Positions 1 through 64,000 of a stretch of 64,000 bases of DNA are shown here, one piece after another. Both the position numbers and the translations under genes were made by a program. The notes beneath the pieces were generated by a model. It made no database searches, had not been told where the DNA came from, and saw nothing but the letters and a program-made list of their open reading frames with translations. The first letter of the stretch is position 1. Every line of letters begins with the position of its first letter. This DNA comes from Diacronema lutheri (taxonomy: Eukaryota; Haptophyta; Pavlovophyceae; Pavlovales; Pavlovaceae). The stretch lies in assembly GCA_019448385.1 (NCBI GenBank), contig JAGTXO010000040.1, positions 284,375-348,374 of the forward strand, written 5' to 3'.

Positions 1-162
1 CCGTCGGGCTGTGCTGCACGATGCTCGGCGTGCACTTGTATCGATTAGACCGCACAGGGCGCGTGCACTGACGCCTCGGCATATTGTGGACATGCTTCTG
101 CTGGCGACTCAAAATTTTTAGGCTGAGTGGTCAATATCATGGCTGGGCCGCCAGGACGCAGC

Positions 163-1798
163 TCAAAATCCGCGCACTGCGCCATCGCCGCGCGCGCCGC
201 GCTCGCGCGCGGCTGAGAACTGGCCGAGCTGGACAACGCCGGCCTGCGCGGCGGCGAGCGCGCCCTCGAGCGTGCCGCGCCGGAGGTAGAGGCGGCAGTC
301 GAGCGACACGCACTCGACGGGCGCGCGCTCGCACGCGACGCAGCGCGCGCACGCGTCGTCGAGCTCGAGCAGCGCGCGCTCGGCCGCGCGCGCGCGCGTC
401 GCGAGCGCGAGCGCGGCCGCCTGCGGCTCGCGCGCGCACGCGGCGCAGAGCGCGCCGTCGGCCGGCTCGGCGCACGCGACGCAGTGCCGGCTCGCCCAAA
501 AGCGCTCAAGCGTCGCGCGCAGCGCTGCGCCGCCGCGCGCCGCCGAAGGCGGCGGTGGTGGCGGCGGCGGCGGCGCGCGCGCGCCGCGGCGGACGTCAAC
601 GAGCCATGCCTCGACGTCGGCGCCGGCGAGGCCGAGGACGCGCTGCAGCGCGGGCACGAGCTGCTTCGTCACGTAGTACGTTGCGTGCAGCCGCAGCGCG
701 CCGCGAGCGCGCACAAAGTCGCGCGGCGAGACGACGAGCTCGTGCAGCTTGGCGCGCGGCTCGCCGGCGACGACGACGTACGGCACGCGCTCGCCGTGCT
801 GCGGCGCGGCCATCGGGTCGGCCGCGAGGGCGCGCGCGGCGACGAGCGCACTCGGCGGCGGCAGCCCGCGGTACGAGCCGAGTCGCACCTCCTTCGCGAA
901 GACGAAGTCGCTCACGGGCGCGTCAGCCGCGGCCGCGCGCCGGAGCGCCCTGCGCACGGCGAGCTTTGCGGCGGAGAGGTCGCCCGCCGTGTCGAAGAGC
1001 GCGCGGAGCGAGCGGTCCATCGCCTTGGCGACGGCAGCGCACGAGTCGCGCCGCACCGACTCGAGCCCCTTCACCTCGTACGTTGGCGCCGTCTGCGCAT
1101 CGTGCGCCCACGCGTAGCCCGCATAGCGCTTCTTTGCGACCAGCACGCACGGGTCGTAAACCTGTTCAAACTCGAGCTCGACGGGGTGCGGCTCGGCGGC
1201 CGTGACGGCGGCGGCGATCGCGCGGCCGACGGCGAAGGCCTCGGCGCGGCTCGCGCCGGGCAGCTCGATGAAGAGCGAGTCCGTGTCACCGTACACGACG
1301 CGCGCACCGAGGTAGGCGCGCGCGCCGCCGTGTGCGCCGTCGGCCTCGACGAGCGCGATCGCGCGGCGGAGCGTCTGCGCGCCGAGTGAGACAATCGCGT
1401 CAGCGAGCGGCGCGCAGGGCATCCGGCCGGAGAAGGAGGCGGACGTGTAGCCGTACGTTACGTTGGCGAGCAGCTTGAGCCCGATCTGGCGCGCGTCGAG
1501 CGAGCGCCGCAGCCGGCGCAGGCCCGCCTCGTCGGCCGTGCCGCCGCCACCGCCGCCGTCCGCGCCGCCGTCCGCGCCGCCCGCGCGCAGCGCGCGCTTG
1601 AGCGCGGCCTTGACCATGAGCCGCGTGTCGAGGATCTCGCGCACCATCCGCGGCAGCACGCCCTCGCGCACCGCCGCGCTCACGAACGCCGTGCCGTTCG
1701 GCGCAACGAGCAGCTGGCCGCGCGAGGCGAGCATGGCGGCGTCGGCGACGCGCGCGCGCATGTCCGCGACGCCCACGCGGCACGGCGGGCCGACCGCC

Positions 1799-1843
<45 letters not shown>

Positions 1844-4800
1844 GCGTCGGCGGACAGCGGCGAGCCCGCGCGGCGCTCGTCGTCGGCGTTCACGCCGGTG
1901 CGCTCGATCGTCGACTCGGTCGCCGTCGTCACCGCGGCGGCTGCGGCGGCGGCGGCGGCGGCACGCGCGGTGTCGATGGCCGACTCGATCGTGGGCGCGT
2001 CGCCGAGCAGCGTGGAGAAGCACAGGTTGTACGCGGCCATAAGCGACGGGTAAAGCGCGCGAAAGTCCAGCACGATCACCGGACTCTCATAGTACCGCCC
2101 TTCCGGCTCAAGCAGCAGCGGGATGTGCAGCAGCGGGCGTTGGCCGGCAACCGCTGCCTTTGGCGGCGAGAGGAGTGCAAAACCGCGCGCGCGCGCGAGG
2201 CGAAGGAGGACTGACTCGACGCGCAGTTGCGAGCCGCGCGTGCACACCGAAATTAAATCGAGCCCGAAGACGCGCGCCAGCTCGCACATGCGGCCGATCG
2301 CCTCGAGCGCCTCCAGCACGCCCGCAAGGAGAAGCAGCCTTGTGCTCAAATAGGCGCTCGCCTCGCGCCGGCCGCGCGCGCCGCCGCGCAGCCAGCGCGA
2401 CGAGAGCGCGCGCGCGGGCAGCAGCGGCGATCGCACACCAAGGGTGTGCCGCACGACGCTCTCGAAGGTATAGTCGCGCAACTTGAGCTCCTCGCGCGCG
2501 AGCCGCCAGCCGTTCACGACGACGCGCCCGGCGAATGGCACGCCGTACCCGCCGCGCTCCGCCCAGCCGGCCGAGCCGCGCGCGCCCGTCGATCGCCCGC
2601 CGCGTTCGCCGCCGCGCTCGCCGCCGCCACCCGGCGGCGGTGGCGCGCGCCGAGCGCCCGCTCCGCCGCCGCCATGCCCACCGCAGCAGCCCACGCCGGC
2701 TCCCGCCGACGGCGGCGGGGCGAACAAGCCGCCGCGCGCGCACGCCGCAGCCACCAACCCGGTGTCGAACGCGCGCGTTCTCAAAGCGCGCGCTGCCTTG
2801 TCGTCAGCGGCGTGCGCTCCGCCGGCACCCTCAGCGTCGCCCTCGTTTTCGTCGTCGTCGTCGTCGCTGGGCGCGCGCCCGCATTCGAGCGCGTCGTGCC
2901 GCGCTTCGTCCTCGGCCGCACCGTCCTCGTCAAGCTCGCCCGCCAGCGCCGTCGCCGCCACGCCGACTACGCCGCCGGTCGCGTCGCGCGCACGTGCGCC
3001 GCCCGCGCCCGGCGGCGCGCGCGCGGTGCGCTCGGGCGATGCCGCACCCAGCATGGCGGCTGGTGCGGCGATGGCGGCCGCAGAGGTGGCGGTACGCGCT
3101 GGCGCGCACGCGCCGCTGGCCCGCTCCACGCCTGCACAGGCCGCTTCGCCCGCTTCCGCACCAGCCCTGGCCGTGGCAGACGCAGCCGCCACCGCCGCCG
3201 CCGCCGCGACCGCGACGCCCGCGACGATGAGCGCGTCGGCCGCGCGCAGCCGCAGCCTGCCGAGCAGCTCGCACATGGGCAAGCCGAGGGTCTCGCCCCG
3301 CTGCACGACGTAACCGACGGAGCTGCGCACCGAATCGTAACCGACAATAACGTCACTGTCCAACCGACGCACCAGCATGGTGGCAAACGCGACGAGCAGC
3401 GCGCGCTCCCCGCCGCGCACGAGCAGCACGTCGTCGAACGCCTCGACGCCACACGCGCGCGCCGACGCACTCGCACTCGCGCGCGCCACCGGCGCGTCGG
3501 CCAACGCGCCGGCGCCGTCCGAGCCGAGCGCGCTGCGCGCGTCGGCCGCGGCGAGGATTCGCGCGCCGTCCGCGCCGCCCGTCGCGGCGGCCAGCGCATC
3601 GGCGTCGACGAGCAGGCAGTTCGACACGCCAATGGCCGCGGTGCAACGGCCGGAGCACCGCGCACCGCAGCTGGCGCACCCGGCGGCGTTGGCTTCACCG
3701 CCACGGCCGCCGGCGCCGCAACTGCCGCCATCGGCGCGCGCACGAGCCTGCCCGCTCGCGGCGGCCGCGATCGCCGCGCCGTCGGCCGAATCGTCCCACC
3801 ACGCAATGGCGACCGCAAGCAGAGCGTCGTACGCCGGGTTGGGCAGCAGCTCGCCGCGCGTGTCCGCGAGGATTTCGATGGCGAGCGTGCGCACGCCGAG
3901 CGCGGCGGGCGCGCCGTCGGCGACGCGAGCGCGCGCCGGCGCTGGCGGCGGCAGCGGTGGCGGCGGGCGCGGCTCGTGCTGGGGCCGTGGTGGCAGCGCG
4001 TGCGGCGTGGGCGATGGCGGCGAAACGCCCGTCAAGCCGCGCGCCACCGGCTGCGTCGCTGCGCCGAGCGGCGGCAAAGGCGGCGCTGGTGCGCGGTGTA
4101 CACGAGCCGCGGGCGCGATCGCGGCACCGCCCTCGTGGTCGCTGCCGTGCGGCCATGTGTGAGCGCTGAGCCACGCGAGGGTGTCGCGCACCGTCGGCGG
4201 GTGAGGCGCGTACCGCACCGCCACGCGCGCGCCCGCGCGCGCGCGCCGCCGGCCGGCGGCGAGCGCGACCGCCGCTGCCGAGCGGTGCGCAAAGTCGCCG
4301 TCCATGGCGCGCAGAGAGGGCAGGATGGCTGGCCGCAGTTCAAAGGGCCGGTTGGCGCGCACGACGACGCGACCCGGCGGCGCGTCGGCGAGCCGCCGGT
4401 AGTGCGGCGCGCGCACGTCGACGCGCGTCACGCCGTGCGCGCGCAAAGTCGCACACAGCTCGGCCGCGCATGGCGGTGGTGCGCCAAGCCACCACGCGCG
4501 GCCGGCGCGCGCGCGCGGCGGAGGCGCGGCTCTCTGCCCGGGTGGAGGCGTGATGCGCTCGTCGCCACGCGGATCGGCCGTGCCGTGCTGCGGCGCAGCC
4601 GTTGGGCGCGTGCTCTCGACCCAGCCCGTCGCAGTCAGCACCGAGCGGAAAGGCGCGCGACGCTCCGATGCGCGCCGCGCGCCACGCGCGCGGCCAACGC
4701 CGCGCAGCGCGCCGCGCGCGCTGTCGGACTCGTCCGACGAGCTCGCGTCGGCCGTCGCGTCAGCGCCCACGGGCTCGCCACCCGCCGCGTCGGCAGCCCA

Positions 4801-6516
4801 GCCGTTGAAGCGCGTGGCGTCGTCGTACTTGGGCGATGCCACGCGCCGGCGCGCCGCGGGCGGGCTGGCGCGCGCGGGTGGCAACCGCACGGCCGGCTGC
4901 GGTGGCGGTGGCGTGGCCGACGCGAGAATGCGCACGTCGTCGCTGCCCTCAAGCTCGGAGCGTGTCGTGCCGTGCGGTTGCGAGGCGGGCCCGTCCGTCG
5001 ACGTCGGCGTGCGCTCCGCCCGCGCAGTTGGGCGCGGGCTGGTGGTGGTCGCACTCGCTGCCAAGCTCTCGCGCCCGTGCAGCTCCGACGCAGGTGGCGG
5101 CACGAGCGGCGTGTGCTGTGCGGGCGGCTGCGCCGGATGCGGCGGCGGTGGCGTCGAGCGCGGGCTGGCGGGCGACGGCGAGGGCTGCGCCACGAGCGCT
5201 CGGGCTGCCGGCGGCGGTAACGGCCAAGCGTAACGGTCGATGCCACCGTGACGCTTGGCCGTTACGCTTAGGCGCGGCGCATGCACCGCCGCCGCGGAGC
5301 TCGCCGCTGCCGCATCTGCGCGCGTGGGCGCAGCAGCCGCGCCGCGCACGCCGCCGCTCTCGTCCTCGTCGTCGACGGGCAAGAGCGCGGCCATTCCCGC
5401 AGCAGCGGCCGCAGCAGCGGGCACTCCAGCGCAGCGCGGCGGGCGCGCGCCGACGGTGGGCGGCGAGGACGTGCGCGCGGTGCTCGCGCCGAGCAACGCC
5501 ATGCGCAGAGCGCGGGCCGAGCAGCCTCGCGCGCCAGCGGTGAGCGCAACGCCGACCACGCAGCCGGCGCTCGGCGCGAGACCGCCGCCGCGCACAGCGC
5601 GCGGCGGCTCGCGGCTGACGGCACACTGCGATGCACACACACACGGCGCGCAGCACGCGTCAGCGCCCGCCGCCGGCGCATCCGCGCCGCCGCTTGCGCC
5701 GCGCGCGCGCCTCGCGGCGTGCGCGCCCGCGCCGTCCGTGTCGGCCGCGTCCAACACGTGCGCGCGGCCGTCACGCGGCCGCTTGCGCGGCGACGGCGAG
5801 CCCAGCTGTCCGGCGGGCGCGCCGTGCGGCGCATCGGCCGTGGCAGCGTCAATAGTGGGCGCATGCCACGCACTGCCGGGCATCGAAAGGGATGGAGGCA
5901 TCGGAAGCGATGGCGGCGGCACGCGCTCCGCGGTTGGCGGCGCGGCTCGGCGTGCAGCGAACGCAGACGGAGGCCATATTGGCGTGCTGACTGGAGGACG
6001 GCAGCCATCGTGCAAGCCGGGCTCGTCAGGCGCGGGCGGCGGCGCGGGCCGCGCGGGCTCGGTGGGTGGCGCGGCTGACGCCTGGCGCGGCGAACAGCGC
6101 TCGCCACTGCGCTGTGCGAGCACAGATCCATTCGCCGGCGCTCGCGCGCCTGCGCCCGCGCGCGCGCGCGCGCGCGCGTCGATATCGTTTGAATTGCGGC
6201 GGCCCGCGCCGAGGGCATCGTCGTCCAGCACGCACTGTGCGTGTGTGTCTGCTTGCCACGCGCACGGAGGCGGCGCGCCATGCGGCGACTGCGCCTCCCA
6301 TCGCCTCATGCGCGCGCGGTGTCCATCGCTGAGGGCGCCATGCGCGCCGGCCGCGCCCTGCGCGCGGTCCGCGCCGCCCGCGCCGCACGCGCCGCGCGCG
6401 TCTTTGCCCGCGCCGCGCCCGACGCGCCACACCCATTCGCCACCGTCGCCCCCGCAGCTGTTGAGCCCGCCATCGTCACTCCCGCCGCCATCGCTCTCAT
6501 CCTCCACCCCCTCGCC

Positions 6517-6548
<32 letters not shown>

Positions 6549-6960
6549 TGAGCGCGGCCACGCGCGGCGCGGGCGCGTCCGCCTGCGTCGCGCTAAGAAT
6601 TTCGTCGACCGCAGCGGCCTCGCGCGCGGCGGCGCGCTCGGCGGCGCGCGCGCGCACTTCGCGCTGCGAGAGCGCGGGCGGCAGTTGACTCAGCTCGATA
6701 CCGAGCTGCTCACACTGCGACGCGCCCCCGTCGCCGTCGGACGCACGAGCGCCAGCCGCCTCGCCCACCGGATGCTCGCCCACCGGACAGTCCGGTCGGT
6801 CGCGCACCGGATTGTCGCGCGCCGCCGGGCGCTCCGCCGGGCCGCATGCGTCCGCGAGAACGGCGGGCAATCCTGAGGCAGCAGGCGGGCACACGCGTAG
6901 CTCGTCGCTTTGCCCATGCTGCGCGATGTCGCGCAGGCGCTCGACATCGCGGCCATCGTA

Positions 6961-6998
<38 letters not shown>

Positions 6999-8973
6999 GC
7001 GAGGCGGAATCGGCGCCAGACGGGGAGGAGCCGGGCGGCGAGGGTGGCAATGGCGCCCTTACGGATGCAGCTGCGAAGTCGCGACCATTCGCCCAGCCGC
7101 ACGGCGAAAGTGCGCCGGTTGCTTCGGGCTGCTGGGAGGCGCTCGCCGCTTGCGCGAGAAGCGCCGCGACGAGGGCGCCATCCTGCGATAAGGAACAAAA
7201 ATGGGGGCTTGCCTTCTCATCGACTCCAAGCTGCGATGGAGGCGGCGAGCGCGCGCCTGGCAAGGGCGCGCCGTGGAGCTGCTCGCGCCGCTTGCGCCGA
7301 GCGTGCTCCTTGGCACTGCTCGCGTCGTGTGCAGGCCCGCCCGGCTGCCGCCCCGCCCCCGCCGCCTCGTCGCCCGAGCCGCCGTCGCCCGAGCCGCCGT
7401 CGCCGCCGTCCACACCGCACCCATCTGCGCCGCCGCCATTCGCGCCGTCGTCGTCCGCCCCGCCGCCTGCGTCGACGCGCAGCGCCACGCCCAACGGCTG
7501 CTCGCCAGGCCTGTCACCTGCCGAGCCGAGCAGGGCGCACAGCAGTTGCGACGAGGGCGTGGCGTGCGCATCCAGCTGCTGCGACCACGGGGTACCCTGC
7601 GGCGCGCTCGGCAGCGGTGCACGCGGCGTGGGCGTGCCCTGGGCGAGCGGCTCGGACGTTGGCCGCGCTGACGATGGCGTCATTCCAACCCCGTCCTCCG
7701 CCACGCCGACGGGCGCGCCGACCGCGGGCGAGATGCAGGGTGCGGGCGTAGGCGCGGGCGAGGGCGCAACCGCCGAGTGCGCGCACAGGGCGACCGCCTC
7801 GGCGAGCGCCGCGGCCATGCGCGCGGACGCAACGGTCGGCGCGTGCGGCGCGGGCTTGCGCGCGCTCCCGAGCTGAGAGTCCGTCGTCAGGCCACCGAGC
7901 TCGATCGACGGTTCGTCCGTGCCGCCACCGCCGCCACCGCCGCGGCCGCCATCACTCACGCTGCCGCCCGCGCCCGCGCCGCCCTCCGCCGCCGCCGCCG
8001 CCGCAGCGCGCCTGCGCGCATCCGCAGAGCGCGCCGCGTCGGAGCGCGCGCGCGCCGCCTCCTCCTCCCACAGCGTTCGGAGCGAGCCTACTTGGAGGCT
8101 CGCCCAGCGCTCGGCGGCCGCGCCAGGCGGCGACGCTCGCTCGCACGCGTTTGCGATCTGCTCCGCCACGCAGTCGAGCTCAAGCTCGCACGTGCCCATT
8201 GGCCGCGCGCCCGCCGGCGACGGCGGCCCCAGCGGCGCGTCGCCCGCCGCCCACGCGCGCCGCCACCGCTCGGCGGCGGGCGCGCCTGCGGCGGGCGGTG
8301 TGCGAGCGGGTGGGAGGGCGCCTCGGTAGCTCGCGCCCGTGAGCCTGAGTTCGCCCATCCCGACGAGGTTAAAATCGGCGAAGAAGCGCAGCCAGAAGGG
8401 CACGTGGGCCTCGTAGACTTCCCAACGGCGGCCGAGGATGCAGCCCGCGTGCAGCAGCGCCGTTACGCGTGGCACGGCGGCCGGGTCGACGAGGCAGAGC
8501 TTGAGCAAGCTGCACGGCGTAGCGTGGTACCCGTAGATCGGCGTGCCGCTCCGCAGTTTGGCCGCAAAGACGTGCTCGCGCTCGCGCGCGCCGAGCGCGC
8601 CGCCGCCGCCGGCGCCGCCGCCATCGCCGCCGGCCGCGGCCGGCGCGGACGCGGCGAGCGCCGCATTGACGCTGCGCGCGAGCTGAATGATGAACGCAGC
8701 CACCTTGCCGCTGTCGGCCAGGTTGACCTGATCCGGCTCGAGCCGGATCAGCACGTACGGGAACACGCGGTGCACGTGCACTAGCGCGCGCTGGCCGGCG
8801 GCGGTCGCACCGTAGATGCGGAAGACAGGCACGCGCGCGAGCGGCGCGCCGCTGACCTGCGAGTTAGAGAGGTCGAGTCCGGCGACGGGCGCGCCCAGGT
8901 AATGGTCGATCACCACGATGCGCACGCGCGCCACGTCCTCGTCGGCCGGCGACGACTCGCGTGTCTCGCCCAT
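163..8973 (-). CDS. REV3: DNA polymerase zeta catalytic subunit (REV3-like)
   Basis: Catalytic subunit of translesion polymerase zeta, which extends from mismatched or damaged primer ends in the nucleus. It is a 2,936-aa B-family polymerase in one uninterrupted exon. The N-terminal REV3 domain (about residues 15-230) reads through a VFRIYGATAAGQ segment and a VFPY motif. A long, low-complexity centre with Asp and Pro runs follows. A degenerate exonuclease domain has the REV3-like GYD..RSS.GYV signature. Polymerase motif A (DFRALYPSL, near residue 2303), motif B (KLLANVTYGYTSASFSGR, near 2500) and motif C (YGDTDS, near 2562) are intact. The C-terminus carries two Cys clusters: CVAC/CAAC, and CVAC..C....C, the latter expected to hold an iron-sulphur cluster that binds POLD2/POLD3. 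Poly-Ala insertions lie between motifs A and B. The start sits 51 bp from a divergent gene, which suggests a shared promoter. Family assignment is very secure. Confidence 0.96.
5217..5265. repeat. Perfect 15-bp inverted repeat inside REV3
   Basis: The arms 5217-5231 (GTAACGGCCAAGCGT) and 5251-5265 are exact reverse complements separated by 19 bp, and the loop contains a second short complementary pair. It lies in the disordered central part of REV3 and stays in frame. It may be a fold-back insertion remnant or an mRNA hairpin; no function is evident. Confidence 0.8.
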
Positions 8974-9024
8974 CGACGCATGCCGGCCGGGGCGGGTGCA
9001 TCAACATTAGAAAGTGAGCGGCGC

Positions 9025-10629
9025 ATGGCGCCGTGGTGTGCGGCGCCGATCCCTCGGCAGCTCGTTGAGCCGCGGGCGGACGCGGCGGCGCCGCTGGCCG
9101 AGGCGCTCGGCGAGGCGGGGCGCTTCCTCGACGCACGCTGCGCGATTGCGCCTGCTGCGCTCGGCGCGCTGCGCGCGGCTGAGCGCTGCGACGGGCGCGG
9201 CGTGCACGACGGCGACGAGCCGCGCCTCAACGCGAGCGCGTGGGGCCTGCCAGCCGCGGGGTGCCCCGCACCGTCGGCCGAGCTGGTCGGTGCGTACTCG
9301 CGCCGGCACGCGTGGCTCAAGGCTCAGGGCCGCGTCCTCCAGTACTGCTATCACGCACCGCTCGGCAACTACCTCGAGGCGCTGCCTGCGGCCCTGCTCA
9401 TCTCGATCCTCGTCGACCTCGCGCTCGTGCTGCACTGCGATGTGCGGCCGGGCGACCACATGGCGCAGTTCCGAACCAAGGTGGCGAGCGTCCTTCCCCG
9501 CTACTTTCACGGCCCGCATATTGACTGGTCAGGCCGCGCGGCGCTCCCGCTCAACGCGACGGACCTGCGGCAACGCGCGGGCGCGTTTGGCGTGCTCGCG
9601 CGCGCGCGCGCAGGCATGCGCGCGCAGTTGAATATCCGCGCGCAGCCTAGCGCGGTGCTCGCGAACGCGCGCAACCGCGCGCGCCTTCGCGCCGCGCTCG
9701 GCGCGCCCCTCGCCGACCATCCCAACCTCGCCGGCTGCCTGCTTCGCTTCCTCCTCGCGCCAACCGCGCGCCTCGGCGCGCTCGTCGGCGCCGTGCAGCA
9801 CGCGCCGGCGGCGACGGCGGACGGGCGCGCGCTGCGCGCGGTCGCTATGCACGTGCGGCTGGGCGACCACTTCTTGGGCGCGACTCGTGGCAAGGACGCC
9901 GACTCGCGCTCCGTCGCATACCAGCGCGACCCGCTCCGCGCCATGCGCTGCCTGCTGCGCGCGGCCGCCGAGCGCGCAGGCGGTGGCGGTGGCGGCGGCA
10001 ATGGCGGCGGCTGCCTGCAGGCAGTGGTCGTCTCCGACTCGGGCTGGGTCGAGGCGTGCGCACGCCGCGTCCTGCGCGCCGTCGCGATCACACCCGGAGT
10101 GGCCCTTCACCCGCACAAAAGTGCCGGGCGCGCGCTCGGCGACGGCGCCGTGGACAAGCTGGTCACCGACTGGTGGCTGCTCGCGCAGAGCCGCGGGCTC
10201 GTCATGTACGTCGACGGCAGCTCGTTCTCGCGCATGGCGCGCGCTTTCCGCGACGCGAGCGACCCGCTTGGCTGGAGCCTTGTTATCGGCCATGCGCTCG
10301 CCGCCGAGCCGGCGGCGTGCGAGCAGCCGCGCGCGGCCGAGACGGCGGTCGCCGACTGGTCACGCGCGCCGTTTCGCCTTTCCTTCTGCGCCGCGGCCAT
10401 GCCGCTCGGCTGCGCGACGCGCGGCATGTGCGCGCTCGCGCGCGCGCCGCTCTCCGGCGAGGGCGCGCTCGCCGCGCTCGTCGCCGCACTCGCCGCCACC
10501 GCGGCCGTCGCGCTCGCGCGCACTGTCCGGCGCGCGCTCGCGTGGCGCGCGCGCGGCCGCGCGCAACACGAGAGCGAGCTCGCGCCTTTCCTGCGGCCGA
10601 GCGGCGATGCCGCGGACGCGGACGGATGA
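9025..10629 (+). CDS. Fucosyltransferase-like glycosyltransferase
   Basis: About 534 aa. Seen in the sequence: a GNYLEALPAALL segment, an HVRLGDH motif resembling the H-x-R-x-G-D of alpha-1,2/1,6- and O-fucosyltransferases, a VVVSDSGWV strand, and a late LVTDWWLLAQS...SSFSRMA block like the D-W-x-L-L-S...S-T-F element that closes the nucleotide-sugar site. These suggest a GDP-fucose-dependent transferase of the GT11/GT23/O-FucT fold, but the exact family is not resolved. A hydrophobic stretch near the C-terminus (about residues 485-510) is followed by Arg, so the topology may be C-terminally anchored; no clear N-terminal signal was seen. The ATG at 9025 is preferred; an in-frame ATG at 8980 would leave only 6 bp to the REV3 start. 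Confidence 0.55.
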   Translation: MAPWCAAPIPRQLVEPRADAAAPLAEALGEAGRFLDARCAIAPAALGALRAAERCDGRGVHDGDEPRLNASAWGLPAAGCPAPSAELVGAYSRRHAWLKAQGRVLQYCYHAPLGNYLEALPAALLISILVDLALVLHCDVRPGDHMAQFRTKVASVLPRYFHGPHIDWSGRAALPLNATDLRQRAGAFGVLARARAGMRAQLNIRAQPSAVLANARNRARLRAALGAPLADHPNLAGCLLRFLLAPTARLGALVGAVQHAPAATADGRALRAVAMHVRLGDHFLGATRGKDADSRSVAYQRDPLRAMRCLLRAAAERAGGGGGGGNGGGCLQAVVVSDSGWVEACARRVLRAVAITPGVALHPHKSAGRALGDGAVDKLVTDWWLLAQSRGLVMYVDGSSFSRMARAFRDASDPLGWSLVIGHALAAEPAACEQPRAAETAVADWSRAPFRLSFCAAAMPLGCATRGMCALARAPLSGEGALAALVAALAATAAVALARTVRRALAWRARGRAQHESELAPFLRPSGDAADADG

Positions 10630-10746
10630 CCGGTGCGGCATGATCCGCATGAGCGAGCTTCCCGCCGGCATGAATGAATCCGGAAAATGTTCCGCCAGCG
10701 TCCTGCACCAGTCCGGGCTGCTCGAAGTAATTTACTTTCAGCTGCG

Positions 10747-11201
10747 ATGTCGCGCTTCATTCTTCGCGTGCTCTTCGCGGCGATGTGCCTGGCGGCGGTT
10801 GCGAACGCCTTCCAGGGCCCGATGCTGAAGGGCAGCCGCCTGGGTGAGCGCGACGCACACGCCACACTGCGTGCCCGCCGCGCGCGCCTCGGCTCGCCTC
10901 GTCGGCGTGCCCGCACGCGCAGCGCCGCCGGCCCTCGTCACTCATGTGCGCGCGCGCCGTGCGCAATTGCGCCAACCCTCGCGTGTGAGCAGCGCGTTCT
11001 GCCGTCGCGCAGACGGCGCAGCCGACGATGGTCCTCGAGTCCGCGCCGAGCCAGCTCGTTGAGGTGACCAACGCGCTCCTCGCCGCGAAGGAGACCGACT
11101 TTGGTGGCTACACCGGCCCGGCGGTCGGCCTCGTCATCCTCGGCGTGCTGCTCGCCGCGCTGACCAACCCGTACGATGAGCTCAAGCCGCCGGGCAAGTA
11201 G
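10747..11201 (+). CDS. Plastid-targeted small single-TM (thylakoid-type) protein
   Basis: Two exons, 10747-10843 and 10993-11201, joined by an intron with a GTGAGC donor and a GAGCAG acceptor; only this acceptor keeps the frame. The product is about 101 aa. The first about 22 residues are a classical signal peptide ending in ANA-FQGP, the A/F junction that marks bipartite presequences of haptophyte and heterokont plastid proteins. An Ala/Arg/Ser/Thr-rich transit segment follows. The mature part begins near MVLESAPSQLVE and has one TM helix (GPAVGLVILGVLLAALTNP) and an acidic/Pro tail. The size and topology fit the small one-helix subunits of photosystem II or b6f (PsbW/PsbX-like), but I do not recognise the family. 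It was identified from splicing, since neither exon is a long open frame. Confidence 0.7.
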
Positions 11202-11674
11202 GTGCCACGCTGACGGTGACGCCTAGGGCGCGTGCGGCAGAGCACTTGCCCAGTGGGTCATGCGGCAGAGGCGCAGAGCACCCGGTGGGTCATGCGGCAG
11301 AGCACCCGGTGGGTCCGCCGCGCGCGATGCGGACGCGGACGAAGCGCCTGCGCACTCTCGGCTGGCCCTTGCCTCGCTCCGTGCGCATGGGCTGGTGGCG
11401 GCGATGCACCCGTTCTGTGGCGCGAGCTGCCGCCCTACTGCACGGTGGGTCCGCGCGCGCGCTCTGCTCTCACCGTGGCCAGCGGCTTGGCCCACAGAGT
11501 GTCGCGAGCAGCGGTAGCACGCACTTGTTGATCCAGCACTCGGCCTCGCGGGCAGGGCGACCACGCGGATCGTCAGAGTGCACTGGCAGATCGTCAAGAC
11601 TTGATCAAAGAGTGCGCGTCTTGCACTCTTCGAGCACAGTCCCCCGACGTCCCAATGTTTAAAATCAGCGCGAC
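11202..11674. repeat. Intergenic stretch with short tandem repeat
   Basis: No gene was seen in this 473-bp gap. Positions 11231-11317 hold about three imperfect units built on GCGGCAGAGCACCCGGTGGG (unit 24-32 bp). The rest is unstructured GC-rich sequence that includes the 3' UTR of the plastid-protein gene and the upstream region of the exonuclease gene. Confidence 0.55.
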
Positions 11675-13435
11675 ATGGCCTCCCTCGTGGGCGCGATCCG
11701 CGTGGTGCGCGCCATCTCAGGCCGATCAGTCGTGCGCCGGCTGCCGCACGCGTGGCGCGAGCGCGGCGCCATGTGTGCGCTAGCTAATGCAGGGCGCGCA
11801 CACTCGCTCGCTGCGTGGCCCGCGATCGACGAGGCCCACGGCTATGCGGACGCGCCGCGGCTCGACGCCAAATCGGCGGATGCGGCGCGCTCGCCACCGC
11901 ATGGCTCTATCGATGCAATTGCCAGCGACACCGAGGCACCGCCGCACGACGTGCGACCCAGGCCTGCGCGCGGGCGCGCGCGAGCGCCCGCCGCAAGGCC
12001 GCGGGTATCCAGAGCAGAGACGGCGCCGGGCTCGGTGGTCGACTTGGCGGGCGGCGCGGCGCACGGCGCGCTGCGCGGCGCGCGGCGCACGCTCTCGCCC
12101 GTCCGCTTCGCCGCGCTCGACGCCGAGCAGCAGTACGCGCTTCTCGCCGACGCGTACGCCCATTTCCGCTCGGAGCTCTTCGACGACGCGCCGCTCGCCG
12201 CACTCCGGCACGCGACGGACGAGCAGCTGCGGCGCGGGGATGGGGATGCGGACGGATCGGCCTCGCCGCCATCGTCGCGCCGCGCCGCAAGCGCCGAGCC
12301 GCTGCCCGCGCGCCTCCTTTCGTACTCCGCGGTCGCACAGCTAGGCATTGCGCGCCTCGCGGCTGAGCTGCGTGCGCGTGGCGCGCACAAGGTCGCCGCC
12401 CTACCAGCGACGCTCGGGACGGGCGAGGCGGTGCGCGTGCGCCTCGCCGCGTCGCTCATCAGCCGCCTCGAGCGAGAGCACGCCGCTGCCGAGGCGCTGC
12501 TCTGCGCCGGCGCGCCGCGCCGACCGCCACCATCGGACTATTCCGACGCCACGCGCCACGATGTATTGGACTTGTCCGACATGTCCGGCGCATCGAGCGC
12601 AGGCAAATCGAAGGCCGCGAGACGGCGCGCACGCGCGGCGCTCGCGCAGCGCGACTCGCTCGGCGCGGCCGCCGGCATCGAGGCCGCTGCGCGCGCTGAC
12701 CTACGCGGCTACGCGGCCCCATACTTGCGTTCCGACGTCCATGCGCACGCGCGCCTGCTCGCGCTGCAGGCACGCGGCCGCGGCGGTGGCGGCGGCGGCG
12801 GAGGCAGCGGCGGTGGCGAGCAAGGCGTGGCGGCGAGCGGCACGCGCCCGACGGCGGCGCACGGCGCGCTGCGCGCACGCCCACGCCCGCACGAACGCGC
12901 ACGCGCCGCAGCCGGCGCGGTCAACACGGTCGGCGAGGAGGCGGTGACCGGCGCGCCCAGCGCGCGCCCAGCGCGCCTCCTCGTGACCATTGGCAAGCTG
13001 CTTGAGATGCACTCGCACGTGGCGGCGCCGCGGCGCGGCTCGACACCAGGCAGCGTGCCCGCCATCCCGCGCCTCGGCGCCGACGCGCAGTTGCTCGCGC
13101 CGCCCATCGCGTTTGGCGGGCGCGCGATCGTCGCGGAGACCTTGGAGGACGCGGACGAGGCGCTCGACGCGCTCGCCGGCGAGGCGTTGCTTGGCGTCGA
13201 CACGGAGTGGCCGCCGAACTACGTGCGCGGCGGCGGGAACCAGCGCACTGCGCTCATCCAGCTGGCCTCCGCCTCTCGCTGCGTCCTGCTGCGCCTGAAC
13301 AAGCTCGACGCGCTCCCGCCAAAACTCGTCGACATCATCGCGTCGCGCGCGATTTTGAAAGTGGGCGTCGGCATCCGCGCGGACATGAGCAAGCTGCTGC
13401 GCGACTTTCCGCACGCGTTCGCGCCCGCCGAAGCG

Positions 13436-13503
<68 letters not shown>

Positions 13504-15133
13504 GGCGCTCGTGCCGCGCGCCATCATCGACCTCCAGTCACTCGTTCGGCACGTTGACGGTCAGTCAGTCGGGCTGCAGACACTGAGCCTCGCCTACCTG
13601 GGCGCGCGGATCGACAAGAGCGCGCAGATGTCCAACTGGGCGGCGTCGCGCCTCACGCTCGAGCAGGTCGACTACGCCGCGACCGACGCGTGGGCATCGC
13701 GTCAAATCTTCGCCGCCATCGTGCGCGCTCACGGCCCGCCGACGGACGGCGTGGCAATGGCCGCGATCGCCGCCGCGCGCCGCGCGACCGGCGCGGCCAT
13801 GACCGTCGCCGACGGCGCTGCACGCATTGAGAGAAACGGTCACGGTAACGGCAATGAGAAGGCTGGCTTCGACCTGCGCGCCACGGAGTCGAGCGCGTGC
13901 GAGGAGGAGGACGACCACGCGGCGGACGACGCGCTCGACGAGGCGGAGGGCGGCGATGGGGCGTGGCGGCATGCTCGCACGCGCGCGCGCGCCGACAACT
14001 ACGACGACGACGGCAGCGACGACGACGACGCAGGCGCGGAGGGTGCACGCGACGAGCAGCGCGTGCGGCACGATTGGGACGACGCGGACGGCGGCGCGGG
14101 CGCGAGCGCGGGCGGCGAGTTCGACATGAGCGCGCTTGACTTTGAGCCCGACAGCGATGGTGGCCGCGGCTATATCGAGCGCGCCGGCGTTGGCGCAGGC
14201 GATGGCGATGTCGGCCGCGCGGTTGGGGGCACCAGCGGCGAGGCGGAGGGCGCGTGGCAGGCGTACGTGCGCAAATATGGTGCCGACCTTGCGGGGCTCG
14301 GCGCGCAGCACGGCACGCACGCCACGCGCGACTGGCCGGCTGAGCTCGCAGCGCGCGACGCGGTGGGCGTGGCGAACGCGCGCGGGTCAAGCTTTGCCCG
14401 GCGAACGGACGAAGGCGATGTGCAGCCTGCAGACGAGGCGCTCGCCGCTGAAGCCACGGGCCCGGCGCGCGCTGCCGTCGGCGAGCGCGACGTCGACGGT
14501 GCGGAGGGCGAGGCGGAGGCGGAGGCGACGGTGGGCGTGGGCGCCGATCGGCGAGGCGTGTCCGCGCCGCGCGGGAGCCGGCACGAGCCGAACGATGCGC
14601 GCCGCACTGCGGAGCCACCCGCTCCGGCCAGCGCGCGCGCGCCTCCCCGCGCGCGCGTGCAGCCTCGGGTGCCCCTCGCACGCTGGGAGGCGGCTGAAAG
14701 TGAGATCCTTGCGGCCATGGTGCCGACCGAGGCTGGGGTCGCGGGTCTCGCCGCAGCCGGCAACGCGTCGGCAACGCGCAGCCGCACGCGCCCGCGGCGT
14801 GAGACTGACGCGACGCACCGCGCCGGCGTCAAGGGTGGCGCAGCCCAGAGTGACGCCTCCCATGTCAACGGCGCGGCGCTCCTCGAGGTCGGCGAGCCGC
14901 CCGTCAACGCGGCGAGCGACGGCGCTACCGACGGGCGCGTTGCGGTGGGCAGCGGCGCGGGTTCAGATCCCTCCACTGCCGCCGACGCGCGGCACGACGT
15001 TGACCTGCCGGCCGAGGACCCGCAGCCCGCCTCCGCCGCAGCCGCGCCCGTCCAAGAGGTTGCGCCCGTGTCCATCAGCATGGCGGATCTCTACAACGTC
15101 GCGCCCGGCCGCGCAGCGAGCGGGGAGTCCTGA
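11675..15133 (+). CDS. DEDDy 3'-5' exonuclease-domain protein (WRN/RNase D-like)
   Basis: A single-exon protein of 1,152 aa. The exonuclease domain spans about residues 485-690. Motif I is LLGVDTEWPP, with D and E ligating the catalytic metals. Motif II is KVGVGIRADMSKLL. Motif III is VDYAATDAWASRQI (Y-x3-D). Together they make a complete DEDDy nuclease of the RNase D/WRN-exo/EXD2 group. The domain is interrupted between motifs II and III by a run of about 22 glycines encoded by a (GGC)n tract (13437-13500), an expansion likely to form a flexible surface loop. The first about 45 residues are Arg/Ala-rich without acids and could be a mitochondrial presequence. The remainder is acidic and disordered. 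The substrate (RNA, or DNA ends as in EXD2/WRN) cannot be decided. Confidence 0.85.
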
Positions 15134-15148
15134 GAAAGTCGTCACGAA

Positions 15149-15179
15149 GGGGGGGACGGGGGGGGGGGGGGGGGGGGGG
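15149..15179. repeat. Poly(G) tract between convergent genes
   Basis: Seven G, then AC, then 22 consecutive G on the + strand. It lies 16 bp after the exonuclease stop and 33 bp before the end of the convergent C2/PDZ gene. It has G-quadruplex potential and may affect 3'-end formation. Confidence 0.8.
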
Positions 15180-15211
15180 ATTTACGCAAGCGCCCTTGTT
15201 CCGGCCCAAAC

Positions 15212-16171
15212 TCACGCGAGACTGACGAGCGGCACGTCGTCGATGCGCGGCAGCGGCTTTGCCTCGTGCCTCGGCGGCCAGAGCAGCGCCGCGCCCGGCG
15301 GCCGCGCGCGGTCGCCATGCCCGCTGTCCGGCGACGTGCCTAGCCGGGCGGCCCAGTCGCACCGCGCGATGCGCACGAGCAGCTCACCGACGACGGGGCG
15401 TTGCTCGGGCGGCCGCGCTCGGGCGAAGAGCGGCAGCCAGCCGACAAACGGCTCCGCGCATTCGCCAAGCGCGTCCAGGTCGAGCATGGCCTCGCCGACG
15501 AGCGACGGGCGGAGGACGCCCTCGCACATGAGCTGGAGCGTGAGCTCGTGGCGGTGGGTGGGCGAGAGCGTCACAATCGAGCTCGCCTTCCACGCCGCCT
15601 TGCGGCTGGAGCAAAGCCCCGACTCGACGCGGTCGAGCTGGCGCGTGTTGCGCACGCCGGAGGCATCGCCACCCGCGTGCGCGACGGTCTCGAGCACGAC
15701 GAAGACGTCCCACGCGGGAGCGTCGGTGCCGGGCGGCCAGCGAATGATGTCGACGGGGAATGTGCACACCTCGCGCGGCACCTGCCGCATCGCCGTGACG
15801 ATGTTGCCGTCGGCGAGCGCGACGCCGCCGACGGTCCGAATCTGATCACTCACGTGAAGGTTGAGCTGCTTCGCGTTGGTTACCTCGACGATGCGGTCGC
15901 ACGGGTCGAGGCCGATGCCGATTGTGCCGTCGGTGTCGCGCTCCACCTCTACGCGCATCAGCCGCCCGCCTGCCCACCCCAAGTTGCGCCCGCGCTCGAG
16001 CTGCACGCACAGCGTGCGCACGCCCGCGCGTGGCGCCGCGTCGCGCGTCGCGCCAACGCCGCCAACGTGCGAGCGCGGCGGGACGGGCGCGTCGGCGAGC
16101 AATGGCGACTGGTCGATCGTGTACGCGTGCACCGCGCCCCCTTTTGCGCGGTCGAGCATCCGCTCGGCCAT
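15212..16171 (-). CDS. C2-domain protein with an inserted PDZ-like domain
   Basis: About 319 aa from the ATG at 16171. A C2-type first strand (VRTLCVQLERGRNLG) is followed at once by a PDZ-like unit: MRVEVERDTDGTIGIGLD (GIGLD standing for the GLGF carboxylate loop), IVEV, VSDQIRTVGG, a helix-like ALADGNIVTAMRQ, then VDIIR. C2-like strands then resume (WDVFVVLETVA, WKASSIVTLSPTHRHELTLQL, GEAMLDLDAL, VVGELLVRI). The reading is a C2 beta-sandwich carrying a PDZ domain between its first and second strands. Calcium-binding Asp residues are not obvious, so lipid or protein binding is more likely than calcium sensing. It starts about 119 bp from the Aurora kinase gene on the other strand. The domain calls come from pattern recognition. 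Confidence 0.6.
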   Translation of the reverse strand: MAERMLDRAKGGAVHAYTIDQSPLLADAPVPPRSHVGGVGATRDAAPRAGVRTLCVQLERGRNLGWAGGRLMRVEVERDTDGTIGIGLDPCDRIVEVTNAKQLNLHVSDQIRTVGGVALADGNIVTAMRQVPREVCTFPVDIIRWPPGTDAPAWDVFVVLETVAHAGGDASGVRNTRQLDRVESGLCSSRKAAWKASSIVTLSPTHRHELTLQLMCEGVLRPSLVGEAMLDLDALGECAEPFVGWLPLFARARPPEQRPVVGELLVRIARCDWAARLGTSPDSGHGDRARPPGAALLWPPRHEAKPLPRIDDVPLVSLA

Positions 16172-16290
16172 CCGGCGCTTCGCGCTCAAGCCGCCGGCCC
16201 TGAGCCGCCCATTTTCAAAGCGCGCAAAACGGTCCCGGTGAAAAACGCGGGGCGAGGATTTTGAAGTGCTGCGCGCACCGCGAGGACGAG

Positions 16291-18117
16291 ATGGCGTCAC
16301 GCACGCTCGCCTCGCACATGAGCGGCCTCAGCATCGCGGCGGCGAAGGAGAACGTCTCGCCGAACAGCAAGGTGCGCGCGCTCCTTGTCGCTCTGCACCA
16401 CCGCCCCCGCGCCATCGCGCTTACCCACACCGTTGCGCGCCGGCCTGACGGCCGCCAAACACGCGGTCGCGCGCGACACAGGCGCGCGACGGCGAGCCAC
16501 GCGCGGCGGGCGCAGAGGGCAAGGATGCGGGCGCGCACGACGTCAAGAGAGCGTGCGCGCGCCTCACCGCGCGCCGCGGGCGCCGACACCCCAAGCGACT
16601 CGCCGCGCGCTCAGCGTCCCACCTCGGGGCGCACCGAGCTGCGGCCGAACGCGCGCGCGCGGCCGCAGCGCTGAGCCTGGTCGTGCGCGCACGCGTCGCG
16701 CCTGCTGTGCGTGTGCAGAGCGCCGAGCGAAGTGCCGTCGCAGAAGCCGCGCGTCTTCTCGCTCGGCGACTTTGACATTGGTAAGCCGCTCGGCCGTGGG
16801 AAGTTTGGGAACGTCTACCTCGCGCGCGAGAAGCGATCGCAGTACGTCGTCGCGCTCAAGGTGCTCTTCAAGTCGCAGCTGCAGAAAGCTGGCGTCGAGC
16901 ACCAGCTCCGCCGCGAGATTGAGATCCAGGCGCACCTGCGGTACGCGCGCACGCGCACGCCCTGCGGCCCTCCGGCGGGCGGGCGTGAGGCACGCGCAGC
17001 GTTTGGCGGGGACCTGGACGTGCCGACGTGCAGTGGGCGGGAGCCACATGCGCGCAGCTTGCGTGGTCGACGAGCCACGTCGCGACGGCATTCGCGCACG
17101 ATGCCACCGCGGCGAGGCGCTGCTCGCCTCGCCGCGCACGCCGCGCCGCGCCGCGCCGACCGCTCGCGCGTTTTGGCGCCACCGCCGGCCGTGCGCGCAC
17201 CGCGCAGACACCCGAACATTCTGCGGCTGCACGGCTATTTTTACGACGCGAACCGCGTCTACCTCATCCTCGAGTACGCCGCTAAGGGCGAGCTGTACAA
17301 GGAGCTCCAAAAGTGCGGCCGTTTCGACGAGAAACGGTCAGCACGTTACGTCCTCCAGCTCACGCGCGCGCTGCGGTACTGCCACACGAAGCACGTGATT
17401 CACCGCGACATCAAGCCGGAAAACCTGCTGCTCGACCTGAAGGGCGAGCTCAAGATCGCCGACTTTGGCTGGTCCGTCCACGCGCCGCACGCGCGGCGCA
17501 CGACGCTGTGCGGCACGATGGACTACCTGCCGCCCGAGATGATCGAGGGGCAGGACCACGACGACCTCGTCGACGTCTGGTCGCTCGGCGTACTCATGTA
17601 CGAGTTCCTCGTGGGCACGCCACCGTTTGAGGCGTCCGGCGCGCACGAGACCTACCGGCGAATCACCAAGGTGTGCGCGCGTGCATTCGGCGCGGCGCGA
17701 GCGAGCAAGCGTGCGCGCGCGCGCGCGCCACAGCGGCGCACGCACGCGCCTCGCGCCAACGGTTTTTCTGTGCGCCGCTTCGCGCCGCGCGGCGGCTCGC
17801 GCGCAGGTCGATTTGCGGATTCCTTCCTTCGTGTCGCCCGAGGCGACCGAGCTGTTGCGCAAGGTGACGCACCGCGCCCGCCCGCGCTCGCGGCGTCCCT
17901 GCGGCGTGGGTGTGCGGTCAGTTGCGCCGGCGTCCGGGCTGCTGCGTTCGCCAGCTCACACGGTTGCGCCCTCTTTGCTTCGCCCTCTCGCTCCGGCGCC
18001 GTGCGTTCCGCGCGCGCACAGCTGCTCGTCAAGGATGCTAAGGCGCGGCTTTCGCTCGAGGCGATGGAGCAGCAGCCATGGATCCGCAAGCACTGCGGCT
18101 CGATGCTCAGTCAGTGA
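16291..18117 (+). CDS. Aurora-family mitotic kinase
   Basis: Five exons: 16291-16371, 16744-16940, 17208-17670, 17807-17863 and 18022-18117. All junctions keep frame and give 297 aa, the usual length for a minimal Aurora. Donors are GTGCGC, GTACGC, GTGTGC and GTGACG. Kinase hallmarks are the glycine loop [12 protein letters not shown] lysine, [21 protein letters not shown] and the Aurora activation segment [16 protein letters not shown], in which the Thr of RTTLCGT is the expected autophosphorylation site. The tail ends with [14 protein letters not shown], the normal C-lobe ending. The 27-residue first exon holds a KEN box (AAKENVS), expected to direct APC/C-mediated destruction. It acts at spindle, centromere and midzone; subtype A or B cannot be assigned. 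Confidence 0.93.
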
Positions 18118-18194
18118 ATTATTGCCGTTGGACTTCGGAGTCACATTCTGAGGAGCGACCGTGACAGTTTCGCGTCATCGTGAGACGAAGCAAG

Positions 18195-20789
18195 ATGGCG
18201 CCAAGATCGAAGCGCGGCCGGACGCGTCACGCGGTGTCTCACGAGGATGACGACGGCGCATGGCGTGACGACGACGCCTGCGCACTGCGCGCCGACGAGG
18301 CGCGCGAGGGCGAGGCCGCATTTACGCGCTATTACCGCGACGCGCAGCGCATCTGCCGCGACGCTGAGGATTGGCGCGCGCTGCTCGCGAGCCTGCGGAC
18401 GCCGCTGCCCGTCTCCTTCCGAGTGAGCCGCGTGGCAGCGCGCCAGCCGGAGGTGGCCGCCGCGCTGTCGATCGCTGAGCCGCTCCTCCGCACCTCGCAC
18501 CCGCTTGGCGCGCGCGGCTCGCGCACGGCGCCGCCGGCGCGCCGCTTTGCAAGCGTGCATGGGTTGGACGCGTGGCAGCTCGGCTGCGATGCGCGCGCGC
18601 TGCGGCAGGCGGCCAAGCACGCGCCCGAGTCGGCGCTCGCGGCGCTCGGGCGTTGGATCATCGAGCACAACGCCTCGGGCGTGCTCACGCGCCAGGAGCT
18701 CGTCTCCATGGTGCGGCGCGCCGCCGCGCGTAACGCCGCGCGCCGCTCCGCGCAGTGCTCCGCCCTTCACGCCGCGCGCCACCGCGCGCCGCGCGCCGCG
18801 CGCCGCGACAGATACCGGTGGCGTTGCTTGAGGTGCAACCGGGGCAGGCCGTGCTCGACTTGTGCGCCGCTCCCGGATCCAAGTCAACCCAAGCGCTCGA
18901 GGCGCTTCTGTCGCCGCCGCCGCCGGCCGCGCGCCTCAGCCGCGGCGCCGGCGGCGCGCACGCGGGCGTGCAGCCGGCCGACGGCTCGGCGCAGCCGAGG
19001 TCGGAGCTGGCGCTCGCGCGCGGTGGGTTGCTCGTCGCCAACGAGCTCGACGGCGAGCGAAGCCACACGCTCGCGAATCGTTGCGCAGCGCTCGGCGCGG
19101 CGTGCGCGGCGCTCGTCGTGACCGCACAGCGCGCACAGACGATGCCGCTCGCGAACGGCTGCGGCCAATTTGACCGCGTGATCTGCGACGTGCCGTGCTC
19201 GGGCGATGGCACCTTCCGCAAGTGCGTGCCGCGCGCCATGCCGCTGCGCGCTCGCGACCGCCTGGCGACGTCGCACTGTGGTGCAGTGGGAGGCCTTTCG
19301 ACTGTATATACGTCGTGCGCGCGCGCCGCGGCCGACGACGCGCCCTGTTTCCGCGCCACGGCGCGCGCGCCTCGGTGCGCAGGTACCCGGACAAGTGGTC
19401 GCACTACGAGCCATATATTGGGCGTACGCTCCACGCTCTTCAGCTCCAGATTGCGCTGCGCGGCGCGGCGTCGCTCGCTCCCGGCGGTCTCATCGCCTAC
19501 TCGACGTGCTCCCTCAACCCCCTCGAGAACGAGGCGGTCGTCGGCGCGCTTGTGAGGCGCGCACGCGCCGCGCCGCCTTCGCGCGCGCGCGCGCGCGCGT
19601 TGCGCATGCGCGCACCATCGTGGCGCTCGCCGCGCGCCTCGCTCCGCGCAGATCCGAGCGACGGGCGGCGCGCTCGAGCTCTTGGACGCGGCGAGGCGCC
19701 TCGACGGGCAGCTGGTCACGCGGCCGGGTCTGACGAGCTGGAAGGTTCTCGACGACGCGGACCAGCCTCTGCAGAGCCACGCGCTCGTGCGCGCTGCCGC
19801 CAGGCGCACGGGCTGCGCGCACGGCGCGCGCTACCGCGCGTCCATGTGGCCCGCGGACGCTGCTGGAAACGACCTCCGGCGGTGCGCGCGCACCGGGCGC
19901 GCGACACGCGACACTCGCGCGCGCGTGCGCCGCGACACACGCCTGCGCGCGATGCGCGCCCGCGCGTGCCGCGACACGTGCCTGCGCCCTCGAGCCGCCG
20001 CACACGCGGGCGCCCTCGGCCATGCGCGCATGTGCGTGCGCCTACCGCCAACTTTCTGCCTCAAGCCCACCCACCCACCCACCACCCGCCTTGGGCGGCT
20101 GACACATGTGGCGCTCTAATCCGAACCCTAACCCTAACCCTAACCCTAACCCTAACCCCTCGCGCAGATGCGTACGGCTACTGCCGCACGACAATGACAC
20201 TGGCGGGTTTTTTGTCGCGCTGCTGCGCAAGCGCGCGCCATGGCCGCCGCCTCGCGTCGCGCGGCGAGTGGTGCCGTCGTCGCCACCCTCACTGGAGCCG
20301 CATGTTCAGTCAGCGCTCCTTGTCGAGGGCGGCGCGGCGGTGCGCGCGCTTTCTCAGGCACAGCTCACTGACCTCCGGCTCGAGGCGCCCGCGCTCCGGC
20401 TGCTGCTCGACGCGCTGGGCGGGGGTGCGCTGGGCGAGCGCGGCTGGCTCGTGCTCTGTGAGCGGTCGTTGCGCGCCGTGGGCGCCGGGGCGCGTAGCGA
20501 GCGCGAGCACGCGCCGCGCAGGCTTTTCCTGTGCACCGCGCGGGCGGCGAGCATCGTCGGCGCGGCCCCCGAGCTGGCCGGTGGCGAGCGCCCTGCCGGC
20601 GTCGATCGGCCGCTACGTGCCGTTGCGATTGGCGCGTGCGTCGCCGTCCGCCGGCGCGTGCGCGCCCGGCCGCGGCGTGCGGGCGCAGCCAATGCTGGCG
20701 GTGGCGTTAAAGGGGGAAGCGCGCCGACCTCGGAGTGGCTGCTGACGCCTCTCGGCGCGCGCGTCGCCAGGGCTGAGCCTCCAGGCTGA
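18195..20789 (+). CDS. NSUN2: NSUN2/Trm4-like tRNA (cytosine-5) methyltransferase
   Basis: Five exons: 18195-18710, 18812-19221, 19383-19551, 19652-19881 and 20168-20789, giving 648 aa. The N-terminal FTRYYRDAQRIC and LPVSFRVSR match the NSUN2/Trm4 leader. The SAM-binding motif I is VLDLCAAPGSKSTQ. Both active-site cysteines are present, in VICDVPCSGDGTFRK and IAYSTCSLNP. The segment across the third junction (EAVVGAL/IRATGGALELLD) and DNDTGGFFVALLRK are family signatures and confirm the splicing. The enzyme methylates C48-50 and wobble positions of tRNAs, mainly in the nucleus and nucleolus. The C-terminal extension fits the variable NSUN2 tail. Intron 4 (19882-20167) contains a telomere-type repeat next to its 3' splice site. 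Confidence 0.93.
20126..20158 (+). repeat. Interstitial telomere-type repeat (CCCTAA)n in an intron
   Basis: Five perfect CCCTAA units plus CCC, preceded by degenerate copies from about 20117. It ends about 10 bp before the acceptor of NSUN2-like intron 4, so the CTAAC units sit exactly where a branch point is expected and the C/T content supplies a pyrimidine tract. Confidence 0.9.
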
Positions 20790-20952
20790 GACCTTTTCAG
20801 CTTTTTCTAATTATTCCTATTTCTTGAAATACGTTTTGCCTACCTTGATAGCTTGAATCTTCGACGTCCGCAGGATGGCCGCGTCCGCACCTGCCGGCGG
20901 CCAAGCGGCAGCCGAACATCACAATGCTTGACCGTGCGACGACGACTTGCCA

Positions 20953-21192
20953 ATGCTCGGTTTGGACGCGGACGCCGAAGCCGGGCAAGCGGCCTCACAG
21001 ACGTGCGCTTCGTCCGTCGCTGGCTTTTGGAAGCGGTCGGCGCCCTCCGCGCTAAACCCCAAAGGCGGGCGTGGGCGCGGGCAGAGCACGCTCGAGTACG
21101 TCGTGGCGGAGTGCAGGTGATACGCGAATTACATCGTGCCCGTCGTCGCGATCAACGCGCTTGTCATCGTCTTGCTCATCCTTCTGCTCTGA
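20953..21192 (+). CDS. Candidate small tail-anchored selenoprotein (in-frame TGA)
   Basis: A short gene found by reading through TGA. From the ATG at 20953 the frame gives 55 residues (acidic start MLGLDADAEA, GFWKRSAPSALNP, a Gly/Arg stretch, STLEYVVAECR), then TGA at 21118-21120, then YANYIVPVVAINAL plus a Val/Leu/Ile run to the final TGA at 21190-21192, 79 codons in all. Codon use is natural on both sides of the TGA. No intron can remove it, because no AG acceptor lies between the TGA and the hydrophobic segment. A SECIS-like structure follows 36 bp after the stop, so TGA is read as selenocysteine (residue 56), just before a C-terminal membrane anchor. An upstream ATG at 20875 shares the frame but meets another TGA at 20929; it is either a longer two-Sec form or 5' UTR. 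I do not recognise the family: SELENOK and SELENOS have the reverse order (TM first, Sec last). Confidence 0.6.
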
Positions 21193-21227
21193 CGTGCGCA
21201 TGTGCTGCACGGCTGTAGCGCGCTGAT

Positions 21228-21291
21228 GCGCCCGTGACCGTGCGCCTGCAAAAGCTGAGGTTCCGCTCAGAGCGGGCGCCCGTGATTGCGC
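21228..21291 (+). promoter_or_regulatory. SECIS-like element (type 2 geometry)
   Basis: This can be folded by hand. Helix I is GCGC 21228-21231 with 21288-21291. The non-Watson-Crick quartet is UGAC (21235-21238) against UGAU (21283-21286), placing tandem G.A pairs at 21236/21285 and 21237/21284. Helix II is 21239-21249 with 21272-21282, 11 pairs with one U.C mismatch and one G.U. Unpaired A's at 21250-21253 lie 12 nt after the quartet. The mini-stem CUGAG/CUCAG (21255-21259 with 21266-21270) is closed by a 6-nt loop. Quartet, spacing, unpaired AA and mini-stem all match the eukaryotic type 2 SECIS that recruits SBP2 and eEFSec. It sits in the 3' UTR of the preceding TGA-containing gene. Confidence 0.7.
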
Positions 21292-21354
21292 GTCCGTGTG
21301 CATGCATTGTAGTTTCACTAGTCATCCGTGCCAGACGCAACGGCGCCAGTTTCA

Positions 21355-21383
<29 letters not shown>
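21355..21383. repeat. 29-nt poly(G) tract at convergent 3' ends
   Basis: An uninterrupted run of 29 G on the + strand between the candidate selenoprotein 3' UTR and the end of the kinase gene on the other strand (its stop is at 21395). Confidence 0.9.
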
Positions 21384-21385
<2 letters not shown>

Positions 21386-21394
21386 GCGAGTCAC

Positions 21395-22837
21395 TCACGC
21401 TGTCGCGCACGAGAGACCCTCCCTCTCCCCTTCCCTCCCCTCCCCGAGGAGCTCGGCCAGGAGCTCGGCCAGTCGCTCGGAGACGCGCCGAGCGTCCGGT
21501 CGCTCGCGCGCGTCGAAGGCGAGGCAGTCGCGCATGAGCGCACTGAGTGGCGCGGGCGTGTCGGCGGGCAGTGGCGCATGATCGAGCGGGCTCGTGCCCG
21601 AGGCGGCCGCGCGCATCATCTCCGCCTCGGCCAGGTTGGCGTACGGGAGGGCGCCGGCGGCGAGCTCGTACAGCAGCGCGCCGAAGCTGTACACGTCCGC
21701 CGCGCACCCGCAATGCACCGCCCCGTCCGCGCCAAGCAGCTCGGGCGCCATCCAGCCGGGCGTGCCGATGCCGAGAGAGTCTGACTCATTGGCGGGAAGC
21801 ACGCACGCGCTTCCAAAGTCACACAGGAGCGCGGAGGCGGCGGGCGCGGCGCGGCCGGTGGCGGGGTCCGCCGCGCTGAGCAACACGTTGGACGCCTTCA
21901 CGTCGCGATGCAGCACCGGTGGCTGCAGGCTGTGCATGTGCTCGAGCGCGGCGCACACGTTGAGCGCGCGCCGCACGTCGCGCGCCCATCGGCTGCGCGC
22001 GGGCTGCGCGGCCGGCACCGCTGGAGCTCGGCGCGCGTCGATGCGCTCGTCGCGGCCGACGCCGACGTCTCCGCCCGTGCCCACCGCGCGCCCCGCGTTG
22101 TGCACGTCGTCGTGGAGCGAGCCTCCGGCCGCCCACTGCAGCACGAGCATCCGCGGCGCGCGCGCGGTCGCGCCAAGGAAGCGAACAATGGAGCGGTGCG
22201 CGCCAAGCGAGCTGAGCATCAGCGCCTCCGCCGCGTGCGTCGCCTCGCCCTCCGCGTCCTCCGGAAACACCTTTGCGACGGCCTCCATGCCGCGCCAGGT
22301 TGCGCGCGCGCACCGCGCGTACGACGCGCGCGCGCGCAGCGGCTCGCCGAGCGTGACTTTGAGCGGGTCGATCAGGTGGCCACGAGCGGCGAGGGACTCG
22401 ACGAGAGACGAGGCGGGCGGCGGCGCGCCGCCGCGCGCGCGGCCGTCCGCGCTGGCGGCCGGCACTGCGTGCCGAACGCTCCACGGCGCGCGACGCGCGA
22501 GCGCGAGCGCGAGCGAGCGCGCAGCGCCGTACGACGCGTAGACGGCGGAGACGATTGCATACCGAGCACGCACCGACACCGAGCACCTCGCGCGCATCGC
22601 CTCGGCGCTCCGCCGCGCGTACACCTCTCGTGCGCGCGCGCCGAGCCAGCACGCCGTGGTGCGTGAGGCGCTCAGCCCGCGCCGGAGCCCGACGCCTGCC
22701 TTGGCCGTAATGCGCGGCGCATGACCCACGAGCGATGGCCTGGCCGATCGCACAGGCGAGCGCGGGACGCGCGAGATCGCCGGTGAGCGCACCGGCGAGG
22801 ACTGCCCGTCTCCCTGTCGTTCACGAGCGGTCTTCAT
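21395..22837 (-). CDS. TKL-like Ser/Thr protein kinase
   Basis: About 480 aa from the ATG at 22837. The kinase domain fills the C-terminal two thirds: beta-3 lysine in EAVAKVFPED, catalytic loop LHRDVKASNVLL, DFG in LLCDFGSACVLP, GTPGWMAPELL (APE), a DVYSFGALLYEL helix, and the late Arg in FDARERPDARRV. The DVYSFG motif and HRDVKASN favour the tyrosine-kinase-like group. The glycine loop is not a canonical GxGxxG. The N-terminal about 170 residues are Arg/Ser/Ala-rich with a moderately hydrophobic patch (IVSAVYASYGAARSLALALA) that might target an organelle. It diverges from the alpha/beta hydrolase gene with 46 bp between start codons. The substrate is unknown. Confidence 0.87.
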   Translation of the reverse strand: MKTARERQGDGQSSPVRSPAISRVPRSPVRSARPSLVGHAPRITAKAGVGLRRGLSASRTTACWLGARAREVYARRSAEAMRARCSVSVRARYAIVSAVYASYGAARSLALALARRAPWSVRHAVPAASADGRARGGAPPPASSLVESLAARGHLIDPLKVTLGEPLRARASYARCARATWRGMEAVAKVFPEDAEGEATHAAEALMLSSLGAHRSIVRFLGATARAPRMLVLQWAAGGSLHDDVHNAGRAVGTGGDVGVGRDERIDARRAPAVPAAQPARSRWARDVRRALNVCAALEHMHSLQPPVLHRDVKASNVLLSAADPATGRAAPAASALLCDFGSACVLPANESDSLGIGTPGWMAPELLGADGAVHCGCAADVYSFGALLYELAAGALPYANLAEAEMMRAAASGTSPLDHAPLPADTPAPLSALMRDCLAFDARERPDARRVSERLAELLAELLGEGREGEREGLSCATA

Positions 22838-22883
22838 CGATGACGACGTGAAACGGCAATGGCGTGAGGTGGAGCAGCGCAAA

Positions 22884-24086
22884 ATGCTGTCGCACGCGGC
22901 GAACGAGCTAGTGTGGCTCGCCCTCTACCTGGCGCTCAGCGCCGTCCTAGGCATCTTCGCCCTACCCGTCTGCCTGGCGCTCATGGCGCTCGCCTTTTTC
23001 GTCGCGTGGGCGTGGCTGCTCGCCGGCCGGCTGTCGACAAGGCTCGACGCGCCGCGGCTGCGCGAGCCGGCGATCCCAGAGTTCGAGCAGCGCACGTGCA
23101 CGAGCCACGACGGGCTGGTGCTCTCATACGCCGTCTCCCGTCCGCGTGCGCCCGACGGCGCGCCGGCCGCCGCCGCGGCCGGCGTCGAGCCGCGCAAGTG
23201 CGTGCTGCTGTGCGAGCCCCTCGGCCAGTCCGGCCCGCTCGTCTTCGCGCCGCTGCTTGCGACGCTCGGTCCAGAATACGTGTTCGTCACGTGGGACTAT
23301 CGCGGCTTCTTTAAGAGCGCGCTCCCGCAGCGCAAGCGCCGCATCTCCATCTCCGCGCACGCCGACGACGCCGCGACCGTGCTACGCGCCGCCGGCTTTT
23401 CGCGCGCGTCCATCTGCGTCGGCCACTCGCTGGGCGTGCAGGTGGCGCTCGAGCTGACGCTCTTGTGGCCGGAGCGCGTCGAGCGCCTCGTCTTGCTCAA
23501 CGGTTGCGCGGGCCAGGCCTTCCAGACCGCCTTCCAGCCCGTCGTGAGGCTGCCGCTGATCGGGACGGCGACGCGCGAATTCGTGCGCGCGCTGCAGCGC
23601 AGACCCGAACGCTTCTACGCGGCGCAGCCGCTGCTCGCGCCGCTGCTGCGGCACGTGATTAGCCCCGTGTTCTGCGCGCTCTTCGGCTCGCCGCTGCTGC
23701 GCCGCGTGCTCGGACCAAACTACCTGTACGCCTTTTGGCGAGATTACATGGCGGGGCTCGACGCCTCGCGCGGCCCGCACAACCTCGAGCACTTCCTCCT
23801 CTCGTTCCTCGAGATCGACGCGCACTCGGCGGCGCATCTGCTCGACAAGATCGACCAGCCCGCGCTCGTCATCTCGGGCATGCTCGACCTGCTCGTCCCA
23901 GCGCTCGTCTCGGCCGAGATGGTCGCGCGGATGCGCCGCGCCGAGCACCGGTGCGACCCCCTCTCGACGCACTCGACGCTGCTCGAGAGCCCCGAGTGGG
24001 CGCTGCACCACATCCACCGCTTCCTCGCGCGCACGTCGAGCCTGGATCTCGACGTCGCAAGCCAGATGCAACGCAAGTCGCTTTGA
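22884..24086 (+). CDS. Membrane-anchored alpha/beta hydrolase
   Basis: 400 aa from the ATG at 22884. The N-terminus holds one long hydrophobic region (LVWLALYLALSAVLGIFALP and on), so the enzyme is probably anchored. The fold follows: a strand ending VFVTWDYRGF (oxyanion region and DYRG), the nucleophile elbow CVGHSLGVQVAL with the catalytic Ser, an acid candidate in LVISGMLDLLVP, and a late catalytic His in the segment STHSTLLESPEWALHHIHRF. All triad positions are present. The likely reaction is ester or lipid hydrolysis, with the substrate undetermined. The gene converges on an exostosin-like gene 51 bp away, with a G-rich tract at 24090-24112 in the gap. Confidence 0.87.
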   Translation: MLSHAANELVWLALYLALSAVLGIFALPVCLALMALAFFVAWAWLLAGRLSTRLDAPRLREPAIPEFEQRTCTSHDGLVLSYAVSRPRAPDGAPAAAAAGVEPRKCVLLCEPLGQSGPLVFAPLLATLGPEYVFVTWDYRGFFKSALPQRKRRISISAHADDAATVLRAAGFSRASICVGHSLGVQVALELTLLWPERVERLVLLNGCAGQAFQTAFQPVVRLPLIGTATREFVRALQRRPERFYAAQPLLAPLLRHVISPVFCALFGSPLLRRVLGPNYLYAFWRDYMAGLDASRGPHNLEHFLLSFLEIDAHSAAHLLDKIDQPALVISGMLDLLVPALVSAEMVARMRRAEHRCDPLSTHSTLLESPEWALHHIHRFLARTSSLDLDVASQMQRKSL

Positions 24087-24137
24087 GAGAGTGGAGGGGT
24101 TGGGCGGGGATTGAGAGCTATGCGAACATTCTCGAGT

Positions 24138-25358
24138 TCACCTCGACGCAGTCAGCAACATCCTCGAGAAGCCGAGTGCCCGCCTCGACCCCGAGATCTG
24201 CAAGAGCACCTGTTCCCGGTTGGCCGCGAGGGCCTCCTGGCGGTGCGCAATCTCCGCTGCGCTCATAGCGCGCAGGAACTCGAGCAGACCAGCCGGCCGG
24301 TTGACAAAGTCGGCTGTCGGGTACTTGATCCAAAACGACTCGTATGGGTACGGCACGGGCAGAAGGTGCGAGCCTGCGCGCGACCCGAACGGCCCTTGGA
24401 GCTTGTCGCATATCACCACAGGAATGCAGCCAGCCGCAATTGTCGTGACAAAGCGCGAGGTCGTGCAGATGTCGCCCGCAGGGCAGAGGCAAAAGATCGA
24501 CGCGGCCATCATCCTACCCATCGCTTCGTACTTGCTTGAGTTCGCGTCGTCGTGCCCGCCCGCCGCCTTGAGTGAGCCGACCAGGTCGCGCAGCTGCTGC
24601 GAGCGCTTGCGCGCGAGCAGCTCGAGCGCTTTCATCGTACACGGCTGCGCGGGCAAGCTCGCGCCTGCGCTTAGGCTGCGCAGCACGTCACCGCGGAGGC
24701 CGACGTCAACATGCACATCGTCGGCGGATTCGAGCAGCAGCTGGCCGACCTCGCAGCGGATCCGCCTGCCCGTGCAGCACACGTCGAGCCCGCCTGCAAA
24801 GAAGAGGAAGATCGGACGCGGCGCGTGCGGCGAGAAGGCGCGAAGCGCCACCTGGTTGGGCTGGTGGCCCGTGTCGAACGTGCACCGGCCTACGGCGCTT
24901 GAGCGCGGTGTGGGCCAGATGCGGCCAGAGGATTTCATCCGTCCGACGGTCGTCCGTGCGAGGAGCGTGTTGAGTGGAAAAATGCGCTGCGCGAGGGATG
25001 CGCTGATCAGGCGCATGCCCGCTGGCGCTGGGCCGCGCTTGTCAACGTAGCCGAGCACGCGCTGCGGAGTGGCGTACGTCACCTGGAACGACTTTGATGA
25101 CACCCAAAAGTGGCGCTCAGGCGCGCGCCGAAAGTGCGGCGAGCGCTGGAGCGCCTTGTGCGCCGACTTGATCCGCTCGGCTTGGCGTATGCCTTTGCAC
25201 GTCCCAAGCATGGAAGCTCGAGGATTCCCACAGCGGCGCGTAGAAGAGCGCAGCCTCGCTTGCGTTGAGCCTCGCTTGCGTTGCGCGTGCGGCACGGGTG
25301 CGCGCGGAACGTTCTGAGTGAGTATATGCAGCAAGCTCCTGGTCGTAGCACGGGTCAT
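24138..25358 (-). CDS. Exostosin-family (GT47) glycosyltransferase
   Basis: About 406 aa if the ATG at 25358 is used; the N-terminus is uncertain. The C-terminal half is typical exostosin: SKYEAMGRMMAASIFCLCPAG, then TSRFVTTIAAGCIPVVICD (the conserved R-x-x-x-A-x-x-x-G-C-I-P-V-V/I nucleotide-sugar motif), then the ESFWIKYPTADF block. An IFLFFAGG strand marks the start of the domain. The family transfers sugars in the Golgi or ER onto glycans or wall polysaccharides. No signal anchor is visible at the modelled start, so an upstream exon may be missing, or the ATG at 25211 may be used. It diverges from the RING gene at 25523. Confidence 0.75.
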   Translation of the reverse strand: MTRATTRSLLHILTQNVPRAPVPHAQRKRGSTQARLRSSTRRCGNPRASMLGTCKGIRQAERIKSAHKALQRSPHFRRAPERHFWVSSKSFQVTYATPQRVLGYVDKRGPAPAGMRLISASLAQRIFPLNTLLARTTVGRMKSSGRIWPTPRSSAVGRCTFDTGHQPNQVALRAFSPHAPRPIFLFFAGGLDVCCTGRRIRCEVGQLLLESADDVHVDVGLRGDVLRSLSAGASLPAQPCTMKALELLARKRSQQLRDLVGSLKAAGGHDDANSSKYEAMGRMMAASIFCLCPAGDICTTSRFVTTIAAGCIPVVICDKLQGPFGSRAGSHLLPVPYPYESFWIKYPTADFVNRPAGLLEFLRAMSAAEIAHRQEALAANREQVLLQISGSRRALGFSRMLLTASR

Positions 25359-25522
25359 CCGCGCCAGACCGACCCCCCTTCTTGTACAGAGCGTGCGTTC
25401 TCGTCGCGCCGAACGTCCGTCGTCATTCGTTGGTCGTTGGTGGCTACTCGGTCCCCCTGAACACAGCGTCGTTGGACTCGGAGCCACTGGATTTTGAACA
25501 CGGCCGTTTCCCGCGCTTTCCG

Positions 25523-26293
25523 ATGGCACACGCCTGCACGATGGCGTGCAGCCAGGCGGATGAGGGGAACAACTGCTCGATCTGCGTGGAGCCGCTCGCG
25601 GACGGGCTCGTGATCATCTCGTGCGGGCACGTCTTCCACCAGCGGTGCATTGCGCGCTGTGAGAAGAGGGAGTGCCCGCTCTGCCGCACGAGCCTGTGCG
25701 CAAAGGGGCCCCCGCGCAAGCTCCTTCCGCACCTCGTGTGCGACGACCGCGTCGCGCCGGCGAAGGGGTCCGATCCTGCGGCGGGCGGCGAGACAGTCGC
25801 AGACCTTCTGGCCCATATCAACGAGGCGAGCGAGCGGAAGGTCCGGCTGCGCGCGGCCATCTCCGATTCAGCCGCTCAGTTCGAACGACTGCGCGCGCGC
25901 AAGCGCGAGCTGGAGAGCAAGACGGTGCGCGTGCACGGCGACGTGGAGCGGCTGCTGCGGTTGCACGCGCGCAGCATGCCAGTGGACGAGCCGCTGCTCA
26001 GTCACGCGCGCATCGAACCGAGCCGCGCCGCCCTCGAGCCCGCCGCGCTGGAGCGGCAGCGTGCGCGGCTCGCGTCGCGCTGCAGGGAGCTGCTGCGCGG
26101 CAAGCTCGAGCTGAAAAAGGAGCTGAGGGCGAGCGCGCTCAAGGAGCAGGAGGAGGCGCGGCTACTCGCCACGATTGCGCAGCTTAAAACCGAGCTCGAG
26201 GGCGCGCAGCAAGAGCTCGAGAGGGAGCAGCGTGCGTCGACATCGTGCGACTGGTCGCGTGGGGGAGGGGGGAGTGGGGGGGCTCTGGTCTGA
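25523..26293 (+). CDS. RING-HC finger protein with coiled coil (putative E3 ligase)
   Basis: About 256 aa. A C3HC4 RING lies near the N-terminus: CSICVEPLADGLVIISCGHV, then HQRC, C and CPLC, with all eight zinc ligands in order. The rest is a long charged alpha-helical region (about residues 100-235, rich in Glu, Arg and Leu heptads such as AAISDSAAQFERLRARKREL) expected to form a dimerising coiled coil. The probable role is ubiquitin transfer from an E2 to a partner bound by the coiled coil. The ATG at 25523 puts the RING about 12 residues in; a non-ATG extension upstream is not needed. The last codons run into a G-rich stretch (26262-26281) at the convergent junction with the histidine phosphatase gene. 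Confidence 0.88.
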   Translation: MAHACTMACSQADEGNNCSICVEPLADGLVIISCGHVFHQRCIARCEKRECPLCRTSLCAKGPPRKLLPHLVCDDRVAPAKGSDPAAGGETVADLLAHINEASERKVRLRAAISDSAAQFERLRARKRELESKTVRVHGDVERLLRLHARSMPVDEPLLSHARIEPSRAALEPAALERQRARLASRCRELLRGKLELKKELRASALKEQEEARLLATIAQLKTELEGAQQELEREQRASTSCDWSRGGGGSGGALV

Positions 26294-26313
26294 ATTGAAT
26301 CTCAAACGCACAA

Positions 26314-27863
26314 TTACAGGGCATCGGGCACTGCGAGCGACGTGGGCGCAGAGCGAGGCCGGCGCATGCCCTGCGGGATGGTTAAGCTACGGTCGGGCCC
26401 GTAATGCAGCGGCGATTCAATCATCTCGAGCGACTGTGTGCGCGCGCTCCGCGGCCGCGCGGAGGGCGTGAGGCGCGGCAAGAAGGCGGGCGGCGCGCGA
26501 ACACGCCGCGCGCGCACGCGCACGCACGCTCCGGCCGCATGCGCTGTGCGCGCGACACGCCCGTCCGTGCCTGCCTGCCCAGCGGGCAAATGGCGCGCAG
26601 ATGGTGCGCTCGGCTCTGCACGCGCGGTCCGCCGCCGGCGCCGCGCGCACGCGCGCGCGCACCCCGTCCGGCCCCTCCACCGGGTAGTACGCGGCGGTGA
26701 GGTGGTAGCGGCCGTCGGGCCGGCGCTCGAGAACCCACGTCTCGCAATTGCGGGGGTTCCAGACCTGCTCGAACTGCGCGACCTGCCAGCCGAGGTAGCG
26801 CATGCAAAGCAGTCGAATGAAGAGACCGTGCGCGAGGATAATGTAGTGAGGCGCGCGCTTGCTTGACAGGTCCATCTGATGACGCGGAAAAGGCGCGGCG
26901 AAGGCGCCGGTGTGGCGCGGCGCGCGGCGGTCGACGGCGCGCGAGGCGGAGAATGAGGTGCGACGCGGTGTCGCGGCGGTCAGCCACAGCAGCAAGAGAG
27001 GGGCGGGGGGCGGCATGCGAAGCTGCCGGGCGTGTGTCCGAGCAGGCGAGCGCCGCGCGCGCGGCACGTGCGGGCGGGGCGCGAGCGGAGGGCGCGGGGC
27101 GCACCTGCCGGAAGAGGGTGGACAAGAAATCCGCGGCTCTGTTATGGACGTCCGCTCCACTCTCGCCGTTCTGGAAGCGGTACCAGAAGCGGCCGTAGCG
27201 CCTGCGCTCGGCTTTGGAGCGGCGGATCAGCTCAACGTCCTGAAAATTGCCAAACTCCTGCTCGCGCAGCAGCACCTCCTCGCGCGTCGCGACCTTGGCC
27301 GGGTCAAAGTCGCCGATGATCTCCGCGAGCGTCTGCGACGCGCGCCGGTACGGTGAATGGAAGCAGTGGACGGGACCGTCGCCCGTGATGGCGCGGAGGA
27401 AGCGGCCCGCGCAGCGCGCCTGCTCACGCCCCAGCTCCGTCAGCTCCATGTCGTGGTCGGCGATCACCGAGTAGAGCGTCTCGTCCACGTTGCCGCGACT
27501 CTGGCCATGCCGTACCAGGAAGATCTTGGCGGGGCGCGAGGACTTTCGGATCTCCTCGATGCCCTTCGCGACGCGCGAGCACAGCCCCAACCACAGCGCG
27601 TAGAACGCTCCCTGCACCACGCGCAGCAGCGCGGCTAGCCCGCCATGCGGCCGCGCCGGCACGACCGGCGTGCACGACTCGGCCAGCATCGGACGCGCAC
27701 GCCGCGCGCCGAGGGCGGCGACGGCGGGCGGGCACGGCCTGCGCACGGGAAAAGCCGACACGCGTGCATGCGATGGCACGCCGTGCCACGCGCACGCCGG
27801 CGCCACGCGTGTCGCCGCCGTCGCGCTCGTGGCGGCGAGCACCACGAGCGTGATGCCGGCCAT
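26314..27863 (-). CDS. Secretory histidine-phosphatase (phosphoglycerate-mutase-like)
   Basis: Three exons in transcription order: 27863-27105, 26875-26663 and 26433-26314, all phase 0, giving 363 aa. Donors are GTGCGC in both introns. The N-terminus (MAGITLVVLAATSATAA) looks like a signal peptide, so the protein probably enters the ER or plastid route. The catalytic domain begins KIFLVRHGQSRGN (phospho-His RHG). SPYRRASQT supplies the phosphate-pocket Arg, EQEFGN the acid, and exon 2 brings YIILAHGLFIRLL with the second catalytic His. The enzyme removes phosphate from a small metabolite or phosphoprotein; true mutase activity is unlikely from motif spacing. It starts 67 bp from a divergent gene. 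It was recognised only after joining exons. Confidence 0.88.
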
Positions 27864-27930
27864 CGTTTTGCCGCCGTCAGAGCAAACAAAGGACGCCCAC
27901 ACGACGTCCCTTCGTTTCCTCCAAGCAGCC

Positions 27931-28636
27931 ATGCCGGCCACCGCGGGCCGAGTGCGCATGCCGCACAACAATGTGATGACGACGAGCTCGACGCTCAAGT
28001 CGACCGCCGTCTGGCAGGTGTGTGTCATGGCAATCATTGCCGTCGCGCGCCCTCTGCCCCCATACGTCTCGCGCGCGCTGACCGCGCGTTCGCGCGCGGT
28101 GCACGCGCGCGCGCGCATACCCTCTCGCACCACAGAACGTGATCGGCCACGACCCGTACGCGCCGCAAGCTGGCGCTGCTGCGGGCGCGAGCGCACCGCC
28201 CGCGGGCGGATCAGGCGCCGAAGGCTCGGCGTACGCGAGCATGAAGGGTCTGATGGCGCTCGCCAAGAGCACCGCGGGCGGCGATGATGACGGCAAGGGG
28301 CAGTGGCGCGGCAAAGGGAAGCTGCGCGGCGGCTGGCTCGCCGGAGAGCAGGTTCCTCTCGCCGACGACAAGGTCGACGAGCAGTCCACGACCGACTCCG
28401 ACTCCGACTCGGACGACGATTCGGACGCGAGCCCCGTCGCGCGCGCGGCGGCGCCAGCAGCGCCGGCGGGCGACAAGCGCCGCCGTGAGGACGACACCGT
28501 CGAGCGGAGGCACAGCAGCGGCAAGCGGGAGAAGCACGGGAAGGAGAAGCGGCACAAGAGCAAGCACGGGAAGAAGGAGAAGAAGGAGAAGAGCAAGAGG
28601 CACAAGCACAGCCACAAAAAGCACAGCCGCAAATGA
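27931..28636 (+). CDS. Lys-rich nuclear-type protein, uncharacterised
   Basis: Two exons, 27931-28017 and 28136-28636 (donor GTGTGT, acceptor CACAG), giving 195 aa. The splice joins STAVWQ to NVIGHDPYAPQ, giving a compact, non-repetitive N-terminal motif likely to be the conserved part. The middle carries an Asp/Ser run (TDSDSDSDDDSD) typical of CK2-type acidic patches. The last about 50 residues are a dense Lys/His/Arg tail resembling nuclear and nucleolar localisation signals. I do not recognise the family. A role in RNA processing or ribosome assembly is suggested only by composition. It is divergent from, and close to, the histidine phosphatase gene. Confidence 0.7.
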
Positions 28637-28732
28637 TGACGCACACAGTCACGCCGGCCAGTGGACGTGACGGTGCGCGTGTCGCACGCGATGTGGCGGG
28701 GCTCATTGTAGTGTGAGTGTCACTTCTGAGAT

Positions 28733-30169
28733 TCAGCAGCCGCAGCACCTCCGCTCGCGCTGGTCGAGCAGCGTGCGCACGATGGCGTGGTTGTGCTCGA
28801 CGACGCGCGCGAGCTCCTCCACCGGCGGAAAGCCGCTCACCTGCCGCCAGCCGGCGGCGAGCAGCTCGGCGCCGCGAACGACCTGCTGCTGGTCCGGCTC
28901 GCGCTTCCACGCGCACCCGCCATCGCCGAGCTGCTGCCACGGGCCGCACTCGAGGTGGGCGGGAGTGGAGTACCAATGGCCGACGAGCACTGACTCATCG
29001 CGCGGCGGCGCCGCGTCCGGCGCCCACGGGAAGGGCAGGTACACGGGCATGCGGCCGACAGCCGCATGGGAGCGCGCGAGCTCGTCCGGGTCGCAGACGC
29101 ACGGCATCGTGCCGTCGGCGGGGCAGTGCGCGACGACAGTGCGCGCGATCGACTTGTCGATCGCGTTGATGCAGTGGCAGCGCTGCTGCCAGTGCTCGAC
29201 CGGGTCGCACGAGAGGTAGGGCGCCCAACCGTCGGCGAGCGTGTGCAGGCAGTACTGAGTCACGACGGCTTGGCGCAATTCGATTCGAATTGGCGACGTG
29301 TTGTTGAGCCGGCTCATCTCTGTGAGGAAGGAAACGTCGGCGAGCGAGTCCGCCGAGTTGTGCTCGCTCAAATAGTCCGGCTCGCACCACTCGCCGCAAA
29401 ATTCGCTCACGCGCACGACGCGCATCGAGCGGACGCCGACCGCCGCCGTCCGCGCGTCGAGCGCATCCGACCACTCGCCGACAGGCTCGGCGCCGCGACC
29501 GTCGGCGTCTCCGCCGCGCTCGGCGCGCACGCGCACGCTGTACGATGCGCCGGGGGAGAGGCCGAGCACGCGCACGCGCCGCTGCGCGCCGGGCACGCGC
29601 ACGACCGCGCGCTCGGCCGGCCGCACGTCGGCGCCGCTTGTGCCGCCGGCGCCGCCTTCACCGCCAGCGCTGGCGCGCACGAACTCGATGGCGAACGCGT
29701 CGTGCGGTGCCACGCCATCGGCAGGCTCGAGGGCGTCCCAACGCACGCCGACGCTGCGCTGCGCGAACGCGCCGTCCGTGCGCACGCCGCCGAGCTGGCC
29801 GGCGGCGGGCGCGGCGGTCTCGCAGGTGAGCACGTCGCTGAACGGCGTCCAGCGAAATTGGCTCCACAGCCAGTCGCGCACACGGAAGTGGTGTTCGCGC
29901 GCAGCGTGCAAGTCGCGGATCCGCGCGTCCGTCGGCGTGCCGTCCAAGCGGTAGAAGGTGACGGTGCTTGTCGCGTCGCACGCCGCGTCCGTGCGCGCGC
30001 ACAGCTGCACCTCGGTCGTCGCGCCGAGCGGCGCAGCGCTCAGCCGGAGCGTGACTGTCGAGATTCCGGGTGCATCGGCGCACGCTGGCGTCGGCGGCGG
30101 CACGTCCGCCGTCCACCAGCCGCCGCCGCCGCACGCTGATGCGGCGACGAGCACGAGGCCAAACGTCAT
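28733..30169 (-). CDS. Secreted fibronectin-III-like, Cys-rich protein
   Basis: 478 aa in one exon. It begins with a short hydrophobic leader (MTFGLVLVAASACGGGGWW) consistent with a signal or lipoprotein-like peptide. Two fibronectin type III-like beta domains follow (about residues 30-120 and 130-250), with characteristic endings such as LSPGASYSVRVRAERGG followed by GEWSDAL. The C-terminal about 220 residues are Cys-rich (FCGEWCEPDYL, CHCINAIDKS, CVCDPDEL, RRCCGC) and probably disulphide-bonded. This fits an extracellular or cell-surface protein; the Cys-rich part is not one I can name. Its start lies 120 bp from the divergent MFS gene. Confidence 0.72.
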   Translation of the reverse strand: MTFGLVLVAASACGGGGWWTADVPPPTPACADAPGISTVTLRLSAAPLGATTEVQLCARTDAACDATSTVTFYRLDGTPTDARIRDLHAAREHHFRVRDWLWSQFRWTPFSDVLTCETAAPAAGQLGGVRTDGAFAQRSVGVRWDALEPADGVAPHDAFAIEFVRASAGGEGGAGGTSGADVRPAERAVVRVPGAQRRVRVLGLSPGASYSVRVRAERGGDADGRGAEPVGEWSDALDARTAAVGVRSMRVVRVSEFCGEWCEPDYLSEHNSADSLADVSFLTEMSRLNNTSPIRIELRQAVVTQYCLHTLADGWAPYLSCDPVEHWQQRCHCINAIDKSIARTVVAHCPADGTMPCVCDPDELARSHAAVGRMPVYLPFPWAPDAAPPRDESVLVGHWYSTPAHLECGPWQQLGDGGCAWKREPDQQQVVRGAELLAAGWRQVSGFPPVEELARVVEHNHAIVRTLLDQRERRCCGC

Positions 30170-30289
30170 CGCGCGCGCGGCCGGGCGGTTTCGCCGTGGG
30201 AAAATGCATCGTATGGCGGTGGATTTTGAAAAAAGCGGTAGCCCAAATTAAAAACTGAGCCCTTCTGTGGTTGGTCAACGGCCGTCAAG

Positions 30290-32693
30290 ATGGCGCGGCC
30301 CGCGCGCCGCCATTCGGCGGGCGGGCTGCTCTCGCCTCGGCGGCGCACGCGCTACGCGAGCAACCGCGGCGAGCTGGCAGACAATGTCGATATCGTCATT
30401 GCCTCGTCGCTCATCTTCTTCTGCGTCGTCGGCGCGGCTGTCTCCGCGCCGCCCACGCTGTACAAGGCGATGGCCATCGATCTCAAGTTGGACGTCGTCG
30501 AGCTGCAGCTCAACTTGCCATCGATGCTCATGTCGTCGTGGCTGCTCGCGATGGCGTGCACAGGACTCATCATGGACTACCTCGGCGTCGCGCCGTGCGT
30601 ACGCCTCGGCGCCCTCGTCGTCGCGCTCGCGTCCTCGGCGTACCCGTTTGCGCGCAGCGCGATGGCGCTCCTTGCGCTCCACGCCGTCCTCGGCGCATCG
30701 ATGGCGCTCGTCGGTGTCTTCGCGCAGGTCGGAGCGCGCGCGCGAGCGGCCTGTGCACGCACGGCGCACGCGCGCTCGCGCAGACGCGACTATCGCGCGC
30801 GCGCCGCTCGGCATAAGCGGTGCGTACGCTCGCCTTGTTCGCCCCCCCGTTTATCGCTCCCCCCCCCTCCCCCCCGCGCGCCAGGTGATGGTGATGAACG
30901 TGTGGTTCGCGCACAAGCGCGGCGTGGCGATCGCGCTCGTCCTCGCCTTCTTCGGTGCGCGCGCGTCCGCTCGCGCCGCCAGCGCGCTCTTGCGCGGCGC
31001 GAGCCCTTTTGTCGGCGACGGCTGACCGGGGCTCGTCCCGCCGCCGGCCGCGCGCGCGCGGGCGCCGTGCGCGCGCGTCCGCATGCGACGCGGGGCAGGC
31101 GTCGCCAACGCGATCTGGCCGCCCGTGCTCGCGCATGTGGCGAGCGCTTCATCATGGCGGCATGCGATGGCGCTCGTCTGCGCGGCCCAGTGGCTCGTAA
31201 GCCTACCCCTCGCAAACCACCTCGTGCGCCGCGAGCTCGGCGGAAGTCGGGTGCTGTGCATGCCCGCGCTTGCGGGCGCGGGCGCGCGCAGCCCGAGCCC
31301 GTCGAAGGGCACGAACGTCGCGCGGCCCGACGCGGCGGGCGGCGCGAGCGGCGGCGGCGTGCTGGCGCACGCGTGCACGCCGCGCGCGCTGCTGCTCAGC
31401 GTACTCAGTGTGTGTGTTGGGTACACGCTCTTCTCGCTGCAAAACTCGCTCGTCACGTACATGCAGGCACGGAGCCGCGCGGCGCGGCGCGTCCGCGCGC
31501 TCGAGCGCGGCGCGTGCGGTCTTGCCTACACGCGCTCTGCGCGCCCTGCCCTGTCCTTTCCTGCCCCACCCTGCCCTACGCCTGCCCGTACCCTGCCCTA
31601 AATCTTAAGCCGAAATCTAACCCTCACCCTGCCCTGCCGCGCCATCGCTCGGCCATCCGCTGCCGTGCGGCATGCGCGGCCGCGCGCGCCGCCAACCGCT
31701 CGCCCCCGCTCCCCTGCCCGCCCGGCCCTGCCCTGCTCGTGACGCCCACACGGCGTCGCGCAGGCGCACGCGCGCATGCCGCTCAAGGAGGCGTCCAACT
31801 ACTTCGCCGTGTTGAACGTTGCGCAGATTCTCGGAAAGCTCGCATTTGGCGCCGCGCTCGACTCCAATCGCCTCGCCGTGCCCGCTGCGCTCGTCGGCTG
31901 CGCGCTCGCGCTTGCGGGCTGCGTTCTGCTGCTGCGCGAGGAGCAGAGGCGGTCGTTTGGCGGCGTGGCCGCGCTCGCCGCCGGCGACGGCGGCTGGGCC
32001 GTCGAGCGCGCCGCCGAGCCGGCCGCACTTCGCATGTTTGTCGCAGTCTACGGCGTGGGCATTGGCAGCAGTTTCGCCCTGCTCGCGTCCGCGCCCGGCC
32101 GAGAGTTTCGGCACCTGAGCTGTTTCTCCGAGCTGCAGGCTATATTTGGTTGCGCCTATTTGGCTGGAGGTCTCGCAGGCGTCGCGTGCACCGGCTGGCT
32201 CGTGCGCGCCGCCGCGAACTACACGAGCGCGTTCGCGGTGGTAACGAGCAGCGCGGCACTCACGCTCGTCACCTACGCCGCCTTCGAACTCGCGCCGCGC
32301 ACGGCGCACCAGCTGCCGCCGGCCGGTGGCGGCGACGCGGACGCCAACTCGCCCGAGCGGCCCACGCCGCACAAGCTCGTGCGCGGGCGCTCACGCACGA
32401 CGCCGCGCGAGCGCTCAGACCTGCGGCGCTTTGCCCAACTGTTGGAACCGGCCGCGCCGGCGGCCGACGCGCCGGCGCCTGCGGCAATGCGGCCGTTGGA
32501 CCGCGTCCTTGGGACGTTCGGCGGTGCGAAACGCGCCGCGGCCGCCCAGCAGCGCGCGCATCGCGCAGCCATGGCCGATGGCGCTATGGCGCGGGTGGTC
32601 TCGCCGGCGCGAGGCGCGATCGGCGGTCACGCGGGCCACGGCGAGAGCAGGGCACACAGCGTCGAGCTTTCTGCGCTGGAGGGCAACGTTTGA
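30290..32693 (+). CDS. Major facilitator superfamily transporter
   Basis: Four exons: 30290-30727, 30885-30954, 31099-31466 and 31764-32693, all in phase, giving 601 aa. Exon 1 gives helices 1-4, exons 2 and 3 add MNVWFAHKRGVAIALVLAFFG (the loop motif after TM4) and helices 5-7, and exon 4 gives TM8-12, with ASNYFAVLNVAQILGKLAFG and GVGIGSSFALLA. The C-terminal about 130 residues are a cytosolic Arg/Ala-rich tail. The pattern is close to the monocarboxylate/oxalate-antiporter-like MFS group found in protists. The third intron appears to begin with GC (CAG/GCACGG) and end in AG, one of the GC-AG class; it also contains degenerate CCCTAA-type sequence. The substrate is unknown. Confidence 0.83.
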
Positions 32694-32959
32694 GTTTTGG
32701 TGTTCGTTTTTCGTTTTGAAATGAGTTGGACAGTAGGCCGAGTGGCGATGTGCAGTGAGTGTTCAAGGATTGGCAGACTCCGCAGCCGGTGTGCGCGCAG
32801 AGCCGACAAACCAATGGTGCCGTCAGCCATTGGCGTGCGCGCCAGGCCCGGGAGGGCACGCCTGGGAACGGAAACAGGATGACGCGCGGCCACACGCCAG
32901 CCTCTGCGAATGTGCGGCCAGCCTGTGCGAGGGCGTAACGACAGCGGCAGCCGGGCCCA

Positions 32960-33168
32960 TCAGAGCATGTCGTCCTCCGCCTGGAACTGCTGGAACGCGG
33001 CCGCGTCGCGCGGCGCGACGGACGCGCGCACGCCTCCTTCCGCGTGACTCGGCTTGCCCCCCGCGCTGCCGCCGCCGCCCTGTGCGTACGCGGCACCCGG
33101 ACCCTCGCTCTCATCGTAATTACGCCCGTACCCGCCACGCGATCGCGCGCCCGAGCCGAAGCCCGCTC

Positions 33169-33210
<42 letters not shown>

Positions 33211-36200
33211 TGTCTCGGCTGCCACCGCTGTGCGTGCGCTCGCGTTTGGCCATCTCGCGATGCCTACGGAAAAGTTCGCCGCACCTCTCGAGCACGCCTT
33301 CGACCGCGTCGCGTACTTCAAAGAAGCCCGGCAGACGGCCAGAGTAGCGCGCGAATGAGCGACCGCCGCCCCTCTGCGCGTACATGACGAGCCCGACACA
33401 GAGTCCGACACAGCCAATAGCAAAGGCGATTGAGAAGACGGTGCGTAGCAGGCCCCAGAACCACGACGACTGGTTGCCCACGCGCGTGAAATGCCCAGGG
33501 AACCCGCCGCCATCCACATGGTCGCACGCGCTCGCGCACGTGCCCCAGATCTTGCGACGCTCGTCGGTGAAGCACCAGGGCTGGCCTCGCCATGTGTGGT
33601 CAGTGGTGCAGCCCAGATATGTTTTGCCCTTGTACGCAAATGTTGGTTCGCACCGCACGCCGTCCGTCGTGCACATCCGCGTCTCGCCCGGCGGAGGCGC
33701 GGTCGACGCGAGCCATGTCGCTCGCTTGCTGCCCACACCTGCGCTCCAAAGGGCGGTCCGGGCGGTCCGGGCGGTGCGCGCGGGCGAGCAGATGCGCGTG
33801 GGCGCGCGCGCGCGTGAGACGGCGGCCGGCGGCTGTTGGCGGGCGCGCGCGCGCGTCGAGGCGGGCGCGCGCACAGTCGTAACCTCGGCCTGTCGCGTCG
33901 GCCACGCCTGTGCCCCAGCCATCGTTCATTGGCCAATACGCGAGAAGCTTCTTCGGAAGATTCTTGGCGCCCGCTTTGCCGCCGCGCGGCTCGAGGAGGA
34001 GCTGCGAGAGGTGCACCGTCGAGAGCTGCGCCGGGCTGCGCGCCTCTGCCCACAGCGCCACCTCCTCGAGCGCGCCGCGGAACGAGTGGTCAGGCGCGGC
34101 CGTGCTGCCGCCGATCTGGACGCCGGCAAGTCCGCGCCGCGCCGAGTCTGGCCGGAGCGAGCCGCTCACCTAACGGACGTGCGTGCGGGGCGCGTCGCGC
34201 AGTCGGCGGGTGGGCGCGGCGTGACGGCGTGACGGCGTGACGATGCGTAACACGATGCGTAACGGGTGGAGGCGCGCGCTCGACGCCGTTGGTCGGCTGC
34301 GGCAAAAGTCCGGACGTCCGCAGGACCAGCGCAACAATCCCACTCGGCAGCGCGGCAAGAGGCCGGGGCGGAGGGGATGCCAAGGCGCCATGCTGCGCCC
34401 CCGCTCGCGTGCACGCGCGCGCAGCGCGGGCGGGGCATGCGCGGCGCGTGCGGCGCGCGCACGCGCGGCGTGCAAGCGGCAGCGCGCACGTGCGGCGGCG
34501 CGCGGGCGGGGTGGCGGCGCGTTCTTGCGCAAACAGCAAGGAAGGGGCGGGGGTGGAGGGCAAAGGGGGGGGGCGGGGTCGGGGGGCAGAAATGGGGGAA
34601 TGGTGGGGAAAGGGGTAGGAATTTTTCGTGCGGGCAGCTGACCTGCGCCTCGTAGACAACAGAGCCATCGAGCACGACGCTCACAAGGCGCGCGCCAAAG
34701 ACGAGCGCAAGCTGTCGCCAGCGAGAGCTCGGGACAAGGTGAGCGCCTGTCCGGTAACAGCCGTTCGCCGTCAGCTGCGTGAGCTCGAGCGCGGGCGCGC
34801 GGGCGCCCGCGCCAAGCCCGGCCGTGCGAGCGTCGGCGGAGCCTAGCGACTTGAGGTAACGTGCCGTGTCCAGGCGGACGCCATTAATACGCCAGACAAT
34901 CTCGCCGTCCACGTCGAGTCCCAGGTGGAACGCCGCGCCGTCCTCGATGAGCGTCTGCGCGCCACGCGCGCCATTCGCGCCGTCAAACTGCGCGAGGAGC
35001 TGCACTGTGAAAGCGTTACTCGAGCGACCGCCATCGTCACGCAGCGCCTTTCGCGAGAAGGCGCCGGCGCCGCGCGAGCCGTCAAAGTAGGCGGCGAAGC
35101 CGAGCGAGCCCAGCCCGTTCGCAACGTCGTCCACGACCGCGCCCGAGATCGTCCACGCGTGCGGCGCTGCGGCGCCGGCGCCGGCGACGCCGCCGAGCAG
35201 GCCGTCGGCGGCGTTGGCGTCGCCGCCCATGCCGCCGCCGCCGGGCAAGCGGATGGTCGGCCCGTTGATCAGGCCGTGGTTGGCGTGCGCCGAGCTGTCG
35301 AGCACGCGCGCGCCGTAGCCCGCGTCCATCGCGAGGTACAGGGCCAGGTCCTTGTCCTAAGCGGTTGCGCGCGGGTAGCGCGCGCGGTATGTGCGGTTGC
35401 GCGCGGGTAGCGCGCGCGGTATGTGCGGTTGCGCGCGGGTAGCGCGCGCGGTATGTGCGGTTGCGCGCGGGTGGCGCGCCGATGAGCCCCGCGCGCTTGG
35501 GCGGCGGAAGCGGCGGGCGGGGCGCGAGCGCAGCGCGGCCCGCGTTGCCGCGCGCACCGTCGTCGAGAGCGCGTCCGGCATCCGCTCAGCCGCGCCGCGC
35601 TCGTCAACGGCGCGCATCTTGCGTAACGGCGGCAAGATGGCGGCCGTGTACTCGTAACGGATCGTCGCCGACGAGCGGTAAACCGACCAGACGCGCACCT
35701 CGTCGAGCTGGCCGCAGAGCGTGTCAGTCGGGGCGCCGCTGCCGAGCGCGTCCGACGCTCCAAGGATGAGCGGCACGTCCGCGTGCGGTTTGGGCTCGCC
35801 CTGTGGTGGCGGGACGGCGGCGCGGACGGCGGCGCGGCGCGTGGCGACGGGCGCGGCGGCGGTTGACGGCGCGGCGCGACGGCGGCAGGGCTGAGCTGTG
35901 CGGCCGTGGCGCTGCACGCCGCGCGCCGCGCGCGGCGCGCCACGTTTTCGCTGCGCGCGCGGACGCGCGCGCGCCGCAGGCGCACGCCGCCGCCCAATCC
36001 GCCCGCGCCGCCGCCCAACCCGCCCGCGCCGCCGCCCAATCCGCGCGCGCCGCCGCCCAATCCGCCCGCGCCGCCGCCCAATCCGCGCGCGCCGCCGCCC
36101 AATCCGCGCGCGCCGCCGCCCAATCCGCGCGCGCGGCGCGCGCGCGACGCGCGGCGCACGCCGGCCGCACCATGTCGTGCGTGACGTCGAGCACAACGGC

Positions 36201-39200
36201 ACCGTTGAGCATGAGCAGCGCGCCCGTGCTGTTCAGCGCGAAGGCGATGTGCGTCCACTGGCCAACGGGCACGTCCCAGTCCGTGAGTTGCTCGGACCCG
36301 GAAACGCCGCCATAGTTCACGTTCCCGCCCGCGGTCAGCTCCTCGCGGAAGCCGCCGCCGGCGGCGGGAAGCGCGCCGGCGCCGCCCGAGCCGGAGCGCG
36401 CGTGCCGCCTGCCCAAAATGTCGACGAAGAGCTCGCCCGTCTCGGAGATGCCCAACTCGAAGACCGTCGCACGCGACATGATCACGCGACGGCGCGTGCG
36501 CACAGCCGCGGGCGGCTCGGCGGGCGGCAGTTCGCCAGGCAGCGGCGCAACGACGGCGGGCGTCTCCGAGCCGAGGTTGAGCCACGCCTCGGCGGTCATG
36601 CCGCCGCGCAGGTGCAGCGACTCCGAGCCGCGCACCGCGACGTGCGACGAGCCCGCGAGCCCGCCGCACGTGCCAAAGCCCAGCGCGTACCCCGCGGCGA
36701 AGCGCCCGTCGAAGGAACGCGAGATCGGCGACGTGTCGCGCGCCCACCACGCGCCGACGGTGGGCCCGTAGAGCGCGAGCGTGCGCGCGTGGCCCGACCG
36801 GTCGACGCTCGTCTCGCCGTGCCCCTCGTCGAGCGGCCAGTAGGCGTGAAGCTTCTCGCCGAGCGCGCGCGCGGGCAGGATGAGGTCGTCGTCGTCGGAG
36901 TCGAGAAGCAGGCGCGAGAGGTGGAACGCGCGCACCTCGTCGTCGTCGCGCGCCTCGCTCCACAGCCGCACCTCGTGCAGCGCGCCGCGCAGCGGTCGCT
37001 CGCCCGAGTCGTCGTTACCTAACACGATGGCGGACGCGGGCAGGCCGGTAACGGCGCCGCCACTGGCGAGGGCGCGCACATCACCGAGCGGCACGGGGCT
37101 GCCGTTGACGAAGAGCGTCGCGACGCCGCCGTTGGCGCGGCGGCCGCGCAGGTCGCGCGACAGGCACACGTGGTACCAAACGCCGCGCGCCACGCGCACG
37201 CCAACGGCCGACTCGCTCGCGAGGCTCGTGCGCGCGAGCGAGACGCGTAGCTCGGCGGTCGAGCCGGCGCCGCCGGCCGCGTCGACGAGCGAGAGCGCGA
37301 ACGCGGCGCGGTCGGACGCGAGCACCTGCGAGGTGGCGCCGTCGGCGGCGGGCCCGTGCCACGCAAACCACAGCTCGATCGCAAACTCGTCACCGTACGG
37401 CACACCGCCAAGTCCCACCGCCGTGCGCGCCGCCGCACCGGCGACACCGCCGAACGCGAGCGCGAAGCGCGTCGGCTCCGGGTCGTTGGCCGCGCCGCCG
37501 ACGAACGCGGCGGGCGACGTGCCCAGGCGCCACGAGAAGGCGGAGCCGACGACGACGAGCTCGCGCGCCTCCGAGGGCTCGGCGGCCTTGGCCGCGCCGT
37601 GCGCCGCCCGCGCGATCCTGCCGCGCCCCTCGTCGAAGGCGTAGGACGCGAGCAAGCCGTTCGTGCGCTCGTCGCGCGCAAAGTCGGCGCGGATCGTGTC
37701 GAGCATCAGCGCCTGCAGCTCGCGCGCGGTGCGCGCCACCGCCCAGATGCGCACCCCGTCGAGCGCGCCGGCGAACGACATGTCCGGGTGGAGCAGCTGG
37801 CCGCCAACCTCGACAGGCCTCGCGGAGCGCACAAGGTCGCCACCGTGCGCGCTCGCGTCGCGCGCGCACTCGACGCCGTCGACGAAGGCGGTCACGCCCG
37901 AGCGGTCGAAGGCGAGCGCGACGTGCGACCAGACGCCCTGCCGCACCACGCACGAGTCGAGCGTGGTCACGTAGTCCGCGCCCGCGCCCGCGCGCTTGGC
38001 CGCGCCGCGCGCGGCGCCGCGGCCGTGCAGCGCGTACCACAGCGCGAGCTTGTGCGCGCTCAGCCCAAGGGCGTACGAGCCGTCCTTGGTGATGAGCGCC
38101 ATGCGCGGCGCGTTCTGCGCGTTGCGCGCGGCGGGGAGCACCCACGCCTCGAATGTGCCGCGCGCGCGCAACTCGAGCGTCCGCGACGACCCCGGCGCGA
38201 TCGCGTGCGTACCCGCCTCGCCCGCGAGGACGAGCTCGTGCCCGCCGAGCGCGCGCGCGAGCGGTAGCCGCTCGACTTTAGAACCGCCGAGCGCTTCGAG
38301 CCGGTAGGCAAAGTCCTTGGAGAGGTGGGCAATTTCTGATAGCGGCGCCGCTGCCGCCGGCGCCGACGCCGGCGCCGGCGCCGGCGCCGGCGCCGGCGCC
38401 GGCCCGCCGCCGGGACCGGCTGAGAAGCCGGCGCCGATCGCGGCGTCGCGCGCAATGCCCTCCAGCATCCTTCCCATGCCGCTCTCGTCGCCCTCGTCGC
38501 CGTCGTCGCCCTCGTTGCCAGCGTCACCGGCGGCCGGCGCCCAGCGCGAGCCGGGGAGCGGGCGCAGCGTCAGCTCGGGCGGCGGCGACCACCACGCGCC
38601 CGCCGGCGCCGCCGTGTGCGACGGCGCGGCGACGTTCTTCACGAGCTCCGCCCAGTCGCCCGTCAGCACGGGCCAATATGCGAGGAGGCGCGCGCGAGCA
38701 ATGTCGGCGGGCCGGAGCGGCTGGAGCATGTTGCCGACGAGCGCGCGGTGCGTGCGCGCCGTCGCCCAGATACGCACCTCGTCCAACCCGCCGTGGAACG
38801 TCGCGTCCGGCAACGCCGGGTCGCCGCCGAGCGAGACGCGCCCGAGCGCGCGCGGCGCGCCGCCCACCGCCGCGCGCGCGTCGACGCGCCGGCCGTCGGC
38901 GAAGCATTCGAGGCGTGCGCCGTCGTAGACGAGGGCGACGTGCGTCCACGCGCCAAAGTCAAGCTCGGCCGCCGTCGCCACGTTGCCCGCCATCGGCGCG
39001 CCCGCGCCCGTTGCGCCGCCGACCGCGGGCGGGCGGAGGCCGTCGGCGGTGTAGACGAGCTCGTTCGACGCGCCGTGGATACCCAGGCGGAACGCGCCGT
39101 GCGTGGCGAGCGCGTACTGCGTCATGGTGCCGGCGGTGTTGAGACCGGCAGGATGCAGCCATAGCTCGAGCGTGAACCCCGCGCCCAGCTCGTACTCCTC

Positions 39201-39569
39201 CGCCGTCAGAAGGAGCGCGTCGGGCAGCCCGGAAAAGAAGATCGAATGATCCTGCGCCTCGTCGTGGAACGTCTCGCCGGGCGCGCACGTGCCCCAGCTG
39301 CCGGCGAAGGCGCCGGGCGGGCCGGTCGAACACCACGGCTCGTAGATCGCCGAGCCGTCGTACGTGCAGTCGCGGTACTCGGTCGGCGCGTAGTTCTTGT
39401 CCGACGCGTAGATTGCGGCCTCGTCCGGGTCGTAGACAAACGGCAGCCCGCACGTCGCGCCGTCAGACGTGAGGAGGGGTGGCGGCGACGGCGGCGGCGA
39501 AACGAGCTCCTGTGCGCGCGCGCCGAGCGCGAGCAGCGCGAGCGCCGCGCCGGCGCGGCCGGCGCGCAT
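32960..39569 (-). CDS. Multi-LamG, FN2-type cell-surface receptor
   Basis: Five exons in transcription order: 39569-36171, 35800-35558, 35356-34643, 34169-33875 and 33738-32960, all in frame, giving 1,809 aa. A signal peptide (MRAGRAGAALALLALGARA) is followed by a fibronectin-type-II-like Cys module (CGLPFVYDP...YRDCTYDG...WGTC), then about six LamG/concanavalin-like repeats. Each repeat ends in the G-x-L-D/H-E-V-R-I/L-W...LL.YWP pattern (GGLDEVRIWATART, GALHEVRLWSEARD, GALEEVALWAEARS). A second FN2-like module (CEPTFAYKGKTYLGC...WCFTDERRKIWGTC) precedes one TM helix (WGLLRTVFSIAFAIGCVGLC) and a Gly-rich cytoplasmic tail. This is a large type I surface protein, probably binding glycans. Introns carry minisatellites. 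A long A-I-L-P-P-L segment at the end of exon 2 leaves that donor the least certain. Confidence 0.85.
35368..35467. repeat. 32-bp minisatellite in a LamG-receptor intron
   Basis: Three consecutive, nearly identical 32-bp units starting GCGGTTGCGCGCGGGTAGCG, plus a partial fourth. They lie wholly inside the intron between exons 2 and 3 and abut its 3' splice site. Confidence 0.85.
35987..36132. repeat. 21-bp minisatellite in a LamG-receptor intron
   Basis: Seven copies of a 21-bp unit marked by CCCAATCCG at 35993 and every 21 bp to 36119, with small variations (CCC or GCG after the core). It lies in the first intron of the LamG receptor. It happens to stay open in the exon 1 frame, giving a seven-residue repeat, so retention of this intron would add a repetitive segment. 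Confidence 0.9.
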
Positions 39570-39708
39570 CGTCGCTGCGGCCTGGCCGACGACGGGCGTC
39601 TCGTGCGAGAGCGCCAACGCAGACTTCCGCGCCGCTTTTGCCTTCGCCCAATCGCCCACCTTGAATCATCCGCCATTATTATATTGTGAACCCACGAGCC
39701 GTGGGTCG

Positions 39709-41457
39709 ATGCAGCAGGTCGCGAGGAGCAGCACGTCGGGCGCGACGTCGACGGCGGCCGAGCCGATGGCGCCCGCGGGCACGCAGCCTGCGCGCCGCGC
39801 CGCAGCCGCCACCGCTGCCGAGCGCTCGGCGCCAAACGCCCGCCGCGCCCGCGCCGGTTGCGCGCGCGCGCTCGTCGCGCTTTGGGGTCTCTGCATCGTG
39901 CCGGCGGCGCTCATGCTTCACGCGCTGCAGCGCGAGGCGGTGGACGTGCGCACTGGGCTGACGGCGGTACTAGGCGTGGAGCGCGCTGCGCGCGTGCCAC
40001 CGCACGTCTGGGACGCGGTCGACGGCGCGTCCTTGCGCGTGCACGGAGCGCTGTGCGAGGGCGCGCGCCACCGCGCTGCGCGCGCCGAGCTCACCGCCGC
40101 GCATGCGCACGCGGCGCGGATCGAGGCGGAGAGCGCGGCGCTCGCAGCGACGCTCGCCGCGTCTGAGGCCGCGCTCAAGGGCGCGCGCGCCGCGAGCGCC
40201 GACCTCGAGGCACGCGCGATCGCCGGCGAGGAGCGCGCGGCGCGCGCCGAGGCGCTCGTCGACGTGCGTGCGGCCGAGCGCGACGCGGCTCGCGCCGACG
40301 CGGCCGAGGCGCGCGGCGCGCTCGCGGTGGCGGAGGCGCAGCTGCTCACGGCCGCGCAGGACGCGGCGGCCGCCGTCGCCGCGCAGCTGGCTGAGACGAG
40401 CGCCGCGCTCGCCGTGAGCCGCGACGCCGAGCGCGAGACGAGCGCGCTGCTCGCCGAGGCCGACGCGGCGCGCGGCGCGGCCGATCGCGCGGCCGCCGAG
40501 GCGCGCGACGCGGCGGCGCTCGCGGAGAGCGCGCGCGCGGCGCTCGCCGCGACCTTTGAGTCCGTCGCCGACCGCGGCGCGCGCGCCGCCGCGGCGCTCG
40601 AGAGCTGTCGTAACGGCTCCGCCATTCCTGCGCTCGAGGCCGCGCACGCCGACGCGCTGGGCGTCGTGGCGGCGGACGCGCACGCGCGCGCGGCGGAGAG
40701 CGCGGCAGCGCTCGCGGACACGCGCGCCGCGCTCGCCGCGCTCGCCGGTGAGCGCGAGATTGCCGCGGCCGAGCGCGCGCGGCTGGGCGAGCGCGCGGAC
40801 ACGGCCGAGGCGGCGGCGGCGGCGAGCGGCGCCGCGCTCGGCGCGTGCACGGCGGCGCGCGTCGAGGACGGCGCGGCGCTCGCGGCCGAGCGCGAGCGCG
40901 CGAGCGCGGCGCTCGACGCGTCGCGCGCCTCCGAGGCCGCGGCGGTGCGCGACCTGCGCGCCGGGTGCGACGCGCGCTCGGCGCGCCTCCTGAGCGAGCT
41001 CGACGCGTGTCGCGCCGCGCTCGCCGTCGCCACGGCGCGGCTTGGTCCGGCCGAGCGCGCGGCCGCGGGCGCGACGGCGCTCGCGTGCGCCTCGCTCGGG
41101 CCCGCGCGCGCACGATCGAAGCTCGCCGCGCGCGTCGTGCATGACGCGGCTCAGCAATGCGGCCGGCGCGCGCACGCGCGCGCGCCCGCCGCGCGGCTGC
41201 ACGCGGCCGAGGCCGCCGCCGCGCGCGCGGCGGCCGAGATGAAGCGCACGGCCGAGGAAGAGCGCGCCGCGGCGGACGTCGCGGTGGAGCGGGCGCGCGT
41301 GACGGCCGACGAGACCGCCGTCGGGCCAGCGTCGGGGCGGCACGCCGACGGCGTGCCTCCGGGGCAGTGCGACGCCTGGGCCGAGGACGGCGAGTGCGAG
41401 ACGAACGGCGAGTGGATGCGCGAGCACTGCCGCGCGGCGTGCGCGCGCCGGCCCTGA
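39709..41457 (+). CDS. Single-pass coiled-coil protein with C-terminal ShKT domain
   Basis: 582 aa from the ATG at 39709. A basic, disordered N-terminus precedes one TM helix (about residues 50-70, ALVALWGLCIVPAALMLHAL). About 440 residues of Ala/Glu/Arg heptads, predicted to be a long coiled coil, follow. The C-terminus is a compact ShKT-like module, CDAWAEDGECETNGEWMREH followed by C...C, matching the C..WA..GEC..N..WM...C...C pattern common in algal secreted hydroxylases and proteases. Topology is inferred as type II, with the coiled coil and ShKT in the lumen or outside. It could be a Golgi or surface scaffold. No enzyme domain was seen. It diverges from the LamG receptor, with 139 bp between starts. 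Confidence 0.75.
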   Translation: MQQVARSSTSGATSTAAEPMAPAGTQPARRAAAATAAERSAPNARRARAGCARALVALWGLCIVPAALMLHALQREAVDVRTGLTAVLGVERAARVPPHVWDAVDGASLRVHGALCEGARHRAARAELTAAHAHAARIEAESAALAATLAASEAALKGARAASADLEARAIAGEERAARAEALVDVRAAERDAARADAAEARGALAVAEAQLLTAAQDAAAAVAAQLAETSAALAVSRDAERETSALLAEADAARGAADRAAAEARDAAALAESARAALAATFESVADRGARAAAALESCRNGSAIPALEAAHADALGVVAADAHARAAESAAALADTRAALAALAGEREIAAAERARLGERADTAEAAAAASGAALGACTAARVEDGAALAAERERASAALDASRASEAAAVRDLRAGCDARSARLLSELDACRAALAVATARLGPAERAAAGATALACASLGPARARSKLAARVVHDAAQQCGRRAHARAPAARLHAAEAAAARAAAEMKRTAEEERAAADVAVERARVTADETAVGPASGRHADGVPPGQCDAWAEDGECETNGEWMREHCRAACARRP

Positions 41458-42070
41458 CGGCGCAGTTGCCGTGTTCGACGGCAGGGGAGGGGGGAGGGGG
41501 GGCGCGAGAGAAAAGATGAAAAGAAGAGACTATATACGGCGCGGTCCGGGCTGGTCCGGCCAGTGTAAGGCTGAGAGTACGACCCGGGTCGTACAATCAA
41601 GGGTTAAAAGCCAGCCAATGAGCGCTCGAGGGGTCGGGGCGAGGCTTATGACGAGCCTAGGACCGAGACACCCTCCTGACCGGCCGATTTGGAGTAGAAT
41701 TCGGGGTCGAGCGGGCGCGGCGGACGGAGGGCCCGAGCCGGGCCGACGGAGGGTCCGACCCCGGAATGCGGGCGACCGGAAGGGCTTGGGTGATTTACGC
41801 CTAGTAGAATAGAATGGCGGATTCCGGGGGGGCTCGCAACTGGCATCGCGCAAGCTGAGGCCCCCTGACTGACCGGACCGCGCCGAGTGCGCGTGCACCC
41901 CGTGGAGGGCGCGGCCAGTCGGACACTCTTCGCGACTGAGCTCGCCGCGGCATACCGTGCGCTGCGCCGGCGCGCTACTTGCCGTTGGCCGAGCTGCGGG
42001 TGTTGCGCACCGCCGTGTTGCGCAGCCAGCGGCTGGATGCGCCGGTGGCCGGAACCTTGGCGCGCTTTGG
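41458..42070. other. Intergenic region with short perfect palindrome
   Basis: No supported gene. It contains a G-rich patch right after the ShKT gene (about 41484-41506), a TATATA box-like string near 41531, a perfect 18-bp palindrome GTACGACCCGGGTCGTAC at 41577-41594, and several GTCGGACCC/GGGTCCGAC-like short inverted motifs (41700-41770). Composition is less GC-biased than the genes on either side, and it marks the switch to accessory-looking DNA. Confidence 0.5.
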
Positions 42071-42248
42071 CTAAGCGACCTCGGCCTGCACAGACTCGAA
42101 CGCGTGCGTAAACTCGAGGCGTTGCAGGTGGCGAGCACGTGAGTTCGCGTAGGAGGTCTTGTACTCGGTGGCCTGACTGTCGACCGACGAGAGCTTGGGC
42201 GAGTTCGGCGGCACGTTGGCTCACTTGGGCTCGGTGCGCGGCTCTGCC

Positions 42249-42281
<33 letters not shown>

Positions 42282-43114
42282 CTTCGGACTCGCTGCCCGG
42301 CTCTGCCTGTGCGGGCGCGATGCACTCGGACTCGATGCCCGGCTCTGCCTTCGTGGGCGCGGTCGCGGGCACGGGCGCGCCCTCGACCCCGTCGCGGTTG
42401 AAGACATCGAACTCGACGCACACGCCGTGGTCCTTGAAGTCGGTGGCCTCGCTGTCGTTCGCGTAAGCCTCGGGCGAACTCGCAACGAGCGACGACATCT
42501 CGGCGTGGAGCCAGCACATCTCATGCTGCACCGCGTGTTCAGGTTCTCGAGCGCTCCGTTGAAAGAGTCACTCTCACCGAGGCGCTCGCTGCACCACACC
42601 AGATAGCCATCGAGCTTGTGAGCGTGCTCGTGCGCCCGTGCGAGGTCCTTGGAGAGCGCGTCGGCGCGCGCGCACATGCCGTCGCATGACTTGGCCGGTG
42701 TCATGCTGTGCTTCCAAGGCCTGGTGCTCGGCGTTGAGCGTGTCGTGATCCTCGCGAACGAGCTGCAACCAGCTGCAGCAGCCGCGCGACGCCGCTGTCG
42801 CCGACGATGCGCTGGAGCATGTGGCCCATGAGGTGTGCGCGGCACGTGGCGAGCGCCACATTTTTGCGCAGCAGCGCGAGGATCCGGGCGCCGCGGACGA
42901 GCCGGCCCATGCACTTGAGCGCGTAGATTCGGCCGCACATGCACGCGCCGACGACCGAGTCGGCGGGCCCGCCGTCGAGCCAAAAGTTGGCCTCGGCCGC
43001 ATCGCGGCGGCGGGCGACGCGCTGAAGGATGCGCACGCGGTAGTGCCGGTCGACGAGCAGCTCGTCGCCGAAGATCTCGTCGGGCAGCAGCTCGGAGACG
43101 TTCTGGGGGTACAT
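42071..43114 (-). pseudogene. Frameshifted coding relic, unknown family
   Basis: Natural-looking protein sequence appears in successive frames on the minus strand. From the ATG at 43114 it reads MYPQNVSELLPDEIFGDELL and on to a Cys/Leu-rich segment (ACMCGRIYALKCMGRLVRG). Near 42765 the frame changes (LQLVREDHDTLNAEHQALEA), near 42690 again (CARADALSKDLARAHEHAHK), near 42535 again (EMCWLHAEMSSLVASSPEAY), and it ends in ATEYKTSYANSRARH...FESVQAEVA before a stop at 42071, with a further in-frame TGA at 42221. The blocks SSPEAYANDSEATDFKD and NSPKLSSVDSQATEYKT are similar, so the last part is an internal duplication. At least three frame changes within 600 bp point to decay (or assembly indels). 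The second half looks coiled-coil. No family is recognised. Confidence 0.55.
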
Positions 43115-43200
43115 GCTGTGCGAGCGTGCACGCGACGAGATCTCGTCGGGCGTGCCGTCCGTTCGTTCAGAGCAGAGCGCGTCGGACCGGCAGACAGACG

Positions 43201-43404
43201 ATGCAGCGCGCGAAGGCACCTGCGGCGCGCGGCGTGGCCTCGCGTGCCGTCACGAAGCCGCCTGCGCGCACTGCGGAGGCGGCGAGCGCGACGAGGGCGG
43301 GCGCGGACGAGGTGCTGAGCGGCGTCACGTACGCGCCCTCGCTCGCCGAGCTCGACGCCGCGGCGCTGACGATGCGCGCGGCGTACCACACCGACCGCCC
43401 CTGA
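43201..43404 (+). CDS. Small ORF, 67 aa, uncharacterised
   Basis: ATG at 43201 to TGA at 43404. The basic, Ala-rich first half (MQRAKAPAARGVASRAVTKP) could be a targeting peptide. The second half has balanced composition (VLSGVTYAPSLAELDAAALT, ending AYHTDRP) unlike antisense shadow frames, which are Arg-rich. It overlaps the upstream edge of the relic on the other strand and ends about 130 bp before the foldback element. It may be a real small protein or the surviving end of a larger gene; no homolog is recognised. Confidence 0.35.
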   Translation: MQRAKAPAARGVASRAVTKPPARTAEAASATRAGADEVLSGVTYAPSLAELDAAALTMRAAYHTDRP

Positions 43405-43532
43405 GACGATGCGCGGCGCCCGCGGAGGACTGGTCCGTTGGCGCGCAAACCGTGGGCGAAAGGGCGCGAAGCCAACGGCCGTCCGCGCACGTTCAAACGC
43501 GCGCATACGGGTGGCATCCTCCCACCTTCGGC

Positions 43533-44396
43533 GCCGCTTTCTAAAAGGGTGTAGGGTGTAGGGTGTAGGATGCAAAACAAGCCCTCCCCACATTTGGGCC
43601 CGACGTCATTCCTTCTTCGAAGCCGTGACGTTACTCACATACGAGTACCTTTACTTAGTGTAGGATGTATCTATTCTCTAGGTATTTGCATAGTGTAGGG
43701 TGTAGGATAAGTACGGTTATGAAAGTCCCATAGGGGGGAGAAGGAATGACGCTGTGACGAAAGAAGGAATGACGTCGGGCCCAAATGTGGGGAGGGCTTG
43801 TTTTGCATCCTACACCCTACACCCTACACCCTTTTAGAAAGCGGCGGCGCCTCGGAGCATGGCGGCTCGACAGCATGGCGCCTCGACAGCATGGCGTCGT
43901 CCAGCGTGGCGTCCAGGATGGCGACTGCGCCCGGGCCGTGACGCCGCGACGTCGTTCGGCTGCGTCACGGAGGAGCGCCATCCGTGCGCCACGGAGGAGC
44001 GGCAGGACCACGACGCGGCGTGACGCTGGACGACGCCATGCTGTATAGGCGCCATGCTGTCGAGCCGCCATGCTCTGAGGCGCCGCCGCTTTTCAAAAGG
44101 GTGTAGGGTGTAGGGTGTAGGATGCAAAACAAGCCCTCCCCACATCTGGGCCCGACGTCATTCCTTCTTTCGTCACAGCGTCATTCCTTCACTCCCTGTA
44201 GGACTTTCGTAACCGTACTTATCCTACACCCTACACTATGCAAATACTTAGAGAATAGATACATCCTACACTAAGTAAAAGTACTCGTATGTGAGTAACG
44301 TCACGGCTTCGAAGAAGGAATGACGTCGGGCCCAAATGTGGGGAGGGCTTGTTTTGCATCCTACACCCTACACCCTACACCCTTTTAGAAAGCGGC
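43533..44396. mobile_element. Composite foldback element (two inverted TIR units)
   Basis: Two copies of a 312-313-bp unit, at 43533-43845 and 44085-44396, lie in opposite orientation. Each unit is itself bounded by about 85-bp terminal inverted repeats that begin GCCGCTTTC(T/C)AAAAGGGT and contain (GTGTAGG)n, the segment CAAGCCCTCCCCACAT and the motif GGGCCCGACGTCATTCC. The central about 145 bp of one copy is the reverse complement of the other with minor changes. The 239 bp between copies (43846-44084) is also inverted for about 60 bp at each side (units of GACAGCATGGCGCC), so the whole forms one palindrome of about 864 bp. It is much richer in AT than its surroundings and has no coding capacity. 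This is a non-autonomous MITE or foldback-type element; no clear target-site duplication was seen. Confidence 0.85.
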
Positions 44397-44496
44397 GGCG
44401 CCTCAGAGCATGGCGCCCGCCCGCTCGAGCCGGACCTCCGCGCAGCCGGACTCGCCCCGCCCCGGGCTGCTCTGGCTGGGCGACGTCGTGCGCGCC

Positions 44497-44795
44497 TCAG
44501 AACGCCGCGCTCGCCACGCGCACGTAGCCCTCGTCCGGGTCCGGCTCGGGCGCCGCGTCGCGCACCGAGCGCGACGCGGCCTCGACGCCCGGCGTTTCGG
44601 CACGCGAGGCGACGGATGCCTCGTCCGGCCGGCCCCACGGCAGCTGCAGCTCGAGCTGGCGCTGGATGATGCGCGGCGTCGCCACGCGCCCGTGCTGCAC
44701 CTCGCGACGTCGCGCGCGCACGTAGAGCACGATCGCCACCGAGCCGCTGAGGCCCATCATCGCGCCGAGCAGCACCGAGATTGTGGTCTCATTGT
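44497..44795 (-). CDS. Orphan terminal exon of a single-pass membrane protein
   Basis: Read from a good CAG acceptor (44797-44796): 98 codons beginning with a short acidic/Thr stretch (NETTISVLL), then a TM helix (LLGAMMGLSGSVAIVLYV), a basic stop-transfer RARRR, and an about 65-residue cytosolic tail with acidic ending (EPDPDEGYVRVASAAF). The form is that of the last exon of a type I surface protein. No matching upstream exons are seen, because the DNA beyond 44,900 is occupied by the ssDNA-binding/Pif1 relic in the opposite orientation. Either the first exons lie farther away or the gene was cut by an insertion. The foldback element lies only about 100 bp past its stop. Confidence 0.45.
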
Positions 44796-44971
44796 CTGCT
44801 TGGGCGCGAACGGAAAACGCGCGAAGGGTGGCGACGAAGATCGTTGGGTTGGGTTGGGCCACCGGCTCCCGAGGATTGCTTGTGGCGCTCGACTGACCGT
44901 TGGCCCAGCTTTTTTTTTTCTCGAACCTACTGTGGAGCCGCCTGCAGCGTGATCTCCCGCGCACAACGACC

Positions 44972-47350
44972 ATGGCCGCCATCGACCTGCGCGCCTTCGA
45001 CGCGGCGCTCGTCAACTGCGAGATCGTGAGCACGCGGCCGGTCAAGCCGAGCGAGCAGGCGCGCACGGTCGACAAGCTGAGCTACGGGCCGTCGCGCCGC
45101 GCGCTCGCCTTCGTCTCGCCGCCCTGCGTCGTCGACTGGCCCGAGCTCACGGGCGACGGCAACTTTGGCACCATGTACGGGCCGACGGACGTCGACAAGG
45201 CGGCGTACACGGCCGGCGTGACCGACAAGGAGCTGCCGATTGAAGGCGCGCCGCTCGCGCAGATGGACGCCTACTTTGGCGCCCTGCGCGCCATCGACGA
45301 TCAGCGCGTCGAGACGGTGCACGCGCGCCAGAAGGAGCTGCTCAACACGCGCGGCCTCTCGAAGGAGGAGGTGCGCGGCAAGCTCTCGCCCGCCGTCAAG
45401 CCCAAGTACGAGGACGACACGCTCGCGCACACGCGGCTGAACATGTCGACGCGCACGTTCACGTGGGCGGGCTCCGAGCGCGTCGTGCCGCTCGTCGACG
45501 CGCGGCGCGAACCGGTCGACGAGATCCGGCACGAGGACGTCTGCGCCATCGCCACGCAGCTCGACCGCGTCTACACGGGGCTCACGGGCTCGATGTTTGG
45601 CACCAAGTGGAACGTGTGCGGGGTCATGCTCCTGAAGCGCGCCGAGCAGCGGCCGCAGCCCGGCTCGGACGCCTTCGCCTCGTACGGCGTGCCCGCCTGG
45701 GCCGACACGTTCGACTCCACGGGGCTGTACGTGCCCGACGAGCGCGAGCGCGCGGCGGCGCTCGCGGCGGTGGCCGGTCTGCGCACGGCGCGCGCGCCGG
45801 CCGGGCCGGGCGGGCGCGAGCTCGCGCGCGCGCAGGGCTACCATCGCGCCGAGCGGGCTGCGAGCGCGGCGGCGGCGCGCGCGGCGATGGCCGAGGGCGG
45901 CCAGCAGTGCGCGCTCCACGGCGCGGTCGTCAAATCGGCGCTGCGCGGCGTGGGCAACCGGCTGCATCTTTGCGACGCGCCGGGCGGAACGGGCAAGACG
46001 TTCGTCGAGCGCGCCATTATCGCCGCCGTGCGCGCGGATGGGCACGCGGTCGTCGTGGGCGCGTCCTCGGGCGTCGCCGCCACGCTGCTGCCCGACGGCC
46101 GCACCTTCCACTTGACCTTCAAGGTGCCCGGCGGTGCCGACTCCGACGGGCAAGCCGTTCAATGGCGTGCCGCGCTCCGAGCGCGGGCGCTCCCTGGCCG
46201 CCGCGGCGGCTGGTCGTGTGGGACGAGGCGCCGATGCAGACGCGGTGCCACCTCGACTCGCCTGATCGGTGTTTGCGCGACGTGACGGGCGTCGACGAGC
46301 GCTTCGGCGGCGAGACGCTGCTGCTCGCCGGCGACTTTCGCCAGTGCTTGCCGGTGGTGCGGCGCGGCTCGCGCGCGCAGATCGTGCGCTCCTGCCTCAA
46401 GTACTCGGCGCCGTGGCAGCACGATCGGCAGCACGCCTTGGTCGAGAACGTTCGCGCCTCGAGCGCGGCGCGCGACACGGGCGACGCGCTCGGCGCGGGC
46501 GAGTGGGCGGAGCTGCTGCGCAGCCCCGGCGACGGCGCCGTTCCCGCGGCGGTGCCGGCGGCCGGGGCCATGCCCGGCGCATTCCCGCTCGATCCCGTGC
46601 AGCTGCCCGAGGCCGTCGGCGGCGTCCCCATCCGCGTGGGCTCGGCCTACCCGACGGAGCTCGTGACGACTTTGTCCACGGCGCGACGTGTTGGACCGAC
46701 GACGGCTCGCTGTGCGACCGCGCGGTGCTCTGCGCCAAGCAGACGGACGTGGCGCGGATCAACTGGCTGGCGATCGGCCGCTTCCCGGGCGCGGCGGCGA
46801 GGTGCGCGTCGGCGGACGAGCTGGCGCGACGACGGGGCGGGCAAGCAGATTGCGCTGGCGTCGGTCGAATTCCTCGACTCGCTCGAGCACGCGCAGATGC
46901 CGCACCGCGTCCTCGACCTGAAGCCCGGGATGGTGGTGATGCTACCGCGCAACCTCTCGCCCGGCGAGGGGCTGTGCGGCGGCACGCGGCTGATCGTGCG
47001 CGGCGTGCGCGCCGGCGGCCGGCTGCTCGAGTGCGCACGCCCCGGCGCGGCCGCCGGGCGCGACAGCACCGTGCTCGTCGCGCGTGTCGACCACCACTCG
47101 CCCGACGACGGCACGTTCGCGCTTGTGCGGATGCGCCGCCAGTTCCCCGGTGCGGCCGGCGTAACGAGGCGCAGGGGCAAGCGCTCGGGTGCGCGGGCGT
47201 GTGGCTCGCCGAGCCGTGCTTCACGCACGGCCAGCTCCACGTGGCCGCTTCGCGCGTCGGGCACACGTCGCGCGTCCGCTTTGCGCTCGGCGCGGACCTC
47301 GTGACGCGCAGCGTCGTCTTCAAAGAGGTGCTCCGCGCGGTCAGCGGTGG
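44972..47350 (+). pseudogene. Decayed ssDNA-binding-like/Pif1 helicase fusion
   Basis: The frame from the ATG at 44972 is open for about 395 codons. The first about 250 residues (SPPCVVDWPEL, DGNFGTMYGPTDVDKAAY, YEDD, then RHEDVCAIATQLDRVYTGLT...GTKWNV) recall the ssDNA-binding proteins of large algal DNA viruses. A Pif1-type helicase follows: Walker A CDAPGGTGKTFVER, the HLTFKVP element, then in another frame RLVVWDEAPMQ (Walker B) and LLLAGDFRQCLPVV, as in Helitron/Pif1 helicases, then LKPGMVVMLPRNLSP...GTRLIVRGV and a C-terminal HVAASRVGHTSRVRF (motif VI region). Reading the whole needs frame changes near 46150-46200, 46670, 46830 and 47165, and the first frame stops at 46285. So it is a broken copy unless indel errors explain it. 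Confidence 0.7.
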
Positions 47351-48873
47351 CGAGGCGGCGGCGGCGGCGCTCGCCGCGGCCGCCGTCGCCGCCGCGCGCG
47401 AATGCGCGGCGGCGGCGCGCGGTGGCGGCGGGCGCGGACGGCGCGCGCGGCGCCGGCGGCGGGCGGCGCGCTGGCGGCGGGCGCGCCGCCGGCGCGCGGT
47501 GCTGGCCAGCACCCGCCGGCGCGACGCCCGCCGCGCCGCTCGCGCCGACGCGCAGCCGTCGGGTGCTCGCCAGCACCGCGCGCCGCGCGACCGGCCCGCG
47601 TACCTGCGCGCCCTTCTAGGGCGCGCAGGGCGGCGCCAATGCGGCCGGCGCGCAGGGGCCTCACGCTGGCGCGCTGCCCGCCGCCGCGTGGGTCGCCGCT
47701 GCGCGCGTGCCGTCGGCGCTGCCGCCGCCCGGCGTCGCGCTCGCGCCGCAGCCGCAGCCGCCGCCGCCGCCGTCGCCGCCGCCTGCCGCCTGCCGGCAAG
47801 CTGGGCAAGTGCGCAGCGGCGGCGACGGCGGTGCGCGACCCGGCGAGCAGGCGGCGCGCCGCCGAGCCGGGGGCGGGCTCCGTGGGCGACGAGGCTCGCC
47901 CGCCACTCGCACTACTCGCGCGCCAAGTGCGCACAACGCGCCCCCCCCCCCCCCCCCACCCCACCCCCCGATGAAATTATTGCTCATACCATGGCGTCGC
48001 GCCACGGCAGTACGCCCGTGGCCCCGGCGGCCAGCCTCGCGCCGCTACGCCGTGTCGTCGCGGCCGGCGCACACAGCGAACTGTGTTTCCGCGGCACATG
48101 CCCGGCTGCTCGCGCGCTGCAAGCTTGCCGAACTGCTCGCGCTGGAATGGCGCGTTGCGGGCGTGCCCGCGCACCGCGCGTGTGCCATGCGCGTTCCGGG
48201 AGCGCCGCGCCGCGCGCCAAAGCGGCGCGCGGCGGACGTGCGGCCTCGGGCCGAAGAGGGGCCGGCGCGACCGGCCGCGAGGCGGGCGCAGACGCTCGGC
48301 GTGCCGGTCGATGCGTCGTCCAAATCCGCGTCGGGCGGATGCGCGCCTGGGCCGGCGCTGCGTGCAGTCGGCGGGGCCCGGCCACGCGCTCGGGCGTAAC
48401 GTTCGCGCCTGTTCGGCCGAGGCGCACTCGCCGTCCCCTCGCGCCGGCAACGTGCGTGCGGGCCAGCACGCAGGCAGCGTACGATGCCACGGCAGCGGCG
48501 AGCGCGTCCCCGCCGGTGTGCCGCTCGGCGCCCCGTCACGCGCAACGTGCGCGCCGCCCGCTGCATGCGCACGCATACGCGCGCTGGCAGCGTGCGCAAA
48601 ATTGCCCGGGCAAGATCGTCCCGCGCTCGCGCCGCCGACGCATCATTCCATGTGTCCGTTTCGGCATCTGCCACCATCCACCAGCCCTCGAAAGCCGGCT
48701 TGCGCGTGGGCGCCCGTCCGGTGCGAGAAGCGGCTCGCGTCCTCGCGCGGGGCGCCTCCGCGCCAGGCGCCCGGCGCGCGCTCGTCTTGCCGCGCCACCA
48801 CGCTGATCTGCGCCCAACCCTCGCTCGCCAATTCCCCCGTCGTCCCTGCTGCGCAGCCCGCAACAGCGCGCGC
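47351..48873. other. Low-complexity region without a supported gene
   Basis: Ala/Arg-biased open frames occur on both strands but none shows a domain. Noted: inverted copies of a GTGCTGGCCAGCACC-type motif near 47505 and 47570, a 17-nt poly(C) tract at 47941-47957 followed by C-rich imperfect repeats, and a weak minus-strand stretch near 48610-48700 with more balanced composition (WWMVADAETDTWNDAS), which might be an exon of an unknown gene. Confidence 0.4.
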
Positions 48874-50297
48874 ATGGCGCGTGCACGGCGCGGCGCCTTG
48901 AGCAAGTTTTACGTCGTCGGTCGGCAGCCTGTGGAAGACGCGTTTGACGGCCCGATGTGGCCGGTGAGAGTGCCCGGCGTGCCGCGTGGTGAGCGCCTGC
49001 ACGGCTTGCCGGGCTCGGCGCGCGCCCAGCCAGCCTCCCTCCATCCCGCCGCAAACCGTGCGTGCGCACCCCGCACACCCGGCGCTGCGCGGCGCGGCGC
49101 AGGCGCGAAAAACGAGGGCAGCGCGTGCTACACGACCGTCCTTATGCAATCGCTCTTCGCCCTGAACATGCTCCGTGCGATGCTTCGCTCCGCTTCGCGC
49201 CGTGCCAACAGCGTCGAGAGGGCGCGTTTTCGGGACTCTGGCACGCTGATCGAGGACACCAGGGCGCCGACACGGCTGTGTCTTGTGTCCGTCATCGACG
49301 TCATCTCGGGCCGTGGCGCGCGAAGGACGCCGCAGGATGCCGCTGAGTTCTTCCGGTTGCTGCTCGGCCGAGTGCCCGGGCTCGCTGCGGCCTTTGAAGC
49401 CGACACACGCGTCGGGCCAGTGCTCGAGCAGATCGCCGTGCCTTCAGAGGCCGGCGAGGGCATCGCCGTACTCGTCAGCGTCGGCGGCGATGCGGCGCGC
49501 GCGCTTGCACACGCTCTGGGGGGCGCCGCTGGGCCGCCGCGGGATCGCCACACGAACGCGGGCCACTCGGGCGTGCTCACGCCAGCCAGCATTGCTGTCG
49601 AGGCGCCGCGCACGACGCGCGGCAATGGCTCGCAGTGCAAGAACAACCGCGCGCTCGTGTGCGCGCCGCGGCTGCTGCTCGGCGGGCGCGACCACCTCCC
49701 CGTCGCCGGCGTGGTGCACGTGGGCGAGGGGCCGATGAGCGGGCACCTTGTCGCCATCGTGCTCCGCAACGAGGCTTGGTTTCCGTGCGACGACTACAAC
49801 GTGCGGCGGCGCGCACGGTCGCTCGGTGCCGCGACCGGCGGTCGAGCGCAGCCGCGACCGCCCCGTCCTCCCGCGCGGCACGCGCGCGTGGCCTGAAAGC
49901 TCGCGCGCGCGCCTGCCGCACGCACGCGCGTTGCCCGCGCAGATCTACAACGTGCCTGAGTCCGACGCGCTGGCGTGGGCAAGTGGTGCGAGCATGCTCG
50001 TTCACAGCCGGCTGGACGTGGAGCCGTTGGACCCGGCGCTGGGCTCAGCGTCACCGCCGTCGGCCGCATCGCCTGCGTGGCCGAGCTCGGAGCCCGACGC
50101 GCCGACCTTGCCGGCAGCCTGGCCGCGGGTGCGGCAGATGGCAGCGGTGCCAACAGATGCGACGATCGGCATCGCGGAGACGGCTGCAGACATCTCTACG
50201 GCGGCGATCGGCCCAGCTGCGTGCGAGGCCCGCCAAGTTGTCTCCGTGACGCGCGCATTGCCAACAGCGATGAGTGCGTCCTCGTCTCCGGCGGCCG

Positions 50298-50346
<49 letters not shown>

Positions 50347-50551
50347 AACTCTCCCTACCTTCTTCCTCCTTTCGCACCTCGCACGCGCACGCCGTCCGCT
50401 GTCCGCTGTCCGCGGCCCAAATTGCCTTGCGGAAGCCGAGCAGGCAGAGCCCTGCTTGGATGGCTCCAGCGCGCATCTTGTGGATGGCGACGCTGTGGGC
50501 GAGCACGGACGCTCAAATGTGACCAGTGGCGCGCACGTGCACGTGCGCTAA
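48874..50551 (+). CDS. USP-type ubiquitin-specific protease (deubiquitinase)
   Basis: Exons 48874-48988, 49103-49800 and 49943-50551; introns are GTGAGC...GCGCAG and GTGCGG...GCGCAG, both in phase. The first splice rebuilds the Cys box as GAKNEGSACYTTVLMQSLF, matching the USP G-L-x-N-x-G-x-T-C-Y-x-N-S motif, with the nucleophile in ACY. TPQDAAEFFRLLL corresponds to the Q-Q-D-A-x-E-F-L block. The His box is GPMSGHLVAIVLRNEAWFPC followed by DDYN. The third exon supplies IYNVPESDALAWASGASMLV, like the final S-x-A-Y-x-L-x-Y segment. About 473 aa. The zinc-ribbon Cys residues of many USPs are not evident, so it is a compact or divergent member. The modelled C-terminus passes a poly(C)/(AC)n tract (30 C) and is uncertain. 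The expected role is removal of ubiquitin from targets. Confidence 0.68.
50303..50347. repeat. Poly(C)30 followed by (AC)n
   Basis: Thirty consecutive C (50303-50332) running into an AC dinucleotide repeat to 50347, inside the modelled last exon of the USP gene. It is likely length-variable and error-prone. Confidence 0.9.
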
Positions 50552-51325
50552 CTGGACGTCGAGCGTGTGCGCCTTGTCCGCACGTGTGCACTCACGTGCG
50601 TCTGCGGCGATCTGCCCGGCGTAGTAGTCCGCGCGCGCGGGAGCCGCGTCGGCAGTAGGAGCAGGATAACGTACTTGCGCCTGACGAGGACGGCGAGAAG
50701 TGCGGCTTTTCGCTCGGGGTCTACCATGCCGCCGAGGTTGGCGCTGGCGCGCGTGAGGCAGTCGGAGCGCGCTGGGCCCGGGTTGAAGGCCTCACCCCGG
50801 GGGACGGGAGGATTCAAGGCGCCGAGCCGCTGCGGGTGCGGCGGGAGGCCCCGGGCGGGTGTGCTAATGCGGCTCGATGGCCGCCTGCCGGGGGGGGGGG
50901 GGGGGAGGGGGGGGGGGGGGGGGCGTTGGGCCGCCCGCGGAAACGGAGGTGAGCGTGTGGGAGCGGCGCGCGTCGGCGCGCGCGGCTGGCGTGCAGCACG
51001 GATAAGTCTTGTGTGGACTTCGCGGGGCGGATCCCGGTGCAGGGATTGCCGACGTAGGCCGCGAGCGCGAGCAGGGCGGGGATGAAGACGGATGATGGGG
51101 TTGGGGCCAAGGCCGCCGCACCCGCAGCTATCACGGTGGCAGCGACCGCCACGGTCAGTGCGAGGCTCGCGTGGCCGCTGCGCGGGCAGCTCGCCCGCCA
51201 GGTCCAGGAGGGCCGGCCTGCGGCCTCAGTGCCCAGCGTTGGGCATGTCAGCGTCTGCGTCTGCGGGCCCGCCACTGCGATGGCGCATTGAGCCTGGCGC
51301 ACCAAAACGCAATCGGTCCGCCGAT

Positions 51326-51362
<37 letters not shown>

Positions 51363-53268
51363 CGAGGCGTGCGCGGGGGCTTGGGGTGGGCTCCGGGTGC
51401 CGGCGCTGTGCCAGCGGCGGGCTTGGTTGACGCCGTCTCGCCGGGGCCCTTGCGCCTTGCGGCGCGAGCGTCGCGGAGGGGCGTCGGCTGCGCTGGCTCC
51501 GCGTCGGCGGTGGCGTGGGGCAGGCTCTTGTGGAGGGCGGAGCGCTCGCGCACGAGTCGGTTGCCAAGGCGGGCTGTCTGCGTGCCGTTGGGCTGCGCTT
51601 GGGCAGGTAGGACCTGCGGCCTCGGGGGCGGGCGGGTTTTCGTGTTGGGCCAGGCGGCAACGCGCACCGGCCGTGTTCGCGGCCGGCAGGCGGACGTCCG
51701 CAGCGGGGCGGAGAATGCGGGTGAAGCGCTTGCACGGGCGCGGTTCGCACCTGGCGGCCAGGCGATCACGAACCGTTGGGTCGCCCGGCTGTTTGGTGGA
51801 GCCGAGGGCAGCAAGGATAGCGAGCTTGGCCGCCTCATCGGTGACGAGCGGCACTGTTGCCCAGCTCTGTACCTCGAAGCCCTGGATGTGCAGGCGTCGG
51901 GGAAGTTCCCGGCAGCGTCGCCTGCGTCCGTCGAGAGGCGGACCGAAGTCGCGCCCGTGCCCCCGTTGGCGACACCGAGCTCTCGCTCGTTCACACCGGC
52001 CCGCCGACGCGGGCGCGTGGTGCGCGCGCGTTGGGTGCGTGTCTGCCTCGAGCAGCGTGCCCAGTCGCAGTGTGGGCGCGTGTCCGTCTGCCTCAAAACG
52101 CCACGTGGAGGGGAAGGCGCGGGGCGGGCTCGCCGAGGAGGTGCCGCCGCTCGCTGCCACCCGGCGCGGGCTCGGGGCAGCCGTCTTCGGGTGCCGCGCT
52201 CTTCGCGCCATGCACGAACGTTCCGCCGCGCTCGCAGCGCGCGAGCGCACACACAGAGCGCGCGGCGACCCCGGCGGGGGCAGTGCGTCCCGGTGGCACT
52301 CGCGGGCGCGCGCCTGGCCTGGGCGCAGCTGGGCGCGTTGCCGCCCGCGCAGCGAGCCGCCCGCGCGCCTCGCCGCGCGCGCGCTTCGTCGCACGCGTGC
52401 GCCCTGCATGCACGCGCACAGCGCGCGGCGGCTCGGCGCAGTGCAAGGCAGAGCGTGCTGCAACGGTTGCGAGGGCGCGCACGCGCGGCGCGGCGCGCCC
52501 CTGTGTGGTCGCCTGCGCGCGGCGCGTGGTCCGGACGCAGCTCGGTGGCGTGATGCCGTTCGTGCAACACAGTGCGCGTGAGAGCCGCACGTGCACACCT
52601 GCAGTGCAACGCGGCATTGCGCGCGTTGCGTGGGCGGAGCGCGGCTGGATGTGCTTGAGGTCGCGCAGCATGCCGCGCGCCGCGCGCTGTGCGGCGCAGC
52701 GAGTCGGCCATGCCCCTGGTCCTCGTCTCCGGGGGGGGGGGGGGGGGGGTGGTGGTGGCAACCAGGATCCGCCAGCGCGTGGTGGGCGCCGTCCAACTCC
52801 CAGCCAGGATGCGCCCCGTTCTTCCCCGACACTCTCCGTCCAAACCCGCCGCCCAGCCTGCCGCCGCACCCGCCGCCAACGCCGCCGCGCACCCATCCGC
52901 CGAGCTCGCCTCGCGCGCGCTCGCGCTCACGCTGCGCGACGAGGCTGCGCAGGCCGGCGCGCGGCCGTGCAGAGCAGCGCAGGCCGGCGCGCGGCCGCGC
53001 GCGCGCGCTCACGTTGCGGCCGCGCAGCGAGCTTTCGCCGCGTCGCAGCCCCTCCGAGCAGCCACGATGCACGCCCCCGGAGGACGTTGGCCGCGCTCGG
53101 AGGCCGCGCTCGGGCGCGCAAAGAGAGGCGGCGCGGGCAAACGAGTAGGCTCGGCGCGCTGGCGGGTCCTGGTTGTGGGAGAGCGGGGCATTCTCCAGGG
53201 CATCATGTAAATTCTCCCAAGTATCATCCGGGCCGCCATCCGGACACTGACGTGCCCACAGTCTGCAG
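50552..53268. other. 2.7-kb low-complexity region with long G tracts; possible minus-strand membrane gene
   Basis: No gene can be completed. Long G runs on the + strand lie at 50890-50923 (16 + 17 with one A), 51327-51362 (36) and 52731-52749 (19). On the minus strand the segments VDPERKAALLAVLVRRKYVI (around 50700), a two-helix hydrophobic stretch SLALTVAVAATVIAAGAAAL plus FIPALLALAAYVGN (around 51060-51180), and TVPLVTDEAAKLAILAALGS (around 51800-51880) have natural composition, but they lie in frames separated by the G/C tracts. A membrane-protein gene broken by homopolymers (or by homopolymer sequencing error) is possible. Confidence 0.35.
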
Positions 53269-56200
53269 ATGGAGGACTCCGTGAAGGACGCTTTGCCCGG
53301 CGGGCGGGGCGGCTCGGACAGTTTCTCGCTGGCCCTCAGCACCATTCTGTCGCCGGGAGATACCCACCCCCACGTGGTCCCATCCACTTGCCTCATCGCC
53401 CTGCTGCGTTACGCGGATTTCGGCACGAGCAGGGTTAGGGTGGGCGACACGGGGTGCTCGCAGCATGCGCTCAAGGTGGCGCTGCGCAACCTGCGCAAAG
53501 CATGCGCGGATGCGGACCGGTTTGGGCAGGTGCTCGTGGTCGTGCTACCGCTCTGCCTCCGCGCGTCCAGCGGCCTCGTGCACTGGACGGCGGCGTACCT
53601 GCTCCTCGCGCCGCCCGCGCAGCGCGGCGCGCCGCCCGGCGCCGCGCTCGCCCTGCTCGCCGATTCGCGCACCTTGGGCAACGGCGAATCGGCGTACGCC
53701 ACGGCGGCCGGCGTGCTCATCAAGAAGCTTGCGCAGCGCATCGGCAGAACAGCGCCGCCCATCGATGCCTTCAAGGCGCCCCCGCAGAGTGGGGCCGCGT
53801 GTTGCTTCGCCGCGGCAACAGTCGCGGCCGAGGTCGTGGCGAGCGCATCGACGCTCTACGGCCGCCGCGCGAGTGTCCTTGTCGACATCAAGAAGGCTTT
53901 GGACGCGCGCCTCGCGCGCCTCACGACGGCCGCGTACGAGGAGACCCGCGCGCGCACGCTCCGCGCCGCCATCGGCGCTCTGCTCGGCGACCGCGCCAGG
54001 CGCTTCGGCCCGTTCACCCGCGAGGCCGCGCGGCTCGCCGAGGCCGCGCGGCTCGCCGAGGCGTGCGATGCCAGTGTCGGCGGATCCGCGCCCGACGGGC
54101 TGCTGCAGGCCGTCGAGGCGGCGCTGCGCGCGCCCGACGACCGCATCGCACGCACGGCCGCGCTCGACGCGCTCACGGGCGCTGCAGGCCGCGCGCTGTC
54201 GACGGCGGCCAGGCCGCGCGGCGCGGCGGCGCCAAGGCCGCCGTCGCGAGCGCCACCGCCGCGTGCGCCGCAGCGGCGCGCCGCCTCGGCGTGGGGGCCC
54301 CGACCATTCAGCAGCCTCGGCGGGGGCGAGGGCGACGGGGACGATGGCGACGCCACCACCGCTGACGACGGGGAGGGCGCGGAGGACGGGGACGACGACC
54401 CCGCGGGCGCGGCGGCTGCGGCGGTGGCGACGGGCACGGCGGCGACGAGCGCGGTGGCGGCGGGCGCGGCGCCAACCTCGCCGGCGGCGGCGGACGGCGG
54501 TGGCTCGGCGCCGCTCGAACGCCGCTGCGTCTACACTGCGCCTGATGAGGGCGACGCGGACGCGCGCGTGTACGACGCCAAGGACCCCGAGCAGCTAAAA
54601 GCGGGCAGGGCGCGGCTACGGGCGAACAGCGGGCGCGCGCCCGCCGTGGTCGACACGCTTTTCGCGCACGCGACGGGCACGATCGTCACGCGGCAGCGCA
54701 CGGAGGGCGTGACCGGCGCGGGCATGCACCACCTCGCCGCCCCGACGCAGGGCGCGGGGTACGGTGCCGTCGTGCGGGCCGAGCTGGGCGAGCCCGGCTT
54801 CGCGGGGACGACATGGCACATGACGTCGGGCGTGGAGAACCAGCCGCGCGCGGTACGAGCGGCCGCGCGCGCGTACGCGCACGACGGCTGGGGCGGCGTG
54901 TACAATGCGCACGAGGACTTTGCCGCCTTCGAGGGCTTGCCGCGGCTCGCCGCGCCCGAATCGCTCGCGGCCATCGCCGGCGGGTCGGCGGACGCGGTGT
55001 TCTGCTGGCGGTCCGGCCGGTCCGTCATCGGCGAGGTGACGACGGTTCACTTCAATGGCGACCGCGCCGCCGCCATCGACCACGCGCGGGCGCTGCGCGT
55101 CAGGCCCGATTGGCGCTCGCAGCCCAGGATCTACGAGGCGGCGTGCGGCGCGGAGGGCACGGTGCTGCTCGTGTGGGTCGTGCCCGACCGTCACAAGAAC
55201 CCGCGGCTGGACTGGGCGCCGATTCTCGTCGTGATCCACCTGCCCGCCGACCCCGACTGGCTCGCGCGCGCCACGCCGGCGATCGCGAAGGCGCGGCGCG
55301 AGGTCGAGGACGGACGCGCGCGCGCGGAGGCGCGCGGCGTGCCGCAGCACCTCGCCTACACGCTGAGCCCACGCTTCCGAGGCACCGCGCCGCGCGGAGC
55401 CGCGCGCGTGCCGCCGCGCCTCGGCGCGAGCGACGCGCGCGAGGCGCGCGCGCTCGCGGCGCTCGAGCCGGCGCTCATGTTCGCGCCGGCCTGGCGGCGC
55501 GCGGTGCGCGCGGCGAGCCGCGCCCCCGGCAGTGGCGCCGCGGCCGTCGAGCGCGCGCTCGCGCGCCTGCACAACGCGCTCGAGCCCGATGACGAGAGCG
55601 CGCCCGAGTCGACGCGCGTCGCGCCGCTCGCCGCCGCGCTCGAGCAGTCGGCGGGCTGGCCGGCGGGCACGGCGCGCATGGCGGCAAGCGTGACCAAGGG
55701 CCCCGGCGTCGGAGATGGCGCAGGTGGCGACGAAGTGACCAAAGTGGAGGAAACGGCGAAGACGAGCGGCGACGGCTGCACCGGCACGCCTCCTCTGCGC
55801 CCGGCCGCGCGCGCGGCCGGCGCGGCGGACGACGGAGGGGCGGCGGTCGTGGCGGGCGTCGAGGGCGAGCGCGACGCACTCGCCAAGACGGGTGCCGGCG
55901 GCTGCGACGACGACGCTCGCGAGCCGCTGTCGGCCGGCAAGCCCGGCGCACTCGCCGCCGCGGCGACCGTCGGGGGTCTCGGCGAGCTCGTCGGCAGCCT
56001 ATGCGCGTGGCTGGCGCGCGGCGCGGCTGGCGGCGCCATCGCGGCCATCTCCCCCGGGACGGCCGCGCGCGGAGCAAACGGCACGCCGCAGCGCGCCGAG
56101 CCGCCGGCCGCCGGCGATCCCGTCGCTCCGCACGCGCGCGTCGCCGCTGCGGCGCCCTTGGCGGGCAGCGCGGCGGCGCCGTCGTCGGCCGCGCGCGACG

Positions 56201-59200
56201 CGCAGCGCGGCGTCGCGGGAGTCGACGCGGCCGCGCACGCGCACGCGCGCGACGGCAGGCGGGCGGCACGGCGGATGCGCGAGCACGAGGGGGCGGTGCA
56301 CAGGGCCTTCCGCATGTCCCTCTGGCGCGACGCGACGTTTGTCGAGTTCGTTGAGAAGCTGCGCCCCGACGGCGGCGCGCAGCTGCTCGCGCGCGAGCCC
56401 ACGCGGCGCGCGGCGGCGGTGCTGTGCGAGCTCGCGCGCGGCCGCGACGGCGCGAGCGGCGCGGCCGGGCTGCTGCACGAGATGAGAGCCGCCGATGCGC
56501 GCGCGCGCGAGGCCGCCAAAGCGGCGGAGGCAGCGCGGCCTGCGCACGGGACGCTGCGCATCGTGGCAACCGTGGCGCTGGGCGGTGCGGTCTTCGCCGG
56601 CATGTCAGCGCTGGTCGTTGCTTGCGCGGCGCGCACGGCGACCGGTGCGCTTTTTGGGGCCCGCCGCCCGCGGGCGGCCGCGCGCGGAGCCGACGACGCG
56701 CTCGGCACGCTGCAGCGCGCCGAGCCGCCGCCCGCCGACAAGGGCAAGCGCAGGCGCGCCAGAGCCAACGACGACCCCGTCGACGCGGCGCGCAAGGCCG
56801 TGGGCAAGGCGGAGGGCAACTGCCGCAAGGCAGCCCGCCGGCTGCACCTCGCTGCACTGGGCGAGGAGGAGGCGCAGCAGCGCGTGCTCGACGCCGAGGC
56901 GGCGGAGCAGCTGGCGCGCTCGCGCGAGCCGGCCGGCGGCTGGGTAGGCAGCGCGCGCGCGCGCGCGCGCGCGCGCCCCGCCGCGCGCGCGCCCGTCGAT
57001 TGGCGTGCGCGCAGCGCAGAACGGCGCGCCAGCTCCGTCACCTGCGCGCCGCCGCGCCCGTGCCCCTCGCGCGCAGGGGCGCCCTGCGGACCTGCGGCTG
57101 CAACAGGCGCACTTTGGCATGCGCGAAGATGCCGACGCGGAAGTGCGCCGCGCGCACGAGGCGCTGCGCCGGGCGAGACAGGGTGTGGCGTGCGCCAAGG
57201 CCAGCGTGCGGCAGATGGAGGCGGCGTTGCTCAACGCGACGCGCTGCGCCACCGCGGTGCTCGCGCCGCGTGGCGTGCCGGAGGGTGACGAGCAGGCCGC
57301 GGCGAGAGAGCAGGCGGCGCTGGACCGGGAGGCGCCGCCGGCCGCGCAACGCGCGGCGCCGACGGCGCGCTCGCCCTCGGAGCCGCCGTCCGAGTGGGGC
57401 CCGCCAGCGGTCGGCCGGCGCCCGACGCCGCGTGCACTGTCGCACGCCGCGGGTCGCGGGGACGACAACCCGTTTGCGCCGCTCGCAACCGTCAGCGGCG
57501 ATTGGTCGCCCACGCCGAGCTCGCGCTCGCCGTCCTCGCCGCCGCGGCAGCCGCCGTCCGACCGCCGCAGCGCGCAGCGTCGCAGCGCGCGCGCGCGGCC
57601 GCCGAGGCCGACCGTTTCGCCCGAGGACGCGCTCGCAGCCGAGCGCCAGGCGCGCGCGCTGTCGGAGCAGGCGGAGCAGAGGCGCGCCAAAAAGGCCGCC
57701 GCCAAGGCCGCGCGCCGCGCCGCGCGCGCCGCCGACAAGCGGACGGCGCGCGTCGTCCACGCGTGCGTAAGCGCCGCCTTGCGGCGCGTCTGCACGAGCG
57801 TCGCCACGGGCACGCCGCTCGCCGTGCTCCGCGAGCGCGCCGAGGGGCCGCGCGCGCCGAAGCCCGCGCCCGCGCCGCCACGCCGCGCAGCGGACGGCGG
57901 CCGCGCGCTCCGCCACGCGCGCCGTGCGGCCGCCGCGGCGGCGGAGCGCGAGGCGGCGGTGGCGGCCGACGCCGACGAGCGGTTCGAGCGGCAGCCCTCC
58001 GCCGCCCGGTTCGACGGCGGCGATGGCGGCGGAGGCGGCCACGTCGAGGCGAGCGCGCGACCGCGCGCCGGCGAGGCCGGCGAGGCTGGCGCGCACGGCG
58101 CGCCTGGCGCAGCGGGGCCCCCGGCGGCGTCGCTCGCGTCGCGCAGCCCGTGTGATGCGCGCCGCACGGCACGCCTCCCGCACGCACGCGCCGCAGCCAC
58201 CTGCGCACGCAACGGCGGCTGGGGTGGCAACGTCGGCGGCGACGTGTGCGGCGGTTGTTTCGGCGGCGGCGGCGTCCGTCGCGACGCCTGCGGCGGCGGC
58301 GACGCCACCTGCGGCTGCGGCGATGGCGGCGTCGGTGCTGGCGCTGGCGAGGCCCCTGCACACGGTGCGCCGGCGCGCGCGACGGCGTCGCGCTTGCTGC
58401 GCTTGCTCGGCGCGCCACGCGCCGTGCTCGGTGCGATGGCGCACGCCGCGGCCGTGTTGGCGCGCGGCGTGGCCGCAGCCGTCGCTGGCGTGCGCGCCGC
58501 CGCGCGCGCCGTGCGGCGCGCGCGCCGCCGAGCGCCTCGCGCGCGCCGCACGGCTGCGCGGCGGGCTCGCGGCCCGCCGATGCGCGACGTCGACGGCGCC
58601 CTGCGGCCCTCGCCGTCCTGGTTGCGCACACGCCTCGTCTGCGGCCGGCGCCTCGCGCCTCTGCGCCGCGCGGGCGCGCGCCCGCCGCCCGCACACGCCG
58701 CGCCGAGTTCCCGCGCGCGCGCTGCGCAACCCGACAGCGACGCGCCGGCGTGCGCGCCGCGGCGCTCGGCGCCTGTCGGTGCGCCGCCGCGCGCGCGTGG
58801 CCTGCGCGCGGCGCGCGCACGGCGCTTCCTCGACGTCGCCGGCCGCGCGGCGCGGAGCGCGCGCCTCGGCGCGCGCATCACGCGCCAGCGCACGCCGGGT
58901 TCGCCATCGGAGCCCTGCACGGCCGAGAGCGGCGACGGCGCGGGCGCCGGCGGCGTCGGCGCGGCGGCGCCTGGCGCGGCGACGATGCGCGCCACCGGCG
59001 CGCGCGCAGCGCGCGCTGCGGCGGCGGCGGTCGGTGGCGCCTCGCGTCTCGCGCGCCGCGCGATGGCAAGCGCCGCCGCCGCTGCCACCTCCATCGCCGG
59101 CGCTGCCGCCTCCACCGTCGCCGCCGCCGCCGTTGCCATCGGCGCGGCCGTCACGTCACCGGCGTTCGCCGCGGCGCGCGGCATGGCGGCCGCATGCGTC

Positions 59201-61524
59201 GCTGCCTGCGCCCGCCCCACCGCCGCGCAGGCGGCCGCGTCGCGCGCGCTCGGCGCGCTCTTCGTGCTCGTCGACGCGGCCGACGCGGCGGGCGACAGCG
59301 ACGCCGCGCTCGGCGCGCTCGCGGCCGCGGTCGACGCGACGGAGCTGCGCCCGCCGCCGGCCTTTTGGCGCGCGGGCCGCGCCGCGGCGTACGCACCGCG
59401 TCCGCCGCCCCTCGACTCGGCGCGGCCGCGCTACAACCGGCGCGCGCGCGCACCTAGCCCTCCCGTCGCGGCCGCGCGGCGCAATCTCGCGCGCGCGGTG
59501 CGCGAGCTCACGCGCGCCGCGCGCGCTGAGCGCGAGCGCGCGCCGGCGCCGCGCGGCGCGCGCGGCGGCGTGCTCCACGCGCTGCGCGCGTCGCTCCCCG
59601 TGCACGCGCGTGCCGCGCTCGGCACGGACGCGGAGCTGCGCGCGGACATCGCCGCGTTCGCGCGCGCGCGCCGCGAGCTGCACAGCCTCACCGACGCCGA
59701 GGTGGCGGCGCTCGCGCGCCCGGACGGGCCGCCGCTGCCCGTGCGGCTCGCGTGCACGGCGGTCGCGCGCGCGCGCGGCGTGACCGTGCTGCTCGACATC
59801 GTGCCGCGCGGCGGCGGCGCGCCCGAGCGGCTCGTGTGCCGCGCCCGTCGCCGCGGCGCCGCCACGCGCACGCCACGGCCGACAGCCGCCGTTATCGCGC
59901 GCGCGCCTTGCATAGCGGCGCGCGTTGGCCACACTGAGCCGGCGCGCGCGTGCGCGGGCGGATCGATCGGGGTCGCGCGCCTCCGTTCAGCGCGCCGCCG
60001 CTCTTGGCGTGGGGCGCGGCTCGACGTGCACACCCGCGAGCGGCTGGCCACACCGGTGCCAGGCCACGTCGTGGCCTGCGCCGCCGCCTCGGCCATCGGC
60101 GCGTGCGTCGCTCGCGCGCGGCTTGGGCTTGCACGGCTGGCGCGCGCGTGGCCCTGCGCCTCCGCTCCACTGGCCGCTGCTGCTGTCGCCTTCGCGCCTG
60201 CCGCCGACGGTGTTTTCTGCGCCCCGCTGGGCGCTCCTGCATCCGCCTTCGCGCCTGCCGCCGACGGTGTTTTCCCCGCCGCACTAGCCGCTGCTGCATC
60301 CGCCTTCGCGCCTGCCGCCGATTTTCCCGCCCCACTAGTTGCTCCTGCATTCGCCTCCGCGCCCGCCACCGACGGCGTTTTCCCCGCCCCACTAGCCGCT
60401 GCCGCTGCCGCGTCCGCGCCCGCCGCCGCGGGCGCGTCTTCCGCCCCACCAGCCATCGCCGCCGCGCCCGCCGCCAACGCGCGCACCGCCAACGTGCCCG
60501 TTGCCAACGAGGCTACCGCCACCGAACCAGCCGCCCTTGAGCTTCCCCTCCAACCCGCCAACTCGGCGCTGCTTGCGTGGGCGGGCGACGCGGCTGCGCG
60601 CCGGCTGGCCGCCGCCGCCGCGAGCGCCGGCCTCCCGCAGGCAGAGGTGGAGCGCATCGCCAGCGGCGACATGCTCGCCTCAACCGTCGACGCGTGCTGC
60701 GAGGTCGTGCTGCGCGTGCACGGGCAGGCCGGCGGCGGGCATGTCTGCCACGTGCCGCTCGCCGCGCAACCCGCGGTGTTTCAGGACGACGCCGAGCGCG
60801 CCGCGCTGCTGCACCGCCTGCGCAGCGAGGCGACAACGCAGGCTGTCATCGGCGTGTGGAGCCCGTCGGACGAGCGCGGCGGCGCGGGCGGTGACGACGG
60901 CGCGCAGCTCGCCTCCGGCCATTTCACCGCGTTGCGCCTTGTGCGCGTCGCGCGCGCGGGCGAGCATCGCTACGACGCGGTGCTCGTCGACACGCTCGCG
61001 TCGCCCTGCAGGCAGGCGCTCATGCTCGCCAAGGCGATAACTGCCACGCTGCACGCGGCGGGTCTCGACATTTCGCGCGTGCGCCGCGCGCTGCTGCTCA
61101 ACGAGGCGGCGCAGCGTGGCGCGACGTGCGGCCTCGCGATAGTGGGCGCGCTCAACGACGCGCTCGCCGCGGCGGGCTGCTCGTCCGCGCCGCGCACGTT
61201 CAGCGTGGCGGACATGTACGCTGTCGGCGAGCGCCTCCGCGTCGCGCTGACCGGCGCGGCCAGCGATCGTGCGCCGGGCGGCGTCTGCGCGGTCACGAGC
61301 GCGGTGCGCGGCGGGGGCAGCCCCGATCGCGCCGAAACGCCGCCGCAGACGCGCGGCGCCAAGGCCGCCGCTGGCGTCACCGCCGCCGCCACCGCCGCCG
61401 CCACGCCGCCGCCGCCCGCGCTGGGCGCCGCCGCCGCCGCCACCGCCGCCGCCGCCGCTGCTGCCGCCGCCGTGGCCGCGCCGCCACCGCCGCCACCGCC
61501 GCCGCCGGCCGGCGACGCGGGCGA

Positions 61525-61597
<73 letters not shown>

Positions 61598-64000
61598 GCC
61601 GCGCGCACGTTCTTGAAGCTCGCGCCCAGGGCGCGCGCGGCCGCCTCGGCGCGTGAGGCGTTGCGCGCCGCGTGTGCGCGCGCGGACGCGGCGGCGTCGT
61701 CACACGCGTCGGCGCCGCACGCGCCCGCCGGTGCGCGCCGCCGGCGGCGCGCGGGCGCAGGCGAGCTGGCGCTCGCGGCTGCGCGCGCGCTCGCCTCGAC
61801 GGAGCACGGCGATTTGACGGACGACGCGCTCGAGGCCGCCGTCGAGCAGGAGCTGGGCGACGAGCGCGGCCAACTGCTGCTGTGCACGCGGGGCGCAGCG
61901 GCGCAAAGGCCCGCGCTTTGCCGGCTCCTGAAGCACGCGTGCGCGTCGGCGCGCGCGGCGAAGCGCGCGCAATTCACGGTGTTCGTCGTGCGCGCGGCCA
62001 CGCGCGGCGAGCGGGGGGGCGCCGCCGCGAGGCGCGTGGACTCGGTGGTCGAGCTGTCGTGCGCGCTGCACGAGAAGGCGGGCGCGCTCGGCGGCCTCCA
62101 GAGCGTCTGTGTGCGTGGCTTTGCCCTCGAGCGCCGCCGGACACTCGACGGTGGCGCCGAGGCCGGCGCGTCCGCCATCGGCCAGGACGAGCAGGTCGAG
62201 GCAGAGGCGGGCGAGGCGTCCGTCGCCGGCGTGACGATGGCCAAGCAGCTGCGTCAGTTTGCCGAGCAAGCTGCCCGCGACGACGTGCTCTTCCGCGTCG
62301 CCGTGTCCGAGGCCGACGCCCACGCCCGGCTGGCGCGCGTTGCGGGTGACGATGTCGGCGCGTACAGCGTCGTGCTCGCAGTCGCCGGGCTCGTCTGGCT
62401 GGCCAAGGCCGACGAGGTTGCGCCGGCGGCCGCCCGGTCCGCCGCCGCGCCGCCCGCCGCCCCGCCTGCTGCCGCCACGTCCGCCGACGCCGAGCGCGAC
62501 GCCTCGCCTTCCGACCGCCTGCGCGCGCTGACGCTCGCCGTGCGAGTCGCGCTCGCGCGCGGCGTGCTGCGCCACCTCCTCGCCGACGCGTCGCCGGGCG
62601 CGTCCGCGACCGCTGGCGGTAGTTGCGCGACGCCCGTCGAGGCGGCCGCGTCCGACGCCGCGCCGCCCGCCACGGGCGTCGTGACGAGTGGCGTCGCGGC
62701 GGGCGCTGTGGCGGCCGCACCGGCTGCTGCGGGCGGTGCGACGGCGGGTGCATCGCCCATCACGCGGCCGGCGAAGCGCGCGCGGCGCACGCTCACCGCC
62801 GCTCCAGCCGCCTCGGCCGTTGCGGCCGCTGGAGGCGCACGCGCTGGCGCACGCGGCGCGGCCGGCGCGCCTCGCGCGCGCGCCGCGCGCGCGCCGGCCG
62901 AGTACGTCTGGCTTGCCATCGCGCGCCGGATGCTGGCGGCGCGACACGCGGCGGCCGCGGGCGGCGACTTTGTCGCGTCGTGCGTCGCCGCGATGCAGGC
63001 CGAGTACGGCGACGGCTGTGCCGTCGTCGTCGGCGACGCGCCTGATGACGCCTTGGTCGAGGCTGCGGCGGCGGCGCTGCTCGAGGGCAAGCACGCGGCG
63101 GTGAGCCTCGGCTGCGTCGACCGGCCGGCGGTGCTCGTCGTGCAGCGCGCCGTGGACGCGCCCACGTCGCGCGTGCACGGGTGGTGCGCGCACGCGGCGG
63201 GCGCCGCCGAGTTTGACGAGGGCGCCGCGCACGGCGTGTTCAACGCGATCGTCGAGCGCGCGTGGGCGCTGCGTCCGGACCCGGCTGACGGCAGCCCGCC
63301 GCCCACGCGCACGTGGGAGGTCGAGCAAATCGCTGGCGACGCGCCCGACCAGGCGGGCGTGGCCGCGCTGCGCGTGCTCTACGCGCTCGTCGCGGCGCAC
63401 GGCCGCTACCGCTCGGCCGCCGCGCTCTTTGGCGCGATCGCGCAGCTGCACGCGCCCGACGCCGCCGGCGCGCGCGCGGAGGTCGTCGCGGCGGCGTGCG
63501 CGGTGCCGCACGGCGCGCGGCCGGGCGCCGCGCCGGCGGCCGCGCGGGACGACGCGAGGGAGCGCGCATGGGAGGACGCTCAGATCGCCGCGCTCGCCGT
63601 CGGCGCGGACGCTGCGCGCAGGCGTGTCGCGCCCGTGCGCGCGCTCGTCGACGCGCTCGGCACGCCACCGACCTCGGCGATCACGGGCGGGCCGGCGGTC
63701 CGGCTCGCGGGCGCGGGCGACGGCGGCCACGGTGCACGGTGGGTGGGCGGGCAGGCGGCGACGCCCGCCGAGCAGCTGCCGAGGGAGCTGCTGCGCGCCT
63801 ACCACGAGGCGGTGCTGTGCGTCACGCCCGGCAGCCTCCAGCTCGGCCCGGCGGCGCTCGACGCGGTCACGCGGCCGCGCGGAAAACGACACGCTGGAAG
63901 GCCTCCTCGCGCGCGTCAGCTGGCAGTGCGGCGCGAGGGCGAGCACGTGCGCCATGCTCGCCACGTTTTCCGAGCAGGCGGGCACCGGCTCGCGCGTCGC
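53269..64000 (+). CDS. Giant multi-module coding region with two Ulp1/C48-like protease domains (runs off window)
   Basis: Frame 53269-56950 (from an ATG) is open for about 1,225 codons. The next frame is then open from 56948 to about 63880, over 2,300 codons without stop. The join falls in a (GC)n run. Module 1 (residues about 95-190) has His105 in VHWTAAYLLL, Asp132 in LLADSRT, Gln173 and Cys179 in PPQSGAACCFAAA; Gln-to-Cys spacing is six, as in Ulp1. A globular segment follows at 54520-55400. A possible TM helix lies at 56551-56660, then a charged coiled-coil stretch on both sides of the join. Module 2 (60540-61200) has GHFTALRL, AVLVDTLAS and NEAAQRGATCGLAI, another His-Asp-Gln-Cys set. 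Near 63880 the frame changes again (ENDTLEGLLARVSWQCGARA). Large Ala/Pro/Arg low-complexity linkers separate modules. The expected activity is SUMO/ubiquitin-like or polyprotein cleavage. The origin (host, transposon or virus) is open. Confidence 0.6.
56948..56976 (+). repeat. (GC)n dinucleotide run at a frame change
   Basis: About eleven GC units in a row inside the giant coding region. Upstream coding is in the frame of 53269 (ending QLARSREPAGG); downstream natural sequence (LRLQQAHFGMREDADAEVRR) is in the +1 frame. A change of one dinucleotide unit restores a single frame, so slippage, error or a frameshift site are all possible. Confidence 0.7.
60189..60445 (+). repeat. In-frame tandem repeat of about 60 bp in the giant coding region
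   Basis: Four to five copies of a unit starting GCCTTCGCGCCTGCCGCCGA and encoding about 20 residues of the form SAFAPAADGVFPAPLAAAA, with progressive divergence. It lies just before the second protease module and probably forms an extended linker. Confidence 0.85.

Follow-up and report, generated by a model that had tools for sequence, protein, structure and literature searches.

Does a short reading frame interrupted by an in-frame TGA, in the nuclear genome of the haptophyte Diacronema lutheri, encode a selenoprotein held in a membrane by its C-terminal end? Selenoprotein genes are often missed in routine annotation because the codon for selenocysteine (Sec) is taken for a stop, and those encoding small membrane proteins are easily overlooked. 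The frame lies on the + strand of the window, by which we mean the whole 64,000-nucleotide stretch of DNA that was analysed and to which positions refer unless another locus is named. The GC content of the window is approximately 66–83% per 2 kb, and a value of 73.25% is given for the published assembly of D. lutheri NIVA-4/92 (PMC8379373). The candidate occupies a gap of approximately 600 bp between a + strand gene that ends at 20789, in which motifs of an NSUN-like methyltransferase were recognized by eye, and a convergent − strand gene (ORF 21395–22882) that by eye is kinase-like. The NSUN-like frame also holds five telomere-like CCCTAA units (20126–20155), read as Asn-Pro repeats, and a run of 29 G residues is found at 21355–21383, between the candidate SECIS element and the kinase-like gene. 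An AT-rich spacer of low GC (20790–20874, + strand) separates the upstream gene from the candidate; the 100 nt preceding 20875 have a GC content of 0.43, compared to 0.51–0.76 for five known starts, and the spacer has a probable role as promoter or 5' UTR.

Read from the ATG at 20875, the frame consists of 18 codons, TGA 20929–20931, 62 codons, TGA 21118–21120, 23 codons, and a stop TGA at 21190–21192. Translation from the internal ATG at 20953 bears out the 79-codon frame (20953–21189) described in the first-pass annotation, with TGA 21118–21120 as codon 56. The explanation that we consider highly probable is that this is a small nuclear haptophyte selenoprotein gene, in which a type II SECIS element 42 nt past the stop recodes UGA 21118 as Sec, and which gives rise to a short tail-anchored product carrying a Cys-Arg-Sec motif at the cytosolic surface of the membrane and probably serving a redox or cofactor role.

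We examined the coding signal on the two sides of the TGA by use of a codon table of 2,301 codons, compiled from 11 stretches of the same genome (three gene-like ORFs of the window and eight exons of known selenoproteins). Based on codon log-odds, no other of the six frames scores as high as the candidate frame on either side of TGA 21118. The main coding part ahead of the Sec codon, which runs from the weak-context ATG at 20953 to 21117, scored +5.9 bits, a value equalled by 101 of 20,000 dinucleotide shuffles; the part past the TGA scored +20.1 bits, equalled by none of 20,000 shuffles. The GC content at codon positions 1/2/3 was 0.65/0.62/0.82 from ATG 20953 to the TGA versus 0.61/0.17/0.87 after it, the third-position values fitting the pattern of the training stretches (0.81–0.91). 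When followed in steps of 60 nt, the signal was positive from approximately 21015, clear from approximately 21060, and strongest around and after the TGA, and it ceased at the terminating TGA (21190–21192); there was little coding signal in the N-terminal part. Synonymous codon choice taken alone gave +0.8 and −1.0 bits, which is neutral, yet here too the frame was the best of six. The score past TGA 21118 owes largely to amino-acid make-up. An antisense frame (21052–21318) scored below the candidate in both segments flanking the TGA and was set aside.

These data suggest that the in-frame TGA at 21118–21120 is read as Sec, in the context Glu-Cys-Arg-Sec-Tyr, which contains a CxU motif. The possibility that an intron skips this codon was considered and rejected: despite an AG|GT donor-like site that overlaps the TGA, no AG occurs anywhere in 21121–21216. 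Any intron removing this TGA has to end at an AG located after it, and the single one upstream of the SECIS element, at 21217, already lies past the stop codon; a GT-AG intron thus cannot skip TGA 21118 and leave the anchor intact. Nor does the tail contain an in-frame ATG, and with no intron to rescue it, a translated tail must therefore come through TGA 21118.

The 23 codons that follow the TGA (21121–21189) encode a segment predicted to serve as a transmembrane tail anchor running up to the stop codon. Its residues are nearly all hydrophobic, and the best 19-mer has a Kyte-Doolittle mean of 3.17. Taking this value, the candidate's own, as the threshold, such a tail is found at one stop among the 1,235 of the window on both strands (886 of which have the preceding 22 codons open), the runner-up reaching 2.22; 40 shuffled windows, with 28,413 stops between them, contain none. 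In the 105-residue reading that begins at ATG 20875, all 19-mers starting at residues 1–64 have means of at most 0.26, so that there is no N-terminal hydrophobic signal. A single-sequence AlphaFold model predicts a continuous helix over residues 69–104 of this reading; the mean pLDDT is 66 for residues 81–90, 86 for residues 91–100, and 94 for residues 101–105, compared to 58.6 for the whole and low values before residue 81, and only the final 15 or so residues, which are helical, are modelled with confidence. The C-terminal membrane anchor proposed earlier is thus backed by both hydropathy and a predicted terminal helix. The single C-terminal segment and the lack of an N-terminal signal support the prediction of a tail-anchored membrane protein, the tail of which may resemble those of Sec61-beta or phospholamban-like proteins. 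Elsewhere in the window, at approximately 43630–44300, two near-identical hydrophobic tails of 22 residues occur on opposite strands (with a stop at 43696 on the + strand and one near 44233 on the − strand), this arrangement indicating an inverted repeat.

Type II SECIS elements are characterized by a UGA/GA quartet, a helix II of approximately 9–13 bp, unpaired AA at the apex of the helix, and a mini-stem above it. Each of these defining elements is present downstream of the candidate frame, as judged by sequence, fold, and covariance models. The core (21234–21286, + strand) was found by two covariance models, R1 and R2, and by a strict pattern, and contains in order G-UGAC-(11-nt arm)-AAAAG-(5-bp mini-stem, 6-nt loop)-A-(11-nt arm)-UGAU. 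The strands of the quartet are located at 21235–21238 and 21283–21286, helix II is formed by 21239–21249 with 21272–21282, the unpaired AAAA is at 21250–21253, and the mini-stem is formed by 21255–21259 with 21266–21270. In the MFE fold, the element extends to 21225–21294 through a helix I of 7 bp (21225–21231 with 21288–21294). The structure folded in the first-pass annotation stands as to its quartet, its unpaired A residues, its mini-stem, and its assignment to type II; in the 11-position helix II, 10 positions are paired and the other is a U.C mismatch.

The position and details of the element agree with those of known selenoprotein genes. The UGA of the SECIS is 114 nt from TGA 21118, 303 nt from TGA 20929, and 42 nt from the stop codon; known genes of this genome, as measured on genomic sequence, have Sec-to-SECIS distances of 70–631 nt (n = 8) and stop-to-SECIS distances of 34–148 nt (n = 9). 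When compared with the SECIS of a SELENOM gene of the same genome (L034, 875–927), all element lengths are equal (11-nt arms, five unpaired nucleotides starting with AAAA, a 5-bp mini-stem, a 6-nt loop, and one unpaired nucleotide), the candidate differing in the residue that precedes the quartet (G rather than A) and in a single U.C mismatch of helix II. A G at this position also precedes the quartet in two known SECIS elements of the genome (L031 and L032). In another lineage, that of Ostreococcus, the mini-stem of SECIS elements is described as long and the G preceding the quartet as conserved (PMC2375036), features that by this description the candidate shares. Both features are normal in algae.

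We scored the candidate against SECIS elements of its own genome. The covariance model R1 was built from the SelM SECIS (L034) only, and with it the candidate ranked first of 116 matches in the window, at 20.1 bits (E 0.0078), the second scoring 19.0 bits. The model R2 was built from six SECIS elements of known families (L026, L027, L028, L029, L032, and L033), aligned through R1 and with the candidate left out; one of these elements, L032, belongs to a Sep15-like gene whose identified exon shows no Sec codon. Elements of a Sep15 gene (L048), which fell below threshold, and of a SelM gene (L051), for which the antisense strand matched too, were excluded from R2. MAFFT alignments of the SECIS elements (A1 and A2) were structurally wrong and were kept out of the models, and a third (A3) was also unused. 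With R2 the candidate ranked first of 35 in the window at 27.3 bits, with a rough E of 1.4e-4; the runners-up scored 23.1 bits, at a place without the 5' UGA strand, and 21.4 bits, and the best score in 79,001 bases of other regions was 19.0 bits. Among known elements, R2 gave 25.1 bits for the held-out SELENOK, 13.4 bits for the held-out Sep15, and 18.0 bits for the training member L028; the sensitivity of R2 is accordingly modest, as two real SECIS elements score just 18.0 and 13.4 bits.

We also determined how often such an architecture occurs by chance. A looser detector proved too permissive, the score of the candidate being equalled 45 times in 19.2 Mb of shuffled sequence, or approximately 0.3 times per window, and it was therefore replaced by a strict pattern (R before UGA, helix II of 9–13 with at most one mismatch, AA at the apex, an apical part of 14–26 nt, a mini-stem of at least 4 bp, and GA). 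The settings of this pattern were chosen with the candidate and the known elements in view, and it is itself not very sensitive, giving hits in 3 of 10 known-gene regions. It matched one place in the window, the candidate, and none in 158,002 strand-bases of background; in shuffled sequence it gave 194 matches in 10,569 windows (1,352.8 Mb), for an expectation of 0.018 per window. When a helix I of at least 6 bp was required in addition, 33 shuffled matches were left, or 0.003 per window, the helix I of the candidate being 7 bp. The folding energy of the candidate has a z of −1.78 or −3.12, depending on the stretch taken, and does not discriminate, since nine stretches with known SECIS elements span −1.99 to +1.98. 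A search with the SECIS families of Rfam up to E 10 gave no match to the candidate. The same search missed seven of eight known SECIS elements of this genome, the eighth matching SECIS_1 at 22.9 bits versus a gathering score of 35, so the lack of an Rfam match to the candidate means little. Judged against SECIS elements of the same genome, a selenoprotein with a type II SECIS is well supported.

The genome contains the factors that such a gene requires in trans, as far as these were looked for, in addition to the cis element and codon of the candidate. Nine tRNA-Sec genes (anticodon TCA) are arranged in tandem, 181–184 bp apart, at L035:4089–5639 (G000:C19:159090–160638, − strand), seven of them scoring 71.1 bits and two 67 bits. 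This is a high number for a eukaryote; for the diatom Fragilariopsis cylindrus, 11 tRNA-Sec predictions are reported, four of which were classed as candidates (PMC5330540). A gene for SepSecS was also found. Nine genes of known selenoprotein families have an in-frame TGA: two GPx, three Rdx (SelT/SelW-like), three Sep15/SelM, and one SELENOK; the Sec motifs expected of these families appear on translation. One more exon that is Sep15-like (L016/L032) was found, itself without a TGA. Taken together, the tRNA-Sec genes, SepSecS, and the known-family genes indicate that this genome decodes Sec.

SECIS elements were located 3' of known genes in L026, L027, L028, L029, L031, L032, L033, L034, and L044. 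A first detector had found them at two known-gene loci only (L012 and L017) within short flanks; with longer regions and a fold-based search, the element was found by program in seven of nine regions, that of L026 was found by eye, and that of SELENOK (L044) makes the ninth. The GPx element in L026 (1580–1628) has an apical loop without the usual AA, starting instead with TCAGA, and a long helix I, and is a possible variant SECIS of this lineage. The SelM-like gene L030 (G000:C76, around 321292–321504, − strand) encodes a selenoprotein with a long C-terminal extension that includes a hydrophobic segment; no SECIS was found within 700 nt of its stop, perhaps due to an intron or a wrongly assigned stop. 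The SELENOK gene (L044, 1426–1689, with its SECIS at 1750–1797) has a frame of 87 residues in which Sec is the third-last (GGUGS, then the stop), and lies below the Pfam cut-off. It was chosen by eye over L043, which scored higher (23.0 bits compared to 19.9 bits for L044) but whose translations contain no SELENOK-like product.

Three other explanations of the locus deny that the frame is a selenoprotein gene. That an ordinary short or non-coding stretch lies by chance beside a GC-rich hairpin resembling a SECIS is very unlikely. Hairpins are common in a GC-rich genome such as this, the loose detector returned about 0.3 equal scores per shuffled window, the strict pattern was set with the candidate in view, and there is no Rfam match; yet Rfam also misses most of the known SECIS elements of the genome, the strict architecture is expected only 0.018 times per window (0.003 times with the longer helix I), and R1 and R2, neither of which was trained on the candidate, both rank it first. 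The element, moreover, is on the right strand and 42 nt past a coding-like frame interrupted by a TGA. That the SECIS is real but serves another frame, the hydrophobic tail then being accidental, we regard as most improbable. One partner for such an arrangement would be the NSUN-like gene, which ends in a TGA (20787–20789) on the same strand approximately 445 nt before the SECIS, an unseen upstream exon being the other; but past 20787 the NSUN-like frame has just six codons before a TAA, a clear coding signature ahead of the SECIS is seen in the candidate frame only, and a tail of this kind was seen at no stop among 28,413 in the shuffled windows.

Equally improbable is that the frame ends at TGA 21118 to give a soluble protein of 55 residues, with the tail made only by ordinary low-level readthrough and without selenium. 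TGA is the leakiest of the stop codons, but a SECIS element is in place, nine known-family genes of this genome have an in-frame TGA, and the signal for coding peaks in the region around and past the TGA itself. We retain the reading of the locus as a selenoprotein gene.

On this reading, the mRNA would carry the type II SECIS 42 nt past the stop codon, and binding of the SECIS, as in other eukaryotes, would result in the recoding of UGA 21118 to Sec by way of the genome's tRNA-Sec. The product would contain the sequence Glu-Cys-Arg-Sec-Tyr followed immediately by the tail anchor. It would be short, probably disordered, with its N-terminus in the cytosol, and held in the membrane by the C-terminal tail, such that the Cys-Arg-Sec motif would be found at the cytosolic surface, two to three residues ahead of the membrane. 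A cytosolic N-terminus is favoured because basic residues precede the anchor; by the positive-inside tendency, a basic flank favours the cytosolic side. C-x-U is the redox motif of Sep15, and the translation of L031, a member of the Sep15/SelM family in this genome, shows Cys-Lys-Sec. Based on position and motif, we infer a role in membrane-bound thiol/selenol redox chemistry or as a cofactor, in a setting like that of SELENOK and SELENOS and with the opposite domain order.

We compared the candidate with known selenoproteins for possible membership in one of their families. Like the candidate, SELENOK is small, with one transmembrane segment, a Sec on the presumably cytosolic side, and a SECIS in the 3' UTR. 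In SELENOK (L044), however, Sec is near the C-terminus, in a tail that follows the membrane segment; in the candidate it is the anchor that is C-terminal, with Sec ahead of it, and there is no match to the SelK_SelG domain. SELENOS (VIMP) is also a single-span membrane selenoprotein, the Sec of which is reported to be penultimate (Sec188 of 189; PMC3628699); in the candidate it is at position 56 in the 79-residue form or 82 in the 105-residue form, according to the start, and there is no Selenoprotein_S match. The first-pass annotation had argued from domain order that the protein is neither SELENOK nor SELENOS, and we reach the same conclusion, as there is no Pfam match to SelK_SelG (PF10961) or Selenoprotein_S (PF06936) and a separate SELENOK gene is present in the genome. 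Selenoprotein_S was not found in the genome at E ≤ 0.1.

Searches of Pfam, PDB, viral contigs, and the genome itself gave no relative, the first three returning no match to the candidate. A homology search of its own genome (43,492,796 bases in 103 contigs) returned the candidate itself and three weak matches (E 0.045–0.11), none of which was accepted: in two, re-alignment gave just 12 matched residues, well before the Sec, and in the third (L004) the alignment around the Sec had 12 matches in 36 residues and a nine-residue gap. The candidate gene is not described among the matches listed, by title and abstract, for tail-anchored and membrane selenoproteins and for haptophyte selenoproteomes, and the word selenoprotein is absent from the D. 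lutheri genome paper. A published survey of algae lists 42 selenoprotein families, including MSP and 'Hypo' (PMC7539508). In our judgement, it is under these two names that a small membrane protein might have been recorded.

It is accordingly necessary to consider that the SECIS and Sec codon are real and that the gene is a diverged member of a recorded algal family, either MSP or a hypothetical selenoprotein. This overlaps with the main reading and denies only its newness, and we consider it rather unlikely. MSP of Ostreococcus, Chlamydomonas, and Dictyostelium is described as membrane-bound and as having two Sec residues (PMC2375036), and a distant MSP is conceivable for this reason; the candidate has two in-frame TGAs ahead of its stop as well as a hydrophobic tail, the first TGA being one that may be non-coding. 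MSP is, furthermore, reported to contain Sec in nearly all algae that have it (PMC7539508). On the other hand, the 2007 paper gives its detection as limited to Dictyostelium, Chlamydomonas, Volvox, and Ostreococcus (PMC2375036), and the order in which the bands of a gel are named (SPS, MSP, DI, Sep15) suggests that MSP is larger than the candidate. The comparison with MSP is by published description. The family may be undescribed, being set apart from SELENOK and SELENOS by domain and order.

If the gene is real, it adds a membrane selenoprotein with a position of Sec unlike those of SELENOK and SELENOS, and it would serve as a test case for how near a Sec codon may be to a membrane anchor and to a SECIS element. 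The genome itself looks useful for work on selenium: its tRNA-Sec genes form a tandem array of nine, and its SECIS elements, most of which go unrecognized by Rfam, could be used to train a lineage-specific finder.

The extent of the product at its N-terminal end bears on the number of Sec residues. The interval of 20875–21291 originally assigned to the gene contains the main frame, but that assignment overlooked the in-frame TGA at 20929–20931 and the lack of signal in 20875–20928. The ATG at 20875 (A at −3, G at +4) opens an optional extension of 18 codons (20875–20928) of doubtful coding status, with a log-odds of −8.4 bits and a third-position GC of 0.56, compared to 0.89–0.94 over the same span in five known genes. 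The TGA that follows could be a second Sec codon, in the context Sec-Pro-Cys, or part of a 5' UTR or intron. Because the ATG in better context leads into this TGA through a stretch without coding signal, the product may be either one of 79 amino acids from ATG 20953 or one of 105 amino acids with two Sec. If present in the mRNA, ATG 20875 would be reached first by a scanning ribosome.

The longer form raises the prospect, which we consider doubtful, of a new family in which one tail-anchored protein of 105 residues has two Sec residues, Sec-Pro-Cys near the N-terminus (TGA 20929) and Cys-Arg-Sec at the membrane (TGA 21118). These would form a membrane-tethered relay, the flexible N-terminal site exchanging with the membrane-side site; a single SECIS would decode both UGAs, and the third in-frame TGA, 42 nt from the SECIS, would terminate translation. 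By published description MSP, as a membrane protein with two Sec residues, resembles the candidate in this two-TGA form. An overlapping out-of-frame ATG at 20924 opens a frame of 43 codons (20924–21055), and would be a rival to the start at 20953 if the mRNA begins upstream.
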